A DNA stretch of 47,822 nt from positions 1 through 47,822 of the IMG/VR virus record IMGVR_UViG_3300050138_000170, one strand, 5' to 3'. Position 1 is the first letter of the stretch, and each line of letters starts with the position of its first letter. The notes below the pieces were generated by a model. The model worked only from the letters and a program-made list of their open reading frames with translations, did not search any database and was not told the origin of the DNA. The DNA comes from a virus. The position numbers and the translations under genes are program-made. Positions 1-47,822 of the stretch are shown here, one piece after another.

Positions 1-49
1 CCGCTATCCCTCCGCCGCCTGAAGGCAGCGGTTTCCCGCGGAGACCCCC
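1..49. repeat. IS605-type end-like hairpin at the window edge
   Basis: An imperfect stem (12-19 paired with 24-31, loop TGAA) sits between CCGCTATC and TTTCCCGCGGAG. The same layout (TATC, stem, CTGAA loop, then a CGG-containing tail) lies upstream of both tnpB genes, at 3200-3238 and 21946-21976. By analogy this is probably the left end of another TnpB-type element lying outside the window, or a remnant of one. It also supplies the GGAG ribosome-binding motif for the next gene. Confidence 0.4.
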
Positions 50-271
50 ATGAGCTACATCGCCGGGATCGGCATCCATCCCGAGAGTGGACCCCCGACC
101 GTCCGGGTGCAGGTCGGGCGGCGCACCATCCGTCTGCGGCTGATCGACTGCCCACAGCATGTGCTCCGCGAGTTCACCACGCACCTTCGCGAGGTCGCAT
201 TCGAGGACGAGGACGCGCTGCCGGTGATCGTAACGCAGATTTCACAGAGATTCCCAAAAGCCGCACCGTGA
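50..271 (+). CDS. Hypothetical protein, 73 aa
   Basis: Small soluble protein with no recognised domain. The N-terminal half looks like short beta strands (VRVQVGRRTIRLRLID); the C-terminal half is acidic and helical, with EFTTHLREVAFEDEDALP. GGAG lies about 7 bases before the ATG, in the flank of an insertion-sequence-like hairpin, so the native upstream context may have been replaced. It is the first gene of a co-directional block ending at the terminator near 6.7 kb. Confidence 0.5.
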   Translation: MSYIAGIGIHPESGPPTVRVQVGRRTIRLRLIDCPQHVLREFTTHLREVAFEDEDALPVIVTQISQRFPKAAP

Positions 272-349
272 CAATCGCAGGGATATGCGATACGGTTTTG
301 ATGCCTGGGGCAAAAGCGTCGGGTTTTGGCCAAAAATTGGAGAATGACC

Positions 350-442
350 ATGACAGCAATCAAAGTGGGAGGCGGGTTCCGTCTCGGTGGCTTGTTCCGT
401 CTCGGTGGCGGCTTCCGCCTCGGGGGCCTGTTCCGCATCTAA
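350..442 (+). CDS. Tiny Gly/Phe/Arg hexapeptide-repeat protein, 30 aa
   Basis: ATG at 350 is preceded by GGAGA at 339-343. After MTAIKV the whole protein is four tandem hexapeptides, GGGFRL, GGLFRL, GGGFRL and GGLFRI, alternating GGG and GGL, and it ends right after the fourth. The DNA repeat is visible but codons differ between copies (CGT/CGC, CTC/ATC, GGT/GGC/GGG). The product is cationic and amphipathic with no acidic residue. No family is recognised. A role in membranes, virions or nucleic-acid binding would be guesswork. A hairpin follows at 479-505. Confidence 0.6.
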   Translation: MTAIKVGGGFRLGGLFRLGGGFRLGGLFRI

Positions 443-478
443 CTGTCGCTTCCTCTCGGGTTTCTGATCGTTGACCTG

Positions 479-505
479 CGGCCCTCTCAGAAAACGGGAG
501 GGCCG
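479..505 (+). terminator. Hairpin, possible attenuator
   Basis: An 8-bp stem pairs CGGCCCTC (479-486) with GAGGGCCG (498-505) across an 11-base A-rich loop. No T-run follows, so it may be a weak terminator or an mRNA-stabilising structure rather than an efficient intrinsic terminator. It separates the hexapeptide gene from the AAGGAG site of the next gene. Confidence 0.4.
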
Positions 506-526
506 TACGTTTGAAGGAGTGGCCGC

Positions 527-1291
527 ATGGCAGCGCCAGGCCCAGATATTCGCTTCTATAGGTTCTTCCCAGATGCGCCGGCCCCACGGCGAGCTGACAA
601 CAGCGGCGCGGGCACCATATCCACCCGGGCGTACCGCTACTGCGAGGCGCTTCGGTTGGCCTCAGGGTGGGGATATTGGCTATTCGCACCGCTCGCGTTC
701 CAGGTGGTATGGGATGGCCATGAAATCGCCTGGCGCACGGCCGGGATGGAAGAGTGGGAGCCATTGCAGGACACCGCGATGTTCCCCGGGTTCCCGGAAG
801 CGTGGGATGCGGCCCGGCCTCCCGGTCGAGAAAATGCACTACCGCCGGTTTTCCTGACAGCGTTCCCCGAGCCGGGCTTGATGCAAATCACGCTTGGCAT
901 AGTCCCCACCGTCAATCCCGGGTGGATGCTGCACCTGCGGCCAGTGCCCAATTTCCCCGCCCCGGCGCATGTCGCCATGTTCGAGGGGCTCGTCGACGGG
1001 GAGGCTTATCGATTCGGCCCGCTGTTTGCCAACATCCGCCTGACCGCGACGGACCGGCCTATCACCTTCTTGGCTGATCGCCCGCTGATGCAGTTGACGC
1101 CGGTGCCGCGGTATCTACTGGACGATGATGCCAAGACAGGGCCGCAAGGCAAGGTAGTTCCGGTCACCGACCAGGCGGATTGGGGTGACGACCAGTGGTC
1201 CTGGTACCACCAGACCATCGTGGAACCAGCATCCAGGCCCGCGCGGATGCACGGCGAATATGCCGTCCGGGCAAGAAAGGGGCCGCCATGA
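527..1291 (+). CDS. DUF6065-like protein, 254 aa
   Basis: Start supported by AAGGAG nine bases upstream. The N-terminus (FYRFFPDAPAPRRAD), the central TRAYRYCEALRLASGWGYWLF and FQVVWDGHEIAW resemble, from memory, the DUF6065 family of bacteria and phages, whose function is unknown. A PNFPAP segment and many aromatic residues follow. No catalytic motif or signal peptide is evident. The stop overlaps the start of the lysin gene (ATGA), so the two are probably translationally coupled. The family call should be confirmed by profile search. Confidence 0.55.
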   Translation: MAAPGPDIRFYRFFPDAPAPRRADNSGAGTISTRAYRYCEALRLASGWGYWLFAPLAFQVVWDGHEIAWRTAGMEEWEPLQDTAMFPGFPEAWDAARPPGRENALPPVFLTAFPEPGLMQITLGIVPTVNPGWMLHLRPVPNFPAPAHVAMFEGLVDGEAYRFGPLFANIRLTATDRPITFLADRPLMQLTPVPRYLLDDDAKTGPQGKVVPVTDQADWGDDQWSWYHQTIVEPASRPARMHGEYAVRARKGPP

Positions 1292-1803
1292 CGCCGGATG
1301 ATTTTCTCACGACCATCCTCGACCCAGGACTGGCCTGGTGTGCTGAGCTGGCAGGTTGGAATGCCCTATCCGACGATCGGGCGCGCGTATTGCTTCTCGC
1401 CATCGCCGGGCAGGAAAGCGGATGGTCGGAACGTATCCAGGCTGGAAATGGGCCTGCGCACGGCTTCTGGCAGTTTGAACGCGGCGGCGTCACGGATGTC
1501 CTGACCACTGCGACGACCTATAAAATGGCGATGGCGGCGTGCGCGGCCGCTCAGACGCCGGCCAATCCGCGCAAGGTGTGGCAGTTGATGGCGACCGTCG
1601 CCGGCGATCATCTGGCGGTCGCGTTGGCGCGTTTGCTGCTTTGGTCTGATCCGGCTCCGCTTCCTGCGGTGGGTTCCGAGCAGATGTCATGGAATTACTA
1701 TGCCAACAACTGGCGGCCGGGTAAGCCTCGCCCGAACGATTGGCTTGGGATTTATCGGACGGCGGTGGATACCGTGGGAAGCGGCAATGCCAAGACAAGC
1801 TGA
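1288..1803 (+). CDS. Putative phage lysozyme-like endolysin / transglycosylase, 171 aa
   Basis: Probable peptidoglycan-degrading enzyme with the lysozyme/lytic transglycosylase fold. Near residues 30-65 it has LLLAIAGQESGWSERIQAGNG followed by GFWQFERGGV. The Glu of QESGW is the expected catalytic acid, and the GFWQFE motif is typical of this phage lysin group. C-terminal WNYYANNWRPG and DWLGIYRTA are also family-like. The start at 1288 overlaps the previous stop by four bases. There is no signal peptide, so export would depend on a holin, for which the gene at 3794 is a candidate. Confidence 0.7.
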   Translation: MTPDDFLTTILDPGLAWCAELAGWNALSDDRARVLLLAIAGQESGWSERIQAGNGPAHGFWQFERGGVTDVLTTATTYKMAMAACAAAQTPANPRKVWQLMATVAGDHLAVALARLLLWSDPAPLPAVGSEQMSWNYYANNWRPGKPRPNDWLGIYRTAVDTVGSGNAKTS

Positions 1804-2023
1804 TGCCGACATCATCCCGTATGACGTCCAGGAGGTCGCCGAGAAGGCACTCGCCAGGAAGCGAACCGAAGTGCGGCTGTTGGAGATTGTCGTGGCATGC
1901 AACAACGTCATAAGGCAATACCAGGAAACTGGTATATCCGGAACGGTACCCGACATTGAGCATCATCAGATACGCGAAGAAGCCTTAACCAGACTCAGAG
2001 CAATGCAAGAATTGCCTAAGTAA
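1787..2023 (+). CDS. Hypothetical helical protein, 78 aa
   Basis: Overlaps the end of the lysin gene by 17 bases, starting MPRQADADIIPYDVQEVAEK. It is charged and largely helical, with no recognised domain. The stop at 2021-2023 directly abuts the right end of the TnpB element, so the C-terminus may have been redefined by that insertion. In the gene at 20527 a second tnpB element abuts the stop in the same way. Confidence 0.55.
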   Translation: MPRQADADIIPYDVQEVAEKALARKRTEVRLLEIVVACNNVIRQYQETGISGTVPDIEHHQIREEALTRLRAMQELPK

Positions 2024-3240
2024 TGGACCGCCAGCTAAAGCAGGCGGCTTTGCAAGTGCCAGGTAGGCTACGCGGCCCTGCGTTCGGCGGCATTACGTTC
2101 GCCCAGCCGAGCGATGTTCCCGGCTGCTGTGGTGTCGGACGCGCCAGCATGCGCGCAACTGATGCACACGAAACGGTCTCGCGTTGGGCGGTTCTTCCGG
2201 TCGATACAGCCGCAGGCCGGACAGGTCTGGGATGTATATCTCGGATCGACCGCGATCAACGGGACTCCAGCAAGTGCGGCTTTGTAGGTCAGAAACGATC
2301 GAAGTTGAGCGAACGACCAACTGGAATGCGCGCGGCGCTGTGGCTTACGAACCGTTATCCGATCGCGGATGCCTTTGAGATCTTCAACGGCGATACCGCG
2401 TCCGGTGTCTTTTGCCTTCCGCACGATGATCTTGCTGATACGATGGTTCACGTTCCGGGCGAACCCCGCTTCCTTGGCGCGACGGGCCTTAAGCAACCGC
2501 CTCGCCGATTTCGTTCCCTTCCGTTGGAGTTTGCGCCGAAGACGGGCGTGGCGCCGTCGCAGGCTGGCGTTGTGGGCACCACAGAACGTCTCGCCATCGC
2601 TGTCGGCCGCGATGTTTCGCAGCCCGAGATCGACGCCGAGGTATTCGGCCGGGTCTCCCATCGGCACGTCGCCAACGTCGACGGTCACGTAGAGGAAGAA
2701 CATGCCGTCGCGGTAGATCAGGTCCGCCTGCCCGCGCGCTCTCTCAAGCGTGGCGGTCTGGTACGCACCGCACACCCACGGCATGATTTGCCGGCCGTCG
2801 TTGGTCAGGATCGAGACCCGATCCGCGCCTTTCCACGACAGGATGCGTTGGTCATAGACGATGGCGCCGTGCGGCCGGAACGTCGGCTGGATGTCCTTAT
2901 CCCGCTTGTATGCCTCAACCACCTTGGCAATGGCGCGCACGGTCATCTGAGCGGCGAGGCCAAAGTCACGCCGGATGCCGTGGTAGGCGAGTTTCTGCAA
3001 TTCGAACTTGTTCGCGCATCGGTTGGCGAACGCGACCTCTGCCAAAGCGTCACACGCCGCGTTGAAACGCTCCATCGTCCGCAGCATGGCATCGGCCTGC
3101 GCGGGCAGCGGCAAGAGCTTCAATTGCATGGTCAGGTGCATGGGAAACTATATAACAAACGCTCAATAAGAAAGCAAGCCCTGTCGTGCTGCGCCCGACC
3201 CGCTATCTGTCGCCTGAAGACGACAGCTTCTCGCGGAGGG
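2024..3240 (-). mobile_element. IS200/IS605-type element carrying only tnpB (IS1341-like)
   Basis: The body is the minus-strand tnpB. The right-end side (2028-2047) forms a hairpin, CCGCC-a-GC TAAA GC-a-GGCGG. The left-end side (3207-3226) forms CTGTCG/CGACAG with a CCTGAAGA loop, and a similar structure precedes the second tnpB. No tnpA transposase is present, so the element could move only if helped in trans. Exact ends and target site cannot be fixed without an empty-site comparison. Confidence 0.65.
2068..3141 (-). CDS. tnpB: TnpB RNA-guided nuclease, OrfB family, 357 aa
   Basis: TnpB proteins are omega-RNA-guided DNA nucleases ancestral to Cas12. RuvC motifs look intact: the Asp of YLGVDLGLRN, the Glu of IAVEDLKG, and the Asp of ASDTTAAGNI. 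The TCPACG and FVCISC pairs form the zinc-binding insert. The family's usual HxRDxNAAxNI is altered to GASDTTAAGNI, but the acidic residue is kept. The omega RNA would be expected to overlap the 3' end and continue to about 2024, which would make phage sequence just below 2024 the resident guide. It lies antisense inside an otherwise plus-strand block. It is not closely similar to the second tnpB by eye. Confidence 0.92.
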   Translation of the reverse strand: MHLTMQLKLLPLPAQADAMLRTMERFNAACDALAEVAFANRCANKFELQKLAYHGIRRDFGLAAQMTVRAIAKVVEAYKRDKDIQPTFRPHGAIVYDQRILSWKGADRVSILTNDGRQIMPWVCGAYQTATLERARGQADLIYRDGMFFLYVTVDVGDVPMGDPAEYLGVDLGLRNIAADSDGETFCGAHNASLRRRHARLRRKLQRKGTKSARRLLKARRAKEAGFARNVNHRISKIIVRKAKDTGRGIAVEDLKGIRDRITVRKPQRRAHSSWSFAQLRSFLTYKAALAGVPLIAVDPRYTSQTCPACGCIDRKNRPTRDRFVCISCAHAGASDTTAAGNIARLGERNAAERRAA

Positions 3241-3266
3241 CGTGATGTCGCGGGCGGCGCTTCCAA

Positions 3267-3554
3267 GTGAAGATACTCAAACGGCCGATCGGATGGCTGT
3301 TTTGCGGCGTTGAGGACGGCGGCAAGTATGGAGATCGCTATTTCATGACGGCCAACGTATCAATCGGGGATGACAAAATAGCTAACATAACTGGCCTTCT
3401 CACGACGCGGACTTATGATGCGGAAATGTCAGAATCGATCAAAGAGGCATGTGCCGAACTTGGCGCCACAAAGATTCGCATGGTGAGATTCAAGGGCGGC
3501 TTGGAGCAGCCCCCGGTTCTGATCTCACTGAAACCACGACCGGCGCGGCCATGA
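3267..3554 (+). CDS. Hypothetical protein, 95 aa
   Basis: Starts at GTG (3267) with GGAGGG about 20 bases upstream, in the flank of the left-end hairpin, so the start is not certain. The protein begins MKILKRPIGWLFCGVED, continues with alternating beta-like segments (YFMTANVSIGDDKIANITGLL), and has a basic tail. No domain recognised. It lies between the TnpB element and a short gene run leading to the holin candidate. Confidence 0.5.
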   Translation: MKILKRPIGWLFCGVEDGGKYGDRYFMTANVSIGDDKIANITGLLTTRTYDAEMSESIKEACAELGATKIRMVRFKGGLEQPPVLISLKPRPARP

Positions 3555-3581
3555 CGGCAACGCCAACCAAGGAGACTGAAA

Positions 3582-3797
3582 ATGCCTAAAATGCACACCG
3601 TTGCCAACTTCGAAATGGAGGACGCCTCCGCCACGCCGGCCGAGATGCAGAAGCACGAACAGTTGATGCGCTCGCCGGAATACGTCGCTGAGGTGCTGAA
3701 GTCGATCAATGAGATTGCCAATCGGCATGCTCAGCGCGCCGGCCACACAAGGCCGGTCAAGATCACCGGCTCGATCGGTGCGGTTACGCACACGTGA
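3582..3797 (+). CDS. Hypothetical protein, 71 aa
   Basis: Preceded by AAGGAG (3570-3575). Soluble and mostly helical (ATPAEMQKHEQLMRSPEYVAEVLKSINEIA) with a short basic C-terminus. No family recognised. The stop overlaps the GTG start of the holin candidate, so the pair is likely coupled. Confidence 0.55.
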   Translation: MPKMHTVANFEMEDASATPAEMQKHEQLMRSPEYVAEVLKSINEIANRHAQRAGHTRPVKITGSIGAVTHT

Positions 3798-4348
3798 AGA
3801 TCGGACTTCGGATGGCGGGCGCCGTTGCTTTTCTGGTGCCCGCCAGCGCCTTCCTCACGCCCGCCATCGCCTTCGGGCAAAGCGCGGCTCCCGTCGTTGT
3901 CGTGCAGGCACCCTCGACGCTCGTTGACCTGTCCGCCATCGTCCAGCCGATCCTAGCGGTTATTGGTGCCACGATCGCCGGCCTGATCGCCATCTACGTT
4001 CCGAAGGCTATCGCGGCGTTCGAAAAGCGCACCGGCATCGAACTTACCGAAGACCAGCGGAAGACCATGATTGGAGCGGTACAGACAGCGGCAGGGATGG
4101 TCGAGACGAAACTCGACCAGGGCGCGATGCAGCTCGCGCACGTCAATGTGGCGAACCCCCAGATTAGGGCAGAGGCTACGGCCGCCATAAACGCTGTGCC
4201 AGTCGCGGCGGCGGCACTCGGTATGACGGTCGATGGTGTGTCGCGGATGATCGTCGCAGCAACTGATACAGCGACGCATGGGGTCGTGCCGGTTGTCGCG
4301 GGGGCGCCACTTGTGCTACCCTTGGTGCTCGGGCCCGCCGTCGCGTGA
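3794..4348 (+). CDS. Putative holin or signal-anchored membrane protein, 184 aa
   Basis: GTG start overlaps the previous stop (GTGA). An N-terminal hydrophobic segment (MAGAVAFLVPASAFLTPAIAFGQ) looks like a signal sequence, with possible cleavage after AFG. A second membrane segment near residues 45-70 is followed by FEKRTGIELTEDQRKTMIGAVQTAAGMVE, which resembles the soluble helix of LLH-type phage holins (TG-DL-EKQR). The C-terminus is again hydrophobic. The lysin upstream and small membrane genes downstream fit a lysis module, but the length exceeds typical holins and the signal peptide is unusual. Confidence 0.5.
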   Translation: MKIGLRMAGAVAFLVPASAFLTPAIAFGQSAAPVVVVQAPSTLVDLSAIVQPILAVIGATIAGLIAIYVPKAIAAFEKRTGIELTEDQRKTMIGAVQTAAGMVETKLDQGAMQLAHVNVANPQIRAEATAAINAVPVAAAALGMTVDGVSRMIVAATDTATHGVVPVVAGAPLVLPLVLGPAVA

Positions 4349-4467
4349 ACCGTCTCGCGCTCATCCTGTCAGTCGCGGCATTCGCAATGAGCGGCGCGGC
4401 GGTCTGGCGCGAATATCACCGACCTGAGATCATTTGGGCACTCACCCCGGGAGCAACGCAACCATGA
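4345..4467 (+). CDS. Small membrane protein, 40 aa
   Basis: GTG start shares four bases with the previous stop (GTGA), and its own stop overlaps the next ATG (ATGA), so coupling exists on both sides. The product begins MNRLALILSVAAFAMSGAAV, a single membrane segment or signal, followed by a short polar tail WREYHRPEIIWALTPG. Size and position between a holin candidate and a lipoprotein suggest a lysis accessory such as a spanin or holin regulator. The sequence itself does not prove that. Confidence 0.55.
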   Translation: MNRLALILSVAAFAMSGAAVWREYHRPEIIWALTPGATQP

Positions 4468-4982
4468 ACCGAAGATCCATCCTCTACACCACGGCCCTCG
4501 TCGCCCCGGCGCTCGCCCTCGCGGCATGCACTGCAACTACGGCGACGACCTCGACTACTACGGCCCCGACCCCAACGGTGACAACGATCATCGCCACGGC
4601 CCAGGCAGTCGTCTCGTCGCTCAGTATCGCGGCGACGGCGCTCGGCGCCAGCCTGTCCACGTCGGCCCAAACGGCGATTGCCCAGGTGGTAGCGGCAGCA
4701 CAGAGCATCAGTGGCGCGGTAACGGCCGGCGCTACAGCGGTGGCGAGCGCAGCATCAGCCTCCAACATCACCAACCTTGTGATGACCGCCGGAAACATCC
4801 TCCTCGGCCTGCTACAGCTCGTGCCCGGGCTCTCGACAATCATTGGGGTGGTTCAGGACGTGATGACGGTCGCTCCGACGATCATCACCTTGGCCGGGTC
4901 GATCCTTCACCCGACTGTCACCGCGGCGATTGTGCTGCCCTATGACGGCGGGGCGGCCAAGCGCCTTGGTATCATCGCTTGA
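4464..4982 (+). CDS. Putative lipoprotein, Ala/Thr-rich, 172 aa
   Basis: The start at 4464 gives a signal peptide with a lipobox, LALAAC, placing the lipidated Cys near residue 21. A 20-residue Thr-rich linker follows, then long Ala/Ser/Val-rich hydrophobic stretches and a segment NILLGLLQLVPGLSTIIGVVQDVMTV that could insert in a membrane. No catalytic motif. Its position after two membrane genes in the lysis region makes an outer-membrane lysis or exclusion role possible, not shown. Confidence 0.6.
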   Translation: MNRRSILYTTALVAPALALAACTATTATTSTTTAPTPTVTTIIATAQAVVSSLSIAATALGASLSTSAQTAIAQVVAAAQSISGAVTAGATAVASAASASNITNLVMTAGNILLGLLQLVPGLSTIIGVVQDVMTVAPTIITLAGSILHPTVTAAIVLPYDGGAAKRLGIIA

Positions 4983-5131
4983 CTCGTCGCCATGACATCC
5001 GGGGGCCGCGTGGGCGGTTCATCCCCGGCTGGCGGCGCCGAATAGCGGCATCGAACTGGGATTGGCTCCTCCCCGGCTTCCTGGCGCTATTCGCTGTGAT
5101 CGCCGCGACACTTGGAGTGATTTACAGATGA
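4979..5131 (+). CDS. Candidate small single-pass membrane protein, 50 aa, TTG start
   Basis: A frame opening at TTG 4979 overlaps the lipoprotein stop (TTGA) and closes at TGA 5129-5131, overlapping the next ATG. The product has a strongly basic N-terminus ([13 protein letters not shown], then WRRR) and a C-terminal hydrophobic helix ([21 protein letters not shown]), a normal inside-positive single-pass layout. There is no clear Shine-Dalgarno, so it would rely on coupling. It neatly fills what would otherwise be the only gap in the run. Confidence 0.45.
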
Positions 5132-5532
5132 GTGATTTCAAGCCGACGATCTGCATCGATTTTGACGGCGTGATCCACAGCTACGAGCGCGGCTGGCAGA
5201 ATGGCGTGATCTATGGCGATGTCGTGCCGGGCTTTTTCGAATGGGTAGAACGGGTGCGCGATCGGTTCGGACTCGTGATCTATTCGTCACGGTCGAAAAC
5301 CGACGACGGCGTGCTGGCCATGGGTACGTGGCTACACGAAAAGCGCGATGCTTGGATCAAAGCCGGTGGGACACGCCATCCAACGGAACCGCTAACCTTT
5401 GAATTCTCGCATGAGAAGCCGGCCGCGTGGCTGACGATCGATGACCGCGCGATCCCCTTTAAGGGCGATTGGTATGCGTCGGAACTCACACCTGACGCCA
5501 TGCGGGCGTTCAAACCCTGGAACTCAAAATGA
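5128..5532 (+). CDS. HAD-superfamily hydrolase-like protein, 134 aa
   Basis: Motif I is [11 protein letters not shown] near residue 10, with the nucleophile and acid Asp pair of HAD phosphatases. Motif II is the Ser of VIYSSRSK, and a C-terminal DDRAI supplies the Mg-binding acidic pair. The fold is minimal, with no large cap. Such small HAD proteins occur in phages and may act on nucleotides or nucleic-acid ends; the substrate is unknown. The start at 5128 was chosen because it overlaps the preceding stop (ATGA) and follows GGAG by about a dozen bases. The next gene overlaps its stop. Confidence 0.7.
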
Positions 5533-6269
5533 CCGACTGGCAGAGGACGGGAACCCCTATGACCATCCCAAACATAGTCGTCGTCACATACACCGGACTG
5601 ATACCTATCAATCTTATCGAGGCATGGGTCGCCTCAGCGCAGATCGCGCTTACCCGGGATTTTGCACCGCACTGGTCCGATGCGAAGTTGCGCTTCGCTC
5701 CTCCAGGGACCGCCGTCAAATCAGATGAATGGATCCTGGGAATATTCGACCATACGACCCAAGCTGGCGCATTAGGATTCCACGACGTAACCGATGCCGG
5801 GCTGCCACTCGCCAAGGTGTTCGTTCAGGACTGCCTCGACGATTCCGAGAATTGGAATACAACTTGCTCACACGAACTACATGAAATGATCGTTGATCCG
5901 AACATCGATCAGACCGTCATATTCGATGGCTTCGAATACGCCAAGGAAACTGACGACGCCTGCGAAGATGACCAGTTCGCGGTCCGCATCGCTGGACACA
6001 TGCAAAGCAATTCCGTCACGCCAGCATGGTTCGATCCGGCCGGCGTTGCCCCATACACAGTCTACCCGTGCGCGGAGATCACGAAGCCGTTCCAGCTCGC
6101 CACCGGCGGCTACATAGGGCGCCGACCGATCGGCGGGGCGTGGACCCAACTGATGGCTGACAAGCCCGGCCCGCGGCAGATCAAGCGTCGGACGTCGCGG
6201 ACACTTCGCCGGTTCGCCGCCGGGCTTGCCGCGCCAGCGCGCGCGCTCTACATGCTTGGCCATGGATGA
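5529..6269 (+). CDS. Putative phage protein with HELHE metal-site motif, 246 aa
   Basis: ATG overlaps the previous stop; an internal ATG at 5559 is an alternative start. Residues around 115-125 read [12 protein letters not shown], an HExxE-like motif followed by DP, reminiscent of zinc metallopeptidase sites in phage structural or secreted proteins. No signal peptide. The C-terminus is very basic ([14 protein letters not shown]). A possible role in the virion or against a host surface protein is inference only. Confidence 0.5.
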
Positions 6270-6273
6270 CGCT

Positions 6274-6636
6274 ATGAGCGCCTGGGTCACGGAAGCATTC
6301 GCCCGGCATCACGCGCCGTTGTGCGAACAACTCGCCCGTATCGAAAATCAACTGGAAAGGCTTATCGAAATGTCCGGCACAAACACGAACTCCCTTGCCA
6401 ATCTGCAAGCTGCTGTCGCGGCACAGACCACTGTTGGTCAGAGTGTCATTACGTTGCTGACGACCTTGTCCGCGCAACTATCGGCAGCGAGCCCGACCGG
6501 CGACAATCCTGCGGTGGATGCCGTTGTCGCGACCATGACGGCGAATTCCGCTGCTCTGAGTGCGGCGGTTTTGGCTAACACGCCTCCGGTCGTCGCGCCG
6601 CCAGTCGTGGCGCCCCCGGTGGCGCCAACCCCGTAA
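6274..6636 (+). CDS. Hypothetical coiled-coil protein with Pro/Val tail, 120 aa
   Basis: Starts at MSAWVTEAF (6274); ATG 6262, overlapping the previous stop, is an alternative. The first 40 residues are a heptad-like helix (LCEQLARIENQLERLIEM), followed by Ala/Thr/Ser-rich helix and a tail of VVAPP repeats. The pattern resembles small trimeric or fibre-associated phage proteins, but no family is recognised. A strong terminator follows, ending the first plus-strand block. Confidence 0.5.
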   Translation: MSAWVTEAFARHHAPLCEQLARIENQLERLIEMSGTNTNSLANLQAAVAAQTTVGQSVITLLTTLSAQLSAASPTGDNPAVDAVVATMTANSAALSAAVLANTPPVVAPPVVAPPVAPTP

Positions 6637-6662
6637 TCTCGCCACGATTGAGACTTCGATCG

Positions 6663-6702
6663 AGCCCCATCCTGGTCGCGCGCCGGGGTGGGGCTTTTTT
6701 TT
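6663..6702 (+). terminator. Strong rho-independent terminator
   Basis: A stem pairs AGCCCCATCC (6663-6672) with GGGGTGGGGCT, closed by a G+C-rich loop and followed by eight T. It ends the lysis-region transcription unit. Confidence 0.85.
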
Positions 6703-6732
6703 GTGTCAGCGGAACGACATCAGGGGACAATC

Positions 6733-6948
6733 ATGGCGAAACCGGAAGAAATCAATCTCCGGCCAGGATGGCTGGAAAACGACGTGAAGCGAGCTAAAAG
6801 CCGTCTTGAGCAGTGGAACGGCGCATGGGAACGCGCGAATGCGGTGCTACCGCAGCCAGCGATCTCCCTCCTCCACCATCCAGACGCCATCGACCCGAAC
6901 GAACCGATCGCGATCCCGCTTCGGCCGCACGCGGTAGAACGCCCATGA
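6733..6948 (+). CDS. Small phage protein with RPGWLENDVKRA motif, 71 aa
   Basis: ATG 6733. The N-terminal RPGWLENDVKRAKSRLEQW resembles a small phage protein type with a conserved GWL-x-DV-x-x-A-x-x-R/V core; the function is unknown. The last 34 codons run antisense over the end of the convergent gene at 6847-7158, so the original C-terminus has probably been replaced at a module junction. It lies just downstream of the terminator and may have its own promoter. Confidence 0.5.
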   Translation: MAKPEEINLRPGWLENDVKRAKSRLEQWNGAWERANAVLPQPAISLLHHPDAIDPNEPIAIPLRPHAVERP

Positions 6949-7158
6949 GTCCGGGTCATCGGCATAATGGGCATCGTCTGGATGCAGCCACGGTACCCGC
7001 AAGTGATAATCATCTCCCGGCATACCAAGCGCATTCCACAGCGACTTATGCAGCAACTCCGCTCGGTCTAAATAAAGGCCACGCCAGTTCGACTTCGCGG
7101 TCCAGCGGCCTCCGTTGACGGTGACGGTTTTCGGTCCGATCGGGTGACGGTCAGCCAT
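6847..7158 (-). CDS. Hypothetical protein, 103 aa
   Basis: Last gene of the minus-strand recombination operon. It begins MADRHPIGPKTVTVNGGRW and is rich in Trp, Asp and Arg, ending DRFVRVDGVWMVEEGDRWLR, which is plausible globular protein sequence. The start overlaps the end of the next upstream gene (7151-7158). It converges on and overlaps the plus-strand gene at 6733-6948 by about 100 bases. No family recognised. Confidence 0.55.
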   Translation of the reverse strand: MADRHPIGPKTVTVNGGRWTAKSNWRGLYLDRAELLHKSLWNALGMPGDDYHLRVPWLHPDDAHYADDPDSWAFYRVRPKRDRDRFVRVDGVWMVEEGDRWLR

Positions 7159-7333
7159 CGGTCTGGTTCTTTACTTCGACCAAACTTATTCGGAGCAGTG
7201 ACGCCATTTCCTCTAACATCTCAGCGCGAGCAATGAACAGATTTGCCTCACGCCGAAGTATCGTTGCCCTGCCCTCCAAATCAGCAGAAAACCTTTTCAG
7301 GTCATAATCACCCTTGAATTCATATCTGGGCAT
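7151..7333 (-). CDS. Hypothetical helical protein, 60 aa
   Basis: Start overlaps the stop of the large upstream gene by one base. The sequence after MPRYEFKGDYDLKRFSADLEGR is one long amphipathic helix, ATILRREANLFIARAEMLEE, likely a coiled-coil dimer. Tight packing in the operon supports it being real. Confidence 0.55.
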   Translation of the reverse strand: MPRYEFKGDYDLKRFSADLEGRATILRREANLFIARAEMLEEMASLLRISLVEVKNQTDG

Positions 7334-9291
7334 CAGGCATCGCCTTGCTGAATTTTGGCATCATCTTCGCGATGTTCTGTGGCCGCTTTGTGCGCCCTCA
7401 GTTTTTCCCGCTGTGCCATGAACGCGTCGCGCAGAGGCTCGATCATCGCGGCCTTGTTCGACCTGGTCATCCGCGAGGCAAACCCCTTCACGGCCATGCC
7501 ATTCTGGAATTCAACAAGCTGATCTTCCGATGTGCAGGACAGCATGTCAGCGATCAGGTTTTGTTGCGACCGGATATCATCGGCATCGCTCGGGCTTGCC
7601 GCGGCGGTCGGTGCGGGAGACACAGGATCCTGTGATGCGGGGGCAATCAACCCAAGTAATTCTGCTGGCGCATCAACCCCGAGCGTCTTGCACTGCTCCC
7701 GAACCGCCTTGATGCAGAGCGCGCGGAATGACGCCGGAATTTTTCGCAGCTCGGCCATATTCAGTGCGACAAAGTCCTGATAGGTGAGCAGAGTCAGCGC
7801 ATCGACCTCGACCTTGAATTCTTTCAGATGCAACGCGTTCATCTGTTTGCCGCGGTCCATCTTAACCTCAACCACGATCGCGCGGGGAGGGTCATAGGCC
7901 AGTATGCCGGCCTCTTCCACATGCTTGTGCTCGGGACCGACTGACATCAGACCATCCAGTAGATGGGAAGCCTCTATGCTCGCTCCTTTTGCGTCCTGAA
8001 TGCCATCCGCGTTCTGCTCCCAGAGCGCATCCCAATCGTCTAAATCAACCATTACTGCCTCGGTGAAGACTCTCACGAACACAAGCGGATCTGAGTAGAC
8101 AATGGGGCTCATCGGATCGCCGTTCCGATCAAGAAGCATCGCCTCGAACGCCGGGGCGGCGACCGCAGGTTCACGCTCAGCCTCGGCGCGCGACACAGGC
8201 GCGGTTGCCAGTGTGGAGTCTATTAGCGGCCTGCCGGCGGCCTCTCCCTCCCAACGATCGGTCGGAATTTCGTCCAGGTGGTCAGGTGCATCTTTCGATC
8301 GCTGGGCTGTCGCGCGGTCGCGGTCTTGTGCCTTCTGGACGTCGGCTGCGCTCGGCGCTACGGGCGATGCCGGCGCTTCCTTTGCGGCAGCTTTCCGCGT
8401 CGTCTGTCGCGGCTGCACTGCTGACGCCGTTGCCGCGGCGTGTTGCGTCTCGACGGCATTCCATGTCGCGCTGGCGCCAGTCTCCGGTTCAAACCAATCA
8501 GAGGCCGCGCTCATCTCATCCGTCAGAGACGCATAAATCTTGCTCAATTGCACAATGTGAGCCGGCCGGATCGCCTCCATGCGGCGTTGAATACGCTTCT
8601 CCAACATTTGGCGCGTCACGCCCATCCGATCGAATGCCTCGACCATTTTCAGTACCGCGTCCGGCGAGGTGTCTGCGTTGGCATGAATCGTGCGCTCGCA
8701 TTCCTGGATAGCCATCTCGATAACGTCGCCAGGGATCACGGCCAGAAGGACGGCGCGCTTGCGACGCTGGCCAAGATTGAAAATTATTTCGTAGATGTCG
8801 CGTTCTTCTTTGAGGGGATGACCTCCCTGTTTTGTGTCGCGCCAGTGGCGAACCTGGAACTGCCGTTCGTCGTAATACCCGGACTCCAGATCCCAGGCAT
8901 AGGCGACGCATTCTGAGTAGCTAGGTCCCCTGCTCAGTTCCTTAATCCCTGAGGCTAGATTCCCCCATCGTTGCGCGACCGCCTCGGCCAGGCGAATTGA
9001 CGGCCCGGTGATATCCTGGCCTCCGCGCGCGTAGCTGTAGAGCGCTTTGGCGGCCAAGCTCTCCCGCGCACAATCCCGGATGATCTGATCCACTGCCCGG
9101 CCAGGATCGCGTGGCATCTGCCGGGCCATGATCATGCGGGCCTGGACCTCGGCGATGGCCCTCTGCTGCTCCACGGATATCAGCCCTTGCCAGCTGCTTA
9201 CGGTGGCAAGTTCCTTCCCATTGCCAAACGGGTTTTTCCCGTCCTGGAAGGCTCTCAAGCGCGGGGCTTCGGGGCGTTCGACGTCACTCAT
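7333..9291 (-). CDS. Putative phage recombination-associated protein, 652 aa
   Basis: The first 270 residues match, from memory, a widespread phage family with the signature YARGGQDITGPSIRLAEAVAQRWGN and, later, KRIQRRMEAIRPAHIVQLSKIYASL. It is usually found with recombination genes and sometimes annotated as a single-strand annealing or RecT-like protein. An Ala-rich linker follows, then a second domain with DPPRAIVVEVKMDRGKQMN. The start at 9291 follows GGAG six bases upstream, just past the CRISPR array. Reading further upstream would translate CRISPR repeats and is rejected. Residues LLDRNGDP near 386-393 are encoded by DNA that nearly matches spacer 1 of the array. Confidence 0.6.
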   Translation of the reverse strand: MSDVERPEAPRLRAFQDGKNPFGNGKELATVSSWQGLISVEQQRAIAEVQARMIMARQMPRDPGRAVDQIIRDCARESLAAKALYSYARGGQDITGPSIRLAEAVAQRWGNLASGIKELSRGPSYSECVAYAWDLESGYYDERQFQVRHWRDTKQGGHPLKEERDIYEIIFNLGQRRKRAVLLAVIPGDVIEMAIQECERTIHANADTSPDAVLKMVEAFDRMGVTRQMLEKRIQRRMEAIRPAHIVQLSKIYASLTDEMSAASDWFEPETGASATWNAVETQHAAATASAVQPRQTTRKAAAKEAPASPVAPSAADVQKAQDRDRATAQRSKDAPDHLDEIPTDRWEGEAAGRPLIDSTLATAPVSRAEAEREPAVAAPAFEAMLLDRNGDPMSPIVYSDPLVFVRVFTEAVMVDLDDWDALWEQNADGIQDAKGASIEASHLLDGLMSVGPEHKHVEEAGILAYDPPRAIVVEVKMDRGKQMNALHLKEFKVEVDALTLLTYQDFVALNMAELRKIPASFRALCIKAVREQCKTLGVDAPAELLGLIAPASQDPVSPAPTAAASPSDADDIRSQQNLIADMLSCTSEDQLVEFQNGMAVKGFASRMTRSNKAAMIEPLRDAFMAQREKLRAHKAATEHREDDAKIQQGDA

Positions 9292-9321
9292 AGGGGTCTC
9301 CACGGTAATAGCGGTTTGGTT

Positions 9322-9533
9322 CGGTTCATCCCCGCGTGTGCGGGGAACGCTCGGAACCCGGATCTCCGTTCCGATCAAGAAGCGGTTCATCCCCGCGTGT
9401 GCGGGGAACGCCGGCATGGCAGGCCGGGCTCGATGGGGAGCTGCGGTTCATCCCCGCGTGTGCGGGGAACGCACTTCCGGCTGTTCCGGTTCGGCCTCTC
9501 CGAACGGTTCATCCCCGCACATGCGGGGAACGC
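9322..9533 (-). CRISPR. Type I-E mini-CRISPR array: 4 repeats, 3 spacers
   Basis: Repeats of 29 bp lie at 9322-9350, 9383-9411, 9444-9472 and 9505-9533; spacers of exactly 32 bp lie between them. The plus strand reads CGGTTCATCCCCGCG... to GCGGGGAACGC, the classic type I-E repeat, with palindrome CCCCGC/GCGGGG. The fourth repeat differs only in the loop (ACAT for GTGT). Comparison with the E. coli repeat puts crRNA on the minus strand, the same direction as the surrounding operon, with an ATGAACCG 5' handle. No cas genes or obvious leader are present. All spacers resemble genes of this phage: 1 the gene at 7333-9291, 2 the gene at 11328-11948, 3 the gene at 9448-9789. Host Cas proteins would be required. 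Confidence 0.95.
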
Positions 9534-9789
9534 CCATCTCGCAGGCGCGGGCGGTCGCATTGTCCGGCTCGGCCTCACCGAACATAAGCTCGGGATCCTC
9601 CTCCTCAATTTCTTCCAGCTTAAGTCCCTCTAAGAACGGAATGTCATGCTTCGATTCGACAAACCTCCTTTTCAGATCGCCGGCGTATTCAACCCGGCGG
9701 CTCCGGCGAGCAATTCCAACCATCTGATATGCGTCCTCGTCTGAGAGCGCCCACTGATTGTAACCGACGGTAATCACCAGCATTTTCAT
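9448..9789 (-). CDS. Hypothetical protein whose C-terminus runs into the CRISPR array, 113 aa
   Basis: Starts MKMLVITVGYNQWALSDEDAYQMVGIARRSRRVEY after AGGAGTGT. The first ~85 residues, ending EEEDPELMFGEAEPDNATA, look like genuine protein. The last ~28 codons are translated from CRISPR repeat and spacer DNA (MCGDEP, FGEAEPEQPEV, SPHTRG), and the stop lies in repeat 3. FGEAEPEQPEV, encoded by spacer 3, echoes the gene's own FGEAEPDNATA. The array therefore appears to have landed at or near the 3' end of this gene. Function unknown. Confidence 0.6.
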   Translation of the reverse strand: MKMLVITVGYNQWALSDEDAYQMVGIARRSRRVEYAGDLKRRFVESKHDIPFLEGLKLEEIEEEDPELMFGEAEPDNATARACEMGVPRMCGDEPFGEAEPEQPEVRSPHTRG

Positions 9790-9804
9790 TACACACTCCT
9801 GGGT

Positions 9805-10686
9805 TTAGACGCTGTGAACTTCCTTAATCACCACGCCGGGAACACTGCGCACTTTTTCCGATCTCACGGCGTATCCGATGCGCGACGCATTGAATTGCAG
9901 GTAAACCAGCAATCTCGGGTCTTTTGCCGCGGCTGCTACCAGATCGGCCAGCTCCGATTCATGTTCAATGAATTGCCACGTCGTGCGGCTACTCATCACG
10001 CCGCCGTAGACGCCATGCACACGGGTCCGATCGGCTGCCGGTGCGTTTACCGCCGCGTCGGCCTGCTCGGCCTCCTGATAGGCTGTGGCGGCTTTGTCGA
10101 GGGCTTCCGGATCGTCGGATGCCAGTGCCTCGGCTGCGGCAATCTCAGCGGCTGCGCGCTTGCGCTCGGCCTCCGCCTTCTCGTTCTGTAGTTTTTCGGC
10201 GTTGGACCAATCTGTGTACCAAGTGCCCCATTCGATAATGCGGTTGAGCGGGGCGGATGCTCCACGCTGGACCTTTCCTTTGGCATCGGTGACGACGATC
10301 TGGTCAATTAGCGCGTTTTTTGCCCCATCGATCGCCTTTGACGCGCGCAAAACGGGTTCCTTTTCGAGCACGTGCAACGACAGGATCGTTTTGTGAACCG
10401 ACCTGAAATCAGCCCGGATGTCGGCGAGCCGGCCGAGCAATTCGTCATCCCACAATTCCACGCCCTCCGGCTTCCCCCCAACGGTCGCCGGCTTTGTTAA
10501 GGGGTATTGCGCGAGGATGCTGTCGAGCTGCGCCGTCATCGCGACCACACGTTCTGCTGATGGCGCCAGCACGCGGCGCATGTGATTATCCCATCCATCA
10601 GGAGCCAGGACAATCGTTGGGCCTACAATTTCCTCCGGCGGATGGTTGTGTCCAGGGCCAGGAACATAGCGCCATTCTTCAATCAT
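9805..10686 (-). CDS. Hypothetical phage protein, 293 aa
   Basis: The start at 10686 gives MIEEWRYVPGPGHNHPPEE, an N-terminus typical of phage early proteins of unknown function; longer versions reading upstream overlap the next gene and look non-coding. The middle (residues ~150-215) is an Ala/Glu/Lys-rich helical stretch, probably coiled coil (EKAEAERKRAAAEIAAAEAL). The C-terminus has mixed strands. The operon position beside the recombination-type gene suggests DNA metabolism, but no motif proves it. Confidence 0.6.
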   Translation of the reverse strand: MIEEWRYVPGPGHNHPPEEIVGPTIVLAPDGWDNHMRRVLAPSAERVVAMTAQLDSILAQYPLTKPATVGGKPEGVELWDDELLGRLADIRADFRSVHKTILSLHVLEKEPVLRASKAIDGAKNALIDQIVVTDAKGKVQRGASAPLNRIIEWGTWYTDWSNAEKLQNEKAEAERKRAAAEIAAAEALASDDPEALDKAATAYQEAEQADAAVNAPAADRTRVHGVYGGVMSSRTTWQFIEHESELADLVAAAAKDPRLLVYLQFNASRIGYAVRSEKVRSVPGVVIKEVHSV

Positions 10687-11057
10687 CAAAAATCTTCGCT
10701 CCGCAACAATCGCGTGTTGATCGGCTGTGTCGGGTTTACTGACGGGTGGCCCGGCGAATGGATCTGGGCCCAATCGCGGATTGCGTTTCGATGCGCGTAG
10801 ACGGCCTCGGTGCATGGCTGGCCGTGGATCAGCAGTTGTGTGATCGGATCGTATCTGTCGCCGGTCAGCCACCCCGCGACACGTTCGTCCAGATCGTCCG
10901 GCGTCATCAACGGATACGCTGTACCGTCGACTTCGAACACGTAGCAGCCGTCCAAAACGTGAACGCACGCCGGGACTGGCCATCCGCGCGACCGGAGCCG
11001 CACGGTATACAGGCCAGGCTCGGGGCGGGAGGCGTTGCGGGGAGGGGGTTTGCTCAT
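10686..11057 (-). CDS. Hypothetical protein, 123 aa
   Basis: First gene of the minus-strand recombination operon. ATG 11057 (MSKPPPRNASRPEPG) was chosen over an upstream ATG that would sit in the divergent promoter region. Contains beta-rich segments GLYTVRLRSRGWPVPACVHVLDGCYVFEVDG. It shares one base with the next gene (TGATG). No family recognised. Confidence 0.55.
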   Translation of the reverse strand: MSKPPPRNASRPEPGLYTVRLRSRGWPVPACVHVLDGCYVFEVDGTAYPLMTPDDLDERVAGWLTGDRYDPITQLLIHGQPCTEAVYAHRNAIRDWAQIHSPGHPSVNPTQPINTRLLRSEDF

Positions 11058-11105
11058 GGGCCGAATATCCCCGCTATCGCTTCCGGTGTCAAGCACCGTC
11101 ACCAA

Positions 11106-11134
11106 TTGACAATGGCGGCATGACACTAGATTAT
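11106..11134 (+). promoter_or_regulatory. Candidate sigma70-type promoter for the replication block
   Basis: TTGACA (11106-11111) is a perfect -35 box, 17 bases before GATTAT (11129-11134). The predicted transcript would start at about 11141, exactly at an ATG, implying leaderless translation of the first gene. It lies between the divergent gene starts at 11057 and 11141. Confidence 0.5.
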
Positions 11135-11140
11135 ATCCCT

Positions 11141-11452
11141 ATGGCCGACAAACCTAAACGCAAGGGAACTGCCTTTTGGTTTCCTGACAGCCTGGGAGGC
11201 TTGCTACACGCGGTCGCTCACGCTGAAGATCGCACGTTGCCGACAGTTCTGGCGCGCGCGCTTCAGATCTACGCTTCGACGAGTCCGGAATATCAGAATG
11301 CACTCTCACTCTCACAGGAATCCAAAGATGGCGAAATCAGCACCGAAGAAAGCAGCGGATCAGACCTCCCCGGCAAAGCCGCGCGGGCGCCCTCCGGGAT
11401 CGAAAAACCAAAGTGTGTACGCGGGTCCTTTGGCTTCCGCGCCAGAAACTAA
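11141..11452 (+). CDS. Hypothetical small protein, possible DNA-binding, 103 aa
   Basis: Begins MADKPKRKGTAFWFPDSLGG, then LLHAVAHAEDRTLPTVLARALQIYA. The strand-helix-helix impression recalls ribbon-helix-helix proteins, but this is weak. The last ~40 codons overlap the next gene in another frame and may not be conserved. ATG 11120 is possible but would lie inside the promoter spacer, so 11141 is preferred. Confidence 0.45.
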   Translation: MADKPKRKGTAFWFPDSLGGLLHAVAHAEDRTLPTVLARALQIYASTSPEYQNALSLSQESKDGEISTEESSGSDLPGKAARAPSGIEKPKCVRGSFGFRARN

Positions 11453-11948
11453 TGGACCGAGCGACGACGACATAAAGGGATGGCTCGCTGAGGCCACCGA
11501 GATCGAGACCGCGATGGCACGCGTTCGCCAAAAAATGTCCACGCTCAAAAAGGACGTAGAGGGCGGCGCGGGCGACTGGAAAGCGCTGAAGGCCGCGCTC
11601 GCCAGCACGAAACTTTCCAAGGCCGAGGCGATAGCCAATCTCGAAGCCGCCGTCCGTTACCACAAGGCAATAAGTGTCCGCGTGTCGTTCGACCCGGACG
11701 GACAGGGTACATTTGCCGATCTCGTTGAGGAGACGGTGAACGGGTTCTCTGGCGCAGTCGATGAAAAGCTGTCCGCCGCACGGGCAAAAAGCGACGGCTT
11801 CAATTCGAGTCGCCTGGGTGGGACACGCGAGGATAATCCGTTCAATCCTGGCTCCTTGGAATACGCGGCATGGCAGGAAGGACTGGATCAGGAGGTCCGC
11901 GATCGCGGCACGACGATCTTAGCCGAGACCGGCGAAGTCATTCACTGA
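11328..11948 (+). CDS. Hypothetical helical phage protein, 206 aa
   Basis: ATG 11328 follows AGGAA by about eight bases. The N-terminus is Lys/Pro-rich (MAKSAPKKAADQTSPAKPRGRPPG) with an AT-hook-like KPRGRPPG, followed by a charged helical body. Residues about 180-189, AWQEGLDQEV, are encoded by 11866-11897, which matches spacer 2 of the CRISPR array at 24 of 32 bases; the spacer would encode AWQAGLDGEL. No enzymatic motif is visible. It is followed within 20 bases by the resolvase gene. Confidence 0.6.
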   Translation: MAKSAPKKAADQTSPAKPRGRPPGSKNQSVYAGPLASAPETNGPSDDDIKGWLAEATEIETAMARVRQKMSTLKKDVEGGAGDWKALKAALASTKLSKAEAIANLEAAVRYHKAISVRVSFDPDGQGTFADLVEETVNGFSGAVDEKLSAARAKSDGFNSSRLGGTREDNPFNPGSLEYAAWQEGLDQEVRDRGTTILAETGEVIH

Positions 11949-11965
11949 TGGAGGGAGCCATCGCT

Positions 11966-12475
11966 ATGAGCGACGGGGATATCTGGCTCAGCGTTGATCC
12001 TGGCCTGTCCGGCGCACTCAGTTGGGTGACCGGAGCCGGGCATCTGATCGAAGTCGTGGACATGCCGGTGATCGAAGTTGTCACCAATGGCAAGAAGCGG
12101 CGCAAGATCGACGCAGCCGGGCTCGTCGCACTCATGGGCAAGCGGCCGGTGACTGGGATGATTGTCGAGGCGGTGATAGCGATGCCTCGACGCGGCCCAG
12201 ATGGATTGCCGGTGACCATGGGCGCGACATCGTCGAACAGCGCAGCCCGCGGCGCCGGCATCCTGGAAGGGATCGCCGCGGCCCTGGGTCTCCCCTACAG
12301 CGAAGTTATGCCGCATGTCTGGAAGCGTCGCGCAAGCGTGCCGAAGGACAAAGGCGGTGCGCGGTTGATGGCACAGCGAACGTGGCCCGGCGCGTTTGCT
12401 CTGTTCGCGAGGGTGAAAGACGATGGGCGGGCCGAAAGTGCGCTGCTCGGGAGATGGGCCGCGCTCGGCAGATAG
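11966..12475 (+). CDS. RuvC-like Holliday junction resolvase, 169 aa
   Basis: Resolves four-way DNA junctions formed during phage recombination and before packaging. The RNase-H-like fold is indicated by LSVDPGLSGALSWV (first Asp), MIVEAVIAMP (Glu), and the C-terminal KDDGRAESALLGRWA (final Asp and helix). GGAGGGAG lies seven bases before ATG 11966, favouring it over ATG 11948. The length matches RuvC-type phage resolvases. It sits upstream of the helicase and is followed by a hairpin terminator. Confidence 0.8.
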   Translation: MSDGDIWLSVDPGLSGALSWVTGAGHLIEVVDMPVIEVVTNGKKRRKIDAAGLVALMGKRPVTGMIVEAVIAMPRRGPDGLPVTMGATSSNSAARGAGILEGIAAALGLPYSEVMPHVWKRRASVPKDKGGARLMAQRTWPGAFALFARVKDDGRAESALLGRWAALGR

Positions 12476-12484
12476 TAAAACCAA

Positions 12485-12508
12485 AACCCCGCCTTGACGG
12501 GCGGGGTT
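12485..12508 (+). terminator. Hairpin, probable terminator
   Basis: A nine-base-pair stem, AACCCCGCC (12485-12493) with GGCGGGGTT (12500-12508), and a TTGACG loop. No T-run follows. The stem resembles the IS605-type hairpin at 21950-21969, so a relic of an element end is possible. Confidence 0.5.
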
Positions 12509-12686
12509 GGCCAGGACTAACCTGAATAGATCGCGAAAGGGGCGGCAAACCCCGATCCCGGTAGATGGCTGGGAGGACAGCCAGGCGATTTACGCCGACC
12601 CGAATATATCTGTTTCGGTAAAAATCGCAATAGCTGCCTCCGAACCATCATATGTTTTTTTTGTGTGGAACAGGAGGAATAGAGTG

Positions 12687-13145
12687 ATGAATGATATCTT
12701 ATACTACGAACTCACCAGTGGCCGCAGGCTGCGGCAAGACGACCTAACCCCTGAAAATCTTGCGCTCGTCCGGTTGGATTCTGGGAACAGTGGCTTCCTG
12801 AAAAATCTTATCAAATGCCTACAGGGAAACACTGAGCACCGGGCGGCGCTGATTGAGGAAGCGCAAGAGGTCATTGACATGGCCCTACGCCTTATCGACC
12901 AGACGATGGCGTGGATCGATTGGGAGACGGCTTCTCCCTCTGGCCATAGGCCACCTATCGACATATTTGATCAGGACAGACGCCGGTTTCTCGGCGCCTA
13001 TCGGGACTTTCTGTCTGAAGAAATCTTCTCAGATGGGTTGAAAGCGGAGACGATACGCTCCACGGAGAATGCTGTTCAGCAGATAGGATATTGCTGCGGA
13101 CCCGCAAATAGTAAAATGGTACCGGAGGAGAACTCTAATGGCTGA
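12687..13145 (+). CDS. Hypothetical protein, 152 aa
   Basis: The start at ATG 12687 is set by a strong AGGAGG site at 12672-12677. The frame stays open upstream to TTG 12507, giving 212 residues, but without a ribosome site. The product begins MNDILYYELTSGRRLRQDDLTPENLALVRL and is helical and acidic, with a Trp-rich centre (MAWIDWETA). The stop overlaps the helicase start by eight bases, suggesting a helicase-linked role such as a loader; no sequence motif supports that. Confidence 0.55.
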   Translation: MNDILYYELTSGRRLRQDDLTPENLALVRLDSGNSGFLKNLIKCLQGNTEHRAALIEEAQEVIDMALRLIDQTMAWIDWETASPSGHRPPIDIFDQDRRRFLGAYRDFLSEEIFSDGLKAETIRSTENAVQQIGYCCGPANSKMVPEENSNG

Positions 13146-14664
13146 GCCGAGATCGCTATCACAGGAGGCATTTAGAGCCCCACGCGACATATTCCCCGGC
13201 CTTAGTCTACGACACCCACCCCAAAATATCCAGGCCGAGCAAGGACTTCTTGGGGCTCTTCTCGCCAGCAATGCGGCCTATGCTAAAGTCGCGGACTTCC
13301 TTGAACCGAGGCACTTCGCTGATCCGCTTCACGGTCAAATTTACGGACGTATAGCTGAGCGCATTCTGGGCGGCCGAATAGCGAACGCCGTCGCGATGAA
13401 GCTGGATTTTGAGGTCGATCCATTTCCTGGTATGTTGATATCAGTTGACACCTATCTTGCTGATCTTCTCATCAGTAATCCAGGCATTATTGTCGTCAGC
13501 GAATACGGACGCGCGATCCTGGACGCGTGGCAACGCCGTCGCCTTGTCGAGATTGGCGAGGCCGTCGTCAACAATGCGTTCGGCGCCGATCCTGGTCTGG
13601 ATGCTGATGGACAAATCCAGGCGGCCGAGCAATCGATCGCCTCCCTGCGGCAGGTAGGTCAGCGCGGGGACCGTATGTCCAGCGCGGGGAGTCTGGTGAG
13701 CGGAGCCATTGCCCAGGCCGAGGCTGTCTATCAGGGCGTTCCCTCCCGCCGGGTGATGACAGGGATGCCCACCATCGACCAGGCCATACGATTACTACCC
13801 GGAACGCTAACGCTGCTGGCGGGGCCTCCAGGCTCCGGCAAGACGGCGCTCGCAACCCAGATCGGGAAGTCAATCGCGAAGAGGCTTTATGCGGACCGGC
13901 CATCGTTTAACCAGCCGGGCGTAGCGATCTTTAGCCTGGAAATGTCAGGCGAAGAACTTGGCGAACGAATCTTGGCCCATGAGGCTGAAATCGCACTGGA
14001 TCACCTCCAGGATGGCCGCCTCGACGACGCCACTGTAGAGAACCTGATGCGAGCCGAGACCGCGCTGCGCCATGTGCCGCTACGAATATGGGATTGCACC
14101 GAGACGCCTCTGCGCATGATCCCGCGCAAGATCCGATTACATCTGTCGAATCGTCCGGAGTCGCTGGTGATAGTCGATCATCTGCACGTTGACGGCGCGG
14201 ATGGCGATAAGGGGCGTCAGGGAGAAAATCCGAGCGTTAACCAACTCGCCGGCGCGTTCAAGACGCTTGCCCGTGCCATGGATATCCCGATTATCCTGTT
14301 GGCGCATATGAGCAGGCCGCCGAAGGGCGTCGAAGTACGGCGCCCGACGCTATTTGACGTAAAGTATGGCGGAGAGAGCGCGGCGGACATCGTGATGTTC
14401 CCCCACCGACCGATCATGTTCATGGACACAAAGCCTCCGGTGATGAAGGCCAAGGAAACAGACGATGAGTTCCGTGGCCCCAATGGCACATTCACGCGCT
14501 GGCACAACGCGCTTGAGGGGGCACGTGACCTCGCTGAGATTGTGGTGGTCAAGCAGCGAAGCGGGCGCCCGGGGGTCTATCGGATGCGATTCCATGGCAG
14601 TACCACATCGTTTTCCGAGTGGTCTACTGAACTCGATGTGGACGACCCGCAGTGGGAAGAGTAG
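13138..14664 (+). CDS. DnaB-type replicative DNA helicase, 508 aa
   Basis: N-terminal DnaB domain signature PPQNIQAEQGLLGALLAS near residues 22-42, then a linker and the RecA-like ATPase domain. Walker A is GPPGSGKTALA near residue 228; GVAIFSLEMSGEELGERIL is the classic DnaB motif; LVIVDHLHVDG is Walker B; IILLAHMSRPP follows. The C-terminal VVKQRSGRPG matches the DnaB arginine-finger region. It unwinds DNA at the phage fork and probably cooperates with the HTH proteins at 14792 and 15133. No intein or frameshift. Confidence 0.9.
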   Translation: MAEPRSLSQEAFRAPRDIFPGLSLRHPPQNIQAEQGLLGALLASNAAYAKVADFLEPRHFADPLHGQIYGRIAERILGGRIANAVAMKLDFEVDPFPGMLISVDTYLADLLISNPGIIVVSEYGRAILDAWQRRRLVEIGEAVVNNAFGADPGLDADGQIQAAEQSIASLRQVGQRGDRMSSAGSLVSGAIAQAEAVYQGVPSRRVMTGMPTIDQAIRLLPGTLTLLAGPPGSGKTALATQIGKSIAKRLYADRPSFNQPGVAIFSLEMSGEELGERILAHEAEIALDHLQDGRLDDATVENLMRAETALRHVPLRIWDCTETPLRMIPRKIRLHLSNRPESLVIVDHLHVDGADGDKGRQGENPSVNQLAGAFKTLARAMDIPIILLAHMSRPPKGVEVRRPTLFDVKYGGESAADIVMFPHRPIMFMDTKPPVMKAKETDDEFRGPNGTFTRWHNALEGARDLAEIVVVKQRSGRPGVYRMRFHGSTTSFSEWSTELDVDDPQWEE

Positions 14665-14673
14665 AAATGGAAA

Positions 14674-14695
14674 CGCCAGCCTTGGCGGGCTGGCG
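14674..14695 (+). terminator. Hairpin after the helicase gene
   Basis: CGCCAGCC (14674-14681) pairs with GGCTGGCG (14688-14695) around a TTGGCG loop. It is not followed by a T-run, so termination may be partial. Confidence 0.5.
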
Positions 14696-14707
14696 CTGAA
14701 TTAACAT

Positions 14708-14771
14708 GGAGTCCGTGGCGCGGGCCACAAGGCGGCTAGCAACTGCTCATGTAGGCCCCCGCGCGGACTCC
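14708..14771 (+). other. Long inverted repeat / structured RNA candidate
   Basis: GGAGTCCG (14708-14715) pairs perfectly with CGGACTCC (14764-14771). Inside it CGCGGGCC pairs with GGCC(CC)CGCG apart from a two-base bulge. The result is a long stem with a loop of about 27 bases. It fills the gap between helicase and the next gene, so it could be a 5'-UTR regulator, a small RNA or a protein-binding site for replication. Confidence 0.5.
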
Positions 14772-14791
14772 GTCAATGATGGAGTTGAAAA

Positions 14792-15136
14792 ATGAGCAAC
14801 GAGGTTCAGGCTTTTGCCATGATTCCGGTCCGGGTAATCAAGGATTTATCTCTGTCCCACGCGGAGTTCCGAGCCTTTGCCGCCGTTGCCATGCATCGGC
14901 ATAATAAGCTCGGCTGGGCGTTCCCAAGTCACGCAACGTTAGCTACGGATCTCGGGTTCATGCCTGGGCCAGGAGGAGCTGAACGTGTTCGGCAACTCCT
15001 GTGGCCTTCAATCGAGAAAGGCTACCTGGAACGAATATCCGGCTCCGGCAGAACACGCTCTCGTTACCGGGTGATCCATGACCAACCCGCTCCAACACTG
15101 AGAACCTCCCTCGATGATGGAGTGGATTGGTCATGA
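14792..15136 (+). CDS. Helix-turn-helix protein, replication-associated, 114 aa
   Basis: Winged-helix signature: LSHAEFRAFAAVAMHRHNKLGWAFPSHATLATDLGF, then a wing-like GSGRTRSRYRVI. The layout (growth of the cell cycle 'W-x-F-P-S-x-x-T-L-A' motif) is like the HTH_36 domains of phage replication initiators. It probably binds DNA near the origin or helps load helicase. Its stop overlaps the start of the longer related protein (ATGA). It is a partial paralogue of that neighbour in fold. Confidence 0.65.
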   Translation: MSNEVQAFAMIPVRVIKDLSLSHAEFRAFAAVAMHRHNKLGWAFPSHATLATDLGFMPGPGGAERVRQLLWPSIEKGYLERISGSGRTRSRYRVIHDQPAPTLRTSLDDGVDWS

Positions 15137-16107
15137 GTTGGAAAGCAATGATTTGGACCCATAAACTCAGGGTCCAACTATCTTCCGTTGAATATCGGAC
15201 GCTGATGGTCCTCGCAGAACATGCCCACGAAGATGGAAGAGGGGCATATCCGGCGGTAATGACGATCGCCGAACATGCTGAAATGAGCGTTCGTAGCGTA
15301 CAGCGTTCACTGAGGGTCCTTGAAAATCGGGATGTGATATCTCTTCAGAACCCGGCGACACACAGCAGATCCGCAGTCTGGCGATTAAATATGAGCCTGG
15401 ATATTGTCGCGTCTGTCACCCCTCCTGCATTAGAACAGGGGTGCCAACTGGTCCATTTAGGGGTGCCAACTGGTCCATTTAGAGGTGCCAGCGTGGCATC
15501 CGAACCAAAGATAGAACCTAAGATAGAACCTAAGCAGCAAGATAGAATACCAAAAGCGGCTGCGAAGAGAACCCATATCGCGGTAGACTGGACCCCTGGG
15601 CCAGCAGATCGGGAGTATGCCGATAACCTTGGCATTCCAGAGTCTCAGGTCAGCGCTTTCGTCGATTACCATCTTGCGAACGGGACGCTCATGGCGTCCT
15701 GGCCTGCTGCCTGGAGGACCTGGTGCCGTAATTGTACGCGGTTCGGGACAGCGACCGGGAAGCCCAATAAGTCTCAGGAAGAGATTGCGTTCGACGGAAA
15801 CGATGCGTGGGGAGCCGAGGCATGGGCCGCCTCACTGCCAGACGCAAAAACAGGCAAGCTACAGGATGAAACCGAAGTGCTGACTCTGGGTGGCATCGCG
15901 GCAGCGTGGACGGCGCGAGACTGCTGTGAGGCGGCAGGGTTCCCCGCAAGCTGGCGCGGCGACCTGTCACCGGTAGCCCATTGGCTACGTGATCGCCTGG
16001 AGCCGGATGAGGTTATCGAGGCGATCCGGACGAGCACGAAGCCGAACAAGCCAGTGTTGACATACTTCGATCGACGCGTCCGAGAGAAAGCGAGTGTGCG
16101 ATTATGA
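15133..16107 (+). CDS. Putative replication initiator with HTH_36-like domain, 324 aa
   Basis: The start at ATG 15133 overlaps the previous stop. Residues 10-75 form a winged helix: LSSVEYRTLMVLAEHAHEDGRGAYP, then MTIAEHAEMSVRSVQRSLRVLENRDVI. A linker encoded by direct DNA repeats follows (QLVHLGVPTGPFRG), then a C-terminal domain beginning WTPGPADREYADNLGIPESQV, ending in a region with repeated Trp. Iteron-like repeats inside the gene are like those in lambda O. Position after a DnaB helicase fits an initiator that recruits it. Confidence 0.65.
   Translation: MSWKAMIWTHKLRVQLSSVEYRTLMVLAEHAHEDGRGAYPAVMTIAEHAEMSVRSVQRSLRVLENRDVISLQNPATHSRSAVWRLNMSLDIVASVTPPALEQGCQLVHLGVPTGPFRGASVASEPKIEPKIEPKQQDRIPKAAAKRTHIAVDWTPGPADREYADNLGIPESQVSAFVDYHLANGTLMASWPAAWRTWCRNCTRFGTATGKPNKSQEEIAFDGNDAWGAEAWAASLPDAKTGKLQDETEVLTLGGIAAAWTARDCCEAAGFPASWRGDLSPVAHWLRDRLEPDEVIEAIRTSTKPNKPVLTYFDRRVREKASVRL
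15438..15552. other. Candidate replication origin: iterons plus A+T-rich repeats
   Basis: Two copies of GGGGTGCCAACTGGTCCATT start at 15438 and 15460, with a partial third (GAGGTGCCA) at 15482. The period is 22 bp, two helical turns, so binding sites would face the same side of the helix. Downstream at 15508, 15520 and 15539 are AAGATAGAACCT, the same again, and AAGATAGAATACC, an A/T-richer patch that could melt. This is the lambda ori plan: iterons within the initiator gene beside an unwinding element. Confidence 0.55.
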
Positions 16108-16403
16108 GCGTCCTCCTGTCGTCGCCCTCCGAATGGCAGCCTATGCGCGTGGATCTGCTGCGTTGCGACTGCGGATCCGGGGCACAGGTGTTCGCGGTTG
16201 TCCCGGGCCAGGATGCGGTCTATGCGGTCGCGCGGAACTTTCTCGGCATCCCGGACAAACGGCTGGGCTCAATAATGGTGGCCCGGCCGGTCGCGGATCG
16301 TGGGATCTGTGGGGTGTGCTGGAAGAGGAGATACGCTCAGCCGGCGTCGGTGGGCGCGACCGGCAAAGGGACTGTGACGATTCGGACCGTGCCGGACTCC
16401 TGA
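16104..16403 (+). CDS. Hypothetical protein with Cys pairs, 99 aa
   Basis: ATG 16104 overlaps the previous stop. LLRCDCGSGAQVFAVVPG and GICGVCWKRRYAQP contain CxC and CxxC pairs that could bind one zinc ion. The 3' end overlaps a convergent minus-strand gene. Function unknown; operon position suggests a small early DNA-metabolism protein. Confidence 0.55.
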   Translation: MSVLLSSPSEWQPMRVDLLRCDCGSGAQVFAVVPGQDAVYAVARNFLGIPDKRLGSIMVARPVADRGICGVCWKRRYAQPASVGATGKGTVTIRTVPDS

Positions 16404-16525
16404 AGTGCTCGGACCACACGCGCCGCGGTTTCGCCGTAGTGGCCCCAACGTCCGCACCCCTCGTCGATCAAAACGGCGCGGATGATGGCCGCCGCAAGCC
16501 AGTCTACGTCGTCCATTTCTGCCAT
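16337..16525 (-). CDS. Hypothetical protein, 62 aa
   Basis: Last gene of the minus-strand block. MAEMDDVDWLAAAIIRAVLIDEGCGRWG begins nine bases after GGAGGGG. Its 5' end overlaps the preceding gene by 22 bases, and its 3' end overlaps the convergent plus-strand gene by 67 bases. No family recognised. Confidence 0.45.
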   Translation of the reverse strand: MAEMDDVDWLAAAIIRAVLIDEGCGRWGHYGETAARVVRALQESGTVRIVTVPLPVAPTDAG

Positions 16526-16767
16526 CGGGAAAACCCCTCCATCGTGAGGCCATATACAGACACTCGAAGGTCAGGGCCGGCTCCCACGTCGAGGACTTTT
16601 GTTCCGGTCAGCATAATCAGGCCAGCCCCGAGCAGTAGCCTGATACCGGAGCGATTTTGGTCTGGTCCCGGCATGATGCCGACCGCGATGTCTTCAAAAC
16701 AACTCTCGGCGGCCATTCCGAGCCCATGGCAGGGATGATCGTTCAAATCGGCAAAATCGGCAGCCAT
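16504..16767 (-). CDS. Hypothetical protein, 87 aa
   Basis: Begins MAADFADLNDHPCHGLGMAAESCFEDIAVGIMPGP and contains a hydrophobic strand-rich centre (GIRLLLGAGLIMLTGTKVLDVGAGPDLRVSVY). Overlaps both neighbours by 20-25 bases, the usual spacing in this block. No domain recognised. Confidence 0.5.
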   Translation of the reverse strand: MAADFADLNDHPCHGLGMAAESCFEDIAVGIMPGPDQNRSGIRLLLGAGLIMLTGTKVLDVGAGPDLRVSVYGLTMEGFSRWQKWTT

Positions 16768-17060
16768 GGCGTCCGGCCGAGCACCACGAGGGCCATGGTC
16801 GTGGCGAGATCGGCCACGTTCCCGGGCACCTCGCTGATATCCATCGGCTTTATCAGAGCCAGAGGCTCCCCGACGTACCGGTAGCCGGCCCAGATCATCT
16901 GGCCGAGCTGGAAATCAAGGCAATACGCGACATTGACGCGTGCCCCGAACGACGCGATCACCTGAACGTTGGGACATTCGCCCTGGCGCTCCGCGTGGCC
17001 CCCCAGGATGCCCGGGGGACGCCGGTCGCTCGCCACCCATGCAACTTCATTCCGGGTCAT
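16743..17060 (-). CDS. Hypothetical protein, 105 aa
   Basis: MTRNEVAWVASDRRPPGILGGHAERQGECP, then beta-rich sequence (VQVIASFGARVNVAYCLDFQLGQMIWAGYRYVGEP). The 5' end overlaps the upstream gene by four bases. No family recognised. Confidence 0.5.
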   Translation of the reverse strand: MTRNEVAWVASDRRPPGILGGHAERQGECPNVQVIASFGARVNVAYCLDFQLGQMIWAGYRYVGEPLALIKPMDISEVPGNVADLATTMALVVLGRTPWLPILPI

Positions 17061-17332
17061 GACAAGCTATCCAGCATGGCCAGAGCTTTGTCCCGCGGTA
17101 GGCTCCAGATCGTGAGGCCAAGGGGCGCCAGGATCGCGGCTATTTCGCCTTTCTCCCAGCCGCCGGATGGTACTTCCAGCCATTCACACATGCGCCTTAT
17201 TTGCCGCGATCTGTCCGGCTCAGGAAGTCCCATTATCCGCCCTCGCAGGTCCCGCTCGGCCATCGCCTGGCGTTCGACTTCTCGTTTGGCGCTTTCCAAC
17301 ATCCATTCATGGTCGCGCGTGTATTGGTTCAT
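17057..17332 (-). CDS. Hypothetical helical protein, 91 aa
   Basis: A long amphipathic helix, YTRDHEWMLESAKREVERQAMAERDLRGRI, precedes a compact C-terminal part with GGWEKGEIAAILAPLGLTIWSLPRDKALAMLDSL. Overlaps both neighbours by four bases. No family recognised. Confidence 0.55.
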   Translation of the reverse strand: MNQYTRDHEWMLESAKREVERQAMAERDLRGRIMGLPEPDRSRQIRRMCEWLEVPSGGWEKGEIAAILAPLGLTIWSLPRDKALAMLDSLS

Positions 17333-17877
17333 GGGGATCCTCCGCCGGCCGCGCCGGTTACTCTGCTGCTCCGGTCGATTTCGCGTTCTGCTGTCGCTTT
17401 GGCGATGACTGCACGCGCGGCGACACCAAGCGGCAAACGAGTATGAGCGAAGTGGCTCGCGACATTTTTGGCAAACGCCAGTAGATCGGCGTTAATCGCG
17501 CGCAATGCCGATATTGTCGCGGTGTCCTCCTGCGTCTCGCGTTCTGCTATCGCTTTGGCGAGGGCCGCGCGTCGTTTCAACCGCGCGTCGTCAAACAATA
17601 GGAAACAGGCAGGGCATAATTCTGGAATTCCATGGCCCTCGCATTCCTCGCAATTTGCGTTGAATGTCTCTGCGTCTTCGATGGCTATGAGAGCAGCAAA
17701 CATCTCCGGTGCGGCGTCCTCCTGCGCCTTGCGGATCGCGCGTAGTTTCTCCGGGCTCACCCATTCGTCGCCGTAGAACGTCTCGCCGGCGGCCATGTCC
17801 TGGGCCGCGGTGCGTGGCTCCATCGGCTTTTCCGTGGGGATATCCCGGATCAGTGTGGGGTATTTCGACATGTTCAT
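17329..17877 (-). CDS. Hypothetical protein with Cys4 cluster, 182 aa
   Basis: The start at 17877 follows AGGAAGA by seven bases. CEECEGHGIPELCPACFLLFDD, in the middle, has two CxxC pairs spaced like a small zinc ribbon. The rest is helical with charged residues (RRAALAKAIAERETQEDTATI). Longer readings upstream overlap the GcrA-like gene and are not supported. No family recognised. Confidence 0.55.
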   Translation of the reverse strand: MNMSKYPTLIRDIPTEKPMEPRTAAQDMAAGETFYGDEWVSPEKLRAIRKAQEDAAPEMFAALIAIEDAETFNANCEECEGHGIPELCPACFLLFDDARLKRRAALAKAIAERETQEDTATISALRAINADLLAFAKNVASHFAHTRLPLGVAARAVIAKATAEREIDRSSRVTGAAGGGSP

Positions 17878-17908
17878 CTGCGGTCTTCCTTTGGTTGTTG
17901 GGCGTTCA

Positions 17909-18538
17909 CTATTTTGCCATGTGAGCAGCAAGTCTGGCATCGGCATAATCCTCGCGCCTGTCGCGCACTCTGACGTACGCCCTGGCGTGATGCGTGGGGC
18001 AGTAACTGCTCCCGGGAGCCGATAGATCGTCGCATGAGTGGTAGTCTGGCGTCCCGGGTTCGCCGATCGGCCATAAACATTTGGCAACGCGACCGTAGCG
18101 CATCGTGGACAGAGCCGCCGGGGGCGGCGTGGGGGCCGGTCTGGCGACTGGGGGCATTGTGACCACAGGCTTGATCACGACGGCGTCTGGGGTGGCCTCA
18201 GGGAGCGTCGTGACGGGGTCCGCTGGCGCCTCTGAGCGCAGTGGTGGCAAGCCAGGAACCTTCATTCCGAGAGTTAGACGGTATCGGGCCTGACGTTCTC
18301 TCTCCCGGGCCGCCCGTTGCTCGATGTCTTCTGCGGATGGGGTGTGCCATTCGCCGTTGTCGCGTTTGATCGGCGAGGCGCGTGCGGGAAGGCCAAGGCG
18401 GTGCGCGCGTCCAATGCAGGCATTCTTGGTGCGGCCCATACGCAGGCCGATAGCGGATGTCGAAAGCCCCTCGTCCCAAAGCGTGCGTAGTTGTGCGATA
18501 TCGTCGGGAGGCCAGTCATTGTGCTGTCTTTGGATCAT
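17909..18538 (-). CDS. GcrA-like cell-cycle regulator, 209 aa
   Basis: GcrA in alphaproteobacteria binds sigma70 and DNA and controls cell-cycle genes. The N-terminal HTH signature is WPPDDIAQLRTLWDEGLSTSAIGLRMG, then KNACIGRAHRLGLPAR. The C-terminal conserved motif is CLWPIGEPGTPDYHSC followed by YCPTHHARAY. A Pro-rich linker separates the two. The chosen start (MIQRQHNDW, 18538) lies eight bases after GGAG and just past the upstream stop; 18553 is possible. A phage copy could redirect host transcription or the cell cycle. Confidence 0.8.
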   Translation of the reverse strand: MIQRQHNDWPPDDIAQLRTLWDEGLSTSAIGLRMGRTKNACIGRAHRLGLPARASPIKRDNGEWHTPSAEDIEQRAARERERQARYRLTLGMKVPGLPPLRSEAPADPVTTLPEATPDAVVIKPVVTMPPVARPAPTPPPAALSTMRYGRVAKCLWPIGEPGTPDYHSCDDLSAPGSSYCPTHHARAYVRVRDRREDYADARLAAHMAK

Positions 18539-18542
18539 CTCG

Positions 18543-18743
18543 TTACTCTCCATGTTCCGTCGCGGCTGATATAATCGCTGCCACATCGACCTGTAAAAGT
18601 CTGGCCAGCGGTTCGATTATTTTGACCGGAACGCGCTTTTTCCCTCGGATCATTTCCGAGAAATGCGATTTGGTCATGCCGATCTGTTTGGCCACCCAAT
18701 TCTGTTTCAACCCGCGTTCTCGGATCATCGACTGAAGGTTCAT
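18543..18743 (-). CDS. XRE-family HTH repressor-like protein, 66 aa or longer
   Basis: The HTH region reads MIRERGLKQNWVAKQIGMTKSHFSEMIRGKKRVPVKIIEPLARLLQVD, a Cro/CI-type fold. Start candidates in frame are 18743, 18764, 18785 and 18806; none has a clear ribosome site, so 18743 is a conservative choice. First gene of the minus block and divergent from the plus-strand genes at 18901, so it probably regulates the region between them, which is A+T-rich. Confidence 0.7.
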   Translation of the reverse strand: MNLQSMIRERGLKQNWVAKQIGMTKSHFSEMIRGKKRVPVKIIEPLARLLQVDVAAIISAATEHGE

Positions 18744-18900
18744 GAAAGTCCCGTTCGTAATCATTGGCGCAATGTGGCGGAACATAGATTCGCTGTCAAT
18801 AAACAATTATCTCCATTATCGCGAATATAAAGGCTTGACGCTGCCTTCCATCCCATGCCACATGCCTCTGCCCGGAATGGTCCGGCGCGGAGAGAACACC
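18744..18900. promoter_or_regulatory. Divergent regulatory region
   Basis: A+T-rich stretch between the XRE-like gene and the plus-strand block. On the minus strand TTGACA (complement of 18794-18799) is a perfect -35 box, but its -10 (CACATT) is weak. On the plus strand a TATAAA box lies near 18823. The imperfectly symmetric TTATCTCCATTATCGCG region may hold repressor operators. Confidence 0.4.
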
Positions 18901-19116
18901 ATGGCCCAATCCGTCACCCTGGAAGGGAAAACCTACGAGGTCGTCGTCGACGAAGACGGAAAACGGGCCGTGATGGTCCACGTCCGCAAATATCTGTGGA
19001 GGATGGCGAACGCGCGGCTCACCGAGGCAGTGCTGGCGAGTTTTGACACGGAGGTTATGCGTCCGTCGTCCATCAGGATCGTTTATGAGCAGCCTCCCAA
19101 AAGGAATGGATCGTAA
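18901..19116 (+). CDS. Hypothetical protein, 71 aa
   Basis: ATG 18901 follows GGAGAG. MAQSVTLEGKTYEVVVDEDGKRAVMVHV is a short beta-rich start, followed by a helical RKYLWRMANARLTEAVLASF. First gene of a chain of very small genes with tight spacing. No family recognised. Confidence 0.5.
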   Translation: MAQSVTLEGKTYEVVVDEDGKRAVMVHVRKYLWRMANARLTEAVLASFDTEVMRPSSIRIVYEQPPKRNGS

Positions 19117-19119
19117 GCC

Positions 19120-19425
19120 ATGACAGACCCTACCGAATGGTCGACCGAAGCACTCGCGGTCCTCGACAGCCTCTGGCCTACGAAGGAAAGCACTCCCCAC
19201 ATTCAACGCGTCCTGAGGCCGCTCTTGAACCGTCTCCCGTCGCAAGAGGAGTGCCGCACCGTGGCGACGCGGAACCACGTGCGCGAGGTCGGGCCCTCTG
19301 TGTTGGTTATCGGAAAATTAGCGTTACCTGAGCGGCCGCCCGACAATATCCTACATAAAGTTCCGGCCGGGACGTTCCCGGTCGCGCCCGGAGGATTTCG
19401 GATGGGGAAAAGTGGCGATGAATAG
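19120..19425 (+). CDS. Hypothetical protein, 101 aa
   Basis: Starts three bases after the previous stop with MTDPTEWSTEALAVLDSLWPTKESTPHIQRVL. Helical first half, Pro/Gly-rich second half ending FRMGKSGDE. No family recognised. Confidence 0.45.
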   Translation: MTDPTEWSTEALAVLDSLWPTKESTPHIQRVLRPLLNRLPSQEECRTVATRNHVREVGPSVLVIGKLALPERPPDNILHKVPAGTFPVAPGGFRMGKSGDE

Positions 19426-19447
19426 CCCTGGGCAAGAAGGGTTCATT

Positions 19448-19603
19448 ATGGTGCCAAAAGAGATGGAGCTTTCCGTTCTGCTTCTCGTGGAGGCTCTAAA
19501 GGCAATAGCGCGTGGCCGGAGAGACAACGGTCGTCCCCTCTCGGGGGAGGATAGCCGTCAGACCGCCCGAAAGGCTCTCGTCGAATGCGGGCTTGATTGG
19601 TAA
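19448..19603 (+). CDS. Hypothetical protein, 51 aa
   Basis: MVPKEMELSVLLLVEALKAIARGRRDNGRPLSGEDSRQ. AGAAGGG precedes ATG 19448 by eight bases; ATG 19418 upstream gives 61 residues. Its stop overlaps the next start (TAATG). No family recognised. Confidence 0.45.
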   Translation: MVPKEMELSVLLLVEALKAIARGRRDNGRPLSGEDSRQTARKALVECGLDW

Positions 19604-19839
19604 TGGTCGCGCCAGTTGTCGGACATGGGATCTGCGCTTTCTGCGGTGGACCGGTCGATCACCGAAAAGGGCTGGACCCAACCGTTTCCTGCTCCAAATC
19701 TTGCCAGGTCAGGCTTTGGAAGTGCGCGCATCCCGCAGTGAATCGCGAAATACAGAACCGCTATCGGCGCAGAAAGCGGCTCCGTCGAAGCCTCTACAAG
19801 CTCGCCACAGCCGCGCTGGAAATCAGACAGGAGGAATAA
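19603..19839 (+). CDS. Small zinc-binding-type protein, 78 aa
   Basis: GICAFCGGPVDHRKGLDPTVSCSKSCQVRLWKC has two CxxC-like pairs separated by about 18 residues, a treble-clef or zinc-ribbon pattern. A very basic helix follows (NREIQNRYRRRKRLRRSLYK), suggesting nucleic-acid binding. ATG 19603 overlaps the previous stop. Confidence 0.6.
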   Translation: MVAPVVGHGICAFCGGPVDHRKGLDPTVSCSKSCQVRLWKCAHPAVNREIQNRYRRRKRLRRSLYKLATAALEIRQEE

Positions 19840-19843
19840 CGCC

Positions 19844-20023
19844 ATGCGTACCCCGATAAACCTGTTTCCCATGGGAATGCCGTACCACGACCGCCGCACG
19901 GCGTGGGAAGACCGCACGTCCCGGTACCATTGGCGGCGAGGGTTTATCTGTGGGGTCGTCAGTTCGGCCGGAGCGCTTTTCTTTGGTGGGCTCCTCGGCT
20001 GTATATTCGCGTATCTGGCGTGA
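19844..20023 (+). CDS. Small membrane protein, 59 aa (cassette copy 1)
   Basis: Strong AGGAGG site at 19829-19834. The N-terminus MRTPINLFPMGMPYHDRRTAW is unique to this copy. From RTSRYHWRRG onward it is identical to the gene at 20303, with a membrane helix FICGVVSSAGALFFGGLLGCIFAYLA preceded by basic residues. Its stop overlaps the next GTG start. It is one half of a duplicated two-gene cassette. Confidence 0.7.
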   Translation: MRTPINLFPMGMPYHDRRTAWEDRTSRYHWRRGFICGVVSSAGALFFGGLLGCIFAYLA

Positions 20024-20130
20024 AAGCTCCACCGCCGCCCGGTCGCCTGGACTCGTACCATGACGCGGTCGAGCTGGCGCGCCGCGGCATCGGTCTGTTT
20101 GCTCAATCAGCACTGAAGGAAATCACGTAA
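20020..20130 (+). CDS. Small protein, 36 aa (cassette copy 1)
   Basis: GTG 20020 overlaps the previous stop (GTGA). The first 18 codons (VKAPPPPGRLDSYHDAVE) match the gene at 20527; after that the two diverge. This version ends with LARRGIGLFAQSALKEIT and has no membrane segment, so it is probably a shortened copy. Its stop overlaps the next ATG. Confidence 0.5.
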   Translation: MKAPPPPGRLDSYHDAVELARRGIGLFAQSALKEIT

Positions 20131-20306
20131 TGAAAGTCGTAACAAACTTCTGGCTCAAGCCCGTACCTTCCCGCCGCTTCGATTGGTCCGCCATCGATGA
20201 CGATACCTACGATGGAGCGCCTGACTCCCGCTGTCCAGTTGGATACGGCAAGACCGAGGAAGATGCCATCGCGGACCTGATGCAACAGATTGAGGATGTG
20301 GCATGA
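20130..20306 (+). CDS. Hypothetical protein, 58 aa
   Basis: ATG overlaps the previous stop and its own stop overlaps the next ATG. MKVVTNFWLKPVPSRRFDWSAIDDDTYDG, then GYGKTEEDAIADLMQQIEDV, an acidic helix commonly seen in small phage proteins. Lies between the two repeat copies, so it is unduplicated. Confidence 0.6.
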   Translation: MKVVTNFWLKPVPSRRFDWSAIDDDTYDGAPDSRCPVGYGKTEEDAIADLMQQIEDVA

Positions 20307-20530
20307 TGCAAAACAGTCGAGACATGCTGCGCCGGCTTGTGGACGTTGCCTGGCAGGCGGCGACACAATCCACCGAGGTTCCATCAACGAGATTGGCTGA
20401 CAAGATGATCAACCAGGCCCGCACGTCCCGGTACCATTGGCGGCGAGGGTTTATCTGTGGGGTCGTCAGTTCGGCCGGAGCGCTTTTCTTTGGTGGGCTC
20501 CTCGGCTGTATATTCGCGTATCTGGCGTGA
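20303..20530 (+). CDS. Small membrane protein, 75 aa (cassette copy 2)
   Basis: MMQNSRDMLRRLVDVAWQAATQSTEVPSTRLADK is a helical N-terminus different from copy 1; the shared part begins at ARTSRYHWRRG and includes the membrane helix. The shared C-terminus with an unlike N-terminus indicates domain replacement through the repeat. Confidence 0.7.
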   Translation: MMQNSRDMLRRLVDVAWQAATQSTEVPSTRLADKMINQARTSRYHWRRGFICGVVSSAGALFFGGLLGCIFAYLA

Positions 20531-20703
20531 AAGCTCCACCGCCGCCGGGTCGCCTGGACTCGTACCATGACGCGGTCGAGCGCGCGCGGCACGATTTCGA
20601 GATGTACCGCCAGAGGCGCAGGATACGTAATCGGCTCATAATCGTGCTGGCGATATGGTTTACGGTCATTGGAGCGCTGGCCTTCTTTACGCTCGGCGGG
20701 TGA
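20527..20703 (+). CDS. Small membrane protein, 58 aa (cassette copy 2)
   Basis: GTG 20527 overlaps the previous stop. VKAPPPPGRLDSYHDAVE matches copy 1; then ERARHDFEMYRQRRRIRN leads to a membrane helix LIIVLAIWFTVIGALAFFTLGG. The stop TGA at 20701-20703 is also the first bases of the second TnpB element (TGAACTACTCC), so the native gene may have been longer. Confidence 0.65.
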   Translation: MKAPPPPGRLDSYHDAVERARHDFEMYRQRRRIRNRLIIVLAIWFTVIGALAFFTLGG

Positions 20704-21985
20704 ACTACTCCCCCCTAAAGGACGGAGCTTCCAGCTTCAACGGGAACTGCCTTGGACCGAGGATTCCGCCTCGGTTTAGGACTAACGTTCCCTCCACTAG
20801 CAGCAACGGCAGTTCCTGCCGCCAATATCCGCAGACCTTCGGCGCGGATGTTCTTCGCCGCGTTGATGTCTCGGTCGTGGTGCGCATCACAATGAGCGCA
20901 CGTCCATGTCCGAACATCGAGCGGCATCTTGTCGCAGATCGAACCGCATTCGGAGCACGCCTTGGAACTCGGATACCAGCGGCTGCATTTGATGAACGCC
21001 TTACCGGCGCGTGCGGCCTTGTATTCGATGAAGCCCATCAGCATGCCCCATCCCGCGTCAGCCGTGGCTTTCGCGAGACAGTGGTTCGCCATGATCCCCT
21101 TCACATTCAGATCCTCGACCACGATGACTTGATTTTCGCTTACGAGCCGATGACTGAGTTTGTGAAGATGGTCGCGTCTGGCGCACGCAACACGCTCATG
21201 CGTTCGCGCTACCAGTTGCCGGGCTTTGTTCCGGCGGTTCGATCCTTTCTTCTTGCGGGAGAGCGTCCGCTGTTTGCGCTTCAGGTTTTTCTCCGCCTTG
21301 CGCAAGTGGCGGGGGTTCTCGAACTTCGATCCGTCGCTGGTGATGGCGAGGTGCGTCAGCCCAACATCGATGCCGATGGCCTTTCCGTCCGTCGAAACGG
21401 CGGGCAACGGCTCACCATTGTCGGTCAGGATAGCGGCATGGAATTGCCCGCACGCATTGCGGCTGACCGTCACGGTTTTGAATTTGCCAACGATCTCGCG
21501 ATGCACGACGCACTTCACCCAGCCAACCTTCGGCAGATAGATGCTGGCACCTTCGATTTTCACTCGTTGCGGATATTGGATCGACTGGCGCCCATGTTTG
21601 GACTTGAAGCGGGGGTATCTGCCGCGCCTGGCAAAGAAATTCTCGAACGCCCGCGACAGGTTTTGCAAAGACGCCTGCAACGCCTGGCTGTCCGCGTCAC
21701 CAAGCCACTCGAACTCCTGTTTCAGCTTCGGAAGCCGGATCGCCATCGAGTGATAGTTCAGCCCCTTGCCCGTGGTACGATAGAGATCACCCGTCAGGGC
21801 GAGTGCGTTGTTCCACGCCCACCGCGCACAACCGAACTGAACGGCCAAAGAATGGGCCTGTTCATCGGTAGGATAGAGGCGGATTCGGGTTGCGCTGAGC
21901 ATCAGTTAGATATATACCTCCGAAGTCTAAGAAGCAAGGGGCCTTATATCCCCGCCCTGAACGGCGGGGTTTTACGGCTTAAGAG
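20702..21985 (-). mobile_element. Second IS200/IS605-type element carrying only tnpB
   Basis: On the minus strand the right end reads ...GGGGGGAGTAGTTCA, the usual closing of IS605-type elements, with an imperfect CTCC...CGGAG hairpin at 20709-20730. The left end holds CCCCGCC (21950-21956) paired with GGCGGGG (21963-21969). No tnpA. The phage sequence immediately below 20702 would be the resident guide of its omega RNA. Exact ends need an empty-site comparison. Confidence 0.75.
20715..21902 (-). CDS. tnpB: TnpB RNA-guided nuclease, 395 aa
   Basis: Full-length OrfB: N-terminal FGCARWAWNNALAL, the RuvC I Asp in AIGIDVGLTHLA, the Glu of VVEDLNVKG, the zinc ribbon CSECG/CAHC, and the RuvC III Asp in HHDRDINAAKNI. 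A basic, helical KAEKNLKRKQRTLSRKKKG segment follows the first RuvC motif. All catalytic residues appear intact. Clearly a different lineage from the tnpB at 2068, so two independent insertions. Confidence 0.95.
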   Translation of the reverse strand: MLSATRIRLYPTDEQAHSLAVQFGCARWAWNNALALTGDLYRTTGKGLNYHSMAIRLPKLKQEFEWLGDADSQALQASLQNLSRAFENFFARRGRYPRFKSKHGRQSIQYPQRVKIEGASIYLPKVGWVKCVVHREIVGKFKTVTVSRNACGQFHAAILTDNGEPLPAVSTDGKAIGIDVGLTHLAITSDGSKFENPRHLRKAEKNLKRKQRTLSRKKKGSNRRNKARQLVARTHERVACARRDHLHKLSHRLVSENQVIVVEDLNVKGIMANHCLAKATADAGWGMLMGFIEYKAARAGKAFIKCSRWYPSSKACSECGSICDKMPLDVRTWTCAHCDAHHDRDINAAKNIRAEGLRILAAGTAVAASGGNVSPKPRRNPRSKAVPVEAGSSVL

Positions 21986-22009
21986 GATAATCAGCCAAAA
22001 AAAAGGAAT

Positions 22010-22038
22010 GAGCGTTCAAGGTAATCCCCTGAACGCTC
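22010..22038 (-). terminator. Hairpin with flanking A8 run, minus-strand terminator candidate
   Basis: GAGCGTTCA (22010-22018) pairs with TGAACGCTC (22030-22038). Read on the minus strand, the stem is followed four bases later by eight T. It would stop minus-strand transcription before the tnpB element, or it may be part of an element flank. Confidence 0.6.
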
Positions 22039-22136
22039 ACTGTGACCGTCTGGCAAGAGTCGGGCACATCCCGCGTCTGCCTTATGGCGAAATGATTGCC
22101 ATTGTGTCAACGGTTATGAAAATGGAGAACCTGAAT

Positions 22137-22742
22137 ATGGACCATATCAGTGTGGAACGCGTAAAAGAGGTTGAGACGCTGAAGAACGTGATCGGGTGGA
22201 GCTGGATGGAGGTATCAAAACGCGTGGGCTGGGGCCCGCCGCACCTCCAGAAGTTTCGCGCTCTGAAAGGTTCGATCGACGAGCGTTGGCTTCAATATCT
22301 CAGGATCGTTGCTGAAGCTGTCGCGTCGGTCCCGGTTCCGAATGACGATGCCGACGAGGCCGCGCAGTTGATTGAGGAGGCTGCCGCCGGCGAGGCAGGT
22401 GATGACGTGGCCGGGAAATTACTGGCCTCAGGATTCCATCCGCCGGCCGGAAACGGGACAGAGGAGGTTCGCGTTATGCTGATGGATGATATCGCCAAAA
22501 AGATCGCGGAGCAGTATCTGGTGGTACACCGCGATGCCGACATGAATCCTGACGAACGGTCTGGCGCGCGGTGGGCAATAGGCAAGCTCGCCGAAGCGAT
22601 GGGGGTGGCTGAAGATGTCCGCCGCTTGCTCGGGGCACTTACGCCAACTCCAAAGGCCAATGTGAGGATGCCGCCGCCCCCGCCCCGCCCGGCATTCCAG
22701 CCGCCGAACCGTATCGTCGGCGCGCTGGACGATCAATTCTGA
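22137..22742 (+). CDS. Putative DNA-binding phage protein, 201 aa
   Basis: ATG 22137 follows GGAG by eight bases. The N-terminus, MDHISVERVKEVETLKNVIGWSWMEVSKRVGWGPPHLQKFRALKGSIDERWLQYL, has the layout of a Cro-like HTH. The middle is acidic (NDDADEAAQLIEEAAAGEAGDD), and the C-terminus ends in a Pro-rich tail PPPPPRPAFQPP. The reading frame extends far upstream through the TnpB element in antisense and is not coding there. Function unknown beyond probable DNA binding. Confidence 0.55.
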   Translation: MDHISVERVKEVETLKNVIGWSWMEVSKRVGWGPPHLQKFRALKGSIDERWLQYLRIVAEAVASVPVPNDDADEAAQLIEEAAAGEAGDDVAGKLLASGFHPPAGNGTEEVRVMLMDDIAKKIAEQYLVVHRDADMNPDERSGARWAIGKLAEAMGVAEDVRRLLGALTPTPKANVRMPPPPPRPAFQPPNRIVGALDDQF

Positions 22743-22744
22743 GG

Positions 22745-23470
22745 TCAGATTTCTATTCTCGGATAGAACGGGCAGAACGCGCGGACCAGTTCACGTTCAT
22801 CCGCTTCGCGTAGTCTTACATCTTGCCGCATCTGGCGATCGATCACGATCTGCTCCTGCTGCGCAAGCCTGACGCGGACGATGGACGGGTGCAGATCGCC
22901 CATGGGTCCATCATACCGCGGCGCCGATGGCAGCGCTTCCACGCCCTCAGGAAGCGCGCCACCTGGCCAATATTCTGGCCCCGGGACCCGATGATCGCGG
23001 CGCCAGCGGATCCGGCCGCCCAGCGGGCCAAGGTAGGAGCACAGGCGAGATGGCAACGTGATCTCGACTGTTTCATCGGGACGGTCATTTTTCCAGCTCA
23101 GGCCATGCCGGGCGACCATGGCGCGTACTGCGTCAGAGTGCAGAGTCCAGAATCGTTCCGCGCCGATCGCGGCAGGCTTCATGGGCTTGCGCGCGGCGCG
23201 CACCGGGGCGAGGGCATCTTCGCGACGGGCGACGAGTTGAACGGGCGGGGCCGGCCGCTCCATCCTATCTGCGAGAGCAAGCATCTCAACACAATTTGTG
23301 TACACGGCCCGGCATTGCTCGGTCGATAGGTTGGGCGACTCCTCCCCCAGATATTTGCGCCAAAACACGGCCCGAAGCCTCAGATCATCTGGCGTCGGGT
23401 GCAGCGTGGTCAGCGCGATCACGTGGCCATGGTTACCGGCCGGAGTGCGGCGGGCGGCTGAATTGTTCAT
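22745..23470 (-). CDS. Hypothetical protein, 241 aa
   Basis: Last gene of the minus-strand operon. Starts MNNSAARRTPAGNHGHVIAL after GAGGAT, overlapping the upstream stop by four bases. Contains a helical LRLRAVFWRKYLGEESPNLSTEQCRAVYTNC and a basic, aromatic C-terminus (LRLRAVF, FCPFYPRIEI). No enzyme motif seen. Confidence 0.55.
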   Translation of the reverse strand: MNNSAARRTPAGNHGHVIALTTLHPTPDDLRLRAVFWRKYLGEESPNLSTEQCRAVYTNCVEMLALADRMERPAPPVQLVARREDALAPVRAARKPMKPAAIGAERFWTLHSDAVRAMVARHGLSWKNDRPDETVEITLPSRLCSYLGPLGGRIRWRRDHRVPGPEYWPGGALPEGVEALPSAPRYDGPMGDLHPSIVRVRLAQQEQIVIDRQMRQDVRLREADERELVRAFCPFYPRIEI

Positions 23471-23622
23471 GCTACGATCCTCAGTTGGAAGCCTGCCATG
23501 ATGGCGCGCGACACGTCGGCAGGGGCGAGACGCCATTGACGAGGGGAAACACGGGAGATGACAACGCGGGCATTCCCGAGCCTGACCACGCGGTACTCGT
23601 GACCATTTAATTTAACGCTCAT
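23467..23622 (-). CDS. Hypothetical protein, 51 aa
   Basis: ATG at 23622, stop at 23467-23469; both ends overlap neighbours by four bases (ATGA). MSVKLNGHEYRVVRLGNARVVISRVSPRQWRL looks like a compact, basic beta-rich protein. The perfect spacing supports a real gene although it is too short for many gene finders. Confidence 0.6.
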   Translation of the reverse strand: MSVKLNGHEYRVVRLGNARVVISRVSPRQWRLAPADVSRAIMAGFQLRIVA

Positions 23623-23876
23623 GGCGTGATCGCTCCATTCATGGCTGACTGGTACCCGTCAATCCATGCAATCATGGCGGCGGCGTCCCGATATTTATGT
23701 GATAATCGCATATTGTCCAGCCATGCCGCGAGAAGCATGGTTGCCCATTGGGGGAAAGGTTTGCCGGGGCCGCCCCAATGATAAACGGTCGCTGGATGAA
23801 TTCCGACATGCCGCGCGAAGTCTGCCCGCGACATGCCCACTGCCTTCAACCCCGTGCTGAATTCGGCGCGGGTCAT
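23619..23876 (-). CDS. HTH regulator-like protein, 85 aa
   Basis: FSTGLKAVGMSRADFARHVGIHPATVYHWG is a clear helix-turn-helix. Then FPQWATMLLAAWLDNMRLSHKYRDAAAMIAW gives a helical dimer region. ATG at 23876 shares one base with the upstream stop (TGATG). Size and position near the end of a small-gene operon recall regulators of accessory phage operons such as Aca proteins, but no specific family is recognised. Confidence 0.65.
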   Translation of the reverse strand: MTRAEFSTGLKAVGMSRADFARHVGIHPATVYHWGGPGKPFPQWATMLLAAWLDNMRLSHKYRDAAAMIAWIDGYQSAMNGAITP

Positions 23877-24217
23877 CAGGTGTTCGATTTCGGACAAGGC
23901 CATGCGGCGGCGAACGCGGCGGCGACAATGCCGGTTGCGGCCATGTGCCGGGTTGTCGGATCCCTTGCGATGAACCGGACCACGACCTCCTGGAGTTGTC
24001 CCGCTTCCACGCCAGTTGGGATGCATGCCTGAAACTCATTAACGGGGTTGAGACCCAACACCCCGGCAATCCCTTCGATGTACCCGAGGCAAACCCCGTA
24101 GGGAGCGGGTTGGGACGATTGACAGTTTCGCATCAAAGTGTTCCCGGTTTGCCATTCCGTCGCGTGGGCCGCGATCGGAGTGACAAGCAACGCGGATGCG
24201 AGAAAAAGACGTTTCAT
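23876..24217 (-). CDS. Rap1a/Tai-like periplasmic protein, 113 aa
   Basis: AGGAGG lies nine bases before ATG 24217. A signal peptide (MKRLFLASALLVTPIAAHA) precedes a domain with WQTGNTLMRNCQ, CLGYIEGIAGVLGL, ACIPTGVEAGQLQEVVVRFIARDP, TRHMAATGIVAAAFAAAWPCP. The four Cys and the RH..A..L/I...L pattern match the Rap1a/Tai family, known as immunity proteins that neutralise peptidoglycan amidases of type VI secretion systems. In a phage it might shield the infected cell from secreted amidases or from the lysin of a competing phage; this is inference. Confidence 0.75.
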   Translation of the reverse strand: MKRLFLASALLVTPIAAHATEWQTGNTLMRNCQSSQPAPYGVCLGYIEGIAGVLGLNPVNEFQACIPTGVEAGQLQEVVVRFIARDPTTRHMAATGIVAAAFAAAWPCPKSNT

Positions 24218-24397
24218 GGCGTGGTACCTCCTGGGTTTAGAGGCCGATGAATTGAACTCGGTGTCCATTCCAGACGCCGCCAACCATTCAGGGATAGTGG
24301 CATCCGCGGCCAGGGACTGGCCCAGCCCATGCCATGGCGTCTTGCCAACGTAGGCCATCTGCGCCGATCCGTTTATCATGCTGAGTTCATGTGCCAT
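24218..24397 (-). pseudogene. Truncated N-terminus of a DUF932-family gene
   Basis: MAHELSMINGSAQMAYVGKTPWHGLGQSL matches the conserved N-terminus of the DUF932 / TIGR03299 phage-plasmid proteins, normally several hundred residues long. After IPEWLAASGMDTEF similarity stops, and the frame runs straight into the signal peptide of the Rap1a-like gene. About 45 codons of a larger gene are left, probably from a deletion that brought in or fused the Rap1a-like gene. Its start still overlaps the upstream gene by 22 bases. Confidence 0.6.
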
Positions 24398-24660
24398 TGT
24401 ACGAGATCCTTTAAATAATTTTCGCGTTGTTGTCGGTTCCGGTGAGCAACCAATAGATCGGCGTATTGTTTGGTCGCAAACGCCCAGACTGGTCCGGGTA
24501 GGGCATCAATGCCGCAAGGATATCCGTCGCGGGTGATGATCTCTCTCCCGCCAAGATCTACGCGATAATCGTGGCCGCGAAAGTTGACCAGTGCAATTCC
24601 TAAGCGGCCGGTCAGTTGAGCGACGGCCGTACACTCAACTTCAATCTGGTAGGTTGCCAT
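24376..24660 (-). CDS. Hypothetical protein, 94 aa
   Basis: First gene of the minus-strand operon, next to the promoter at 24747. MATYQIEVECTAVAQLTGRLGIALVNFRGHDYRVDLGG is beta-rich; the C-terminus is helical (QYADLLVAHRNRQQRENYLKDLVQW). No family recognised. Confidence 0.6.
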   Translation of the reverse strand: MATYQIEVECTAVAQLTGRLGIALVNFRGHDYRVDLGGREIITRDGYPCGIDALPGPVWAFATKQYADLLVAHRNRQQRENYLKDLVQWHMNSA

Positions 24661-24746
24661 TGTGCGGGTTGTCCTTTGATCTGATGCGCCCCTTGCCAGG
24701 CGTCCGGCCTTTCCGGTGACCTGTTATGGCATATCACCTGATCGGC

Positions 24747-24816
24747 CGTCAAACATTATTATGGTGATCTAGCATAAAAAACCTTTGACGGTCATGGCGC
24801 ATGGGGTCTATATAAT
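24747..24816. promoter_or_regulatory. Divergent promoters with inverted -35 boxes
   Basis: Plus strand: TTGACG (24785-24790), then TATATAAT (24809-24816; 18-20 base spacing). Minus strand: TTGACG (complement of 24748-24753), then CATAAC. The two -35 regions form an inverted repeat, GGCCGTCAAA ... TTTGACGGTC, about 30 bases apart, so one dimeric regulator could control both directions. A plausible candidate is the HTH protein at 23619. Confidence 0.6.
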
Positions 24817-24859
24817 AGGGTATGCCCGGCAAGGGGCTGAACCCAAAGGAACCCGCTTC

Positions 24860-25078
24860 ATGACATTTTGTGTCCTCCTGGCAGTCGGCCTGTTCTTCTG
24901 TATTCTCGGCCCCCATTGGTGGCGCCCCCTCGCATGGCTCCTCATCATGCTGGCCTTTGATAAGATCGTCCCATACCCAACCAGCATCCCCGATGGCGCC
25001 GCTGCCGCAATCTACGCCGTATTCGCAGTCCTCGCAGCGATCGCCGTGTCTCCCTGGAAGACCGCTGGAGCCCGCTGA
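24860..25078 (+). CDS. Small membrane protein, 72 aa
   Basis: ATG 24860 follows AAGGA. MTFCVLLAVGLFFCILGPHWWRPLAWLLIMLAFDKIVPYP gives two membrane helices with a short loop; a third hydrophobic segment (AAAAIYAVFAVLAAIAV) follows. No family recognised. First product of the plus-strand promoter. Confidence 0.6.
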   Translation: MTFCVLLAVGLFFCILGPHWWRPLAWLLIMLAFDKIVPYPTSIPDGAAAAIYAVFAVLAAIAVSPWKTAGAR

Positions 25079-25107
25079 AACCACTAACACTCGAAGGAAC
25101 CCGCACG

Positions 25108-25257
25108 ATGGCATATAAAGAAGGACGTGAAGCCCGCAACAATGGACTACAACTGTCTGAAAATCCTTATTTGAAAGGTCCCTTTGCGTGGAGTTGGGCC
25201 TCGGGATGGCACGACAGTGACGCCATGCTCCGCGCAATGGAGCAATACTCGCGCTGA
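25108..25257 (+). CDS. Rmf/CrpP-like small protein, 49 aa
   Basis: Preceded by AAGGAACC. MAYKEGREARNNGLQLSENPYLKGPFAWSWASGWHDSDAMLRAM shows the G..A...G....NPY......W..GW..A spacing of the ribosome modulation factor fold (and CrpP-type proteins), about the normal length of that family. Host RMF dimerises idle 70S ribosomes; a phage copy might modulate translation. Function is inferred from pattern only. Followed by a good terminator. Confidence 0.6.
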   Translation: MAYKEGREARNNGLQLSENPYLKGPFAWSWASGWHDSDAMLRAMEQYSR

Positions 25258-25278
25258 ACTAACCGCACTAACACAAAG

Positions 25279-25303
25279 AAGCCCGGTCACAAGCCGGGCT
25301 TTT
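25279..25303 (+). terminator. Rho-independent terminator
   Basis: AAGCCCGG pairs with CCGGGCTT around a 7-base loop, then TTTT. Ends the RMF-like gene. Confidence 0.85.
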
Positions 25304-25334
25304 CCATGTCCAAACCACACCACCAATGTTGAGA

Positions 25335-25715
25335 TCAGACCCGTAGAGTCGCCTCGATGATCCGCACGATCTGAAGGGGAGCCCCGGTCAGGGCTGCAAC
25401 GCGCTCGCGATGGATCCCGCGCGCCAACATTCCCGACACGACCGTCCGGACATCACTCTCGATCGTCCGAAGAGAAACCGCCAGACCAGCCGGCCCGCCA
25501 GACTGACGCCCAAGACCTCTCTCATGAACCAGTTTATTCCCGCGATCAGCCGGACCATTCCACGACATATGATCAATCCAAACCGGTTGGGTTATCTCGC
25601 ATCTCTTCCCCCAGGCGCGCCCGCCCGCCCGCATTATGCGTGCGCCCGCGGATACAGACTCAGAAGGTAGGTACTTAGGTACCTGTCTCCCGCTTCGCTC
25701 TTGATCGTTGATCAA
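25335..25715 (-). CDS. Possible small regulator-like protein, up to 126 aa
   Basis: The 3' two thirds, SLRTIESDVRTVVSGMLARGIHRERVAALTGAPLQIVRIIEATLRV, looks like real helical protein with a putative HTH. The start is unclear; TTG 25715 is the longest, and 25634 or 25568 are alternatives. A TTGACA box on the minus strand near 25727 could be its promoter, and a GTTGATCAAC palindrome overlaps it. Low confidence in the N-terminus. Confidence 0.35.
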   Translation of the reverse strand: MINDQERSGRQVPKYLPSESVSAGARIMRAGGRAWGKRCEITQPVWIDHMSWNGPADRGNKLVHERGLGRQSGGPAGLAVSLRTIESDVRTVVSGMLARGIHRERVAALTGAPLQIVRIIEATLRV

Positions 25716-25758
25716 CCGCCTGTCAAGAGGAAACGTCGGAGCCTGAATAATCTCCCAA

Positions 25759-25840
25759 TGAGGGGAAACCCCTCAAACTCCCCAGAGGGGCGCTGCCCCT
25801 CAAACTCCCCGGGATATTCGGGCAAGGAAATCTCCCGGGA
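25759..25840. repeat. Tandem hairpin repeats upstream of terS, packaging-site candidate
   Basis: TGAGGGG-AAA-CCCCTCA (25759-25775) and GAGGGG-CGCTG-CCCCTC (25785-25801) are two perfect hairpins, and each right arm is part of a direct repeat CCCCTCAAACTCCCC at 25769-25783 and 25796-25810. A third inverted repeat, CCCGGGA, occurs at 25808-25814 and 25834-25840. The cluster ends about 70 bases before terS, where phage cos or pac sites commonly lie. Confidence 0.5.
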
Positions 25841-25912
25841 AGATGACAACCGGGCCGAGCACGCGAGGCCATCCCCCTTGACGACAATCCAAATGCCCGC
25901 AATATCAACCAC

Positions 25913-26470
25913 ATGGCAGCCTCAAAATATACCCGACCACAGTTCGTCGCAGCCTTCGGAACCGAGTACCTCCGGAACGGCGGCAATATTTCCGCCGCGG
26001 TCAGAAAAACCTTCCCGAACGAGCAACGAACATCGGGCGCCGTTACACAAATCGGAATTCTCCTTATGCGGACCCCGGAAATGGTCAGAATTAAGGGAAA
26101 TGTCGAGGAAATGGCGGGTCGGGCGCTCGCACATGCAGCAGAGCGATTCGGTGCGACGGCGGACCGTGCGGCCGAGGAGTTGACGCGGATAGCGTTCGCC
26201 CAGGTTCGGGACGTAGCCGATTGGAGCACGACCGCAGATCCAGCGGACAAGGCACGTACTAGGCAGGTCCTGACGTTCCGCGACTCGGCCGATATCTCCC
26301 CGGACGTTCACCGCGCCATCACCGAGGTCACCTCCCGCGCGGATGGAACGGTCACCATCAAGCTTGGGGACAAGCAGGCGGCACTGATGAACCTTGCGCG
26401 GCTCAGGGGTTGGATCGCGGACAAGCCGGAACAACCTAATCACTTGGTTTCATTGGTTATTCAGCGATAG
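25913..26470 (+). CDS. terS: Terminase small subunit, 185 aa
   Basis: Recognises the packaging site and loads the large subunit. N-terminal YTRPQFVAAFGTEYLRNGGNISAAVRKTFPN is a DNA-binding HTH; ALAHAAERFGATADRAAEELTRIAFAQVRDVADW and the C-terminal VTIKLGDKQAALMNLARLRGW match the Terminase_2 small-subunit family. It is 7 kb from terL, an unusual separation, with a foreign-looking recombinase and numerous small genes in between. Confidence 0.8.
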   Translation: MAASKYTRPQFVAAFGTEYLRNGGNISAAVRKTFPNEQRTSGAVTQIGILLMRTPEMVRIKGNVEEMAGRALAHAAERFGATADRAAEELTRIAFAQVRDVADWSTTADPADKARTRQVLTFRDSADISPDVHRAITEVTSRADGTVTIKLGDKQAALMNLARLRGWIADKPEQPNHLVSLVIQR

Positions 26471-27023
26471 GTTCTGGGTAGCTATTCCACCGTATACCCA
26501 TTGCATGCTCCACGTGGAGCGCTGGCCCCAGGCGTTCACTCTCGCCTCGCGCGCTCGCCTCAGGTCCGAAGAGATCCTGGCCTCAGGTTAATCGGCATCG
26601 CACGCTTGATGGCGCCTGATGGCGCCGCGTGCTCCCTCCCTGCCCCCGCGCGCTTGGCTCAGGCCGGCCCGTCCCTGGCCTCAGGCTCGGCCGGCCGCCC
26701 GTCCCAGGCCCAGGCCAGCGGATCGGTCGATAGGGCACCGGCACCCCCAACGATCCCGAAGCATGAACGTGGACGGGTCCCCCCCGCCTCACACCAAAAT
26801 CCCATCTGCGGCGCCCATCCGGTTATAACGTAATGATCGATTTCTCTGGAAAAAATTACTGAAATTTATAGGATTGGTCTATTCGCGCATGCAATGACCT
26901 TGCGCTGACATCTTAACGCGGCGGAGATGATTATCGCTTGTCGGTTTAGCCAGTGGTATGGTAGTTGTATATAACGGTCAGGGTATGAGTTTCTGATTAC
27001 GGATTGGTGGAGGGTTTTCTGGG
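26471..27023. other. Non-coding stretch: palindrome, CCTCAGG motifs, A+T-rich tract
   Basis: No convincing gene. A perfect 14-base palindrome, GCTCCACGTGGAGC, lies at 26507-26520. CCTCAGG occurs three times and GCTCAGG once between 26559 and 26685. GATGGCGCC is repeated in tandem near 26608. From about 26825 the sequence becomes A+T-rich, including GGAAAAAATTACTGAAATTTATAGG, and ends at a TATATA box about 60 bases before the serine recombinase. This may be a recombination (res-like) or promoter region. Confidence 0.45.
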
Positions 27024-27704
27024 ATGAGGGTTGCTGTTTCGTATTTACGTGTTTCGACGGATCGTCAGGGGAAGTCTGGTCTTGGTCTTGAGGCTCAGGG
27101 TTCTGCGGTATCACGATTTTCGGAGGCGAACGATTTTCAGATTATCCGGGAGTTTCAGGAGGTTGAGACTGGGAAGGGTTCGGACGCGTTAGATCGTCGG
27201 CCTGTTTTAGCGGAGGCATTAAGGTTTGCGCGGGATCGTCGTGCTCCGGTGATTGTAGCTCGTCTGGATCGATTAAGTCGGGACGTTCACTTTATATCCG
27301 GGTTAATGTCTCACCGTGTTCCGTTCATTGTAGCGGAGTTAGGAGCGGATGCTGACCCATTCATGCTGCACATTTACGCGGCGTTTGCGGAGCGTGAGCG
27401 TTCGGTAATATCTCAACGGACGAAGGTTGCGTTAGCTGCGGCGAAGGCTCGCGGGGTCATTCTTGGCAATCCCCGGTTAGCTGAGGCTCGGATCATTGGT
27501 GGTGCGTCGATGGGTCGGTTAGCTCGGGAGTTTGCATCAAAGGTTCGGGGTCGTTTGACGCCTTTTCTGGATATTCATCCGGATGCGTCGTATCGTTCGA
27601 TGGCGGATTATTTGAATGAGTGTGGGATTGCGGCTTTTCGTGGTGGCAGTTGGCATGCGACTTCGGTTCGCAATGTAATAAACATGGAAGGGCCGGCGAC
27701 ATGA
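27024..27704 (+). CDS. Serine recombinase, resolvase/invertase family, 226 aa
   Basis: Site-specific recombinase. [19 protein letters not shown] carries the catalytic Ser (residue 11); LDRLSRD and [15 protein letters not shown] carry the conserved Arg residues and the long E-helix. The C-terminus has a small HTH-like region ([16 protein letters not shown]). Codon usage is T-rich (GGT, CGT, TTA) and unlike neighbours, indicating recent transfer. Too short for a large serine integrase, so resolvase or invertase activity is more likely. Confidence 0.85.
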
Positions 27705-28015
27705 GTACGTTAATAGCTGGGCACACTTTTGAGGAAACGCATGTTGGTCGCGCGTGTGTTGGTTTGCTTCCAGGCGGGGAAGTCTGTTTCCGGAAGTGGG
27801 CGGATGTTCGCAACGCGACAAGGGTGGACATCGACAAGCCGGACATTGCACACATCGCAAAATTAAATGCGGCGGAAGCCGATCAGATCGGGGCTGAGCG
27901 TCTGCTTGAGGACGTCAGGATTTCGAATGCCACGCGGATAGCGGCCGGCTTTGGGATTGGCGGCATGGCGGCTGGGAGCGAGGTAAGTCATGAACAGGGA
28001 GGGACAGCGACATGA
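27701..28015 (+). CDS. Hypothetical protein, 104 aa
   Basis: ATG overlaps the recombinase stop. Begins [36 protein letters not shown] and ends with a Gly-rich region ([15 protein letters not shown]). The composition returns towards that of the phage. No family recognised. Confidence 0.5.
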
Positions 28016-28560
28016 GTGAGTTGTTTGGTTTTCAATCTTTAGAGGAGAATGAGTTCATAATTTCGGTTCCGTCTTTTCCTCAACCCGCGAACCTGCATCC
28101 CGGTGGGGAGGTTGCGTTAGGACCGTTGCCCGGGATTGAGTTGACAAAAGAGATTTACGAAATCCCCCATCCGCCGGCGGCGACATGGGGCCGTTCGTCG
28201 GACAGCATCCACGCCCGTCAGCTTGCCGCACTGACCGCACAGCGCGATGCGGCGAGTGAGGATGCGCGGGTCAAGGGGGATCGGGCCTCCAAGGCCGAGG
28301 CCCAGGTCGAGCAACTGAAAGACGAGCGCGACACCTGGTCGAGCGTTGCCCGGGGATGGCAAGAGCGGGCCTACATGACGGAGAGTCTGGTCGAGGCACT
28401 GCAAGACGCGCTCGCGTCCGTCATTGCGCTTGAGGTTGAAATAATGGGTCTCCACGACGCGCTGGCGAAGCGTCCGGCGGCATTCACCGACCCCGATGAG
28501 AAGCCGGAGCACAACCCGTTCCGCGAGTTCCCGGGCGATCGACGGATGATGGGTCGATGA
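28012..28560 (+). CDS. Coiled-coil protein, 182 aa
   Basis: ATG overlaps the previous stop. First 60 residues with T-rich codons, then a classic heptad coiled coil, QLAALTAQRDAASEDARVKGDRASKAEAQVEQLKDERDTW, and an acidic C-terminus. Probably oligomeric; function unknown. Confidence 0.55.
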   Translation: MSELFGFQSLEENEFIISVPSFPQPANLHPGGEVALGPLPGIELTKEIYEIPHPPAATWGRSSDSIHARQLAALTAQRDAASEDARVKGDRASKAEAQVEQLKDERDTWSSVARGWQERAYMTESLVEALQDALASVIALEVEIMGLHDALAKRPAAFTDPDEKPEHNPFREFPGDRRMMGR

Positions 28561-28619
28561 CCTATCGCGTGGCGACCGGCAAGAAGATCAGGAAGCTGCT
28601 CAACCCGGAGATGGAATGA
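28557..28619 (+). CDS. Possible 20-residue peptide
   Basis: ATG overlaps the previous stop and encodes MTYRVATGKKIRKLLNPEME. Very short and basic; may simply be the tail of the transcript. Followed by a hairpin. Confidence 0.25.
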   Translation: MTYRVATGKKIRKLLNPEME

Positions 28620-28623
28620 AAAA

Positions 28624-28645
28624 CGGCCCCGATATCCAGGGGCCG
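28624..28645 (-). terminator. Terminator, active on the minus strand
   Basis: CGGCCCC (28624-28630) pairs with GGGGCCG (28639-28645). On the minus strand it is followed by TTTTT; on the plus strand there is no T-run. It lies after the stop of the convergent gene at 28689. Confidence 0.7.
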
Positions 28646-28688
28646 CCTCCGTCTATAATATAAGGTGTGGCTGATCGGCGGCGGGTGT

Positions 28689-28931
28689 TCACTGACCCTC
28701 CGTCCGGAGCCATTCCTGGACCATTCCATCCCAGGTTTCAGCGCGTCCAGATCCGCTATGTGACGCGTCTTCGACGTAGGCGGCTTCCATCTCAGGCGTG
28801 GACACGAGCGGGCCGATGAACAAGCCCTCGGTCTTCAGGCGAGCGAACAGCAACTCGGCCATGGCGGATGCACTGAGGGTAAAGGTGTATGGTTGGAGGA
28901 TCCACTTCTCGACAACTTCTCGCGGCGACAT
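28689..28931 (-). CDS. Hypothetical protein, 80 aa
   Basis: AAGGAG six bases before ATG 28931. MSPREVVEKWILQPYTFTLSASAMAELLFARLKTEGLFIG and an acidic tail. No family recognised. Transcribed towards the terminator at 28624 and divergent from the gene at 29004. Confidence 0.55.
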   Translation of the reverse strand: MSPREVVEKWILQPYTFTLSASAMAELLFARLKTEGLFIGPLVSTPEMEAAYVEDASHSGSGRAETWDGMVQEWLRTEGQ

Positions 28932-29003
28932 GGCGATCTCCTTGATCATTCTCTTGCCTGATCATATTCTCAGGGTTATGATCTTGACGCAAGGAGAAAG
29001 ATA

Positions 29004-29387
29004 ATGAGCGAACACACACTCGCCCCGGGATATTGCACCGGGGCCGCCGTAGATGGCGCCTGGCAGCGCGGGTTTGACCTGTCAGGGGCGGATTGGCGCG
29101 CGGTATTCCTGGCGATCACTGATCATTTTGCAACAGATGGAAAACGTTGCGATCGAGATCATGTCGCTGCTGAATATGTTGGACAGATACGCGACGGCAT
29201 GGAGCGTTGGACGATCAGCTTTTCTGGGCGGCAGTTCGACGCGCTTTACGACCCTTTCCGGGCTGTCGTTTACCGGGTCGTCGATGGAGCCCAGCCTTTA
29301 CAAACCATGATTGACGCCCAACCGCCACCAGACCCTCCGTCGCTGTCGGCAGAGGCGTCTTCCGCTTCTTTGGTTTTTTCGGCTTAG
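29004..29387 (+). CDS. Hypothetical protein, 127 aa
   Basis: AAGGAGAAAG precedes ATG 29004. WQRGFDLSGADWRAVFLAITDHFATDGKRCDRDHVAAEY is a globular start, then ISFSGRQFDALYDPFRAVVYRVVDG. The last ~35 codons overlap a convergent gene and are Pro/Ser-rich. No family recognised. Confidence 0.5.
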   Translation: MSEHTLAPGYCTGAAVDGAWQRGFDLSGADWRAVFLAITDHFATDGKRCDRDHVAAEYVGQIRDGMERWTISFSGRQFDALYDPFRAVVYRVVDGAQPLQTMIDAQPPPDPPSLSAEASSASLVFSA

Positions 29388-29796
29388 GTTTGCGGCCGAC
29401 CTTGCGGAGTTTGCCGGCGTGATCCGGCGGCACAGGTTCGTACGCATACATGGGTTGAGGTTGGGGGCCTCGGTTGCGCACCCGCAGAGCGATCGTGGCG
29501 GCGTCCATTTTCCTGTTGTTCGCGGCAAATGCGCGGCTGTCTGGCGGCCTGCGCAATCCTAAGTGCGATGCCATCATCCGGCACTGCCATTCGGTCACCA
29601 GTTTTGGCGCGGGGAACGCATTGATCCGGTCGATGATGTCCCAGCAGGGTTTATGGGAACCCCAATGGCGCCGAAGAGATGCTACCCTTTGGCCGCCCGG
29701 CCAGTAATTATCGATGACGAACGGGGTGATGCGCCGCGGCTTGCGCCGGTAGCCGCCCTTTGACCGCGTGACAGGCTTCGGAACGATCCTTGTCAA
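29215..29796 (-). CDS. Basic DNA-binding-like protein, 193 aa
   Basis: FVIDNYWPGGQRVASLRRHWG, then WDIIDRINAFPAPKLVTEWQCRMMASHLGLRRP, suggests an HTH of the kind that ends RA..LGLRRP in phage regulators. Very basic C-terminus, KPKPKKPKKRK. Overlaps the convergent gene at 29004-29387 by about 170 bases; its last part may not be conserved. Confidence 0.5.
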   Translation of the reverse strand: MTRIVPKPVTRSKGGYRRKPRRITPFVIDNYWPGGQRVASLRRHWGSHKPCWDIIDRINAFPAPKLVTEWQCRMMASHLGLRRPPDSRAFAANNRKMDAATIALRVRNRGPQPQPMYAYEPVPPDHAGKLRKVGRKPKPKKPKKRKTPLPTATEGLVAVGRQSWFVKAGLHRRPGKRQPGKGRKARRTAAQKS

Positions 29797-29815
29797 ATGA
29801 CTACCTGAAACGCCT

Positions 29816-30157
29816 TCACCGCAGCCCGCGCCGGCGTTTCGGTGATGCCTTCTCGGGTTTCGCGGGTTCGCCCAGAACGCTCTGGATCAGCCGATGCCCG
29901 GCGTCCGTCACCGTGAACACGGATGTTCGGCGGTCTCCGGGGATCTGACTGCGTTTGATCAACCCGTCATTCGACATTTTCAACCCCGCCCGCGAGATTA
30001 CCGGCCGGAACCAATTGAAGTGGATGGCGAGTTCGCGCACCTGACGATCACGATCCAAGGTCGTCACGGCGCAATGAAACAGGATCGCAGCCTGCCGAAG
30101 GGTCATATCCGGACACGCTTCTGCAAGAACGTTGAAGCCTTCGGTAATCGTATGCAT
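29816..30157 (-). CDS. MarR-like winged-helix protein, 113 aa
   Basis: ATG 30157 follows GGGAGACC. MTLRQAAILFHCAVTTLDRDRQVRELAIHFNWFRPVISRAGLKMSNDGLIKRSQIPGDRRTSVFTVTDAG is a winged helix of the MarR type: HTH then wing, then a basic tail. Probably a regulator of neighbouring genes. Confidence 0.65.
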   Translation of the reverse strand: MHTITEGFNVLAEACPDMTLRQAAILFHCAVTTLDRDRQVRELAIHFNWFRPVISRAGLKMSNDGLIKRSQIPGDRRTSVFTVTDAGHRLIQSVLGEPAKPEKASPKRRRGLR

Positions 30158-30188
30158 TAATGTCGGTCTCCCGTGTGATGATGATAAT

Positions 30189-30216
30189 TCTATACGGTCG
30201 AAGTTCATAACCGCAA
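30189..30216 (-). promoter_or_regulatory. Candidate promoter for the MarR-like gene
   Basis: On the minus strand TTGCGG is 16 bases from TATAGA, about 30 bases before the start codon. Moderate match only. Confidence 0.35.
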
Positions 30217-30357
30217 GAGGATGATTGACAGAGGGACGTCGCCTGGATCACTGTCCGCCTGTTCCTTTCCCGGAACACATCTGAACCTTGGCCGCGCCGT
30301 CAGACCAACCCAATGTGCCAATGGACGAGGCGGCGCGGTCCTTTCATCGGATAAGAT

Positions 30358-30597
30358 ATGGCGAATGGCCCCTACAGCCGGATCGTGATCAAGCGGGCCA
30401 ATGGCCGCACCGAGATTATCGGTCGAGCCGGACACCTGGATCCCAACCGTATGGTCCGTGAACTGGCGCCCTTTGGCGACGTGCTCGCCGTCCGTCACGA
30501 GCAGGCCGAAGGGAACGGGCCGCCGACGACGGTAGCCATCCATACCATCCGGCTTACTCCAGCGCAGATCAAACAGCGGGCGAAGGGCAACGGTTGA
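30358..30597 (+). CDS. Hypothetical protein, 79 aa
   Basis: First gene of the late structural block. GGATAAGAT precedes ATG 30358. SRIVIKRANGRTEIIGRAGHLDPNRMVRELAPFGDVLAV is beta-rich. Stop overlaps the next start. No family recognised. Confidence 0.55.
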   Translation: MANGPYSRIVIKRANGRTEIIGRAGHLDPNRMVRELAPFGDVLAVRHEQAEGNGPPTTVAIHTIRLTPAQIKQRAKGNG

Positions 30598-31094
30598 TGC
30601 CATTGACATCTGGCACCTCAGGCCGAACTCGTAGTAAGAATATTGCCGAGATGATCCGGGCGGGTCACCCGGCGAAGCAAGCCGAGGCCGCCGCCTACCG
30701 CGAGCAGCGGGCAAGCAAATCAAAGGTATCCCACAGGAGTTCCAAAATGCCCGAGAATTCAAGTCACGCGCCCGGCCGGGAAATCAGCGGAGAAGGCGGC
30801 GCGGTCCGCCAGCGCCACCGTATGGGTGAAGGAGAAGGAGCCATGAAGGGCGAAAACTTCGGCGTCGGCTCCATGCCGGGGACGCATATCGTCGGCAACC
30901 ACGGCGACCACATGCCCCATGACGGCATGCACCTGGCCGACGAACACCGCTCCGGACCGCCCGCCCTCGACCAAGGGAAGGGAATGATGGGAGCAACAGC
31001 CCATTCGCATCACGGCCCTCATCATCATCACAGCGACAAGATGTCCGAGGAAACGCGGCCGCATCACATCGACGGCAAGAAGCACAGCAAGTAG
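30597..31094 (+). CDS. His-rich phage protein with SKNIAEMIRAG motif, 165 aa
   Basis: MPLTSGTSGRTRSKNIAEMIRAGHPAKQAEAAAYREQR is a common phage small-protein N-terminus (T.GTS...S.NI..M...G...QA.A.A). The second half has many His (HSHHGPHHHHSDKMS) and Gly/Met, possibly metal-binding. The N-terminal part and the His-rich part may be two fused units. Function unknown. Confidence 0.6.
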   Translation: MPLTSGTSGRTRSKNIAEMIRAGHPAKQAEAAAYREQRASKSKVSHRSSKMPENSSHAPGREISGEGGAVRQRHRMGEGEGAMKGENFGVGSMPGTHIVGNHGDHMPHDGMHLADEHRSGPPALDQGKGMMGATAHSHHGPHHHHSDKMSEETRPHHIDGKKHSK

Positions 31095-31097
31095 CCG

Positions 31098-31310
31098 ATG
31101 GCAAAGCCCGAGGCGCCCGCCGAGAAAGTCAGAGTCCGAAGGATCGATAACGGCTTCCTGGTGACGCGGGCTGGCGTGACGCCTCGCGGCAAGGTCTACC
31201 ACCGCGAGGAATACGCGGCCGAACGGCCCGGAACCAAGCCGGCCGCCGCCGCCGCCCCGAAAGGCAAGCCGCCGGCGCGCGAAGTGGGCTTCCTGAAAAA
31301 AAGGAGTTGA
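31098..31310 (+). CDS. Hypothetical basic protein, 70 aa
   Basis: Starts three bases after the previous stop. MAKPEAPAEKVRVRRIDNGFLVTRAGVTPRGKVYHREEYAAERPG is a small beta-like domain, then an Ala/Pro/Lys tail. No family recognised. Confidence 0.55.
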   Translation: MAKPEAPAEKVRVRRIDNGFLVTRAGVTPRGKVYHREEYAAERPGTKPAAAAAPKGKPPAREVGFLKKRS

Positions 31311-31312
31311 CG

Positions 31313-32062
31313 ATGGTTGACGAACCCGTGCTGGCCCCGGTCCCGAACATCACCTTTCACGCGCTGTCCGATCAGCCGACCAAGGTTTTCGTCCACCTCG
31401 GAGACAAGATCCGGACGTTCACCGAAGGTAGCATCGCCCGGTTGCGAGTGACGCTGAAAAACGTTCTGATCGCTGAGTTCGGCATGCAACAAGACAATGC
31501 CGAGAGTTACGCCAATGAGGCCGTTGACGCCGATGGCATCAAAGCAGCCGAGCCCGACCATATCGCGCTGCTCCAGGAACAGCTCGCCGATACCGACAAG
31601 CAGTTGACCGACATGACCGCGGCAAAAATGATAGCTGATGCCAATCTCAGCCAGATGCGGGACGAACTGAAGGTTGCCCGGAACGACATCGCCGGCATGA
31701 AGGCCGAGATGGTCAAGGTGGAGCACGACACAGAAGATGCGGCTCAGCCGGGGGGTGTCATACTTCCGCCGCCTGCGACCGATCCGCCCCAGATACCGGC
31801 AGCCGCGATGAGGACGGCGGCTACCGGCGGCGGCGGGTCCGCTTCAACGCCCGTGCCTGTCCCGGCCGATGTCGCAGCGCTGATGCCAGTCGGGGAAACG
31901 CAACCGCACGATCCGCGGGGACCCCACGTTCCAGGCGCGGAAGCCGCTTCGGTGTTCGCTCGGGAGCCTCCGGTGATGCTGGCCCCGCCGCCGCCGGCGC
32001 CAGACGTTTCGGTTACGAAGCCATCCGACAGTGCAAAGGGAACGGAAAATGGCCAGGACTGA
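31313..32062 (+). CDS. Hypothetical coiled-coil and Pro-rich protein, 249 aa
   Basis: AAGGAG precedes ATG 31313. Residues ~80-145 form a coiled coil (LLQEQLADTDKQLTDMTAAKMIADANLSQMRDELKVARND), followed by a disordered Pro/Gly/Ala tail. Possibly virion-associated; no family recognised. Confidence 0.5.
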   Translation: MVDEPVLAPVPNITFHALSDQPTKVFVHLGDKIRTFTEGSIARLRVTLKNVLIAEFGMQQDNAESYANEAVDADGIKAAEPDHIALLQEQLADTDKQLTDMTAAKMIADANLSQMRDELKVARNDIAGMKAEMVKVEHDTEDAAQPGGVILPPPATDPPQIPAAAMRTAATGGGGSASTPVPVPADVAALMPVGETQPHDPRGPHVPGAEAASVFAREPPVMLAPPPPAPDVSVTKPSDSAKGTENGQD

Positions 32063-32228
32063 ATCAAAGCACGCCGATCCCCGGATGGCCCATCATTCCG
32101 GGGCGCATGCCCACATGCCGCCAATGCAAGCGGCGCCACCGGTGATGATGCCGCCCGCCGCCGCGCCCGCCGTCGCCGCACCGGATCCAACTTTGCCGGC
32201 CGCGCCCGTCGCGCCACAAGGAACCTGA
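32049..32228 (+). CDS. Pro/Ala/His-rich small protein, 59 aa
   Basis: Overlaps the preceding gene. MARTESKHADPRMAHHSGAHAHMPPMQAAPPVMMPP followed by PAAAPAVAAPDP repeats. Disordered. No family recognised. Confidence 0.45.
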   Translation: MARTESKHADPRMAHHSGAHAHMPPMQAAPPVMMPPAAAPAVAAPDPTLPAAPVAPQGT

Positions 32229-32232
32229 TCCC

Positions 32233-32418
32233 ATGGCCACCAACAATGCCGATTACGCGTACCATCCGCCGTCCGGCGCCGCCTACAAGCCGCCAGACGC
32301 TGATCCAACAATGGAGGGGCAGCCGCCCAATCAGGACGCCGAGACACACGACGTTGTTCGTGATCAGAGTCGACTCGGCGGCGTGCGCGCGCTGAACCTG
32401 CCAGATCGAGGAGCCTGA
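32233..32418 (+). CDS. Hypothetical small protein, 61 aa
   Basis: MATNNADYAYHPPSGAAYKPPDADPTMEGQPPNQDAETH. Disordered, acidic; start four bases after the previous stop. No family recognised. Confidence 0.45.
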   Translation: MATNNADYAYHPPSGAAYKPPDADPTMEGQPPNQDAETHDVVRDQSRLGGVRALNLPDRGA

Positions 32419-32422
32419 TCCC

Positions 32423-32650
32423 ATGGCCAAGAAACACCCCGGCGACGACGGCGATTGGTGTCTCGACTCGGCCTCGCCTGAGCCGATGACCATCCGCGAA
32501 CGCCTCAACACGCTGCTGACGCCGCCCGATCCCGGCTGTGTCCGCGTGATGGAGGCCGAGGAAGCGTTCCTCCGCTCCGTCAAGCCGTTCACCACGAAAC
32601 GGTTCACCGACCGCCGGCCGATCCCGGGCCGTGACAAGCTGATCCCGTGA
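32423..32650 (+). CDS. Hypothetical small protein, 75 aa
   Basis: MAKKHPGDDGDWCLDSASPEPMTIRERLNTLLTPPDP and a basic C-terminus FTTKRFTDRRPIPGRDKL. Stop overlaps the next GTG start. No family recognised. Confidence 0.5.
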   Translation: MAKKHPGDDGDWCLDSASPEPMTIRERLNTLLTPPDPGCVRVMEAEEAFLRSVKPFTTKRFTDRRPIPGRDKLIP

Positions 32651-32859
32651 AGAAAGAGGACACGGCCACGGCGGCGCGGCACGCCATCTACAAAGCTGGA
32701 ACGGCGACCCGCCAACAGGTGGCAGACGGCACGATCGGCGAGGAGTCACTGAAGGCCAAGGGGTTTGTGAAGAGCCCCGAGACCGGCGACTGGCGCCGGT
32801 TGCCTGCCGTGAAGGTTGATGCGCAGACCTTATTCGAATGCCTCTTGGTCGGGTTCTGA
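32647..32859 (+). CDS. Hypothetical small protein, 70 aa
   Basis: GTG start. MKKEDTATAARHAIYKAGTATRQQVADGTIGEESLKAKGF, then a short strand-rich C-terminus. No family recognised. Confidence 0.45.
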   Translation: MKKEDTATAARHAIYKAGTATRQQVADGTIGEESLKAKGFVKSPETGDWRRLPAVKVDAQTLFECLLVGF

Positions 32860-32906
32860 TGCCAATAACCACTGGCAATGCACCGAAGGCGCTTAGCGGA
32901 GGTACC

Positions 32907-33098
32907 ATGGCAACGCAGCCGAAGAAGTGGATGGCCGGGGTCGTAAAGCATCCCGGCGCGCTTCATGCCGCCCTGGGCGTAAAACAAGGCCATAAAATTC
33001 CAGCCAAGAAGATGGCCGAGGCCCGGCATTCCAAGAGCCCGCGCGTCCGTAAAATGGCCGGTCTGGCCAAGGCATTTGCGCACGCCCATCATCCGTAA
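32907..33098 (+). CDS. Small basic phage protein, 63 aa
   Basis: GGAGGT precedes ATG 32907. MATQPKKWMAGVVKHPGALHAALGVKQGHKIPAKKMAEA resembles small phage proteins with a WM..AV.HPGAL..... core found before terminase. Shares one base with the terL start (TAATG). Confidence 0.55.
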   Translation: MATQPKKWMAGVVKHPGALHAALGVKQGHKIPAKKMAEARHSKSPRVRKMAGLAKAFAHAHHP

Positions 33099-34588
33099 TG
33101 GCGATCTACAACTGCTCCGACATGCCGACCATCGGAGCTTTTTTCGACTCGGACGCATTTATCAGGGGCCTATCGGGGCCATTTGGCTCCGGGAAAAGTT
33201 CAGCGTGCGCGATCGAAATAGCCCAGAGGGGCGTAGCCGTTCCACGCGGGCCGGACGGTGTTCGGCGCAGTCGGTATGCTGTCGTGAGGTCGACCAGCAA
33301 GCAGCTGGAGGACACCACCGAGCGTACATGGCTGAGTTGGTTTCCACCCCACCAGTTCGGCGACTGGACACCATCGAAGCACAATTACACGATCCGCAAC
33401 CTGAAAGGGGAAGGTGACGACCGGGGCGCCGAGGTCGAAGTGCTCTTCCGCGCGCTGGACCGGCCCGACCAGATCCGCGATCTTCTGTCGCTCGATCTGA
33501 CCGGCGCCTGGGTGAACGAAGGGCGCGAGACGCCCTGGCAAATCATCGACGCATTGCAGGGGCGCCTTGGCCGATATCCCCGCCGTCAGGACGTTCCGGT
33601 GTTCTGGTCCGGCTTGTGGATGGACACCAATCAGCCTGACGTTGACTCAGAATGGTTCAAGTTTTTCGAGGAGACCGACCATTCCGAGGCGGTCGCGAAG
33701 TTGGCCAAGGTTCCGGATTTCACGGGTCTGACCGTCGAGACGTACCGGGCGTTGTTCAAACAGCCATCCGGCCTGTCTGCCGCGGCGGAAAATCTTCGGA
33801 ACCTGCCGCCCGGGTATTATGAACGTCTCGCCATTGGGAAGAGCCCGGAGTGGATCCGGATCTACATTCACGGCGAATATGGCTTCGAGATGGACGGAAA
33901 GGCCGTCTGGCCGGAGTATTCGGATGATATTCATTGCCCGGAGAAGAAGGAAAATTGGCCAAAGCCGATCAGGAATCTGCCGATCGTCCGTGGCTGGGAT
34001 AGCAGCGGCCTGACGCCGGCATGTGTGTTTACCCAGATCACGCCGCGCGGCCAGTGGATCGTTTTTGACGAGATCGTGGCTACTGAGATGGGCGCTACCA
34101 CGATCGGTGAGGCGGTGCTCGACCATAGCGCGCGGTATTATCCGGGCTTCGAGTTCTGGGACGTTGGAGATCCGGCGGGTATGTCGCGCTCGCCCACCGA
34201 CATGCGGACCTATTTCGACGTGCTGCACGCGCTCGGCATTCCGATCGAACCGGCCATTCAGACCCTGGAGATCAGGCTTGAGTCAGTTCGTAAGCCGCTC
34301 CGTATGCTGAAAGAGGGGCGCCCGCAATTCGTGCTGCACCCGCGCTGCAAGATTCTTCGGAGAGCCTTTCTCGGTGGATATCACTACAGAAAACTTCGAA
34401 TTACCGGCGATCGGTTCACGACGGTCCCAGACAAGAATTCATTTTCTCATGTGGCGGACGCGCTGGGATATGCCGCCACCCGGGTGTTCGGCTCCGGCAT
34501 CCTGACTGGGCCGCAGTTTGATGCGGCACGGCAGAGAGATTACGAAGGAATATCAGCGGGCCGACGCTCGACTGTCACGGGATATTAG
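33098..34588 (+). CDS. terL: Terminase large subunit, 496 aa
   Basis: ATP-driven DNA packaging motor with nuclease. Walker A is GPFGSGKSS at residues 27-35; RYAVVRSTSKQLEDTTERTW and LDLTGAWVNEGRE (Walker B-like) follow. The RuvC-type nuclease has RGWDSSG (first Asp), FWDVGDPAG, and a C-terminal SHVADALGYAATRVF with the last metal-binding Asp. Full-length by family standards. Its last bases overlap the truncated HNH gene on the other strand. Confidence 0.9.
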   Translation: MAIYNCSDMPTIGAFFDSDAFIRGLSGPFGSGKSSACAIEIAQRGVAVPRGPDGVRRSRYAVVRSTSKQLEDTTERTWLSWFPPHQFGDWTPSKHNYTIRNLKGEGDDRGAEVEVLFRALDRPDQIRDLLSLDLTGAWVNEGRETPWQIIDALQGRLGRYPRRQDVPVFWSGLWMDTNQPDVDSEWFKFFEETDHSEAVAKLAKVPDFTGLTVETYRALFKQPSGLSAAAENLRNLPPGYYERLAIGKSPEWIRIYIHGEYGFEMDGKAVWPEYSDDIHCPEKKENWPKPIRNLPIVRGWDSSGLTPACVFTQITPRGQWIVFDEIVATEMGATTIGEAVLDHSARYYPGFEFWDVGDPAGMSRSPTDMRTYFDVLHALGIPIEPAIQTLEIRLESVRKPLRMLKEGRPQFVLHPRCKILRRAFLGGYHYRKLRITGDRFTTVPDKNSFSHVADALGYAATRVFGSGILTGPQFDAARQRDYEGISAGRRSTVTGY

Positions 34589-34774
34589 GAACCTCGTCCA
34601 AATTCCCCGTGAAGGCGAGCTGCGGCCTATGTTCAGCGTGTGCCATGCGTTGAATGTGCGCAGAAACCGGAAGTCTGACTTTGGTCTGGGCCACCAAAAA
34701 AGCTCACCCGTCTCTGAGTTGTATTCGAGACGGTTGCGTAGGTCTTCCTGAGAAGGTAATGATCGGACAGCCAT
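34553..34774 (-). pseudogene. HNH homing endonuclease remnant (N-terminal part)
   Basis: Antisense to the late block. GGAGGAAAAG precedes ATG 34774. LPSQEDLRNRLEYNSETGELFWWPRPKSDFRFLRTFNAWHTLNIGR matches the N-terminal section of phage HNH endonucleases (L...YD.ETG.L.W..RP.S.F...R.FN.WN...AG). The HNH core is missing: after ~50 residues the frame runs into terL antisense. Probably the leftover of a homing gene once inserted beside terL. Confidence 0.65.
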
Positions 34775-34878
34775 CTTTTCCTCCAGGCAAGGAATTCGTG
34801 GTCAGGGGCGGTCTGGCGGTTGCACGCCGGGCCGTCCTGCATTCTACTACGAAAACGATACCGAACAAGGATGAACTG

Positions 34879-35178
34879 ATGCCTGATGAAATCGAAGACG
34901 AGCCGTTGAACGGTCTGGGCACCCTGGCCCCGGTAAAGTCCAGTCTTTTGCTGTTCAAGGCGCGCGGCACATGCGCCGGCTGTGAGTTCAGTGCCAAGGA
35001 AGGCGTCGATCGCGTCTGCCGGTTCGAGCCGCCTGAGGTCTTCATGTTTCTGGTCCCAACGATGGTGCCCGGGACGCGTGGGCCGCAACAAGGTCTCTCG
35101 CCGCAATCGTTCACGCAATTTCCCATCGTGCAGGATGGCCAGTGGTGCGGTAGGTATGAGGACAGGGCGTTGCGGTGA
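34879..35178 (+). CDS. Cys-containing protein, 99 aa
   Basis: AAGGATG precedes ATG 34879. ARGTCAGCEFSAKEGVDRVCRFEPPEVFMFLVP has three Cys that could bind zinc. It ends GQWCGRYEDRALR. Longer upstream readings cross the HNH remnant and are unlikely. No family recognised. Confidence 0.5.
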   Translation: MPDEIEDEPLNGLGTLAPVKSSLLLFKARGTCAGCEFSAKEGVDRVCRFEPPEVFMFLVPTMVPGTRGPQQGLSPQSFTQFPIVQDGQWCGRYEDRALR

Positions 35179-35180
35179 TC

Positions 35181-35645
35181 ATGGTCCCGCGCATCACCGG
35201 TGAACTTGTGCGGCTGCGCCAGGCCAATGCGGCGACTGCCGGCGGACCGCTCGCTGAAGTACCGATTGACGTTGAACTCACTGTGTTCGAGCAGTACCCG
35301 CCGGCACTGCGGTGCGCGTTCAATGAAACCGCGACCAAGGTGAATTGCCTCGCGTTCGTCGACCACTACAACTGGGCGGTCCGGCAGGGCTTCAGTTATG
35401 AGCCGACGTTGCGCAAACTCCACGATATGGAACGGAACGAGATTGCGGTGTTTGCCGGCCAGTTCCGCGCTCAGCATAAGTGTGATCTGCCTCACACTGC
35501 CGCTGGCGCCACGGTGCAGCGTTACGGCGACCTTGGGCCGAGCCGTCATCCGCCGCGGCGAACCGGAAAACCGATCCTTCAAAGGCGCGCCAGAAAACGC
35601 CGCTTTCGGAACTATGTCCCGGCTGTGATAGAGATGTCGGCCTGA
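35181..35645 (+). CDS. Hypothetical protein, 154 aa
   Basis: ATG 35181 (GTG 35175 is an alternative overlapping the previous stop). PRITGELVRLRQANAATAGGPLAEVPIDVELTVFEQYPP and KVNCLAFVDHYNWAVRQGFSYEPTLRKLHDMERN. Very basic C-terminus. No family recognised. Confidence 0.5.
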   Translation: MVPRITGELVRLRQANAATAGGPLAEVPIDVELTVFEQYPPALRCAFNETATKVNCLAFVDHYNWAVRQGFSYEPTLRKLHDMERNEIAVFAGQFRAQHKCDLPHTAAGATVQRYGDLGPSRHPPRRTGKPILQRRARKRRFRNYVPAVIEMSA

Positions 35646-35664
35646 CCACGGAGGTCTACCGCCG

Positions 35665-38600
35665 ATGAGTGCCACGCTCGCCCCACCGCCGCCGCCGAAC
35701 GGCATATCCTCTATCGCGGCCCTCGCCGGCGGGACCGGTGCGTCCCCGCCCATCTCCTCTGAGCCTGATGATCATCCCAATCCAGAGTTACGCGATCAAC
35801 TGACGCGCTGGGTTGGCATGAAGAACATCGCGGCCGATCCCGACGACAATATGGAACCGAACCCGGAGATCGGTGACGATATCGCGCGCATCGCGGCCCG
35901 GGTGCGCTCTGACTATGACATCGACGAACTGAGCCGGGCCGACTGGCGCGAGAAATATCGCAAGTGGCTGGACTGCGCTTTGCAGGTCACTGAGCACAAA
36001 ACCTATCCATGGCCTGAGGCGTGCTTTTCACTCGATACCGATGTTCTGACCGATTCGGGTTGGAAGCCAGTCGCCGAGATCGCCATCGGTGAAAGGGTCC
36101 TCAGTCGCGCGCCATCCGGTGCCGCGGCATTCTATCCGGTGACCGAGCGCCATCGGTTCACGGCTCTGTCAATGGTGCATTTCACCGGTAAGAGCATCGA
36201 CCTGATGGTGACGCCGAACCACAGGATGTTGGTCGAGAGCAAGTTCGGCAAGCGGAAGAAGCAGCATTTCATCGAGGCGGGGCGGTTCTTGGAGGAGCGT
36301 CTGGCATTTCGATACATCCCGCTTACGTCGCAGTGGACGGGCGACCCCCTGTCGGAGATCCATGGGGTAAGTGCGGAGGCGTACGCGCGATTCCTGGGTT
36401 GGTACATCTCCGAGGGCTCGGCCTTCACTGGACACAATACCCACACATTGAAGGATGGAACTTTCAGGGATTATGGAAAGAGTCCGAGCAGCTTCGCTAT
36501 CGCGCAGAGCCAGACCGCCAACCCCGTAAAGTTCGAACGCCTTCGGCACGACATCGAAGCCTGTAGGTTCACCTGTAAAGCCACGCCCACCGGTTACATC
36601 GTTCATGCCAGGTCGATGCCCAATGCTGCGAAAGACGAACTTAGATCGCTTGGTTTATCACACCAGAAACATGTGCCTGATTACCTGCTGACAGCGTCCG
36701 TTCCGGTACTCAAGGCCCTCCTTGATGGCCTGATGGCCGGTGATGGCTGCATTCGGGAACGCAATGGAAAGGAGGAAAGCTGGTCCTATTCTACTGTTTC
36801 CCGCCGGTTGTCCGACCAGATGCAGGACATATGTCAGAAGATTGGCTGGCGCGCGACCGTGGCGGAAAGAGCGGCGGTCGTCGGAGGGGTAATCAACGGG
36901 CGGCAAATCACCGGGGCTCAAACTTGCTACCTGATCGCGATCAACCGCAAGTCCCGTATCCAGGTCGTTAAAATGGACCGGCAAGCGGTCTTTGGACCAT
37001 GCGAGGTCGCCTGCGTCACCGTCGAACCGCACCACACACTCTATGTGCGCCGCAACGGCAAAGCCCTCTGGTGCGGCAACTCCAATGTCATATATCCGCT
37101 GATGACGACGGCGGCCATCCAATTTGCCGCCCGCGCTTACCCGGCGATCATCCGAGATCGCAACGTCGTCAAGGGCACCGTCATTGGCGACGACAAAGGC
37201 GTGATCAATCCGGCGTTTGTGCATCTGCTACAAGCCGCGCACGCGCATGATCAGGCGATGGCGCAGCAGCAACAGCAGGGAGGGCAGCCACCGCCGGGCG
37301 GCCCGCCTCCTGGCGCTCAACCCCCAGGCCCTGGTCCTATGCAGCAGTCAGGACCGGCCGCGTCGCCTCAGCCGGGTCCCGGAATGCCGCCGCCAGGACA
37401 GGCCGGCCCCGGTATGGGGCTCCCGGCGGGGATGCCGCGGCAGTGGCTGGAAGAGCCCGGGGCAAAGCAAAAGCGAGCGCTCCGCATCGGCCGGCACATG
37501 AGCTGGCAGCTTCTGTTCGAACAAGAGGAATGGGAACCGCAGACCGACACGCTTCTGGTGGCACTCCCGATCGTCGGCACGTATTTCCGCAAGTCCTACT
37601 ACGATCAAAGCCTCGGCCGGAACGTGAGCGAGACTGTCGACGCACTGGCGCTATGCGTGAATTATTACGCCAAGAGCTTTGAGACATCGCCTCGAAAAAC
37701 AGAGTCGATCCGGATGTACCCGGACGAAATCGAGACAGCGATCCGCTCCGGTCTGTTCATTGATTGGGACGGTGACGGTGCGCTGGCCTATGGCCATGAC
37801 AGCGGCGTCACCATGGAGGACGAGAAGCGGCGCGATCCCAATAGCCAGCAGGACGAGGACGCGGCGGTCACCTTCCTGGAACAGCATCGGCGCTGGGATC
37901 TGGATGGCGATGGCTATCCCGAGCCGTACATCATCACCGTGGCGCGCGACAGCGGCAAACTCGCGCGCATCGTCGCCGGCTTCGAAATGGATGGGGTGCA
38001 TTTCAACCGGAAGGGCCAGGTTCGGAAAATCGACGTCGTCGCTGTCTATACGAAATACGGGTTCATCCCGAACCCCGACTCCAAGGTCTACGATCTTGGC
38101 TTCGGGCATCTCCTGTTTCCGATCAACGAAGCGGTGAACACCACCATAAATATGATGATCGACTCCGGGCACCTTCAGATCGTCGGCGGCGGTTTCATCG
38201 GGTCCGGGCTGTCGATCAATACCGGCACGGTCCGGTTCACCCATGGCGAGTACAAGCCGGTCAACACGTTCGGCGGGAACATCCGCGACAACATTTACCA
38301 GATACCGTTCCCTGGCCCCAACCCGATCCTGATGCAGTTGCTGCAATTCCTGATCGAATCTGGCGAACGTGTCGCCTCCGTGAAGGACGTCATGGTCGGC
38401 GACATGCCGGGCGACAACACCTCAGGCATCACGACGCTGGCAGTGATCGAGCAGGGCCTGAAGGTGTTCTCCGCGATCTACAAGCGGATCCACCGCTCGC
38501 TCGGCTACGAGTTCAAAAAACAATACCAGCTGAACCGAAAGTATAGCCGTAAGGAATCGCAGTACCAGGAAGGCGGCGACTGGAAGACGATCACCAGGGA

Positions 38601-39096
38601 AGATTACGAAAAAGGCGCCGGCGTCGAGCCGATCAGTGATCCGCAGATGGTTACCGACATGCAACGCCTCGGCAGGGCACAGTTCCTGCTGACCTTCAAG
38701 GATGATCCTCGCGTCAAGGGGGAGAAAATCATTCTCGACGCGTTCACCGCGGCGATGATCCCGGACGCTGAAAGCTACATGACAGAGGCGCCGGCGCAGC
38801 CTGATCCAAAGATTCTGCTGAAAAGCCGCGAGCTGGATATCCGCGAGAAACGGGAGATGATCGAACTGATGTTGCGCCACGAACATGACAAGGCGCTGAT
38901 CATCGGGGAGATATGCAAGGCCGAATTGGCGTTGGCTCAGGCGAGGAAGCTTGACAATGACGCGCAACTGGGGTGGGTGGAGCAACATATTGAACACCTG
39001 AAAGCACAGGTCGATGCCATTGCCACCCTATCGCCCCCGCCAGCCGGTCCCACCGCCGATGCCGGGGGAGGAGCGAGTCCCCCCGCTTCTCCGTGA
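35665..39096 (+). CDS. Portal protein with in-frame intein, 1143 aa precursor
   Basis: The dodecameric portal is the DNA channel of the capsid. Without the intein the protein is about 790 residues. The flanking extein KTYPWPEA/SNVIYPLMTTAAIQFAARAYPAI matches the conserved PWPGASNVKYPL-type portal motif of this group. A long Pro/Gln/Gly insertion (AMAQQQQQGGQPPPGGPPPG...) at residues ~530-590 is unusual. Later motifs FGHLLFPINEAVNTTINMMIDSGHLQIVGGG and MPGDNTSGITTLAVIEQGLKVFSAIYKRI fit the same portal type. The C-terminus overlaps the next gene by about 80 bases. Confidence 0.85.
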   Translation: MSATLAPPPPPNGISSIAALAGGTGASPPISSEPDDHPNPELRDQLTRWVGMKNIAADPDDNMEPNPEIGDDIARIAARVRSDYDIDELSRADWREKYRKWLDCALQVTEHKTYPWPEACFSLDTDVLTDSGWKPVAEIAIGERVLSRAPSGAAAFYPVTERHRFTALSMVHFTGKSIDLMVTPNHRMLVESKFGKRKKQHFIEAGRFLEERLAFRYIPLTSQWTGDPLSEIHGVSAEAYARFLGWYISEGSAFTGHNTHTLKDGTFRDYGKSPSSFAIAQSQTANPVKFERLRHDIEACRFTCKATPTGYIVHARSMPNAAKDELRSLGLSHQKHVPDYLLTASVPVLKALLDGLMAGDGCIRERNGKEESWSYSTVSRRLSDQMQDICQKIGWRATVAERAAVVGGVINGRQITGAQTCYLIAINRKSRIQVVKMDRQAVFGPCEVACVTVEPHHTLYVRRNGKALWCGNSNVIYPLMTTAAIQFAARAYPAIIRDRNVVKGTVIGDDKGVINPAFVHLLQAAHAHDQAMAQQQQQGGQPPPGGPPPGAQPPGPGPMQQSGPAASPQPGPGMPPPGQAGPGMGLPAGMPRQWLEEPGAKQKRALRIGRHMSWQLLFEQEEWEPQTDTLLVALPIVGTYFRKSYYDQSLGRNVSETVDALALCVNYYAKSFETSPRKTESIRMYPDEIETAIRSGLFIDWDGDGALAYGHDSGVTMEDEKRRDPNSQQDEDAAVTFLEQHRRWDLDGDGYPEPYIITVARDSGKLARIVAGFEMDGVHFNRKGQVRKIDVVAVYTKYGFIPNPDSKVYDLGFGHLLFPINEAVNTTINMMIDSGHLQIVGGGFIGSGLSINTGTVRFTHGEYKPVNTFGGNIRDNIYQIPFPGPNPILMQLLQFLIESGERVASVKDVMVGDMPGDNTSGITTLAVIEQGLKVFSAIYKRIHRSLGYEFKKQYQLNRKYSRKESQYQEGGDWKTITREDYEKGAGVEPISDPQMVTDMQRLGRAQFLLTFKDDPRVKGEKIILDAFTAAMIPDAESYMTEAPAQPDPKILLKSRELDIREKREMIELMLRHEHDKALIIGEICKAELALAQARKLDNDAQLGWVEQHIEHLKAQVDAIATLSPPPAGPTADAGGGASPPASP
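36022..37080 (+). other. Intein, 353 aa, with LAGLIDADG endonuclease
   Basis: Begins CFSLDTDVLTDSGWKPVAEI (Cys1), has TPNHRML (block B) at intein residues 64-70, FLGWYISEG (LAGLIDADG helix 1) at 124-132, ALLDGLMAGDG (helix 2) at 232-242, and ends VEPHHTLYVRRNGKALWCGN before Ser. The penultimate residue is Gly rather than the usual His. Inserted at the conserved portal motif, which gives a target that competitors must keep. Splicing is expected but not shown. Confidence 0.85.
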
Positions 39097-39358
39097 ACTC
39101 AGCCCCGAGCAGTGGGCTATGTGGAAACGCCATCCGGTCACCGACCTGATATTCGGACGGTATCTCCCGGACTTCCGCGCATCGCTCGAACGCCAGATTC
39201 TGGAAGCGTGGCTGGTGAACGGCGCCTCGCTCGCGCAGCAAGAGCAGGTCAAAGGCCACTTGCTCGGCGCGCATCAGATGGAGGCTATGACGTTGGATCA
39301 GTTGCGGCTGTTCTATGATCTGGATCTGCCCGATAGCCTGAAGCCATATCGGGCATGA
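39014..39358 (+). CDS. Hypothetical protein, 114 aa
   Basis: Overlaps the portal end. After a Pro-rich start, ERVPPLLRELSPEQWAMWKRHPVTDLIFGRYLPDFRASLERQILEAW is helical. Possibly a head-tail or capsid-assembly helper; no family recognised. Confidence 0.55.
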   Translation: MPLPPYRPRQPVPPPMPGEERVPPLLRELSPEQWAMWKRHPVTDLIFGRYLPDFRASLERQILEAWLVNGASLAQQEQVKGHLLGAHQMEAMTLDQLRLFYDLDLPDSLKPYRA

Positions 39359-39831
39359 CACCAGAAGAAGCCGTTTCGAAAATTAACGCCACATTCACGG
39401 TGCATGAAGAGCGCGGCATCGCGACCGGTTGGACCGATCAAAACGACAAAGTCATGGGCATGGGCGCGCGCGACATGGATACGGCGCCGAACGGCGAGCC
39501 GTACGAAGTCGTGACCAGCTATGGCCTCGGCGCGCGATTGCCGAAGGATGCCCTGGTCATGTTCCAGAGCGAAAGCCTCGCGGTGCGATGGTGGTTCGAT
39601 GAGGTCGAGGATTGGGCTTCCAGCCTGCGCTCGGGCCGCGAATATTGGAAGCGCCTCAATCTTTACTGGCGTGACAAGCCAACGTTTCATACCACGACCT
39701 ATCTGGCGATGGATCAAGGGGGTCTGTTTCGCACCTCCTCCCCGCTGGCGGCCATTCACCAAATCGACCTTGGTTTCGTGTGGTCGCGCTTGCTGATCAG
39801 CACGATCGGCCCCAACGGAGAGGAGACCTGA
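39355..39831 (+). CDS. Hypothetical protein, 158 aa
   Basis: ATG overlaps the previous stop. MTPEEAVSKINATFTVHEERGIATGWTDQNDKVM, then aromatic, beta-rich segments such as FHTTTYLAMDQGGLFRTSSPLAA. No family recognised. Confidence 0.55.
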   Translation: MTPEEAVSKINATFTVHEERGIATGWTDQNDKVMGMGARDMDTAPNGEPYEVVTSYGLGARLPKDALVMFQSESLAVRWWFDEVEDWASSLRSGREYWKRLNLYWRDKPTFHTTTYLAMDQGGLFRTSSPLAAIHQIDLGFVWSRLLISTIGPNGEET

Positions 39832-39835
39832 AAAT

Positions 39836-40300
39836 ATGGCCATCGGCCCCGAGGCACTGAACGATCTGCCGCCGCGGTTCATCCCGACGCAATTTGGCTC
39901 GTACAGCATGGTGGAATGGTCTGGAAGCAACACTTCCGGCCTCCGCGCGCTGTGCGATAAGGTTGTGGTGTTCCCTGACCAGGTGCCGAACATGACCGAG
40001 GGCGGGATCATCTTTCCCGATTCGATCAAGGAAAGCATGGGAGCATCGGCGACGACCGGCATTCTGGTCTCAGTCGGGCCGCAGGCGTTCGCTTATGACA
40101 GCGACCGGCTGGTGAAATGGGTCGGCGAGCGGCCAAAGGCCGGCGATCGGGTGTACTTCCAGAAATACGTTGGCCAGGAACACAGCGGACGCGACGGCAT
40201 GCTGTACCGGATCATGCAGGACAAATCGATCGCCTGTATCGAAGAGCCGCCCGGGATTGCCGACTATCCCAACAGGGATCCCGCCATCGCTGCCGGCTAA
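39836..40300 (+). CDS. GroES-like co-chaperonin, 154 aa
   Basis: Phage GroES-like proteins help host GroEL fold capsid proteins. LCDKVVVFPDQVPNMTEGGIIFPDSIKE is the GroES start (mobile loop in NMTEGGIIFPDS), GILVSVGP the central strand, RPKAGDRVYFQKYVG the next, and RIMQDKSIACIEE the end. The N-terminal 40 residues are an extension not found in GroES. Placed between portal and capsid genes. Confidence 0.75.
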   Translation: MAIGPEALNDLPPRFIPTQFGSYSMVEWSGSNTSGLRALCDKVVVFPDQVPNMTEGGIIFPDSIKESMGASATTGILVSVGPQAFAYDSDRLVKWVGERPKAGDRVYFQKYVGQEHSGRDGMLYRIMQDKSIACIEEPPGIADYPNRDPAIAAG

Positions 40301-40351
40301 AGCAGGAGAATTCCTGGCACATCCCGCGAATGCACCAGGAGCGCACACCAA

Positions 40352-41299
40352 ATGTCAGGAACGCAAGCCGCAGGCGATGATGGAGACGGAGTTCCGTCCC
40401 AGAGCCAGGATGACGATGAAGTCGAGCGCATCGCCCGGGCCAATGGGTGGAAACCGAAAGAGGACTTCCGGGATCAAAGCAAATGGGTTCCGGCCGCCGT
40501 GTTCGTGGCGCGCGGCCTCGATAACCCGGCGATCCTCGCGGACAGGAACAATACCCTGTCGCGCCGACTGGATGAGTTGCAGCGCGCCTCGGCGACTGAG
40601 GGCCGCGAACTGAGGGGCCGGCTCGATACCGCGCTGGAGTCGCTGAACGCCGTTACCCAGATGACGCGCAGCGCGGAGACGCGCGCTTATGACCGCGCCC
40701 GCCGCGAGTTGCGGGAGCAGGCAGCGACCGCTGTCTCTAACGCGGACACGGTTGCATATCAGCGAGCCCAGACCGAACTCGACGAACTCGACAGGACGAA
40801 GCCCGCCCCGGCGCCTCCGTCTCGTCCGGATCCCGTGTCGCAACCCGTCAATCCGGGGCCGCCGCCCGCCGCCGCCGCATTCTTCTCGCGCAATCCCTGG
40901 TACCAGCAGGACTCTGAATTACAGATGGAGGCCGACATCATCCATACCGGCCTCAGTACCAAACGCCCCGAACTCAGTCTTGAGCAAAACCTGGCTGAGG
41001 TCGAACGCCGGATGAAAGCGCAGTTCCCGGATCGCGTCGGCGCCCCGCGCCGCCCGCCAGCGCGTCAAGAGAACGACGATCCCGATGACGATCCGCCAGG
41101 TAGGCAGACCGTGACAGCAAGCTCCGCCGCCGCCGTGCCGCGCCGCGCGACCGGTCGCCGGACGTTCGACGCGATGCCGAAAGAGGCCAAGGACGCATAC
41201 GCGAAATATGCGAAATTGCTCGAAGGGAAAGGCGCTCCCTTCACAAAAGAAGAGTACTCAACCAATTACTGGGATCAATTCCAGGATGATGGAGCCTGA
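40352..41299 (+). CDS. Putative scaffold or capsid-assembly protein, 315 aa
   Basis: Low complexity and charged: coiled coil RNNTLSRRLDELQRASATEGRELRGRLDTALESL, a Pro-rich linker, and SRNPWYQQDSELQMEADIIHTGLSTKRPELSLEQNLAEVERRM. This helical, disordered layout upstream of the capsid gene is typical of scaffolding proteins. Not proven. Confidence 0.5.
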   Translation: MSGTQAAGDDGDGVPSQSQDDDEVERIARANGWKPKEDFRDQSKWVPAAVFVARGLDNPAILADRNNTLSRRLDELQRASATEGRELRGRLDTALESLNAVTQMTRSAETRAYDRARRELREQAATAVSNADTVAYQRAQTELDELDRTKPAPAPPSRPDPVSQPVNPGPPPAAAAFFSRNPWYQQDSELQMEADIIHTGLSTKRPELSLEQNLAEVERRMKAQFPDRVGAPRRPPARQENDDPDDDPPGRQTVTASSAAAVPRRATGRRTFDAMPKEAKDAYAKYAKLLEGKGAPFTKEEYSTNYWDQFQDDGA

Positions 41300-41301
41300 C
41301 C

Positions 41302-41949
41302 ATGGCATTACGTGATGTTCTCGCCGGCGAAGATAACGACATGACGCGCGCCGCGGATGCCGCCGCGCACGGACGCTCACTCACCGGGCTGTCGGGTCGC
41401 CAGACGGAGACCAGATTCGGCAATCGTGATGATGTGTTCGGCGACCAGAACGCCGCACCACAGTCGCCCGAGCCAGTTATGGGCGAACGTGTGAAGGGGC
41501 GACGGATCGATCCAATGTTTCCTGAGGGGAACGACGAGGCCGCGCGAGACGACGATCCGCTGTTCCGCCGGAGCGGCGCGGCGGTTGTCGATCGTGTCCC
41601 GTTCGGCGATCAGGAACAGACCCTCGCCTATACGGCCCGGCCCGGGTATCGCCCGTACTGGTTTTCCGACATACCCGGCCGTATCAACAGAGCCAAACGC
41701 GCGGGCTATGCGCATGTGATCGATCCCGACACCGGGGAGTCCATGAATCGCATCACCGATCGCGCCGATGGGCGGGGACGCGCAAGCTACTTGATGGAAA
41801 TACCAATGCGGTGGTATCAGGAAGATAAGATGCGGCAAGCAGTCGCACTTGACCACCGGCTACACGATATCCGCTCAGGCAGAGCAGGCCCCGGCGCAGA
41901 CGACAATCGGTATATTCCCCAGACGGGAATTCATATTACCGGACGCTAA
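41302..41949 (+). CDS. Hypothetical structural-region protein, 215 aa
   Basis: Start three bases after the previous stop. PGYRPYWFSDIPGRINRAKRAGYAHVIDPDTGESMNRITDRADGRGRASYLMEIPMRWYQEDKMRQA resembles phage head-region proteins with a W.....RI..A...GY.... pattern. Function unknown. Confidence 0.55.
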   Translation: MALRDVLAGEDNDMTRAADAAAHGRSLTGLSGRQTETRFGNRDDVFGDQNAAPQSPEPVMGERVKGRRIDPMFPEGNDEAARDDDPLFRRSGAAVVDRVPFGDQEQTLAYTARPGYRPYWFSDIPGRINRAKRAGYAHVIDPDTGESMNRITDRADGRGRASYLMEIPMRWYQEDKMRQAVALDHRLHDIRSGRAGPGADDNRYIPQTGIHITGR

Positions 41950-42111
41950 GCCGACCGCGCCAGGGAACAGAAATCGCCCGGGCCACCAGGATAAAGCGAG
42001 CCGAAGGGGCAAGCAGCCCAGACCCAACGATCCGATTCGCACGCCTGGCCAGTTCATGCCGGCTGCCGCTCCCTTCCGTTTCACAATCCCACATCCTGAG
42101 GGTCACGACCC

Positions 42112-42717
42112 ATGGCAAACGCGAATTCCCCACGCGGCCTACAGCCTTATTCGTATCGTTCCGGTGCTCCCTGGGGGGGCGCGGTGCGCACGTACTATGT
42201 GCCGGTAGGCAACGCGACAGCGCTTTACCTCGGCGATCCCGTCATCACCGTGACCAACAGCTCCGATGGAAACGGCATTCAGACGGTTGGCATCGCCACG
42301 GCGGCTAGCACGAACTCGATCCTTGGCGCGTTTATGGGCCGCTCCAACAACGCCGGGCAGGCCACGATCCCACTGCTCCAAAGCAACAGCGTCTACCTGC
42401 CAGCCTCGACCGCCGCATACATCTACGTCTGCGACGATCCGGAACTGCTCTACTGTGTTCAAGAAGACTCCGTTGGCGGCTCTATGGTCTCAGGCGTATC
42501 CGGCCAGAACGCGTCCATGGTCGCCGGAAGCGGCAACACCGCGTCCGCGATGTCCGGCTGGATGCTCGACAGCTCAACCGTCGCGACCACCGACCTTCAG
42601 TTGCATATCATTCAGGGACTCCAGGAGGTGGATAACACCATCGGGTCCGCTTACGCGAAGTGGCTGGTAACGCTGAACTTCGGCATCCACCCATGGAACA
42701 ACAGCACTGGCATCTGA
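42112..42717 (+). CDS. Putative head decoration or capsid-associated protein, 201 aa
   Basis: Begins MANANSPRGLQPYSYRSGAPWGGAVRTYYVPVGNATALYLGDPV, a start often seen in phage structural proteins next to the capsid gene. Beta-rich throughout (VTNSSDGNGIQTVGIATAAST). Precedes the major capsid gene by about 45 bases. Confidence 0.55.
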   Translation: MANANSPRGLQPYSYRSGAPWGGAVRTYYVPVGNATALYLGDPVITVTNSSDGNGIQTVGIATAASTNSILGAFMGRSNNAGQATIPLLQSNSVYLPASTAAYIYVCDDPELLYCVQEDSVGGSMVSGVSGQNASMVAGSGNTASAMSGWMLDSSTVATTDLQLHIIQGLQEVDNTIGSAYAKWLVTLNFGIHPWNNSTGI

Positions 42718-42762
42718 TGACCGCGCTCGCCCTACAGAAACAGTCCAACGGAGTAGGATAAT

Positions 42763-43671
42763 ATGGCCATAATCACTACAGGCTCCCATCCCAAGGCGCT
42801 CTGGCCGGGGGTCAAGGGGTGGTGGGGACGGAGTTACAGCGAGCACGTTCCCGAGTACCCCGATCTGTTCGAGATCGACACTTCGGACAAGGCGTATGAG
42901 GAAGAGCCGGAGATCACCGGCTTTGGTCTCGCGCCGGTGAAGCCGCAGGGCCAGCAGATATTCTACGACGTTGAGGCGCAGGGGCCGGTCAGCCGCTACA
43001 CGCACGTTGCCTACGCTCTGGGCTACATCGTGACGTTCGAGGAGTTGAGAGACGACCTCTACGAGGTGGTGTCCCGCCGCCGGGCGCAGCAGTTGGCCTT
43101 CAGCATGCGTCAGACCCAGGAAAACATCCTTTCCGCCGTCTACAATCAGGGGTTCAACTCTGGCTACCTGGGCGCCGATGGTGTGTCGCTGTTCTCGACG
43201 GCGCATCCGACGTTGTCCGGCAATCAGAGCAATCTTCTGACCACGGCCGCCGACCTTTCTGAAACCGCGGTCGAAGACCTTTGCATCCAGATCATGCAGA
43301 TGACCAACAACCGCGGCATGAAAATCTCGGGCTTGCCGCAGTCGCTGAACATCCCGCCGTCGCTTTGGTTCGAGGCGAACCGGATCTACCATTCGGTTCT
43401 ACAGAACGACACTGCGAACAACGCGATCAACGTGCTGCGGGCGACCGGCGCCTTTCCGAAAGGGATCAAGGTCAACCACTACTTCTCAAGCAGCACGGCG
43501 TGGTTCGTCAGGACGAACATCCCGCGCAGCCTGCAATACTTTGATCGGGACAAGATCACCTTCGATCAAGACAACGACTTCGACACCAAGAACGCGAAGG
43601 CTGCTTGCTACCAGCGGTACTCGGCGTTTTGGTCAGACTGGCGTGGCGCTTTCGCAACTCCGGGCGTGTGA
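42763..43671 (+). CDS. Major capsid protein, 302 aa
   Basis: AGTAGGATA precedes the ATG. Features of an HK97-fold, Mu gpT-like head subunit: YEEEPEITGFGLAPVKPQGQQIFYDVEAQG, RQTQENILSAVYNQGFNSGYLGADGVSLFSTAHP, IPPSLWFEANRIYHS, and the C-terminal ACYQRYSAFWSDWRGAFATPGV. No signal or maturation site is evident. Confidence 0.8.
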   Translation: MAIITTGSHPKALWPGVKGWWGRSYSEHVPEYPDLFEIDTSDKAYEEEPEITGFGLAPVKPQGQQIFYDVEAQGPVSRYTHVAYALGYIVTFEELRDDLYEVVSRRRAQQLAFSMRQTQENILSAVYNQGFNSGYLGADGVSLFSTAHPTLSGNQSNLLTTAADLSETAVEDLCIQIMQMTNNRGMKISGLPQSLNIPPSLWFEANRIYHSVLQNDTANNAINVLRATGAFPKGIKVNHYFSSSTAWFVRTNIPRSLQYFDRDKITFDQDNDFDTKNAKAACYQRYSAFWSDWRGAFATPGV

Positions 43672-43707
43672 GCTACCGAGAATTCACCTTTGGAAGGAAT
43701 TGGTACG

Positions 43708-43824
43708 ATGGCACGCAAGGCGGATGAGTCGAAGAAGGCCGAGGAGCGCAAGGCCGGACGCAAGGGAGCCAAAAAAGAGGACCACAAGCGCGAGAAGAAA
43801 TCCGAGCGCAAAAAGAAGAAATAG
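43708..43824 (+). CDS. Tiny Lys/Arg-rich protein, 38 aa
   Basis: GGAAGG precedes ATG 43708. MARKADESKKAEERKAGRKGAKK, then KEDHKREKKSERKKKK. Over half the residues are charged, with a strong positive bias. It sits right after the capsid gene. Might bind DNA or be a capsid-interior peptide. Unknown family. Confidence 0.55.
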   Translation: MARKADESKKAEERKAGRKGAKKEDHKREKKSERKKKK

Positions 43825-43890
43825 CCGTTTGACGAAATGATCGCCGACCGTCATGTTGCGGGTACTCTCCCAGAAGCGAGGTTGTCGGCG

Positions 43891-44349
43891 ATGCCTATCC
43901 AATCCCTCTACATCGTGAAGCTGTTTCTCAGGACCGGTCTGGTGATCGATTACAACTTCACCGACGCCGGCCGCGCTGTCGTCGTGAAAGACACCTGCGC
44001 CCATGCGATGTTCGCCGCGCGCGAGGCTCCGAAGCAGCCGCGCACCGCCGCCAATCCAGGGGCCGAAGCGTGGACACCACCAGCCATTTGCAAGTTCATC
44101 GACGATGCGCGCCGCGAGGCGCACTGGTGCGGCAAGGACATCATCGGCGTGCAGATGACCGACCTGCATGAGGATATCGAGATGGGCGTGCGGACCTCGA
44201 TTACGATCAAGCGGTACACCGAGGAACTGCTACGCCGGGCCGGCGAGATGCCAGAGCCGCAGGCAAGCCACGCGCCATATCAGGATGTCTCTCCAAACGA
44301 TCCCGCGCCGCGCGCGCCGGTCGATTCGATTGCGCGGTTTTCGACCTGA
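43891..44349 (+). CDS. Hypothetical head-tail region protein, 152 aa
   Basis: GAGG before ATG 43891; ATG 43837 is an alternative. PIQSLYIVKLFLRTGLVIDYNFTDAGRAVVVKDTCAHAMF and CKFIDDARREAHWCGKDIIGVQMTDLHEDIEMGV. Pro-rich C-terminus. No family recognised. Confidence 0.55.
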   Translation: MPIQSLYIVKLFLRTGLVIDYNFTDAGRAVVVKDTCAHAMFAAREAPKQPRTAANPGAEAWTPPAICKFIDDARREAHWCGKDIIGVQMTDLHEDIEMGVRTSITIKRYTEELLRRAGEMPEPQASHAPYQDVSPNDPAPRAPVDSIARFST

Positions 44350-44459
44350 GGCGCATGCTTATTGCCCAAGGACGCCATATCCCGTATCGTTGAACTCAGC
44401 GGCCAGTAGCCGACACCCATCTGCCCGGCCCAGCGGGGCCCAGATCAGGAGTTTCGGCT

Positions 44460-45377
44460 ATGGCTCGTACCGCCTTTTGGGGACCAGCGCACCGCGTCAT
44501 GCAGAGAATGACGCTGGGATCGAGCGGAGGGCCGCCCAACGCCGCTCCGTCGCTCGACATGGGCGGGTCCGGCATTCAGGACTCCCGCCTCCTTTACAAC
44601 TCAGCGAACAGTTCCACCGGGGCGCAGGTCATCGGCTGGATGGATGCGAATTGCCCATTCCTTGATTTCGTCCCGTCTACCCTGAGCGCCGTGGCGATTG
44701 CCGCTGCCCAGGCCGGGGTCGCTGGAACGGCTCTGACATTGCGGGCCGCGACCGGCGCCGGCATCACGGTATCAGCCGCGCCTACGCTGATGCTGGGTTC
44801 ACAAAACATCATCCCGACCGGCGCGCGGTTCATTGATTCGATCCCGGTGTATCAGCGCTTTGGGGCATCTGACTTCACGGTGCTCTATGATGCCGCGACG
44901 ATGGGCGCGCGCTGTCTCACGATTACGAGCGCCGGCGACGACCATCTCGGGACATTGGCGCTCGTTGGCTTCGACGCTTATGGCTATCTGTTGCATGAGA
45001 CTGTCACGCTGGCCGATGCGACCACAGCGCAGAGCGTGAAAGCCTACAAGGGGCTGATCAGCGCAACGCCGGGTGGCACCCTGTCAGGCAGCAACATTTC
45101 GATCGGCCAGAGTGACACCTATGGGCTCCCGATGTACGCGGCGGCGGCCAGTTCGGTGTGGGGTTTCTGGAACAGCCTGATTGTCACCGGAACGGGCACC
45201 TTCACCGCGGGCGTGACGACAACGCCATCGGCGACCACCGGCGACGTGCGCGGCACGTATCTGGTCGGCTCAGCGTCGGATGGCACCAAGCGCATGACGC
45301 TCTGGCAACATCCGGTTTTGCCGGCGATGATAACGAGCGGGATCAACGCGGGATTGTTCGGCGCGGCCCAGTTCTGA
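44460..45377 (+). CDS. Putative structural (tail or fibre) protein, 305 aa
   Basis: Glycine, threonine and alanine-rich beta-type sequence (TLRAATGAGITVSAAPTLMLGSQN; GTFTAGVTTTPSATTGDVRGTYL), no charge clusters, typical of phage tail or fibre proteins. No conserved family recognised by eye. Confidence 0.55.
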   Translation: MARTAFWGPAHRVMQRMTLGSSGGPPNAAPSLDMGGSGIQDSRLLYNSANSSTGAQVIGWMDANCPFLDFVPSTLSAVAIAAAQAGVAGTALTLRAATGAGITVSAAPTLMLGSQNIIPTGARFIDSIPVYQRFGASDFTVLYDAATMGARCLTITSAGDDHLGTLALVGFDAYGYLLHETVTLADATTAQSVKAYKGLISATPGGTLSGSNISIGQSDTYGLPMYAAAASSVWGFWNSLIVTGTGTFTAGVTTTPSATTGDVRGTYLVGSASDGTKRMTLWQHPVLPAMITSGINAGLFGAAQF

Positions 45378-45387
45378 GGAGAGCGCC

Positions 45388-45687
45388 ATGCGTCCGGTTA
45401 CCGTAGTTACCACGGGCACAGAAGCCAGTCCCTGGATTATGCTGGATTATCTGGCCTGCCCGTTCGATGTTGGCATTGGCTGCGTTGTCACGGGGACGGT
45501 TGTTTTCGCGGTGGAGCATGCTTTCGAATCTCCTCCGACAACTGCTTTCCCGGATGCCACGATCGTAACGGCTTCCGCGAACGCGGCGACAAGTTATACG
45601 ACTCCCATTCGCGCGGTACGTCTTAACCAGGCGTCGGGCTCGGGCACCGTGACGATGACGGTTCTTCAGGGCAGCAATTCAGGGTAA
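45388..45687 (+). CDS. Hypothetical virion protein, 99 aa
   Basis: MRPVTVVTTGTEASPWIMLDYLACPFDVGIGCVVTGTVVFAVEHAFE; beta-rich, ending GSGTVTMTVLQGSNSG. Small virion-associated proteins with this look occur beside tail genes. No family recognised. Confidence 0.55.
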   Translation: MRPVTVVTTGTEASPWIMLDYLACPFDVGIGCVVTGTVVFAVEHAFESPPTTAFPDATIVTASANAATSYTTPIRAVRLNQASGSGTVTMTVLQGSNSG

Positions 45688-45710
45688 TCCGGCGACACAG
45701 GAGCACCAGC

Positions 45711-47822
45711 ATGGCGGTTCGGCCGGTTCAAGGCACCACAGACGTCCTCCAGGCGTCTGACAACAATAATGTGGTGGCCTACTTCAGCGGATCTTCCGTC
45801 GCGGTCACACTGCCGGGCGGCCTTCCAAGGACGTTCCGCACGACGCTGCTCCAGATAGGGGCCGGCCCTGTCACGATCACGGCCGGCTCGGGTGTGACAG
45901 CGAACGGTCTCAGCGGCGACCTCGCGACGACAGGCCAGTACGGCGAACTTGTCATTACTGCCTATGGCGCGAACCTGTTCACTGTCGCTCCTGAATCGGC
46001 GGCCCTCCCGCTGGCGGGCGGCACCATGACGGGCGCCGCTATCTTTGACGCTGGGAATGTCGTTCCTGGATCGATTTACGACGCTCTGGCCTACAGTTGG
46101 AACTCGGCAGGTGATGTTGGCCCGTCTATCCAGGCGGCGATCACTGCGGCAACGGCAGCGGGCGGCGGAACGGTAATTGTTCCGGCTGGCACATACAATA
46201 TCGCCACGGCTCTGGTCATCAACACGGCGGGCGTGAAACTGCAAGGCGCAGGCCGCGGCATTCCGCGCGACAACGCACCGACGATTTTCTACGCCGTGAC
46301 CCGGCTTGTGTGGACGGGCGCCGGCGGGGCCACGATGCTTACGGTTACTCCCGGAGGCACCCAGTCGCTCTACCAAAACGACATCACCGGCATCGTCTTT
46401 GATGGCGCCAGCCTGGCGGATGTGTGCGTCCAGCTAACTGAGGTATCTTTTTCCAACTTCGAGGTTGGCGTCTCCGAACCGCGGCAGGTCGGTTTTTGGA
46501 TGAATACCTGGGCTGGATCGGGACAGGATAGCCCCGGCTGCCAGTTTAACGTCATTGATGTAAACTCCCGCTCAACATCTGGCACCTACAGCCCGACTGG
46601 CATCCTGTTTGACAGCGGGTCCGCTGCCAGCACGTTCAACGTCAGCTACAACCAGATGCGGAACCTGACGGCTTGGTATGCCAAAGGTGACGGGATCGTG
46701 TTCGGCAACTCTGACAATAACCTGATTTTCGAAGCGACCAGCTCGGTGGACCCCACCAACAAGGGCGGTAGCCCGATCGTCTTCGCTAATACCGGCTATA
46801 TCATGCCAAACGGCCTCCAGGTTCAAGGCCCGGCGTATAGTCAACGCGTTATCAAGGGAGGCTTAGCGGTTGTCCAGGGCTACAACTCTGGCCTTACATT
46901 CACCTTGGGCGCCGGAAACACTGGAACCACCGCCTTACATCCCGTGACGATCAACACAAGCGCCACTGCGGGGTTTCGTGGTGTTTCGCTATCCTTCGCG
47001 TCCACTACAGGTGTCGCGGTGGGGATGACCGCTTCAGCCGGAGGCTACTATACGGGCATCCCGAACAACTTCTATTGCTCGGGCGTAACAGGAACAACGG
47101 TATCGTTTCCCCAGGGTTTTGTCGCTGCGGTCGCAATCGCGCTTCCTGTGACGTTCTCACTTGGCGCTACAAACTCCGCAGTGGCCGGAACATATCTCTT
47201 GACGGCGGTTGACGGCACGCACTGGACCACGACCACGGTTCCCTCTGGTGGCCACGTCCAGACCGACATTGCTGTTTCCGGTGGCGTCCTGGCGCTAACC
47301 GATCTGGTTATCCCATTGACCGGCACCCCGGTTGCTGGCGACACCATTACGATTGTTGTCCCGTCCCCTGCCTCAAACATAACGATTGAGCATATCGATC
47401 AAGCGAACTCTTTTCCATTACCGACTGTGGAGCCGGGGGCAAACGGCTGGTATACGCTATCAAATAACCCCTACCCGGTTCCGTTTGGTGGAACGGGCAA
47501 CATCAATATTCTGTCGGGACCAACCACCACCTCTGGCGTGGTAGAGATCGGCGGCTCCAATAGTGGCGCGTCCGGCTTTGCCTCGGTGCAAGTTGGAGGC
47601 GCGGCGGTTTTTGTAGCAAGCTTCGGTGGCGGTAGCGTAGGCGGACACAATACGCTAAATACCGGCACTTATGCCTTCGCCGCGGCTGGTGACTCGTGCA
47701 GCATCACCGGCTACGCATCTGTCGTAGGCGGGTCACGCGCTACTGACCGCGGCAGACCGGCGCTTATCCTCGGAGGCAATACATTATCGGTTGGGCAGTT
47801 CCAGTCTTCCCGTATGGTACTC
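45711..47822 (+). CDS. Pectate-lyase-fold tail spike/fibre protein, partial (704 codons, runs off the edge)
   Basis: ATG 45711 after a gagcaccagc stretch. The reading frame is open to the last base. The N-terminal ~115 residues are a beta domain (VTLPGGLPRTFRTTLLQIGAGPVTITAGSG). Then PSIQAAITAATAAGGGTVIVPAGTYNIATALVINTAGVKLQGAGRG starts a Pectate_lyase_3-type right-handed beta helix. The rest is a long repetitive beta structure with FNVIDVNSRSTSGTYSPTGI, NLIFEATS and similar turns. Tail spikes of this kind bind and cut surface polysaccharide. The end, and any lyase motif there, is outside the window. Confidence 0.75.
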   Translation, partial: MAVRPVQGTTDVLQASDNNNVVAYFSGSSVAVTLPGGLPRTFRTTLLQIGAGPVTITAGSGVTANGLSGDLATTGQYGELVITAYGANLFTVAPESAALPLAGGTMTGAAIFDAGNVVPGSIYDALAYSWNSAGDVGPSIQAAITAATAAGGGTVIVPAGTYNIATALVINTAGVKLQGAGRGIPRDNAPTIFYAVTRLVWTGAGGATMLTVTPGGTQSLYQNDITGIVFDGASLADVCVQLTEVSFSNFEVGVSEPRQVGFWMNTWAGSGQDSPGCQFNVIDVNSRSTSGTYSPTGILFDSGSAASTFNVSYNQMRNLTAWYAKGDGIVFGNSDNNLIFEATSSVDPTNKGGSPIVFANTGYIMPNGLQVQGPAYSQRVIKGGLAVVQGYNSGLTFTLGAGNTGTTALHPVTINTSATAGFRGVSLSFASTTGVAVGMTASAGGYYTGIPNNFYCSGVTGTTVSFPQGFVAAVAIALPVTFSLGATNSAVAGTYLLTAVDGTHWTTTTVPSGGHVQTDIAVSGGVLALTDLVIPLTGTPVAGDTITIVVPSPASNITIEHIDQANSFPLPTVEPGANGWYTLSNNPYPVPFGGTGNINILSGPTTTSGVVEIGGSNSGASGFASVQVGGAAVFVASFGGGSVGGHNTLNTGTYAFAAAGDSCSITGYASVVGGSRATDRGRPALILGGNTLSVGQFQSSRMVL

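Follow-up and report, generated by a model that had tools for sequence, protein, structure and literature searches.

A short tandem-repeat reading frame upstream of a phage endolysin gene, probably a young orphan gene

Results

In the DNA of a phage (the window, that is, the whole stretch of 47,822 b that was analysed), we find a plus-strand open reading frame (ORF) of 30 codons at 350-442 that is probably a translated, young gene selected for its peptide, because the internal repetition of that peptide ranks first among the ORFs compared, the underlying DNA array is unmatched in shuffled sequence, and the changes between repeat copies are silent specifically in this frame. The peptide, MTAIKVGGGFRLGGLFRLGGGFRLGGLFRI (30 aa, TAA stop), begins with MTAIKV and continues with four hexapeptides, GGGFRL and GGLFRL followed by GGGFRL and GGLFRI. 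An earlier note on this DNA had described such a 30-residue product with its own ribosome site, and its coordinates, frame and sequence proved exact; a Shine-Dalgarno-like GGAG, as read from the sequence, lies at 339-342, 7 nt before the ATG at 350, and the other in-frame starts (ATG 344 and TTG 326) fit this site less well. The codons of the ORF include ones that are common in the main genes of the phage as well as CGT, GGT and TTG, which are less common.

The repeat had also been called perfect, which needs correction: residue 3 of the hexapeptide alternates between G and L and the final residue is I, so that the real repeat unit is a doublet of 36 bp and 12 aa. The first doublet (368-403) and the second (404-439) are identical at 29 of 36 bases. 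Of the seven differences, five affect the third position of a codon and two the first; six are silent in the frame of the ORF, the exception being a change from Leu to Ile. Silent changes in the other five frames number 0, 0, 1, 2 and 3.5 of 7, and random change would leave 29-33% silent (P about 0.003-0.006, for a post hoc test on a sample of seven events that was prompted by the observation itself). This pattern, confined to the ORF frame, supports the suggestion that silent codon variation between units reflects selection on the peptide. We found no support for speaking of a "mature part" of the peptide, a term that implies cleavage. A competing plus-strand ORF at 268-474 was rejected, as it lacks a ribosome site, and the plus frames other than that of the 30-codon ORF leave just 0 or 2 of the seven changes silent.

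At the DNA level, the array spans 376-435 with a period of 18. Its TRF score, 78, is exceeded by one array of the window only, and by none that has a period divisible by three. In 60 dinucleotide-shuffled versions of the window, arrays scoring at least 78 were absent (largest score 73, mean of the maxima 47.7). The window together with five related records holds 3549 ORFs of at least 20 aa; ranked by internal peptide repetition, these place the ORF at 350-442 first, a rank shared solely by its copy in a second record of the phage. We also considered structural RNA as the source of the repeat and ruled it out, because the ORF RNA is no more stably folded than shuffled versions of it (z 0.59). 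The highest TRF score of the window (101) belongs to a 22-nt array at 15437-15490, whose period is not a multiple of three; it is contained in ORF 15127-16107, along with a 12-nt array at 15502-15534.

The window phage encodes a DnaB-like helicase, a terminase, a portal and a major head protein. The second record (G001, IMGVR_UViG_3300050190_000052; 58,285 b) overlaps the window at 99.98-100% identity and carries an identical ORF (locus L004). It runs about 19 kb beyond the right end of the window and then returns to window position 48, so that the full genome would measure about 67 kb. The identity with G001 starts at base 48 of the window; positions 1-47 are unmatched in that record, and four 20-mers taken from them were found in none of six related records; this end is either a strain variant or an assembly artefact. 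A 170-bp direct repeat (19912-20081 and 20419-20588, 98% identical) probably broke the assemblies, because G001 and G002, another related record, both break there.

Beyond this phage, the ORF was not recovered. The search with the terminase matched seven loci, and the motif is absent from five of the six terminase-matched records searched (L073 was left out); two of these relatives (G002 and G003) stop short of the region, two (G005 and G006) are fragments, and G004 (TerL 74%) alone covers the corresponding region. G004 has the same replication and structural genes as the window phage, and its matches flank the corresponding stretch (its 11594-14735), inside which there is neither such an ORF nor the DUF6065 neighbour described below. 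The ORF is likewise absent near the endolysin of L188, which is 63% identical to that of the window phage. The 21 loci matched with the endolysin hold 730 plus-strand ORFs of 18-120 aa, among which there is no other comparable repeat peptide, and the two neighbouring proteins (50-271 and 527-1291) retrieved the same phage only. The peptide has no match in Pfam, PHROGs, NCBIfam or PADLOC at E up to 0.1, only matches at E 7 among PDB sequences, and none by tblastn against 50,697 phage records, a search in which the low-complexity filter may mask the query.

Four degenerate DNA patterns matched 7, 54, 20 and 12 stretches of a viral collection, and one pattern matched 84 stretches of a genome collection, where 80 loci were examined; these five patterns yielded one true relative, the second copy in the same phage. 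Of the 158 motif-bearing loci, 8 have a short ORF (at most 80 aa) that starts ahead of the motif and has a tetramer resembling a ribosome site, and only at L004 is the short ORF built of the repeat. The search for short GGxFRL ORFs that the earlier note proposed did retrieve this second copy, and it retrieved no homologue elsewhere in the 158 loci. The literature containing the strings GGGFRL, GGLFRL, GGGFRLGG or FRLGGG, judged by title and the start of the abstract, held nothing related, and that on small glycine-rich phage proteins yielded nothing relevant. As far as the searched collections reach, the gene is an orphan of one phage lineage. The same note had looked to conservation of the frame in related phages, which the region of G004 and the surroundings of the L188 endolysin do not show; we read this absence as the mark of a young orphan and not as a refutation, because the silent pattern within the repeat is independent of relatives.

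The region around the ORF is variable and contains further orphan ORFs; upstream of the ORF is a gene for a 73-aa protein of no known family (50-271, plus strand). Between the ORF and the next gene there is a hairpin with a 12-bp stem at about 478-508 (36-66 nt past the stop codon; fold of 440-530, -36.6 kcal/mol, z -2.4). It was not called by the terminator scan and its T tail is poor; it would be a terminator or a processing site. Downstream on the same strand lie genes for a DUF6065 protein (527-1291, 254 aa; PF19541, E 6.6e-7) and an SLT-like endolysin (1288-1803; phrog_3108, E 1.9e-33), the latter with 40-45% identity in the best 15 of 105 matching phage records, some of them annotated as lysozyme or endolysin. 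The endolysin gene begins 845 bp downstream of the ORF, from which it is separated by the DUF6065 gene and the hairpin. Further along, ORF 3794-4348 has two hydrophobic stretches and PHROGs matches to families of unknown function only, and could be a holin. ORF 4434-4982 (the same frame was searched as 4446-4979) we take to be lipoprotein-like from its lipobox. Among the 10 proteins of the region, which include this ORF, there were no PHROGs spanin matches.

The earlier note rightly called the peptide cationic, with a charge of about +4.5 at pH 7 and no acidic residue; its pI is about 12 and its GRAVY 0.68. The strand-type hydrophobic moment at 180 degrees is 0.64, a value reached by 11 of 5000 residue shuffles, and the helical moment at 100 degrees is 0.12, equalled or exceeded by 3682 of 5000. 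Because 144 of the 720 orders of the hexad alternate faces as well as the actual one, given the repeat, we treat this alternation as a property of the peptide and not as evidence. AlphaFold, run on the single sequence, gave a low-confidence model (pLDDT 63, pTM 0.14) with no secondary structure and no helix. Glycine makes up 10 of the 30 residues, which disfavours stable strands, and no signal sequence is apparent. The charge, the lack of acidic residues and the pI are compatible with the membrane-active, structural or antimicrobial role that had been suggested.

Discussion

We tentatively favour, at a probability of about 0.3, a young translated gene for a cationic membrane peptide of the beta-strand type that acts at lysis beside the endolysin, where we infer both the translation and the membrane action. 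The gene probably grew by duplication of unit and doublet, as the comparison of its two halves supports: an 18-bp unit would have been duplicated and diverged to the G/L doublet, and the resulting 36-bp doublet would then have been duplicated, in an order that we infer, after which silent changes and one change from Leu to Ile alone would have been retained. Since the hexad is of even length, an extended strand would turn Phe and Leu/Ile/Val to one side, opposite a face formed by Arg and the alternate Leu. Such a peptide may insert as an amphipathic beta-strand or beta-sheet in the anionic bacterial membrane and, late in infection, act next to the endolysin to weaken the envelope, doing work of the disruptin kind through an extended strand rather than a helix. 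Against this reading, G004 and L188 manage without the peptide, and it has no homologues save the second copy. In addition, ORF 4434-4982, being lipoprotein-like, could serve as a lysis protein of the outer membrane, in which case the phage may need no substitute. The reading is also weakened by the unremarkable alternation of faces given the repeat, the lack of secondary structure in the AlphaFold model, the many glycines, the lack of an apparent signal sequence, and the DUF6065 gene and hairpin that separate the ORF from the endolysin.

PMC12819732 reports that phages without spanins can use small antimicrobial-type peptides, the disruptins, whose archetype, a peptide of phage phiKT, is a short amphipathic helix with an effect like that of LL-37; it also notes that the diversity of disruptins complicates gene prediction and that it is open whether spanin-less phages encode them. 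Like disruptins, the peptide described here is small, cationic (30 aa, about +4.5) and encoded near a lysis gene, but unlike the phiKT disruptin, as far as that source describes it, it has no helical moment and carries 10 glycines and a tandem repeat; we do not file it as a disruptin, because it lacks the helical amphipathicity of the archetype. A closer likeness in build is offered by [KIGAKI]3-type amphipathic beta-strand peptides, hexad repeats described as membrane-active in PMC9495826. Both these and [KL]n share with the phage peptide an even-length cationic and hydrophobic repeat, a hexad in the case of KIGAKI, that sorts faces in an extended strand; they are synthetic and lysine-based (PMC9495826), whereas the phage peptide is natural, Arg- and Phe-based and glycine-rich.

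Within the endolysin regions of related records, a glycine-rich membrane-type peptide precedes the endolysin of L188. The glycine-rich small membrane proteins near the endolysin in L188 and G001, which we take to be DUF3309-like, resemble our peptide in being short and rich in glycine and aromatic residues, but they come from separate genes, contain clear hydrophobic stretches of the membrane type and lack a hexapeptide repeat. A different hexapeptide architecture, the left-handed beta-helix, has the consensus [LIV]-G-x-x-small-x, in which position 5 calls for a small residue. We rejected this assignment because Phe occupies that position in all four units; there was no Pfam match up to E 0.1.

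Because the alternation of faces is not evidence and AlphaFold gave no structure, two other readings follow the membrane peptide closely in our ranking. The second is that the repeat was born of slippage and does nothing, its open frame being coincidental or a recent relic, as might be expected of an array that is found in one phage lineage and absent from its relatives, given that G/C-rich repeats with open frames often arise and that the silent test counts seven changes and was suggested by the data themselves. However, six of these seven changes are silent solely in the frame that has an ATG and a GGAG, the repeat is the best of 3549 ORFs, and 60 shuffles produced no equally strong array. 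A further and very improbable view is that the minus strand is the true coding strand, specifying an Ala/Glu/Thr linker, AEQAPEAEAATETEQATETEPA, of which GGxFRL would be the antisense shadow. Similar motifs at other loci are mostly portions of longer frames, and several GGxF(R/S)L repeats lie antisense to linkers of Glu, Ala, Pro and Lys; exactly this holds at L055 (GGLFRL opposite EPEKPA) and at L181 and L187 (GGRFSL opposite EAPAKA), and motif matches at other loci should not be taken as homology. In the window, however, none of ATG, GTG and TTG occurs ahead of the repeat in the minus frame at 242-661, which also overlaps two genes of the plus strand; the best minus frame leaves only 3.5 of the seven changes silent. 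If any frame here is coding, it is the plus frame of the ORF. Should the peptide prove inert, the locus would serve as a warning that frames of the GGxFR type are common antisense shadows.

Third in the ranking, and also possible, is an accessory peptide that stays inside the cell, where its four GGxFRL copies would bind a single host or phage protein with avidity. Short motifs present in several copies make binding multivalent, and the constraint on the sequence of the repeated units, the lack of an apparent export signal and the location among other orphan ORFs of a variable region all agree with such a binder, but no partner, homologue or known motif emerged from Pfam, PHROGs, NCBIfam or PADLOC. 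We consider it improbable that the ORF encodes a leader peptide whose translation controls the hairpin at 478-508 and hence the expression of the DUF6065 protein and the endolysin. The layout is right, in that a strong 12-bp hairpin follows a short ORF that has a ribosome site of its own and precedes a gene; yet we can point to no competing antiterminator fold, the T tail of the hairpin is poor, the scan did not call a terminator there, and leader peptides need no conserved glycine or phenylalanine, whereas here the whole repeat is conserved.

To return to the membrane peptide, its boldest form, a newborn gene made by six-codon tandem duplication that is the extended-strand counterpart of the disruptins and ruptures the outer membrane at lysis, seems to us unlikely. 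A repeat peptide diverging silently in a frame-specific manner would offer a concrete and cheap test case for the small outer-membrane-breaking peptides of phages, which are diverse and hard to predict, and would show a gene shortly after its birth by duplication.

Other features of the phage genome

Four near-identical CRISPR-type repeats (CGGTTCATCCCCGCGTGTGCGGGGAACGC, plus strand), which we presume to be type I-E-like, lie at 9322-9532 with a 61-nt period and three spacers, and overlap the 5' end of the minus-strand ORF 7333-9417. This element is read as a phage-borne mini-CRISPR array; virus-borne mini-CRISPR arrays are reportedly already in print (PMC6858448). The minus strand at 2068-3141 encodes a 357-aa RNA-guided TnpB/Cas12f-like nuclease (NCBIfam guided_TnpB, 1.6e-47; PADLOC Cas12f, 6.4e-50). 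Finally, the portal ORF at 35665-39096 (1143 aa) aligns to G004 only at residues 1-120, 469-522 and 593-1119, with similar aligned blocks in G005 and G006, and the insert of about 350 residues between portal residues 120 and 469 is a candidate intein.

Follow-up and report, generated by a model that had tools for sequence, protein, structure and literature searches.

A leaderless type I-E mini-array in a tailed phage, with spacers resembling other alleles of the genes beside it

Why should a phage carry a CRISPR array with a spacer that partly matches a gene of its own genome? This question is raised by the IMG/VR record IMGVR_UViG_3300050138_000170 (G000), which we refer to as the window, meaning the whole stretch of 47,822 bases that was analyzed. 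A preliminary description of this DNA had noted the match of one spacer (S1); the two other spacers, S2 and S3, were found to match genes beside the array as well.

The phage and its array

The phage is represented by a second record (G011, 58,285 bases), as the parts shared with the window are 99.98-100% identical. G011 contains ~19 kb of extra sequence located between the end and the start of the window; since it bridges both ends, the window probably represents most of a ~67 kb genome. Genes for a terminase, a portal protein with an intein-like insert, a replicative helicase, and a resolvase characterize it as a tailed phage, the portal gene being presumably identified by gene order. The array is present in G011 too, with 100% identity around it, and its occurrence in a second contig with identical flanks argues that it is not the chimera of one assembly. 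It is composed as follows, together with a possible promoter:

9322-9533, crRNA sense on the minus strand: CRISPR array of four 29-nt repeats and three 32-nt spacers
9322..9350, minus strand: repeat R1, last in the crRNA direction, GCGTTCCCCGCACACGCGGGGATGAACCG in crRNA sense
9351..9382, minus strand: spacer S1, CTTCTTGATCGGAACGGAGATCCGGGTTCCGA in crRNA sense, translated as LLDRNGDPGS in frame with the homologous gene
9383..9411, minus strand: repeat R2
9412..9443, minus strand: spacer S2, whose complement encodes AWQAGLDGEL (own version AWQEGLDQEV)
9444..9472, minus strand: repeat R3
9473..9504, minus strand: spacer S3, encoding FGEAEPEQPE (own version FGEAEPDNAT)
9505..9533, minus strand: repeat R4, with ATGT for ACAC in the 4-nt loop as the only difference
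11064..11092, minus strand, directed towards the array: sigma-70-like promoter of the leftward operon (10/12, a consensus match only)

The form is that of type I-E: folding of the 29-nt repeat yielded a hairpin with a 7-bp stem (z = -3.2), the spacers comprise 32 nt, and ATG is present as PAM for S1 and S3 but not for S2. In R4, the stem remains intact because the repeat differs exclusively in the loop. The PAM set of the E. coli type I-E system consists of AAG, ATG, AGG, and GAG adjoining the seed. With four repeats, three spacers, and phage genes on both sides, the locus shows the geometry of a virus-borne mini-array. The genes on either side of it are both on the minus strand, and the array is read in the same direction as they are. 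No leader was seen; coding sequence is located upstream in crRNA sense, unlike the sequence preceding the array of Acidocella. No terminator-like site was found in 9150-11250. Open frames crossing the array are mechanical and are not to be taken as genes.

Searching for the machinery, we detected no Cse2 in record G000 and no other cas genes among the proteins scanned in the window, ~19 kb of the phage being located outside of it. The exact repeat occurs in 21 genome stretches, with chromosomal arrays of Acidocella, Humitalea, Hyphomicrobiales, and other bacteria among them, and is spread over several bacterial classes. The cse2 gene was found in seven out of eight host genomes with the exact repeat or one differing in a single base; in Acidocella, cse2 and the array are on one contig, ~4 kb apart. 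Among 479 host spacers from 19 loci, none was convincingly directed against this phage. As a separate observation, a solitary copy of the repeat is present in a 16.8 kb viral contig (L004, 6937-6965) and represents a candidate RNA anti-CRISPR.

The spacers and the neighboring genes

The genes that resemble the spacers and the respective sites within them are arranged around the array:

7333..9291, minus strand: gene 1 (652 aa), target of S1, starting just after the array
8105..8136, minus strand: own copy of the S1 target, 24/32, with an ATG PAM at 8137-8139
9534..9789, minus strand: gene 2, a small ORF, target of S3, ending at or in the array, its frame continuing into the repeats
9551..9582, minus strand: own copy of the S3 target, 22/32 with 18 of the first 20, ATG PAM, ~18 bp from the array
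11298..11948, plus strand: gene 3 (216 aa), target of S2, with a homologue in the distant relative G410 (48% over 192 aa)
11866..11897, minus strand: own copy of the S2 target, 24/32, with GCG and thus no canonical PAM, seed mismatched

Aligned with 8105-8136, S1 is matched at crRNA positions 1-17, 19-24, and 30 and mismatched at 18, 25-29, 31, and 32. The match of 23 out of 24 bases at 8113-8136 reported before was confirmed, including the exact identity of the first 17 crRNA positions, as was the crRNA orientation with the crRNA sense on the minus strand; the sequence likewise contains the ATG PAM that had been placed next to the seed. The identical block (8113-8137 and 9359-9383, 96%) extends to 25 bp, since the G of ATG is in turn matched by the repeat's final G. 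At position 18, GGC in the gene is replaced by GGA in the spacer, both encoding glycine; the gene encodes the peptide LLDRNGDPMS and the spacer LLDRNGDPGS. Thus, the change described as silent is silent at this position; over all seven spacer/self pairs identified in this study, by contrast, mismatches were not significantly enriched in third positions (20/51, p = 0.23). The suggestion that a mismatch at position 18 may be tolerated holds, as positions 6, 12, 18, 24, and 30 present no mismatch barrier (PMC9718816). The mismatches at 25-29 and 31-32, on the other hand, argue against the phage's own gene as the target proper; the target is probably the allele of a relative.

To evaluate chance similarity, we used 300 shuffles and, as controls, 544 spacers taken from other arrays. 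The S1 score of 19/20 over the first 20 positions was reached by 0/544 controls and 0/300 shuffles, and its local score was equalled by none of either set, with or without the PAM, whereas the overall 24/32 was reached by a single one of the 544 control spacers. In a translated test across the whole window, none of 477 controls reached S1. For S3, the score of the first 20 positions plus PAM was equalled by 0/544 controls anywhere in the window. The 24/32 of S2, whose gene is 2.4 kb from the array, was reached by 1/544 controls genome-wide and by 0/544 within 3 kb. The translated test was weaker for both (S2, 19/477 controls; S3, not significant); the case for these two spacers consequently relies on nucleotide, PAM, and proximity evidence, and S2 alone would not convince.

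In all three cases, the orthologous site of the phage itself is altered, with 8, 8, and 10 mismatches for S1, S2, and S3, respectively. Based on the pairs of spacer and own peptides as well as on homologous peptides of G410, S1-S3 have the appearance of fragments from other alleles of the genes surrounding the array: G410 contains FEAFVLDENGDP and EYVAWHDGRDE at places homologous to the spacer peptides, the former within a C-terminal homologue of gene 1. Among 395 genomes of the Acidocella order, gene 1 yielded only distant N-terminal matches. The case for its earlier designation as a recombination-type gene is weak: one distant phage homologue is annotated as putative RecT, no family was assigned in Pfam or NCBIfam, and the N-terminal region corresponds to PHROG 3657, for which the function is unknown. 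Gene 2 has no family match in Pfam, NCBIfam, or PHROGs.

A full match to S1 was not present in IMG/VR, phage records, plasmid records, or 385 alphaproteobacterial genomes, nor was one to S2 or S3 in IMG/VR, the only collection searched with these two. Hence, the better full-length match elsewhere that the preliminary description had named as its possible refutation did not appear for S1 in the IMG/VR, phage, and plasmid records. A pattern of the S1 seed and adjoining positions matched exclusively this phage in IMG/VR, the best plasmid and phage-record matches had a coverage of ≤81% with E values of 0.7-0.9, and the genomes contained a single match (L111) with two mismatches in a 23-mer. A candidate target of S2 (L077) was rejected as a chance match of the degenerate pattern in an unrelated gene.

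Comparable loci in other phages

Scanning IMG/VR for I-E-like repeats resulted in 54 stretches, several of which contain spacers resembling their own phage. In L003, the self-like site (26/32, AAG) is located ~70 bp from the array. The spacer of L025 matches at 31/32 positions, with one silent change and ACG replacing the PAM, in a dCMP-deaminase-like gene adjoining the array, and that of L027 matches at 24/32 in a gene ending 11 bp before the array. A weaker case is L055 (22/32, ATG, ~30 bp from the array). Altogether, the self-like target is ~20-650 bp from the array in the window, L003, L025, and L027. Spacers of L002 showed no self match, the signal of L022 derives from an odd 34-nt spacer, and the one of L041 was discarded, as it probably stems from a portion of the L041 array left unmasked.

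The locus of L003 could be compared with two relatives, L129 and L130, which are 93% and 89% identical there. Both are devoid of the array, the sequence being continuous where L003 has ~100 extra bases, and no L003-type repeats were detected in the stretch compared. The spacer target is present in L129 with 31/32 and in L130 with 30/32 matches, both with AAG, compared to 26/32 for L003's own copy, which carries four clustered PAM-distal changes. The alignment of 485 columns contains 17 changes specific to L003, four of which fall within the final five bases of the protospacer; by permutation, an equally tight cluster at any place has p = 0.002. Consequently, the carrier possesses an altered target beside the array, whereas the relatives possess the target and an empty site. 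A copy of TCTACTTC is located at either end of the extra ~100 bases, both in direct orientation. At the insertion (L003, 920-1055), there is also a longer but imperfect similarity (CATG...TCTACTTC); together, these might hint at how the array was inserted. For the loci of L025 and L055, relatives in phage records showed only capsid-gene similarity or none, and thus no empty site was obtained. For the window, too, the comparison with G011 and G410 yielded no close relative devoid of the array.

Two further observations were made on such arrays. In both this phage (9448-9789) and L055 (6820-7644), the small gene that is targeted has an open frame continuing past the border of the array, as though its 3' end had been replaced or extended by array sequence. 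In L012, the family of which also includes L014, L017, L030, and L031, one spacer of a several-spacer array (2602-2634) is an exact copy of the region of ribosome-binding site and start codon of another gene on this contig, where TGA takes the place of the PAM; self-regulation or self-tolerance through PAM loss are possible explanations.

Possible function and relation to known systems

We propose, with a probability of about 0.82, that the phage carries a cas-less type I-E mini-array which employs Cascade and Cas3 of the host against related phages and spares its carrier. What follows on transcription, processing, interference, and the rivals is inferred: the array would be transcribed together with the flanking genes of the early operon, host Cas6e would cut the hairpin repeats to give three crRNAs, and with these, host Cascade and Cas3 would destroy co-infecting or superinfecting relatives with matching alleles. 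The carrier itself, we infer, would survive as its own alleles have diverged. At the own S1 site, an R-loop of ~24 bp may form; however, it should not lock due to the mismatches at 25-29 and 31-32, as six PAM-distal mismatches prevent R-loop locking in vitro (PMC9718816), so that, judged by E. coli-type data, S1 should spare its own site through the loss of locking. The proposal is based on the anatomy of the array, the absence of Cse2, the identity of the repeat with host I-E repeats, the non-chance similarity of the spacers, and the relatives of L003. Arguing against it are the missing full targets of S1-S3 in the records searched, the lack of a PAM and the mismatched seed in the case of S2, the low agreement of S3 (22/32), the lack of third-position enrichment among the mismatches, and the spread of the repeat over several bacterial classes. 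Moreover, primed adaptation of the host can be set off by partial matches, as discussed in PMC7099407; for the carrier, this is a possible cost.

Two additions to interviral targeting might explain why the arrays adjoin the genes they resemble. For the first, selection for linkage without any homing, we see an even chance. Recombinants combining the array with a sensitive allele would kill themselves, and only tightly linked arrays would persist; this accounts for the adjacency and the altered own alleles in the window and L003, yet is silent on how the array came to adjoin the gene. The second, which appears rather unlikely, is that the array is a mobile cassette spreading by CRISPR-guided homing. 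The host effector would break the rival near the empty site, and repair would copy the array together with the resistant allele from the carrier. In intronless homing, or marker exclusion, by free-standing phage homing endonucleases, the determinant adjoins the attacked gene, the resident allele is immune by sequence divergence, and related phages have an empty site. The distance of ~20-650 bp in the four phages above and the clean empty site in two relatives of L003 next to an altered resident target correspond to this anatomy. Mini-arrays might thus, as a tentative idea, be RNA-guided counterparts of such endonucleases, which insert beside the gene they attack, render the resident immune by changing a small PAM-distal block, with PAM and seed retained and R-loop locking abolished, and are driven with the immune allele into co-infecting relatives by host Cascade/Cas3. 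In contrast to intronless homing, a guide RNA and host Cascade/Cas3 would act here in place of an encoded nuclease, and gene conversion is only putative. Furthermore, Cas3 degradation is processive and leaves no clean break, and the same adjacency is expected from plain linkage selection. Both additions fit, and the present data do not separate them.

Autoregulation, in which Cascade would bind the partially matching sites in the absence of Cas3 and repress the phage's own genes in the manner of crRNA-like regulators, is improbable. The own S1 and S3 sites do retain ATG as PAM, their first 20 positions are nearly intact, and Cascade still samples locking-deficient targets (PMC9718816); the own S2 site, however, lacks PAM and seed, and the relatives of L003 fit the spacer better than the carrier does. 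Even less probable is a decoy or Racr-like RNA anti-CRISPR, whose repeats would sequester host Cas proteins with the spacers being irrelevant. Phage repeats mimicking host repeats can inhibit, as outlined in PMC10651486, and L004 contains the identical repeat as a solitary copy. Here, in place of the solitary repeat unit of Racr, four regularly spaced repeats are present in a full array geometry, with three 32-nt spacers far from random with respect to neighboring genes. That S1 matches by chance, or that host DNA was misassembled into the phage, is hardly credible despite the 8/32 differing bases and the lack of a full target in the searched records, as the 544 control spacers and the shuffles rule out a chance match and the identical array and flanks occur in a second record.

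Interviral mini-arrays as such are already known (Medvedeva 2019, and Faure 2019 cited therein); new here is the three-spacer type I-E locus. The portogloboviruses SPV1 and SPV2 of Saccharolobus carry mini-CRISPR arrays against close relatives, with their own sites altered (PMC6858448). The phage described here shares with them a short and, here, apparently cas-less array, host-type repeats, altered own orthologous sites, and targets near the array. SPV1 and SPV2, however, are archaeal and non-lytic with host-like leaders and 100% matched targets (PMC6858448), whereas the present array is of the bacterial type I-E with three spacers, no leader was seen, and no full-match target phage was found. 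The mini-arrays of phages and prophages reported by Faure et al. (2019), according to PMC6858448, PMC7099407, and PMC11656645, resemble it in their host-identical repeats, the absence of a leader, and spacers directed, here probably, against adjacent genes of related viruses and not of the carrier. By these descriptions, they usually contain one or two spacers, compared to three here, all presumably against genes within 2.4 kb, and the comparison of empty site and altered allele in L003 goes beyond them. With RNA anti-CRISPRs and solitary repeat units, as presented in PMC10651486, the locus has in common that phage DNA carries host CRISPR repeats; those are single inhibiting repeats according to this source, in contrast to a real array with target-like spacers.

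For Medvedeva et al., it was unclear how mini-array and target came to be so close to each other and what results from it (PMC6858448). Such proximity is now seen in several bacterial phages that are unrelated and have repeats of type I-E, and for L003, array-free relatives, empty site, and changed resident target can be aligned base by base. With such an alignment, two questions can be put directly to the test in laboratory strains of E. coli, whose I-E system is well studied: whether linkage or homing applies, and why self-escape falls PAM-distal rather than in the PAM or seed.

Further features of the phage were noticed apart from the array. The portal-like gene (35665-39096) is split by an intein-like insert, with weak matches to intein-bearing models at 326-469. 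Two genes for TnpB-family RNA-guided nucleases are present at 2068-3141 and 20715-21902, the product of the latter exceeding the NCBIfam cut-off of guided_TnpB. Finally, according to the ORF list, 19558-20106 and 20155-20592 are near-duplicate stretches with similar products (RVMVRVQATGRRWSFHARYANIQPRSPP...).

Follow-up and report, generated by a model that had tools for sequence, protein, structure and literature searches.

Published virus-borne mini-arrays are cas-less, have host-type repeats, carry spacers against adjacent genes of related viruses and show self-avoidance, and recombination with host arrays has been suggested for those in phages because they have no leader (PMC6858448, PMC7099407, PMC11656645). 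The original prediction for the locus described here, which lies in a 47,822-bp stretch of viral DNA (positions 1-47,822 of IMGVR_UViG_3300050138_000170; hereafter the window), held that mini-arrays are known mainly from archaeal viruses. This is not supported, given the many bacteriophage and prophage cases of 2019 (Faure et al., as far as they are described in the citing papers PMC6858448 and PMC7099407) and Saccharomonospora phage PIS 136. The most informative fact about the locus is what its spacers match, which was absent from that prediction.

Structure and setting of the array

The array occupies positions 9322-9533 of the window and consists of four 29-nt repeats and three spacers, each exactly 32 nt, with start-to-start distances of 61, 61, and 61:

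9322..9350, minus strand: CRISPR repeat 4 (last in transcription sense), consensus
9351..9382, minus strand: spacer s1, CTTCTTGATCGGAACGGAGATCCGGGTTCCGA; read in the frame of the gene for a probable single-strand annealing/recombination protein (SSAP), it encodes LLDRNGDPGS
9383..9411, minus strand: CRISPR repeat 3, consensus
9412..9443, minus strand: spacer s2, CAGCTCCCCATCGAGCCCGGCCTGCCATGCCG; antisense of AWQAGLDGEL
9444..9472, minus strand: CRISPR repeat 2, consensus; contains the TGA (9448-9450) that ends the gene at 9448-9789
9473..9504, minus strand: spacer s3, TTCGGAGAGGCCGAACCGGAACAGCCGGAAGT; encodes FGEAEPEQPE
9505..9533, minus strand: CRISPR repeat 1 (first in transcription sense), loop variant GCATGTGC

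In the minus sense the repeat reads GCGTTCCCCGCACACGCGGGGATGAACCG in three of the four copies, while the loop of the remaining copy, at 9505-9533 and first in the sense of transcription, reads GCATGTGC; both the consensus and the loop variant fold into the expected stem-loop. The 29-nt repeat is palindromic with a 3′ handle of the ATGAACCG type and, together with the 32-nt spacers, has the form of a type I-E array; Rfam returned no match. The exact 29-mer was found in only 21 stretches among 257 Gb of genomes and 11.3 million contigs searched, nearly all of them CRISPR arrays and most from Alphaproteobacteria (Hyphomicrobiales, Acidocella, Humitalea, Rhodospirillales, Hyphomonadaceae, and Pannonibacter). 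This rarity, together with three copies of the 29-mer at fixed spacing, excludes a chance origin of the array. Since the repeat is identical to those of chromosomal arrays, and Cas8e (Cse1) was present in 10 of the 14 checked genomes that carry it, the array was assigned to type I-E. The same 29-nt I-E repeat also occurs singly, at 6937-6965 of an unrelated low-GC (42%) viral contig (L002, IMGVR_UViG_3300000059_000021), where it is a candidate Racr or solitary repeat unit.

Cas8e had no match in the window record, and PADLOC, applied to 37 window proteins and part of the remaining genome, returned no I-E cas genes, only TnpB-type “Cas12f” and weak matches. The “Cas12f” matches were rejected as a CRISPR effector because they come from TnpB outside the window. 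The gene in question, at 15428-17065 of IMGVR_UViG_3300050190_000052 (L048), encodes a TnpB-family RNA-guided nuclease (OrfB_IS605, Cas12f1-like TNB domain) and belongs to the genome of this phage, close to the tail collar gene.

The array sits between two minus-strand genes of a phage recombination operon, and its sense is that of the operon. The surrounding features are as follows:

7333..9291, minus strand: 652-aa protein, phrog_3657, probable SSAP
9448..9789, minus strand: 113-aa small gene, with the array supplying the codons of its final ~27 residues and its stop
9805..10983, minus strand: exonuclease-like protein, phrog_10477 (ORF length; start position tentative)
11064..11092, minus strand: sigma-70-like promoter candidate (consensus match only), lying upstream of the operon (exonuclease – small gene – array – SSAP)
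11298..11948, plus strand: conserved early protein, 216 aa, gene matched by s2

By consensus matches only, a promoter-like pair near 11064-11134 faces both directions, and no terminator-like site was found on the operon strand in the region. The sequence upstream of the array had no similarity to the leaders of 40 host arrays. A 694-aa ORF starting at 9417 was rejected as an artefact in view of an ATG with a ribosome-binding site at 9291, about where the true start of the 652-aa gene lies. The original prediction had described four 29-bp repeats with exact 32-bp spacers, which was confirmed in its coordinates and its 61-bp period; the type I-E assignment was borne out by repeat identity and by Cas8e in 10 of the 14 genomes checked, and the search of the repeat against alphaproteobacterial host arrays that it had proposed found the identical repeat in many Alphaproteobacteria. 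Its further claims, that the array shares the sense of the surrounding operon (both are on the minus strand) and that this operon is without cas genes, also held, the latter for I-E cas genes in the proteins scanned.

A second IMG/VR contig, IMGVR_UViG_3300050190_000052 (58,285 bp), carries an identical array. It has another 18,851 bp in common with the window, differs by 4 SNPs, none of them in the array, and has different ends; it contributes ~19 kb of extra phage genome, which together with the window gives a genome of ~67 kb. A third record, whose capsid gene is identical, ends at window position 20548 and leaves the array uncovered. Short direct repeats lie at 19912-20587, where the contigs of two longer relatives end (20545 and 20548), and possibly cause these contig breaks. 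The original prediction would have fallen if assembly had wrongly fused host CRISPR reads with phage sequence at the locus. Metagenomic contigs are the only source of the array, but two non-identical contigs agree and the spacers match adjacent phage genes, so such an artefact is hardly credible.

IMG/VR contained hundreds of major-capsid relatives, and in four of these an annealing-protein gene could be recognised. Synteny was best with G405 (capsid 88%), where the exonuclease gene is followed by a small gene (73 aa), an RNase T exonuclease gene, and the gene for a RecT protein; the small gene of G405 is homologous to that at 9448-9789 (alignment score 58 vs. a shuffle maximum of 46), and the RecT protein of G405 has the C-terminal domain of the 652-aa window protein. 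Because a RecT domain is fused there to the same C-terminal domain, the 652-aa protein probably functions in annealing/recombination; its single-sequence fold was of too poor quality for use. By this synteny, the slot that the array occupies, directly ahead of the gene for the annealing protein, is a variable one. No array repeats or protospacers were found in the regions of capsid relatives with an annealing-protein gene, and the early regions of the relatives are too divergent to reveal an empty site. Around the locus there was no DNA similarity to named phages, and searches by the annealing protein, the gene at 11298, or DnaB recovered only the second contig and one distant DnaB (24%). Elsewhere in the window, at 35665-39096, the portal gene has an intein-like insert, with Hint and LAGLIDADG-like domains inside a 1143-aa ORF.

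Origin of the spacers and the likely host

When the window was searched with the array masked, the best match of every spacer fell in the phage’s own early genes near the array; all three lie within 8105-11897 on the minus strand:

8105..8136, minus strand: partial match to s1, 24/32, with identity at positions 1-17 and 19-24; 5′ PAM ATG
9551..9582, minus strand: partial match to s3, 22/32, with 18 identities in the first 20 positions; 5′ PAM ATG
11866..11897, minus strand: partial match to s2, 24/32; seed mismatched; no PAM (GCG)

Of 683 control spacers, taken from host arrays that share the repeat, 5.0% had their best match in the same zone and on the same strand, a rate that gives about 1e-4 for all three spacers. 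Taken alone, the match scores of s2 and s3 are weak or modest and that of s1 is above all controls, its 23/24 run being equalled by none of 457 control spacers and none of 1000 shuffles. An AWG PAM (ATG) adjoins two of the three own sites, vs. AAG or ATG in 2.3% of controls. By codon, the differences between spacer and own gene are synonymous or conservative: LLDRNGDP[G/M]S for s1 (codons GGA/GGC and TCC/AGC), FGEAEP[E/D][Q/N][P/A] for s3 (GGA/GGT and GAA/GAG), and AWQ[A/E]GLD[G/Q]E[L/V] for s2 (GGG/GGA and CTC/CTG). Motifs conserved in the family contain the s1 peptide (FEAFVLDENGDP in G405, FAHVVMDQRGEP in G417) and the s2 peptide (EYVAWHDGRDE in G405, AYVQWHNGRDE in G403). The shared zone and strand, the codon-wise differences, and the conserved motifs together identify the spacers as pieces of homologous genes of related phages; they show that all three descend from genes of this phage family. 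Degenerate pattern scans of IMG/VR found no exact protospacers, and matches outside this phage were to unrelated genes, so the targeted relatives are putative.

Each own site carries 8-10 mismatches, which lie mainly in the PAM-distal part for s1 and s3 and in the seed and PAM for s2; those of s1 are at positions 18, 25-29, 31, and 32. This divergence should spare the carrier. In Escherichia coli, a type I-E target mismatched across positions 25-32 was fully bound by Cascade without interference, and adaptation was still primed (PMC5904413). If that result transfers to this phage, cleavage of its own s1 site would be unlikely, and priming against that site would be possible.

Capsid relatives at 74-77% identity were found as prophages in 13 of 397 genomes of Acetobacterales, the order of Humitalea, and a class-wide comparison yielded three weaker capsid relatives among 385 genomes. 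The repeat, with at most two mismatches, occurred in 29 of the 397 Acetobacterales genomes. Cas8e was present in at least 7 of the 13 prophage-bearing genomes vs. 60 of 348 in Acetobacterales (Fisher p = 0.002, uncorrected for kinship and from two samples that need not coincide). From these observations we reason that the host order is probably Acetobacterales, i.e., acetic-acid-type bacteria. The Acetobacterales prophage stretches taken contained no early-gene match. Matches of host spacers to the phage or its relatives were at chance level, with no AWG PAM beside the best window matches inspected.

Proposed function and competing explanations

We consider it probable that this cas-less I-E mini-array uses the Cascade/Cas3 of the host for heterotypic superinfection exclusion of related phages. 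The type I-E array would have been captured from a host chromosome by recombination; three spacers on one strand and from a single phage family would be consistent with a host array that had grown by primed adaptation before its capture. Read-through transcription would make it part of the operon transcript (exonuclease – small gene – array – annealing protein), which host Cas6e could plausibly cut into three crRNAs to be loaded into host Cascade. The crRNAs would direct Cascade/Cas3 against homologous genes of related phages entering the same cell, and the carrier would escape its own crRNAs because its copies of the targeted genes have diverged. We infer all of these steps: transcription of the array, processing by Cas6e, interference with relatives, and capture by recombination.

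The repeats could alternatively be the active part, acting once transcribed as a decoy or RNA anti-CRISPR that titrates Cas6e/Cascade or forms unproductive complexes, like Racr, with the spacers secondary. The Racr mechanism is established (PMC10651486), the repeat here is identical to host repeats and lies within a phage operon, and L002 has a solitary copy of it; however, complete 32-nt spacers flanked by full repeats make functional crRNAs, and a decoy would not need spacers that all come from the phage family, so we regard this explanation as unlikely. It is quite unlikely that the locus is a passive hitchhiker, i.e., a host-array fragment with anti-phage spacers that recombined into the phage and is neither expressed nor used. 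Although it has no leader, the last part of the small gene is shared with its first repeat, and three same-strand spacers from one phage family resemble a host array made by primed adaptation, three of the repeats equal the consensus, every spacer is exactly 32 nt, the array shares the operon strand, on which the region has no terminator-like site, and it is unchanged in two contigs.

The own sites raise the question of an action on the carrier itself, whereby Cascade, guided by crRNAs with a seed match and an ATG PAM, would bind the phage’s annealing-protein and small genes without cleavage and repress both. This seems most improbable, given that the own s2 site lacks seed and PAM, that the sites are inside genes, not at promoters, and that their divergence has the pattern of ordinary homologues, even though the own s1 site keeps its PAM and positions 1-17 and 19-24, and sites with PAM-distal mismatches bind Cascade fully without interference (PMC5904413). 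Also very unlikely is a dual role, in which the array would cleave relatives while non-cleaving Cascade at the own sites with PAM and seed (8105-8136 and 9551-9582) would repress or time the phage’s recombination operon, or prime spacer acquisition by the host.

The locus provides a clean bacterial type I-E case from a tailed phage, in which every spacer is traceable to the carrier’s own family and to array-adjacent genes, and interviral CRISPR targeting becomes testable in the best-understood CRISPR subtype. The array also bears on the route of leaderless arrays into phages (recombination with host arrays) and informs the cost of near-self spacers, since the mismatch pattern of its own s1 site blocked interference but allowed priming in E. 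coli.

Comparison with described systems

The mini-arrays of SPV1 and SPV2 (Medvedeva et al. 2019, PMC6858448) are likewise cas-less, with host-type repeats and spacers that match related viruses close to the array, and their own sites are mutated; they are archaeal, however, with 1-2 spacers and a host-like leader (PMC6858448), whereas the present array belongs to a tailed phage and is type I-E, leaderless, and set in an operon, with three spacers. The mini-arrays that Faure et al. 2019 reported from phages and prophages are, as described in the papers citing them (PMC6858448, PMC7099407, PMC11656645), similarly leaderless, with host-identical repeats and spacers against adjacent genes of related viruses; by the same descriptions they typically have 1-2 spacers, whereas here there are three, within the 3′ end of a gene. 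Three spacers are one above the strict mini-array definition of 1-2 (PMC6858448), from which the overlap with a gene end also sets this array apart.

Racr and other solitary repeat units share a host-type repeat in a phage without cas genes, but have no spacers (PMC10651486), whereas the four repeats here, in place of a single one, delimit complete crRNA units. The CRISPR arrays of huge phages are also compact, some without effectors of their own, and have spacers against other phages; those phages exceed 200 kb and often have cas genes (PMC7162821), whereas this phage is about 67 kb, with no I-E cas genes found. Saccharomonospora phage PIS 136 (JX006077.1) has two I-E-like mini-arrays with the same 61-bp period, at 12901-13050 and 15680-15890 (3 and 4 repeats, respectively, unannotated in the features shown), but with other repeat ends (GCGGAT/C) and no notable spacer self-match in the 50 kb searched. 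Separately, Streptomyces phage Eklok (MT521991.1, 34394-34690; also AxeJC) contains an intergenic row of six degenerate, I-E-like hairpin repeats spaced 49-61 bp apart, which may represent an array in decay or a repeat decoy. The strategy is thus already described, and the window array is a clear new example of it, with three spacers; new here are spacer matches in the phage’s own early genes, on one strand and near the array.
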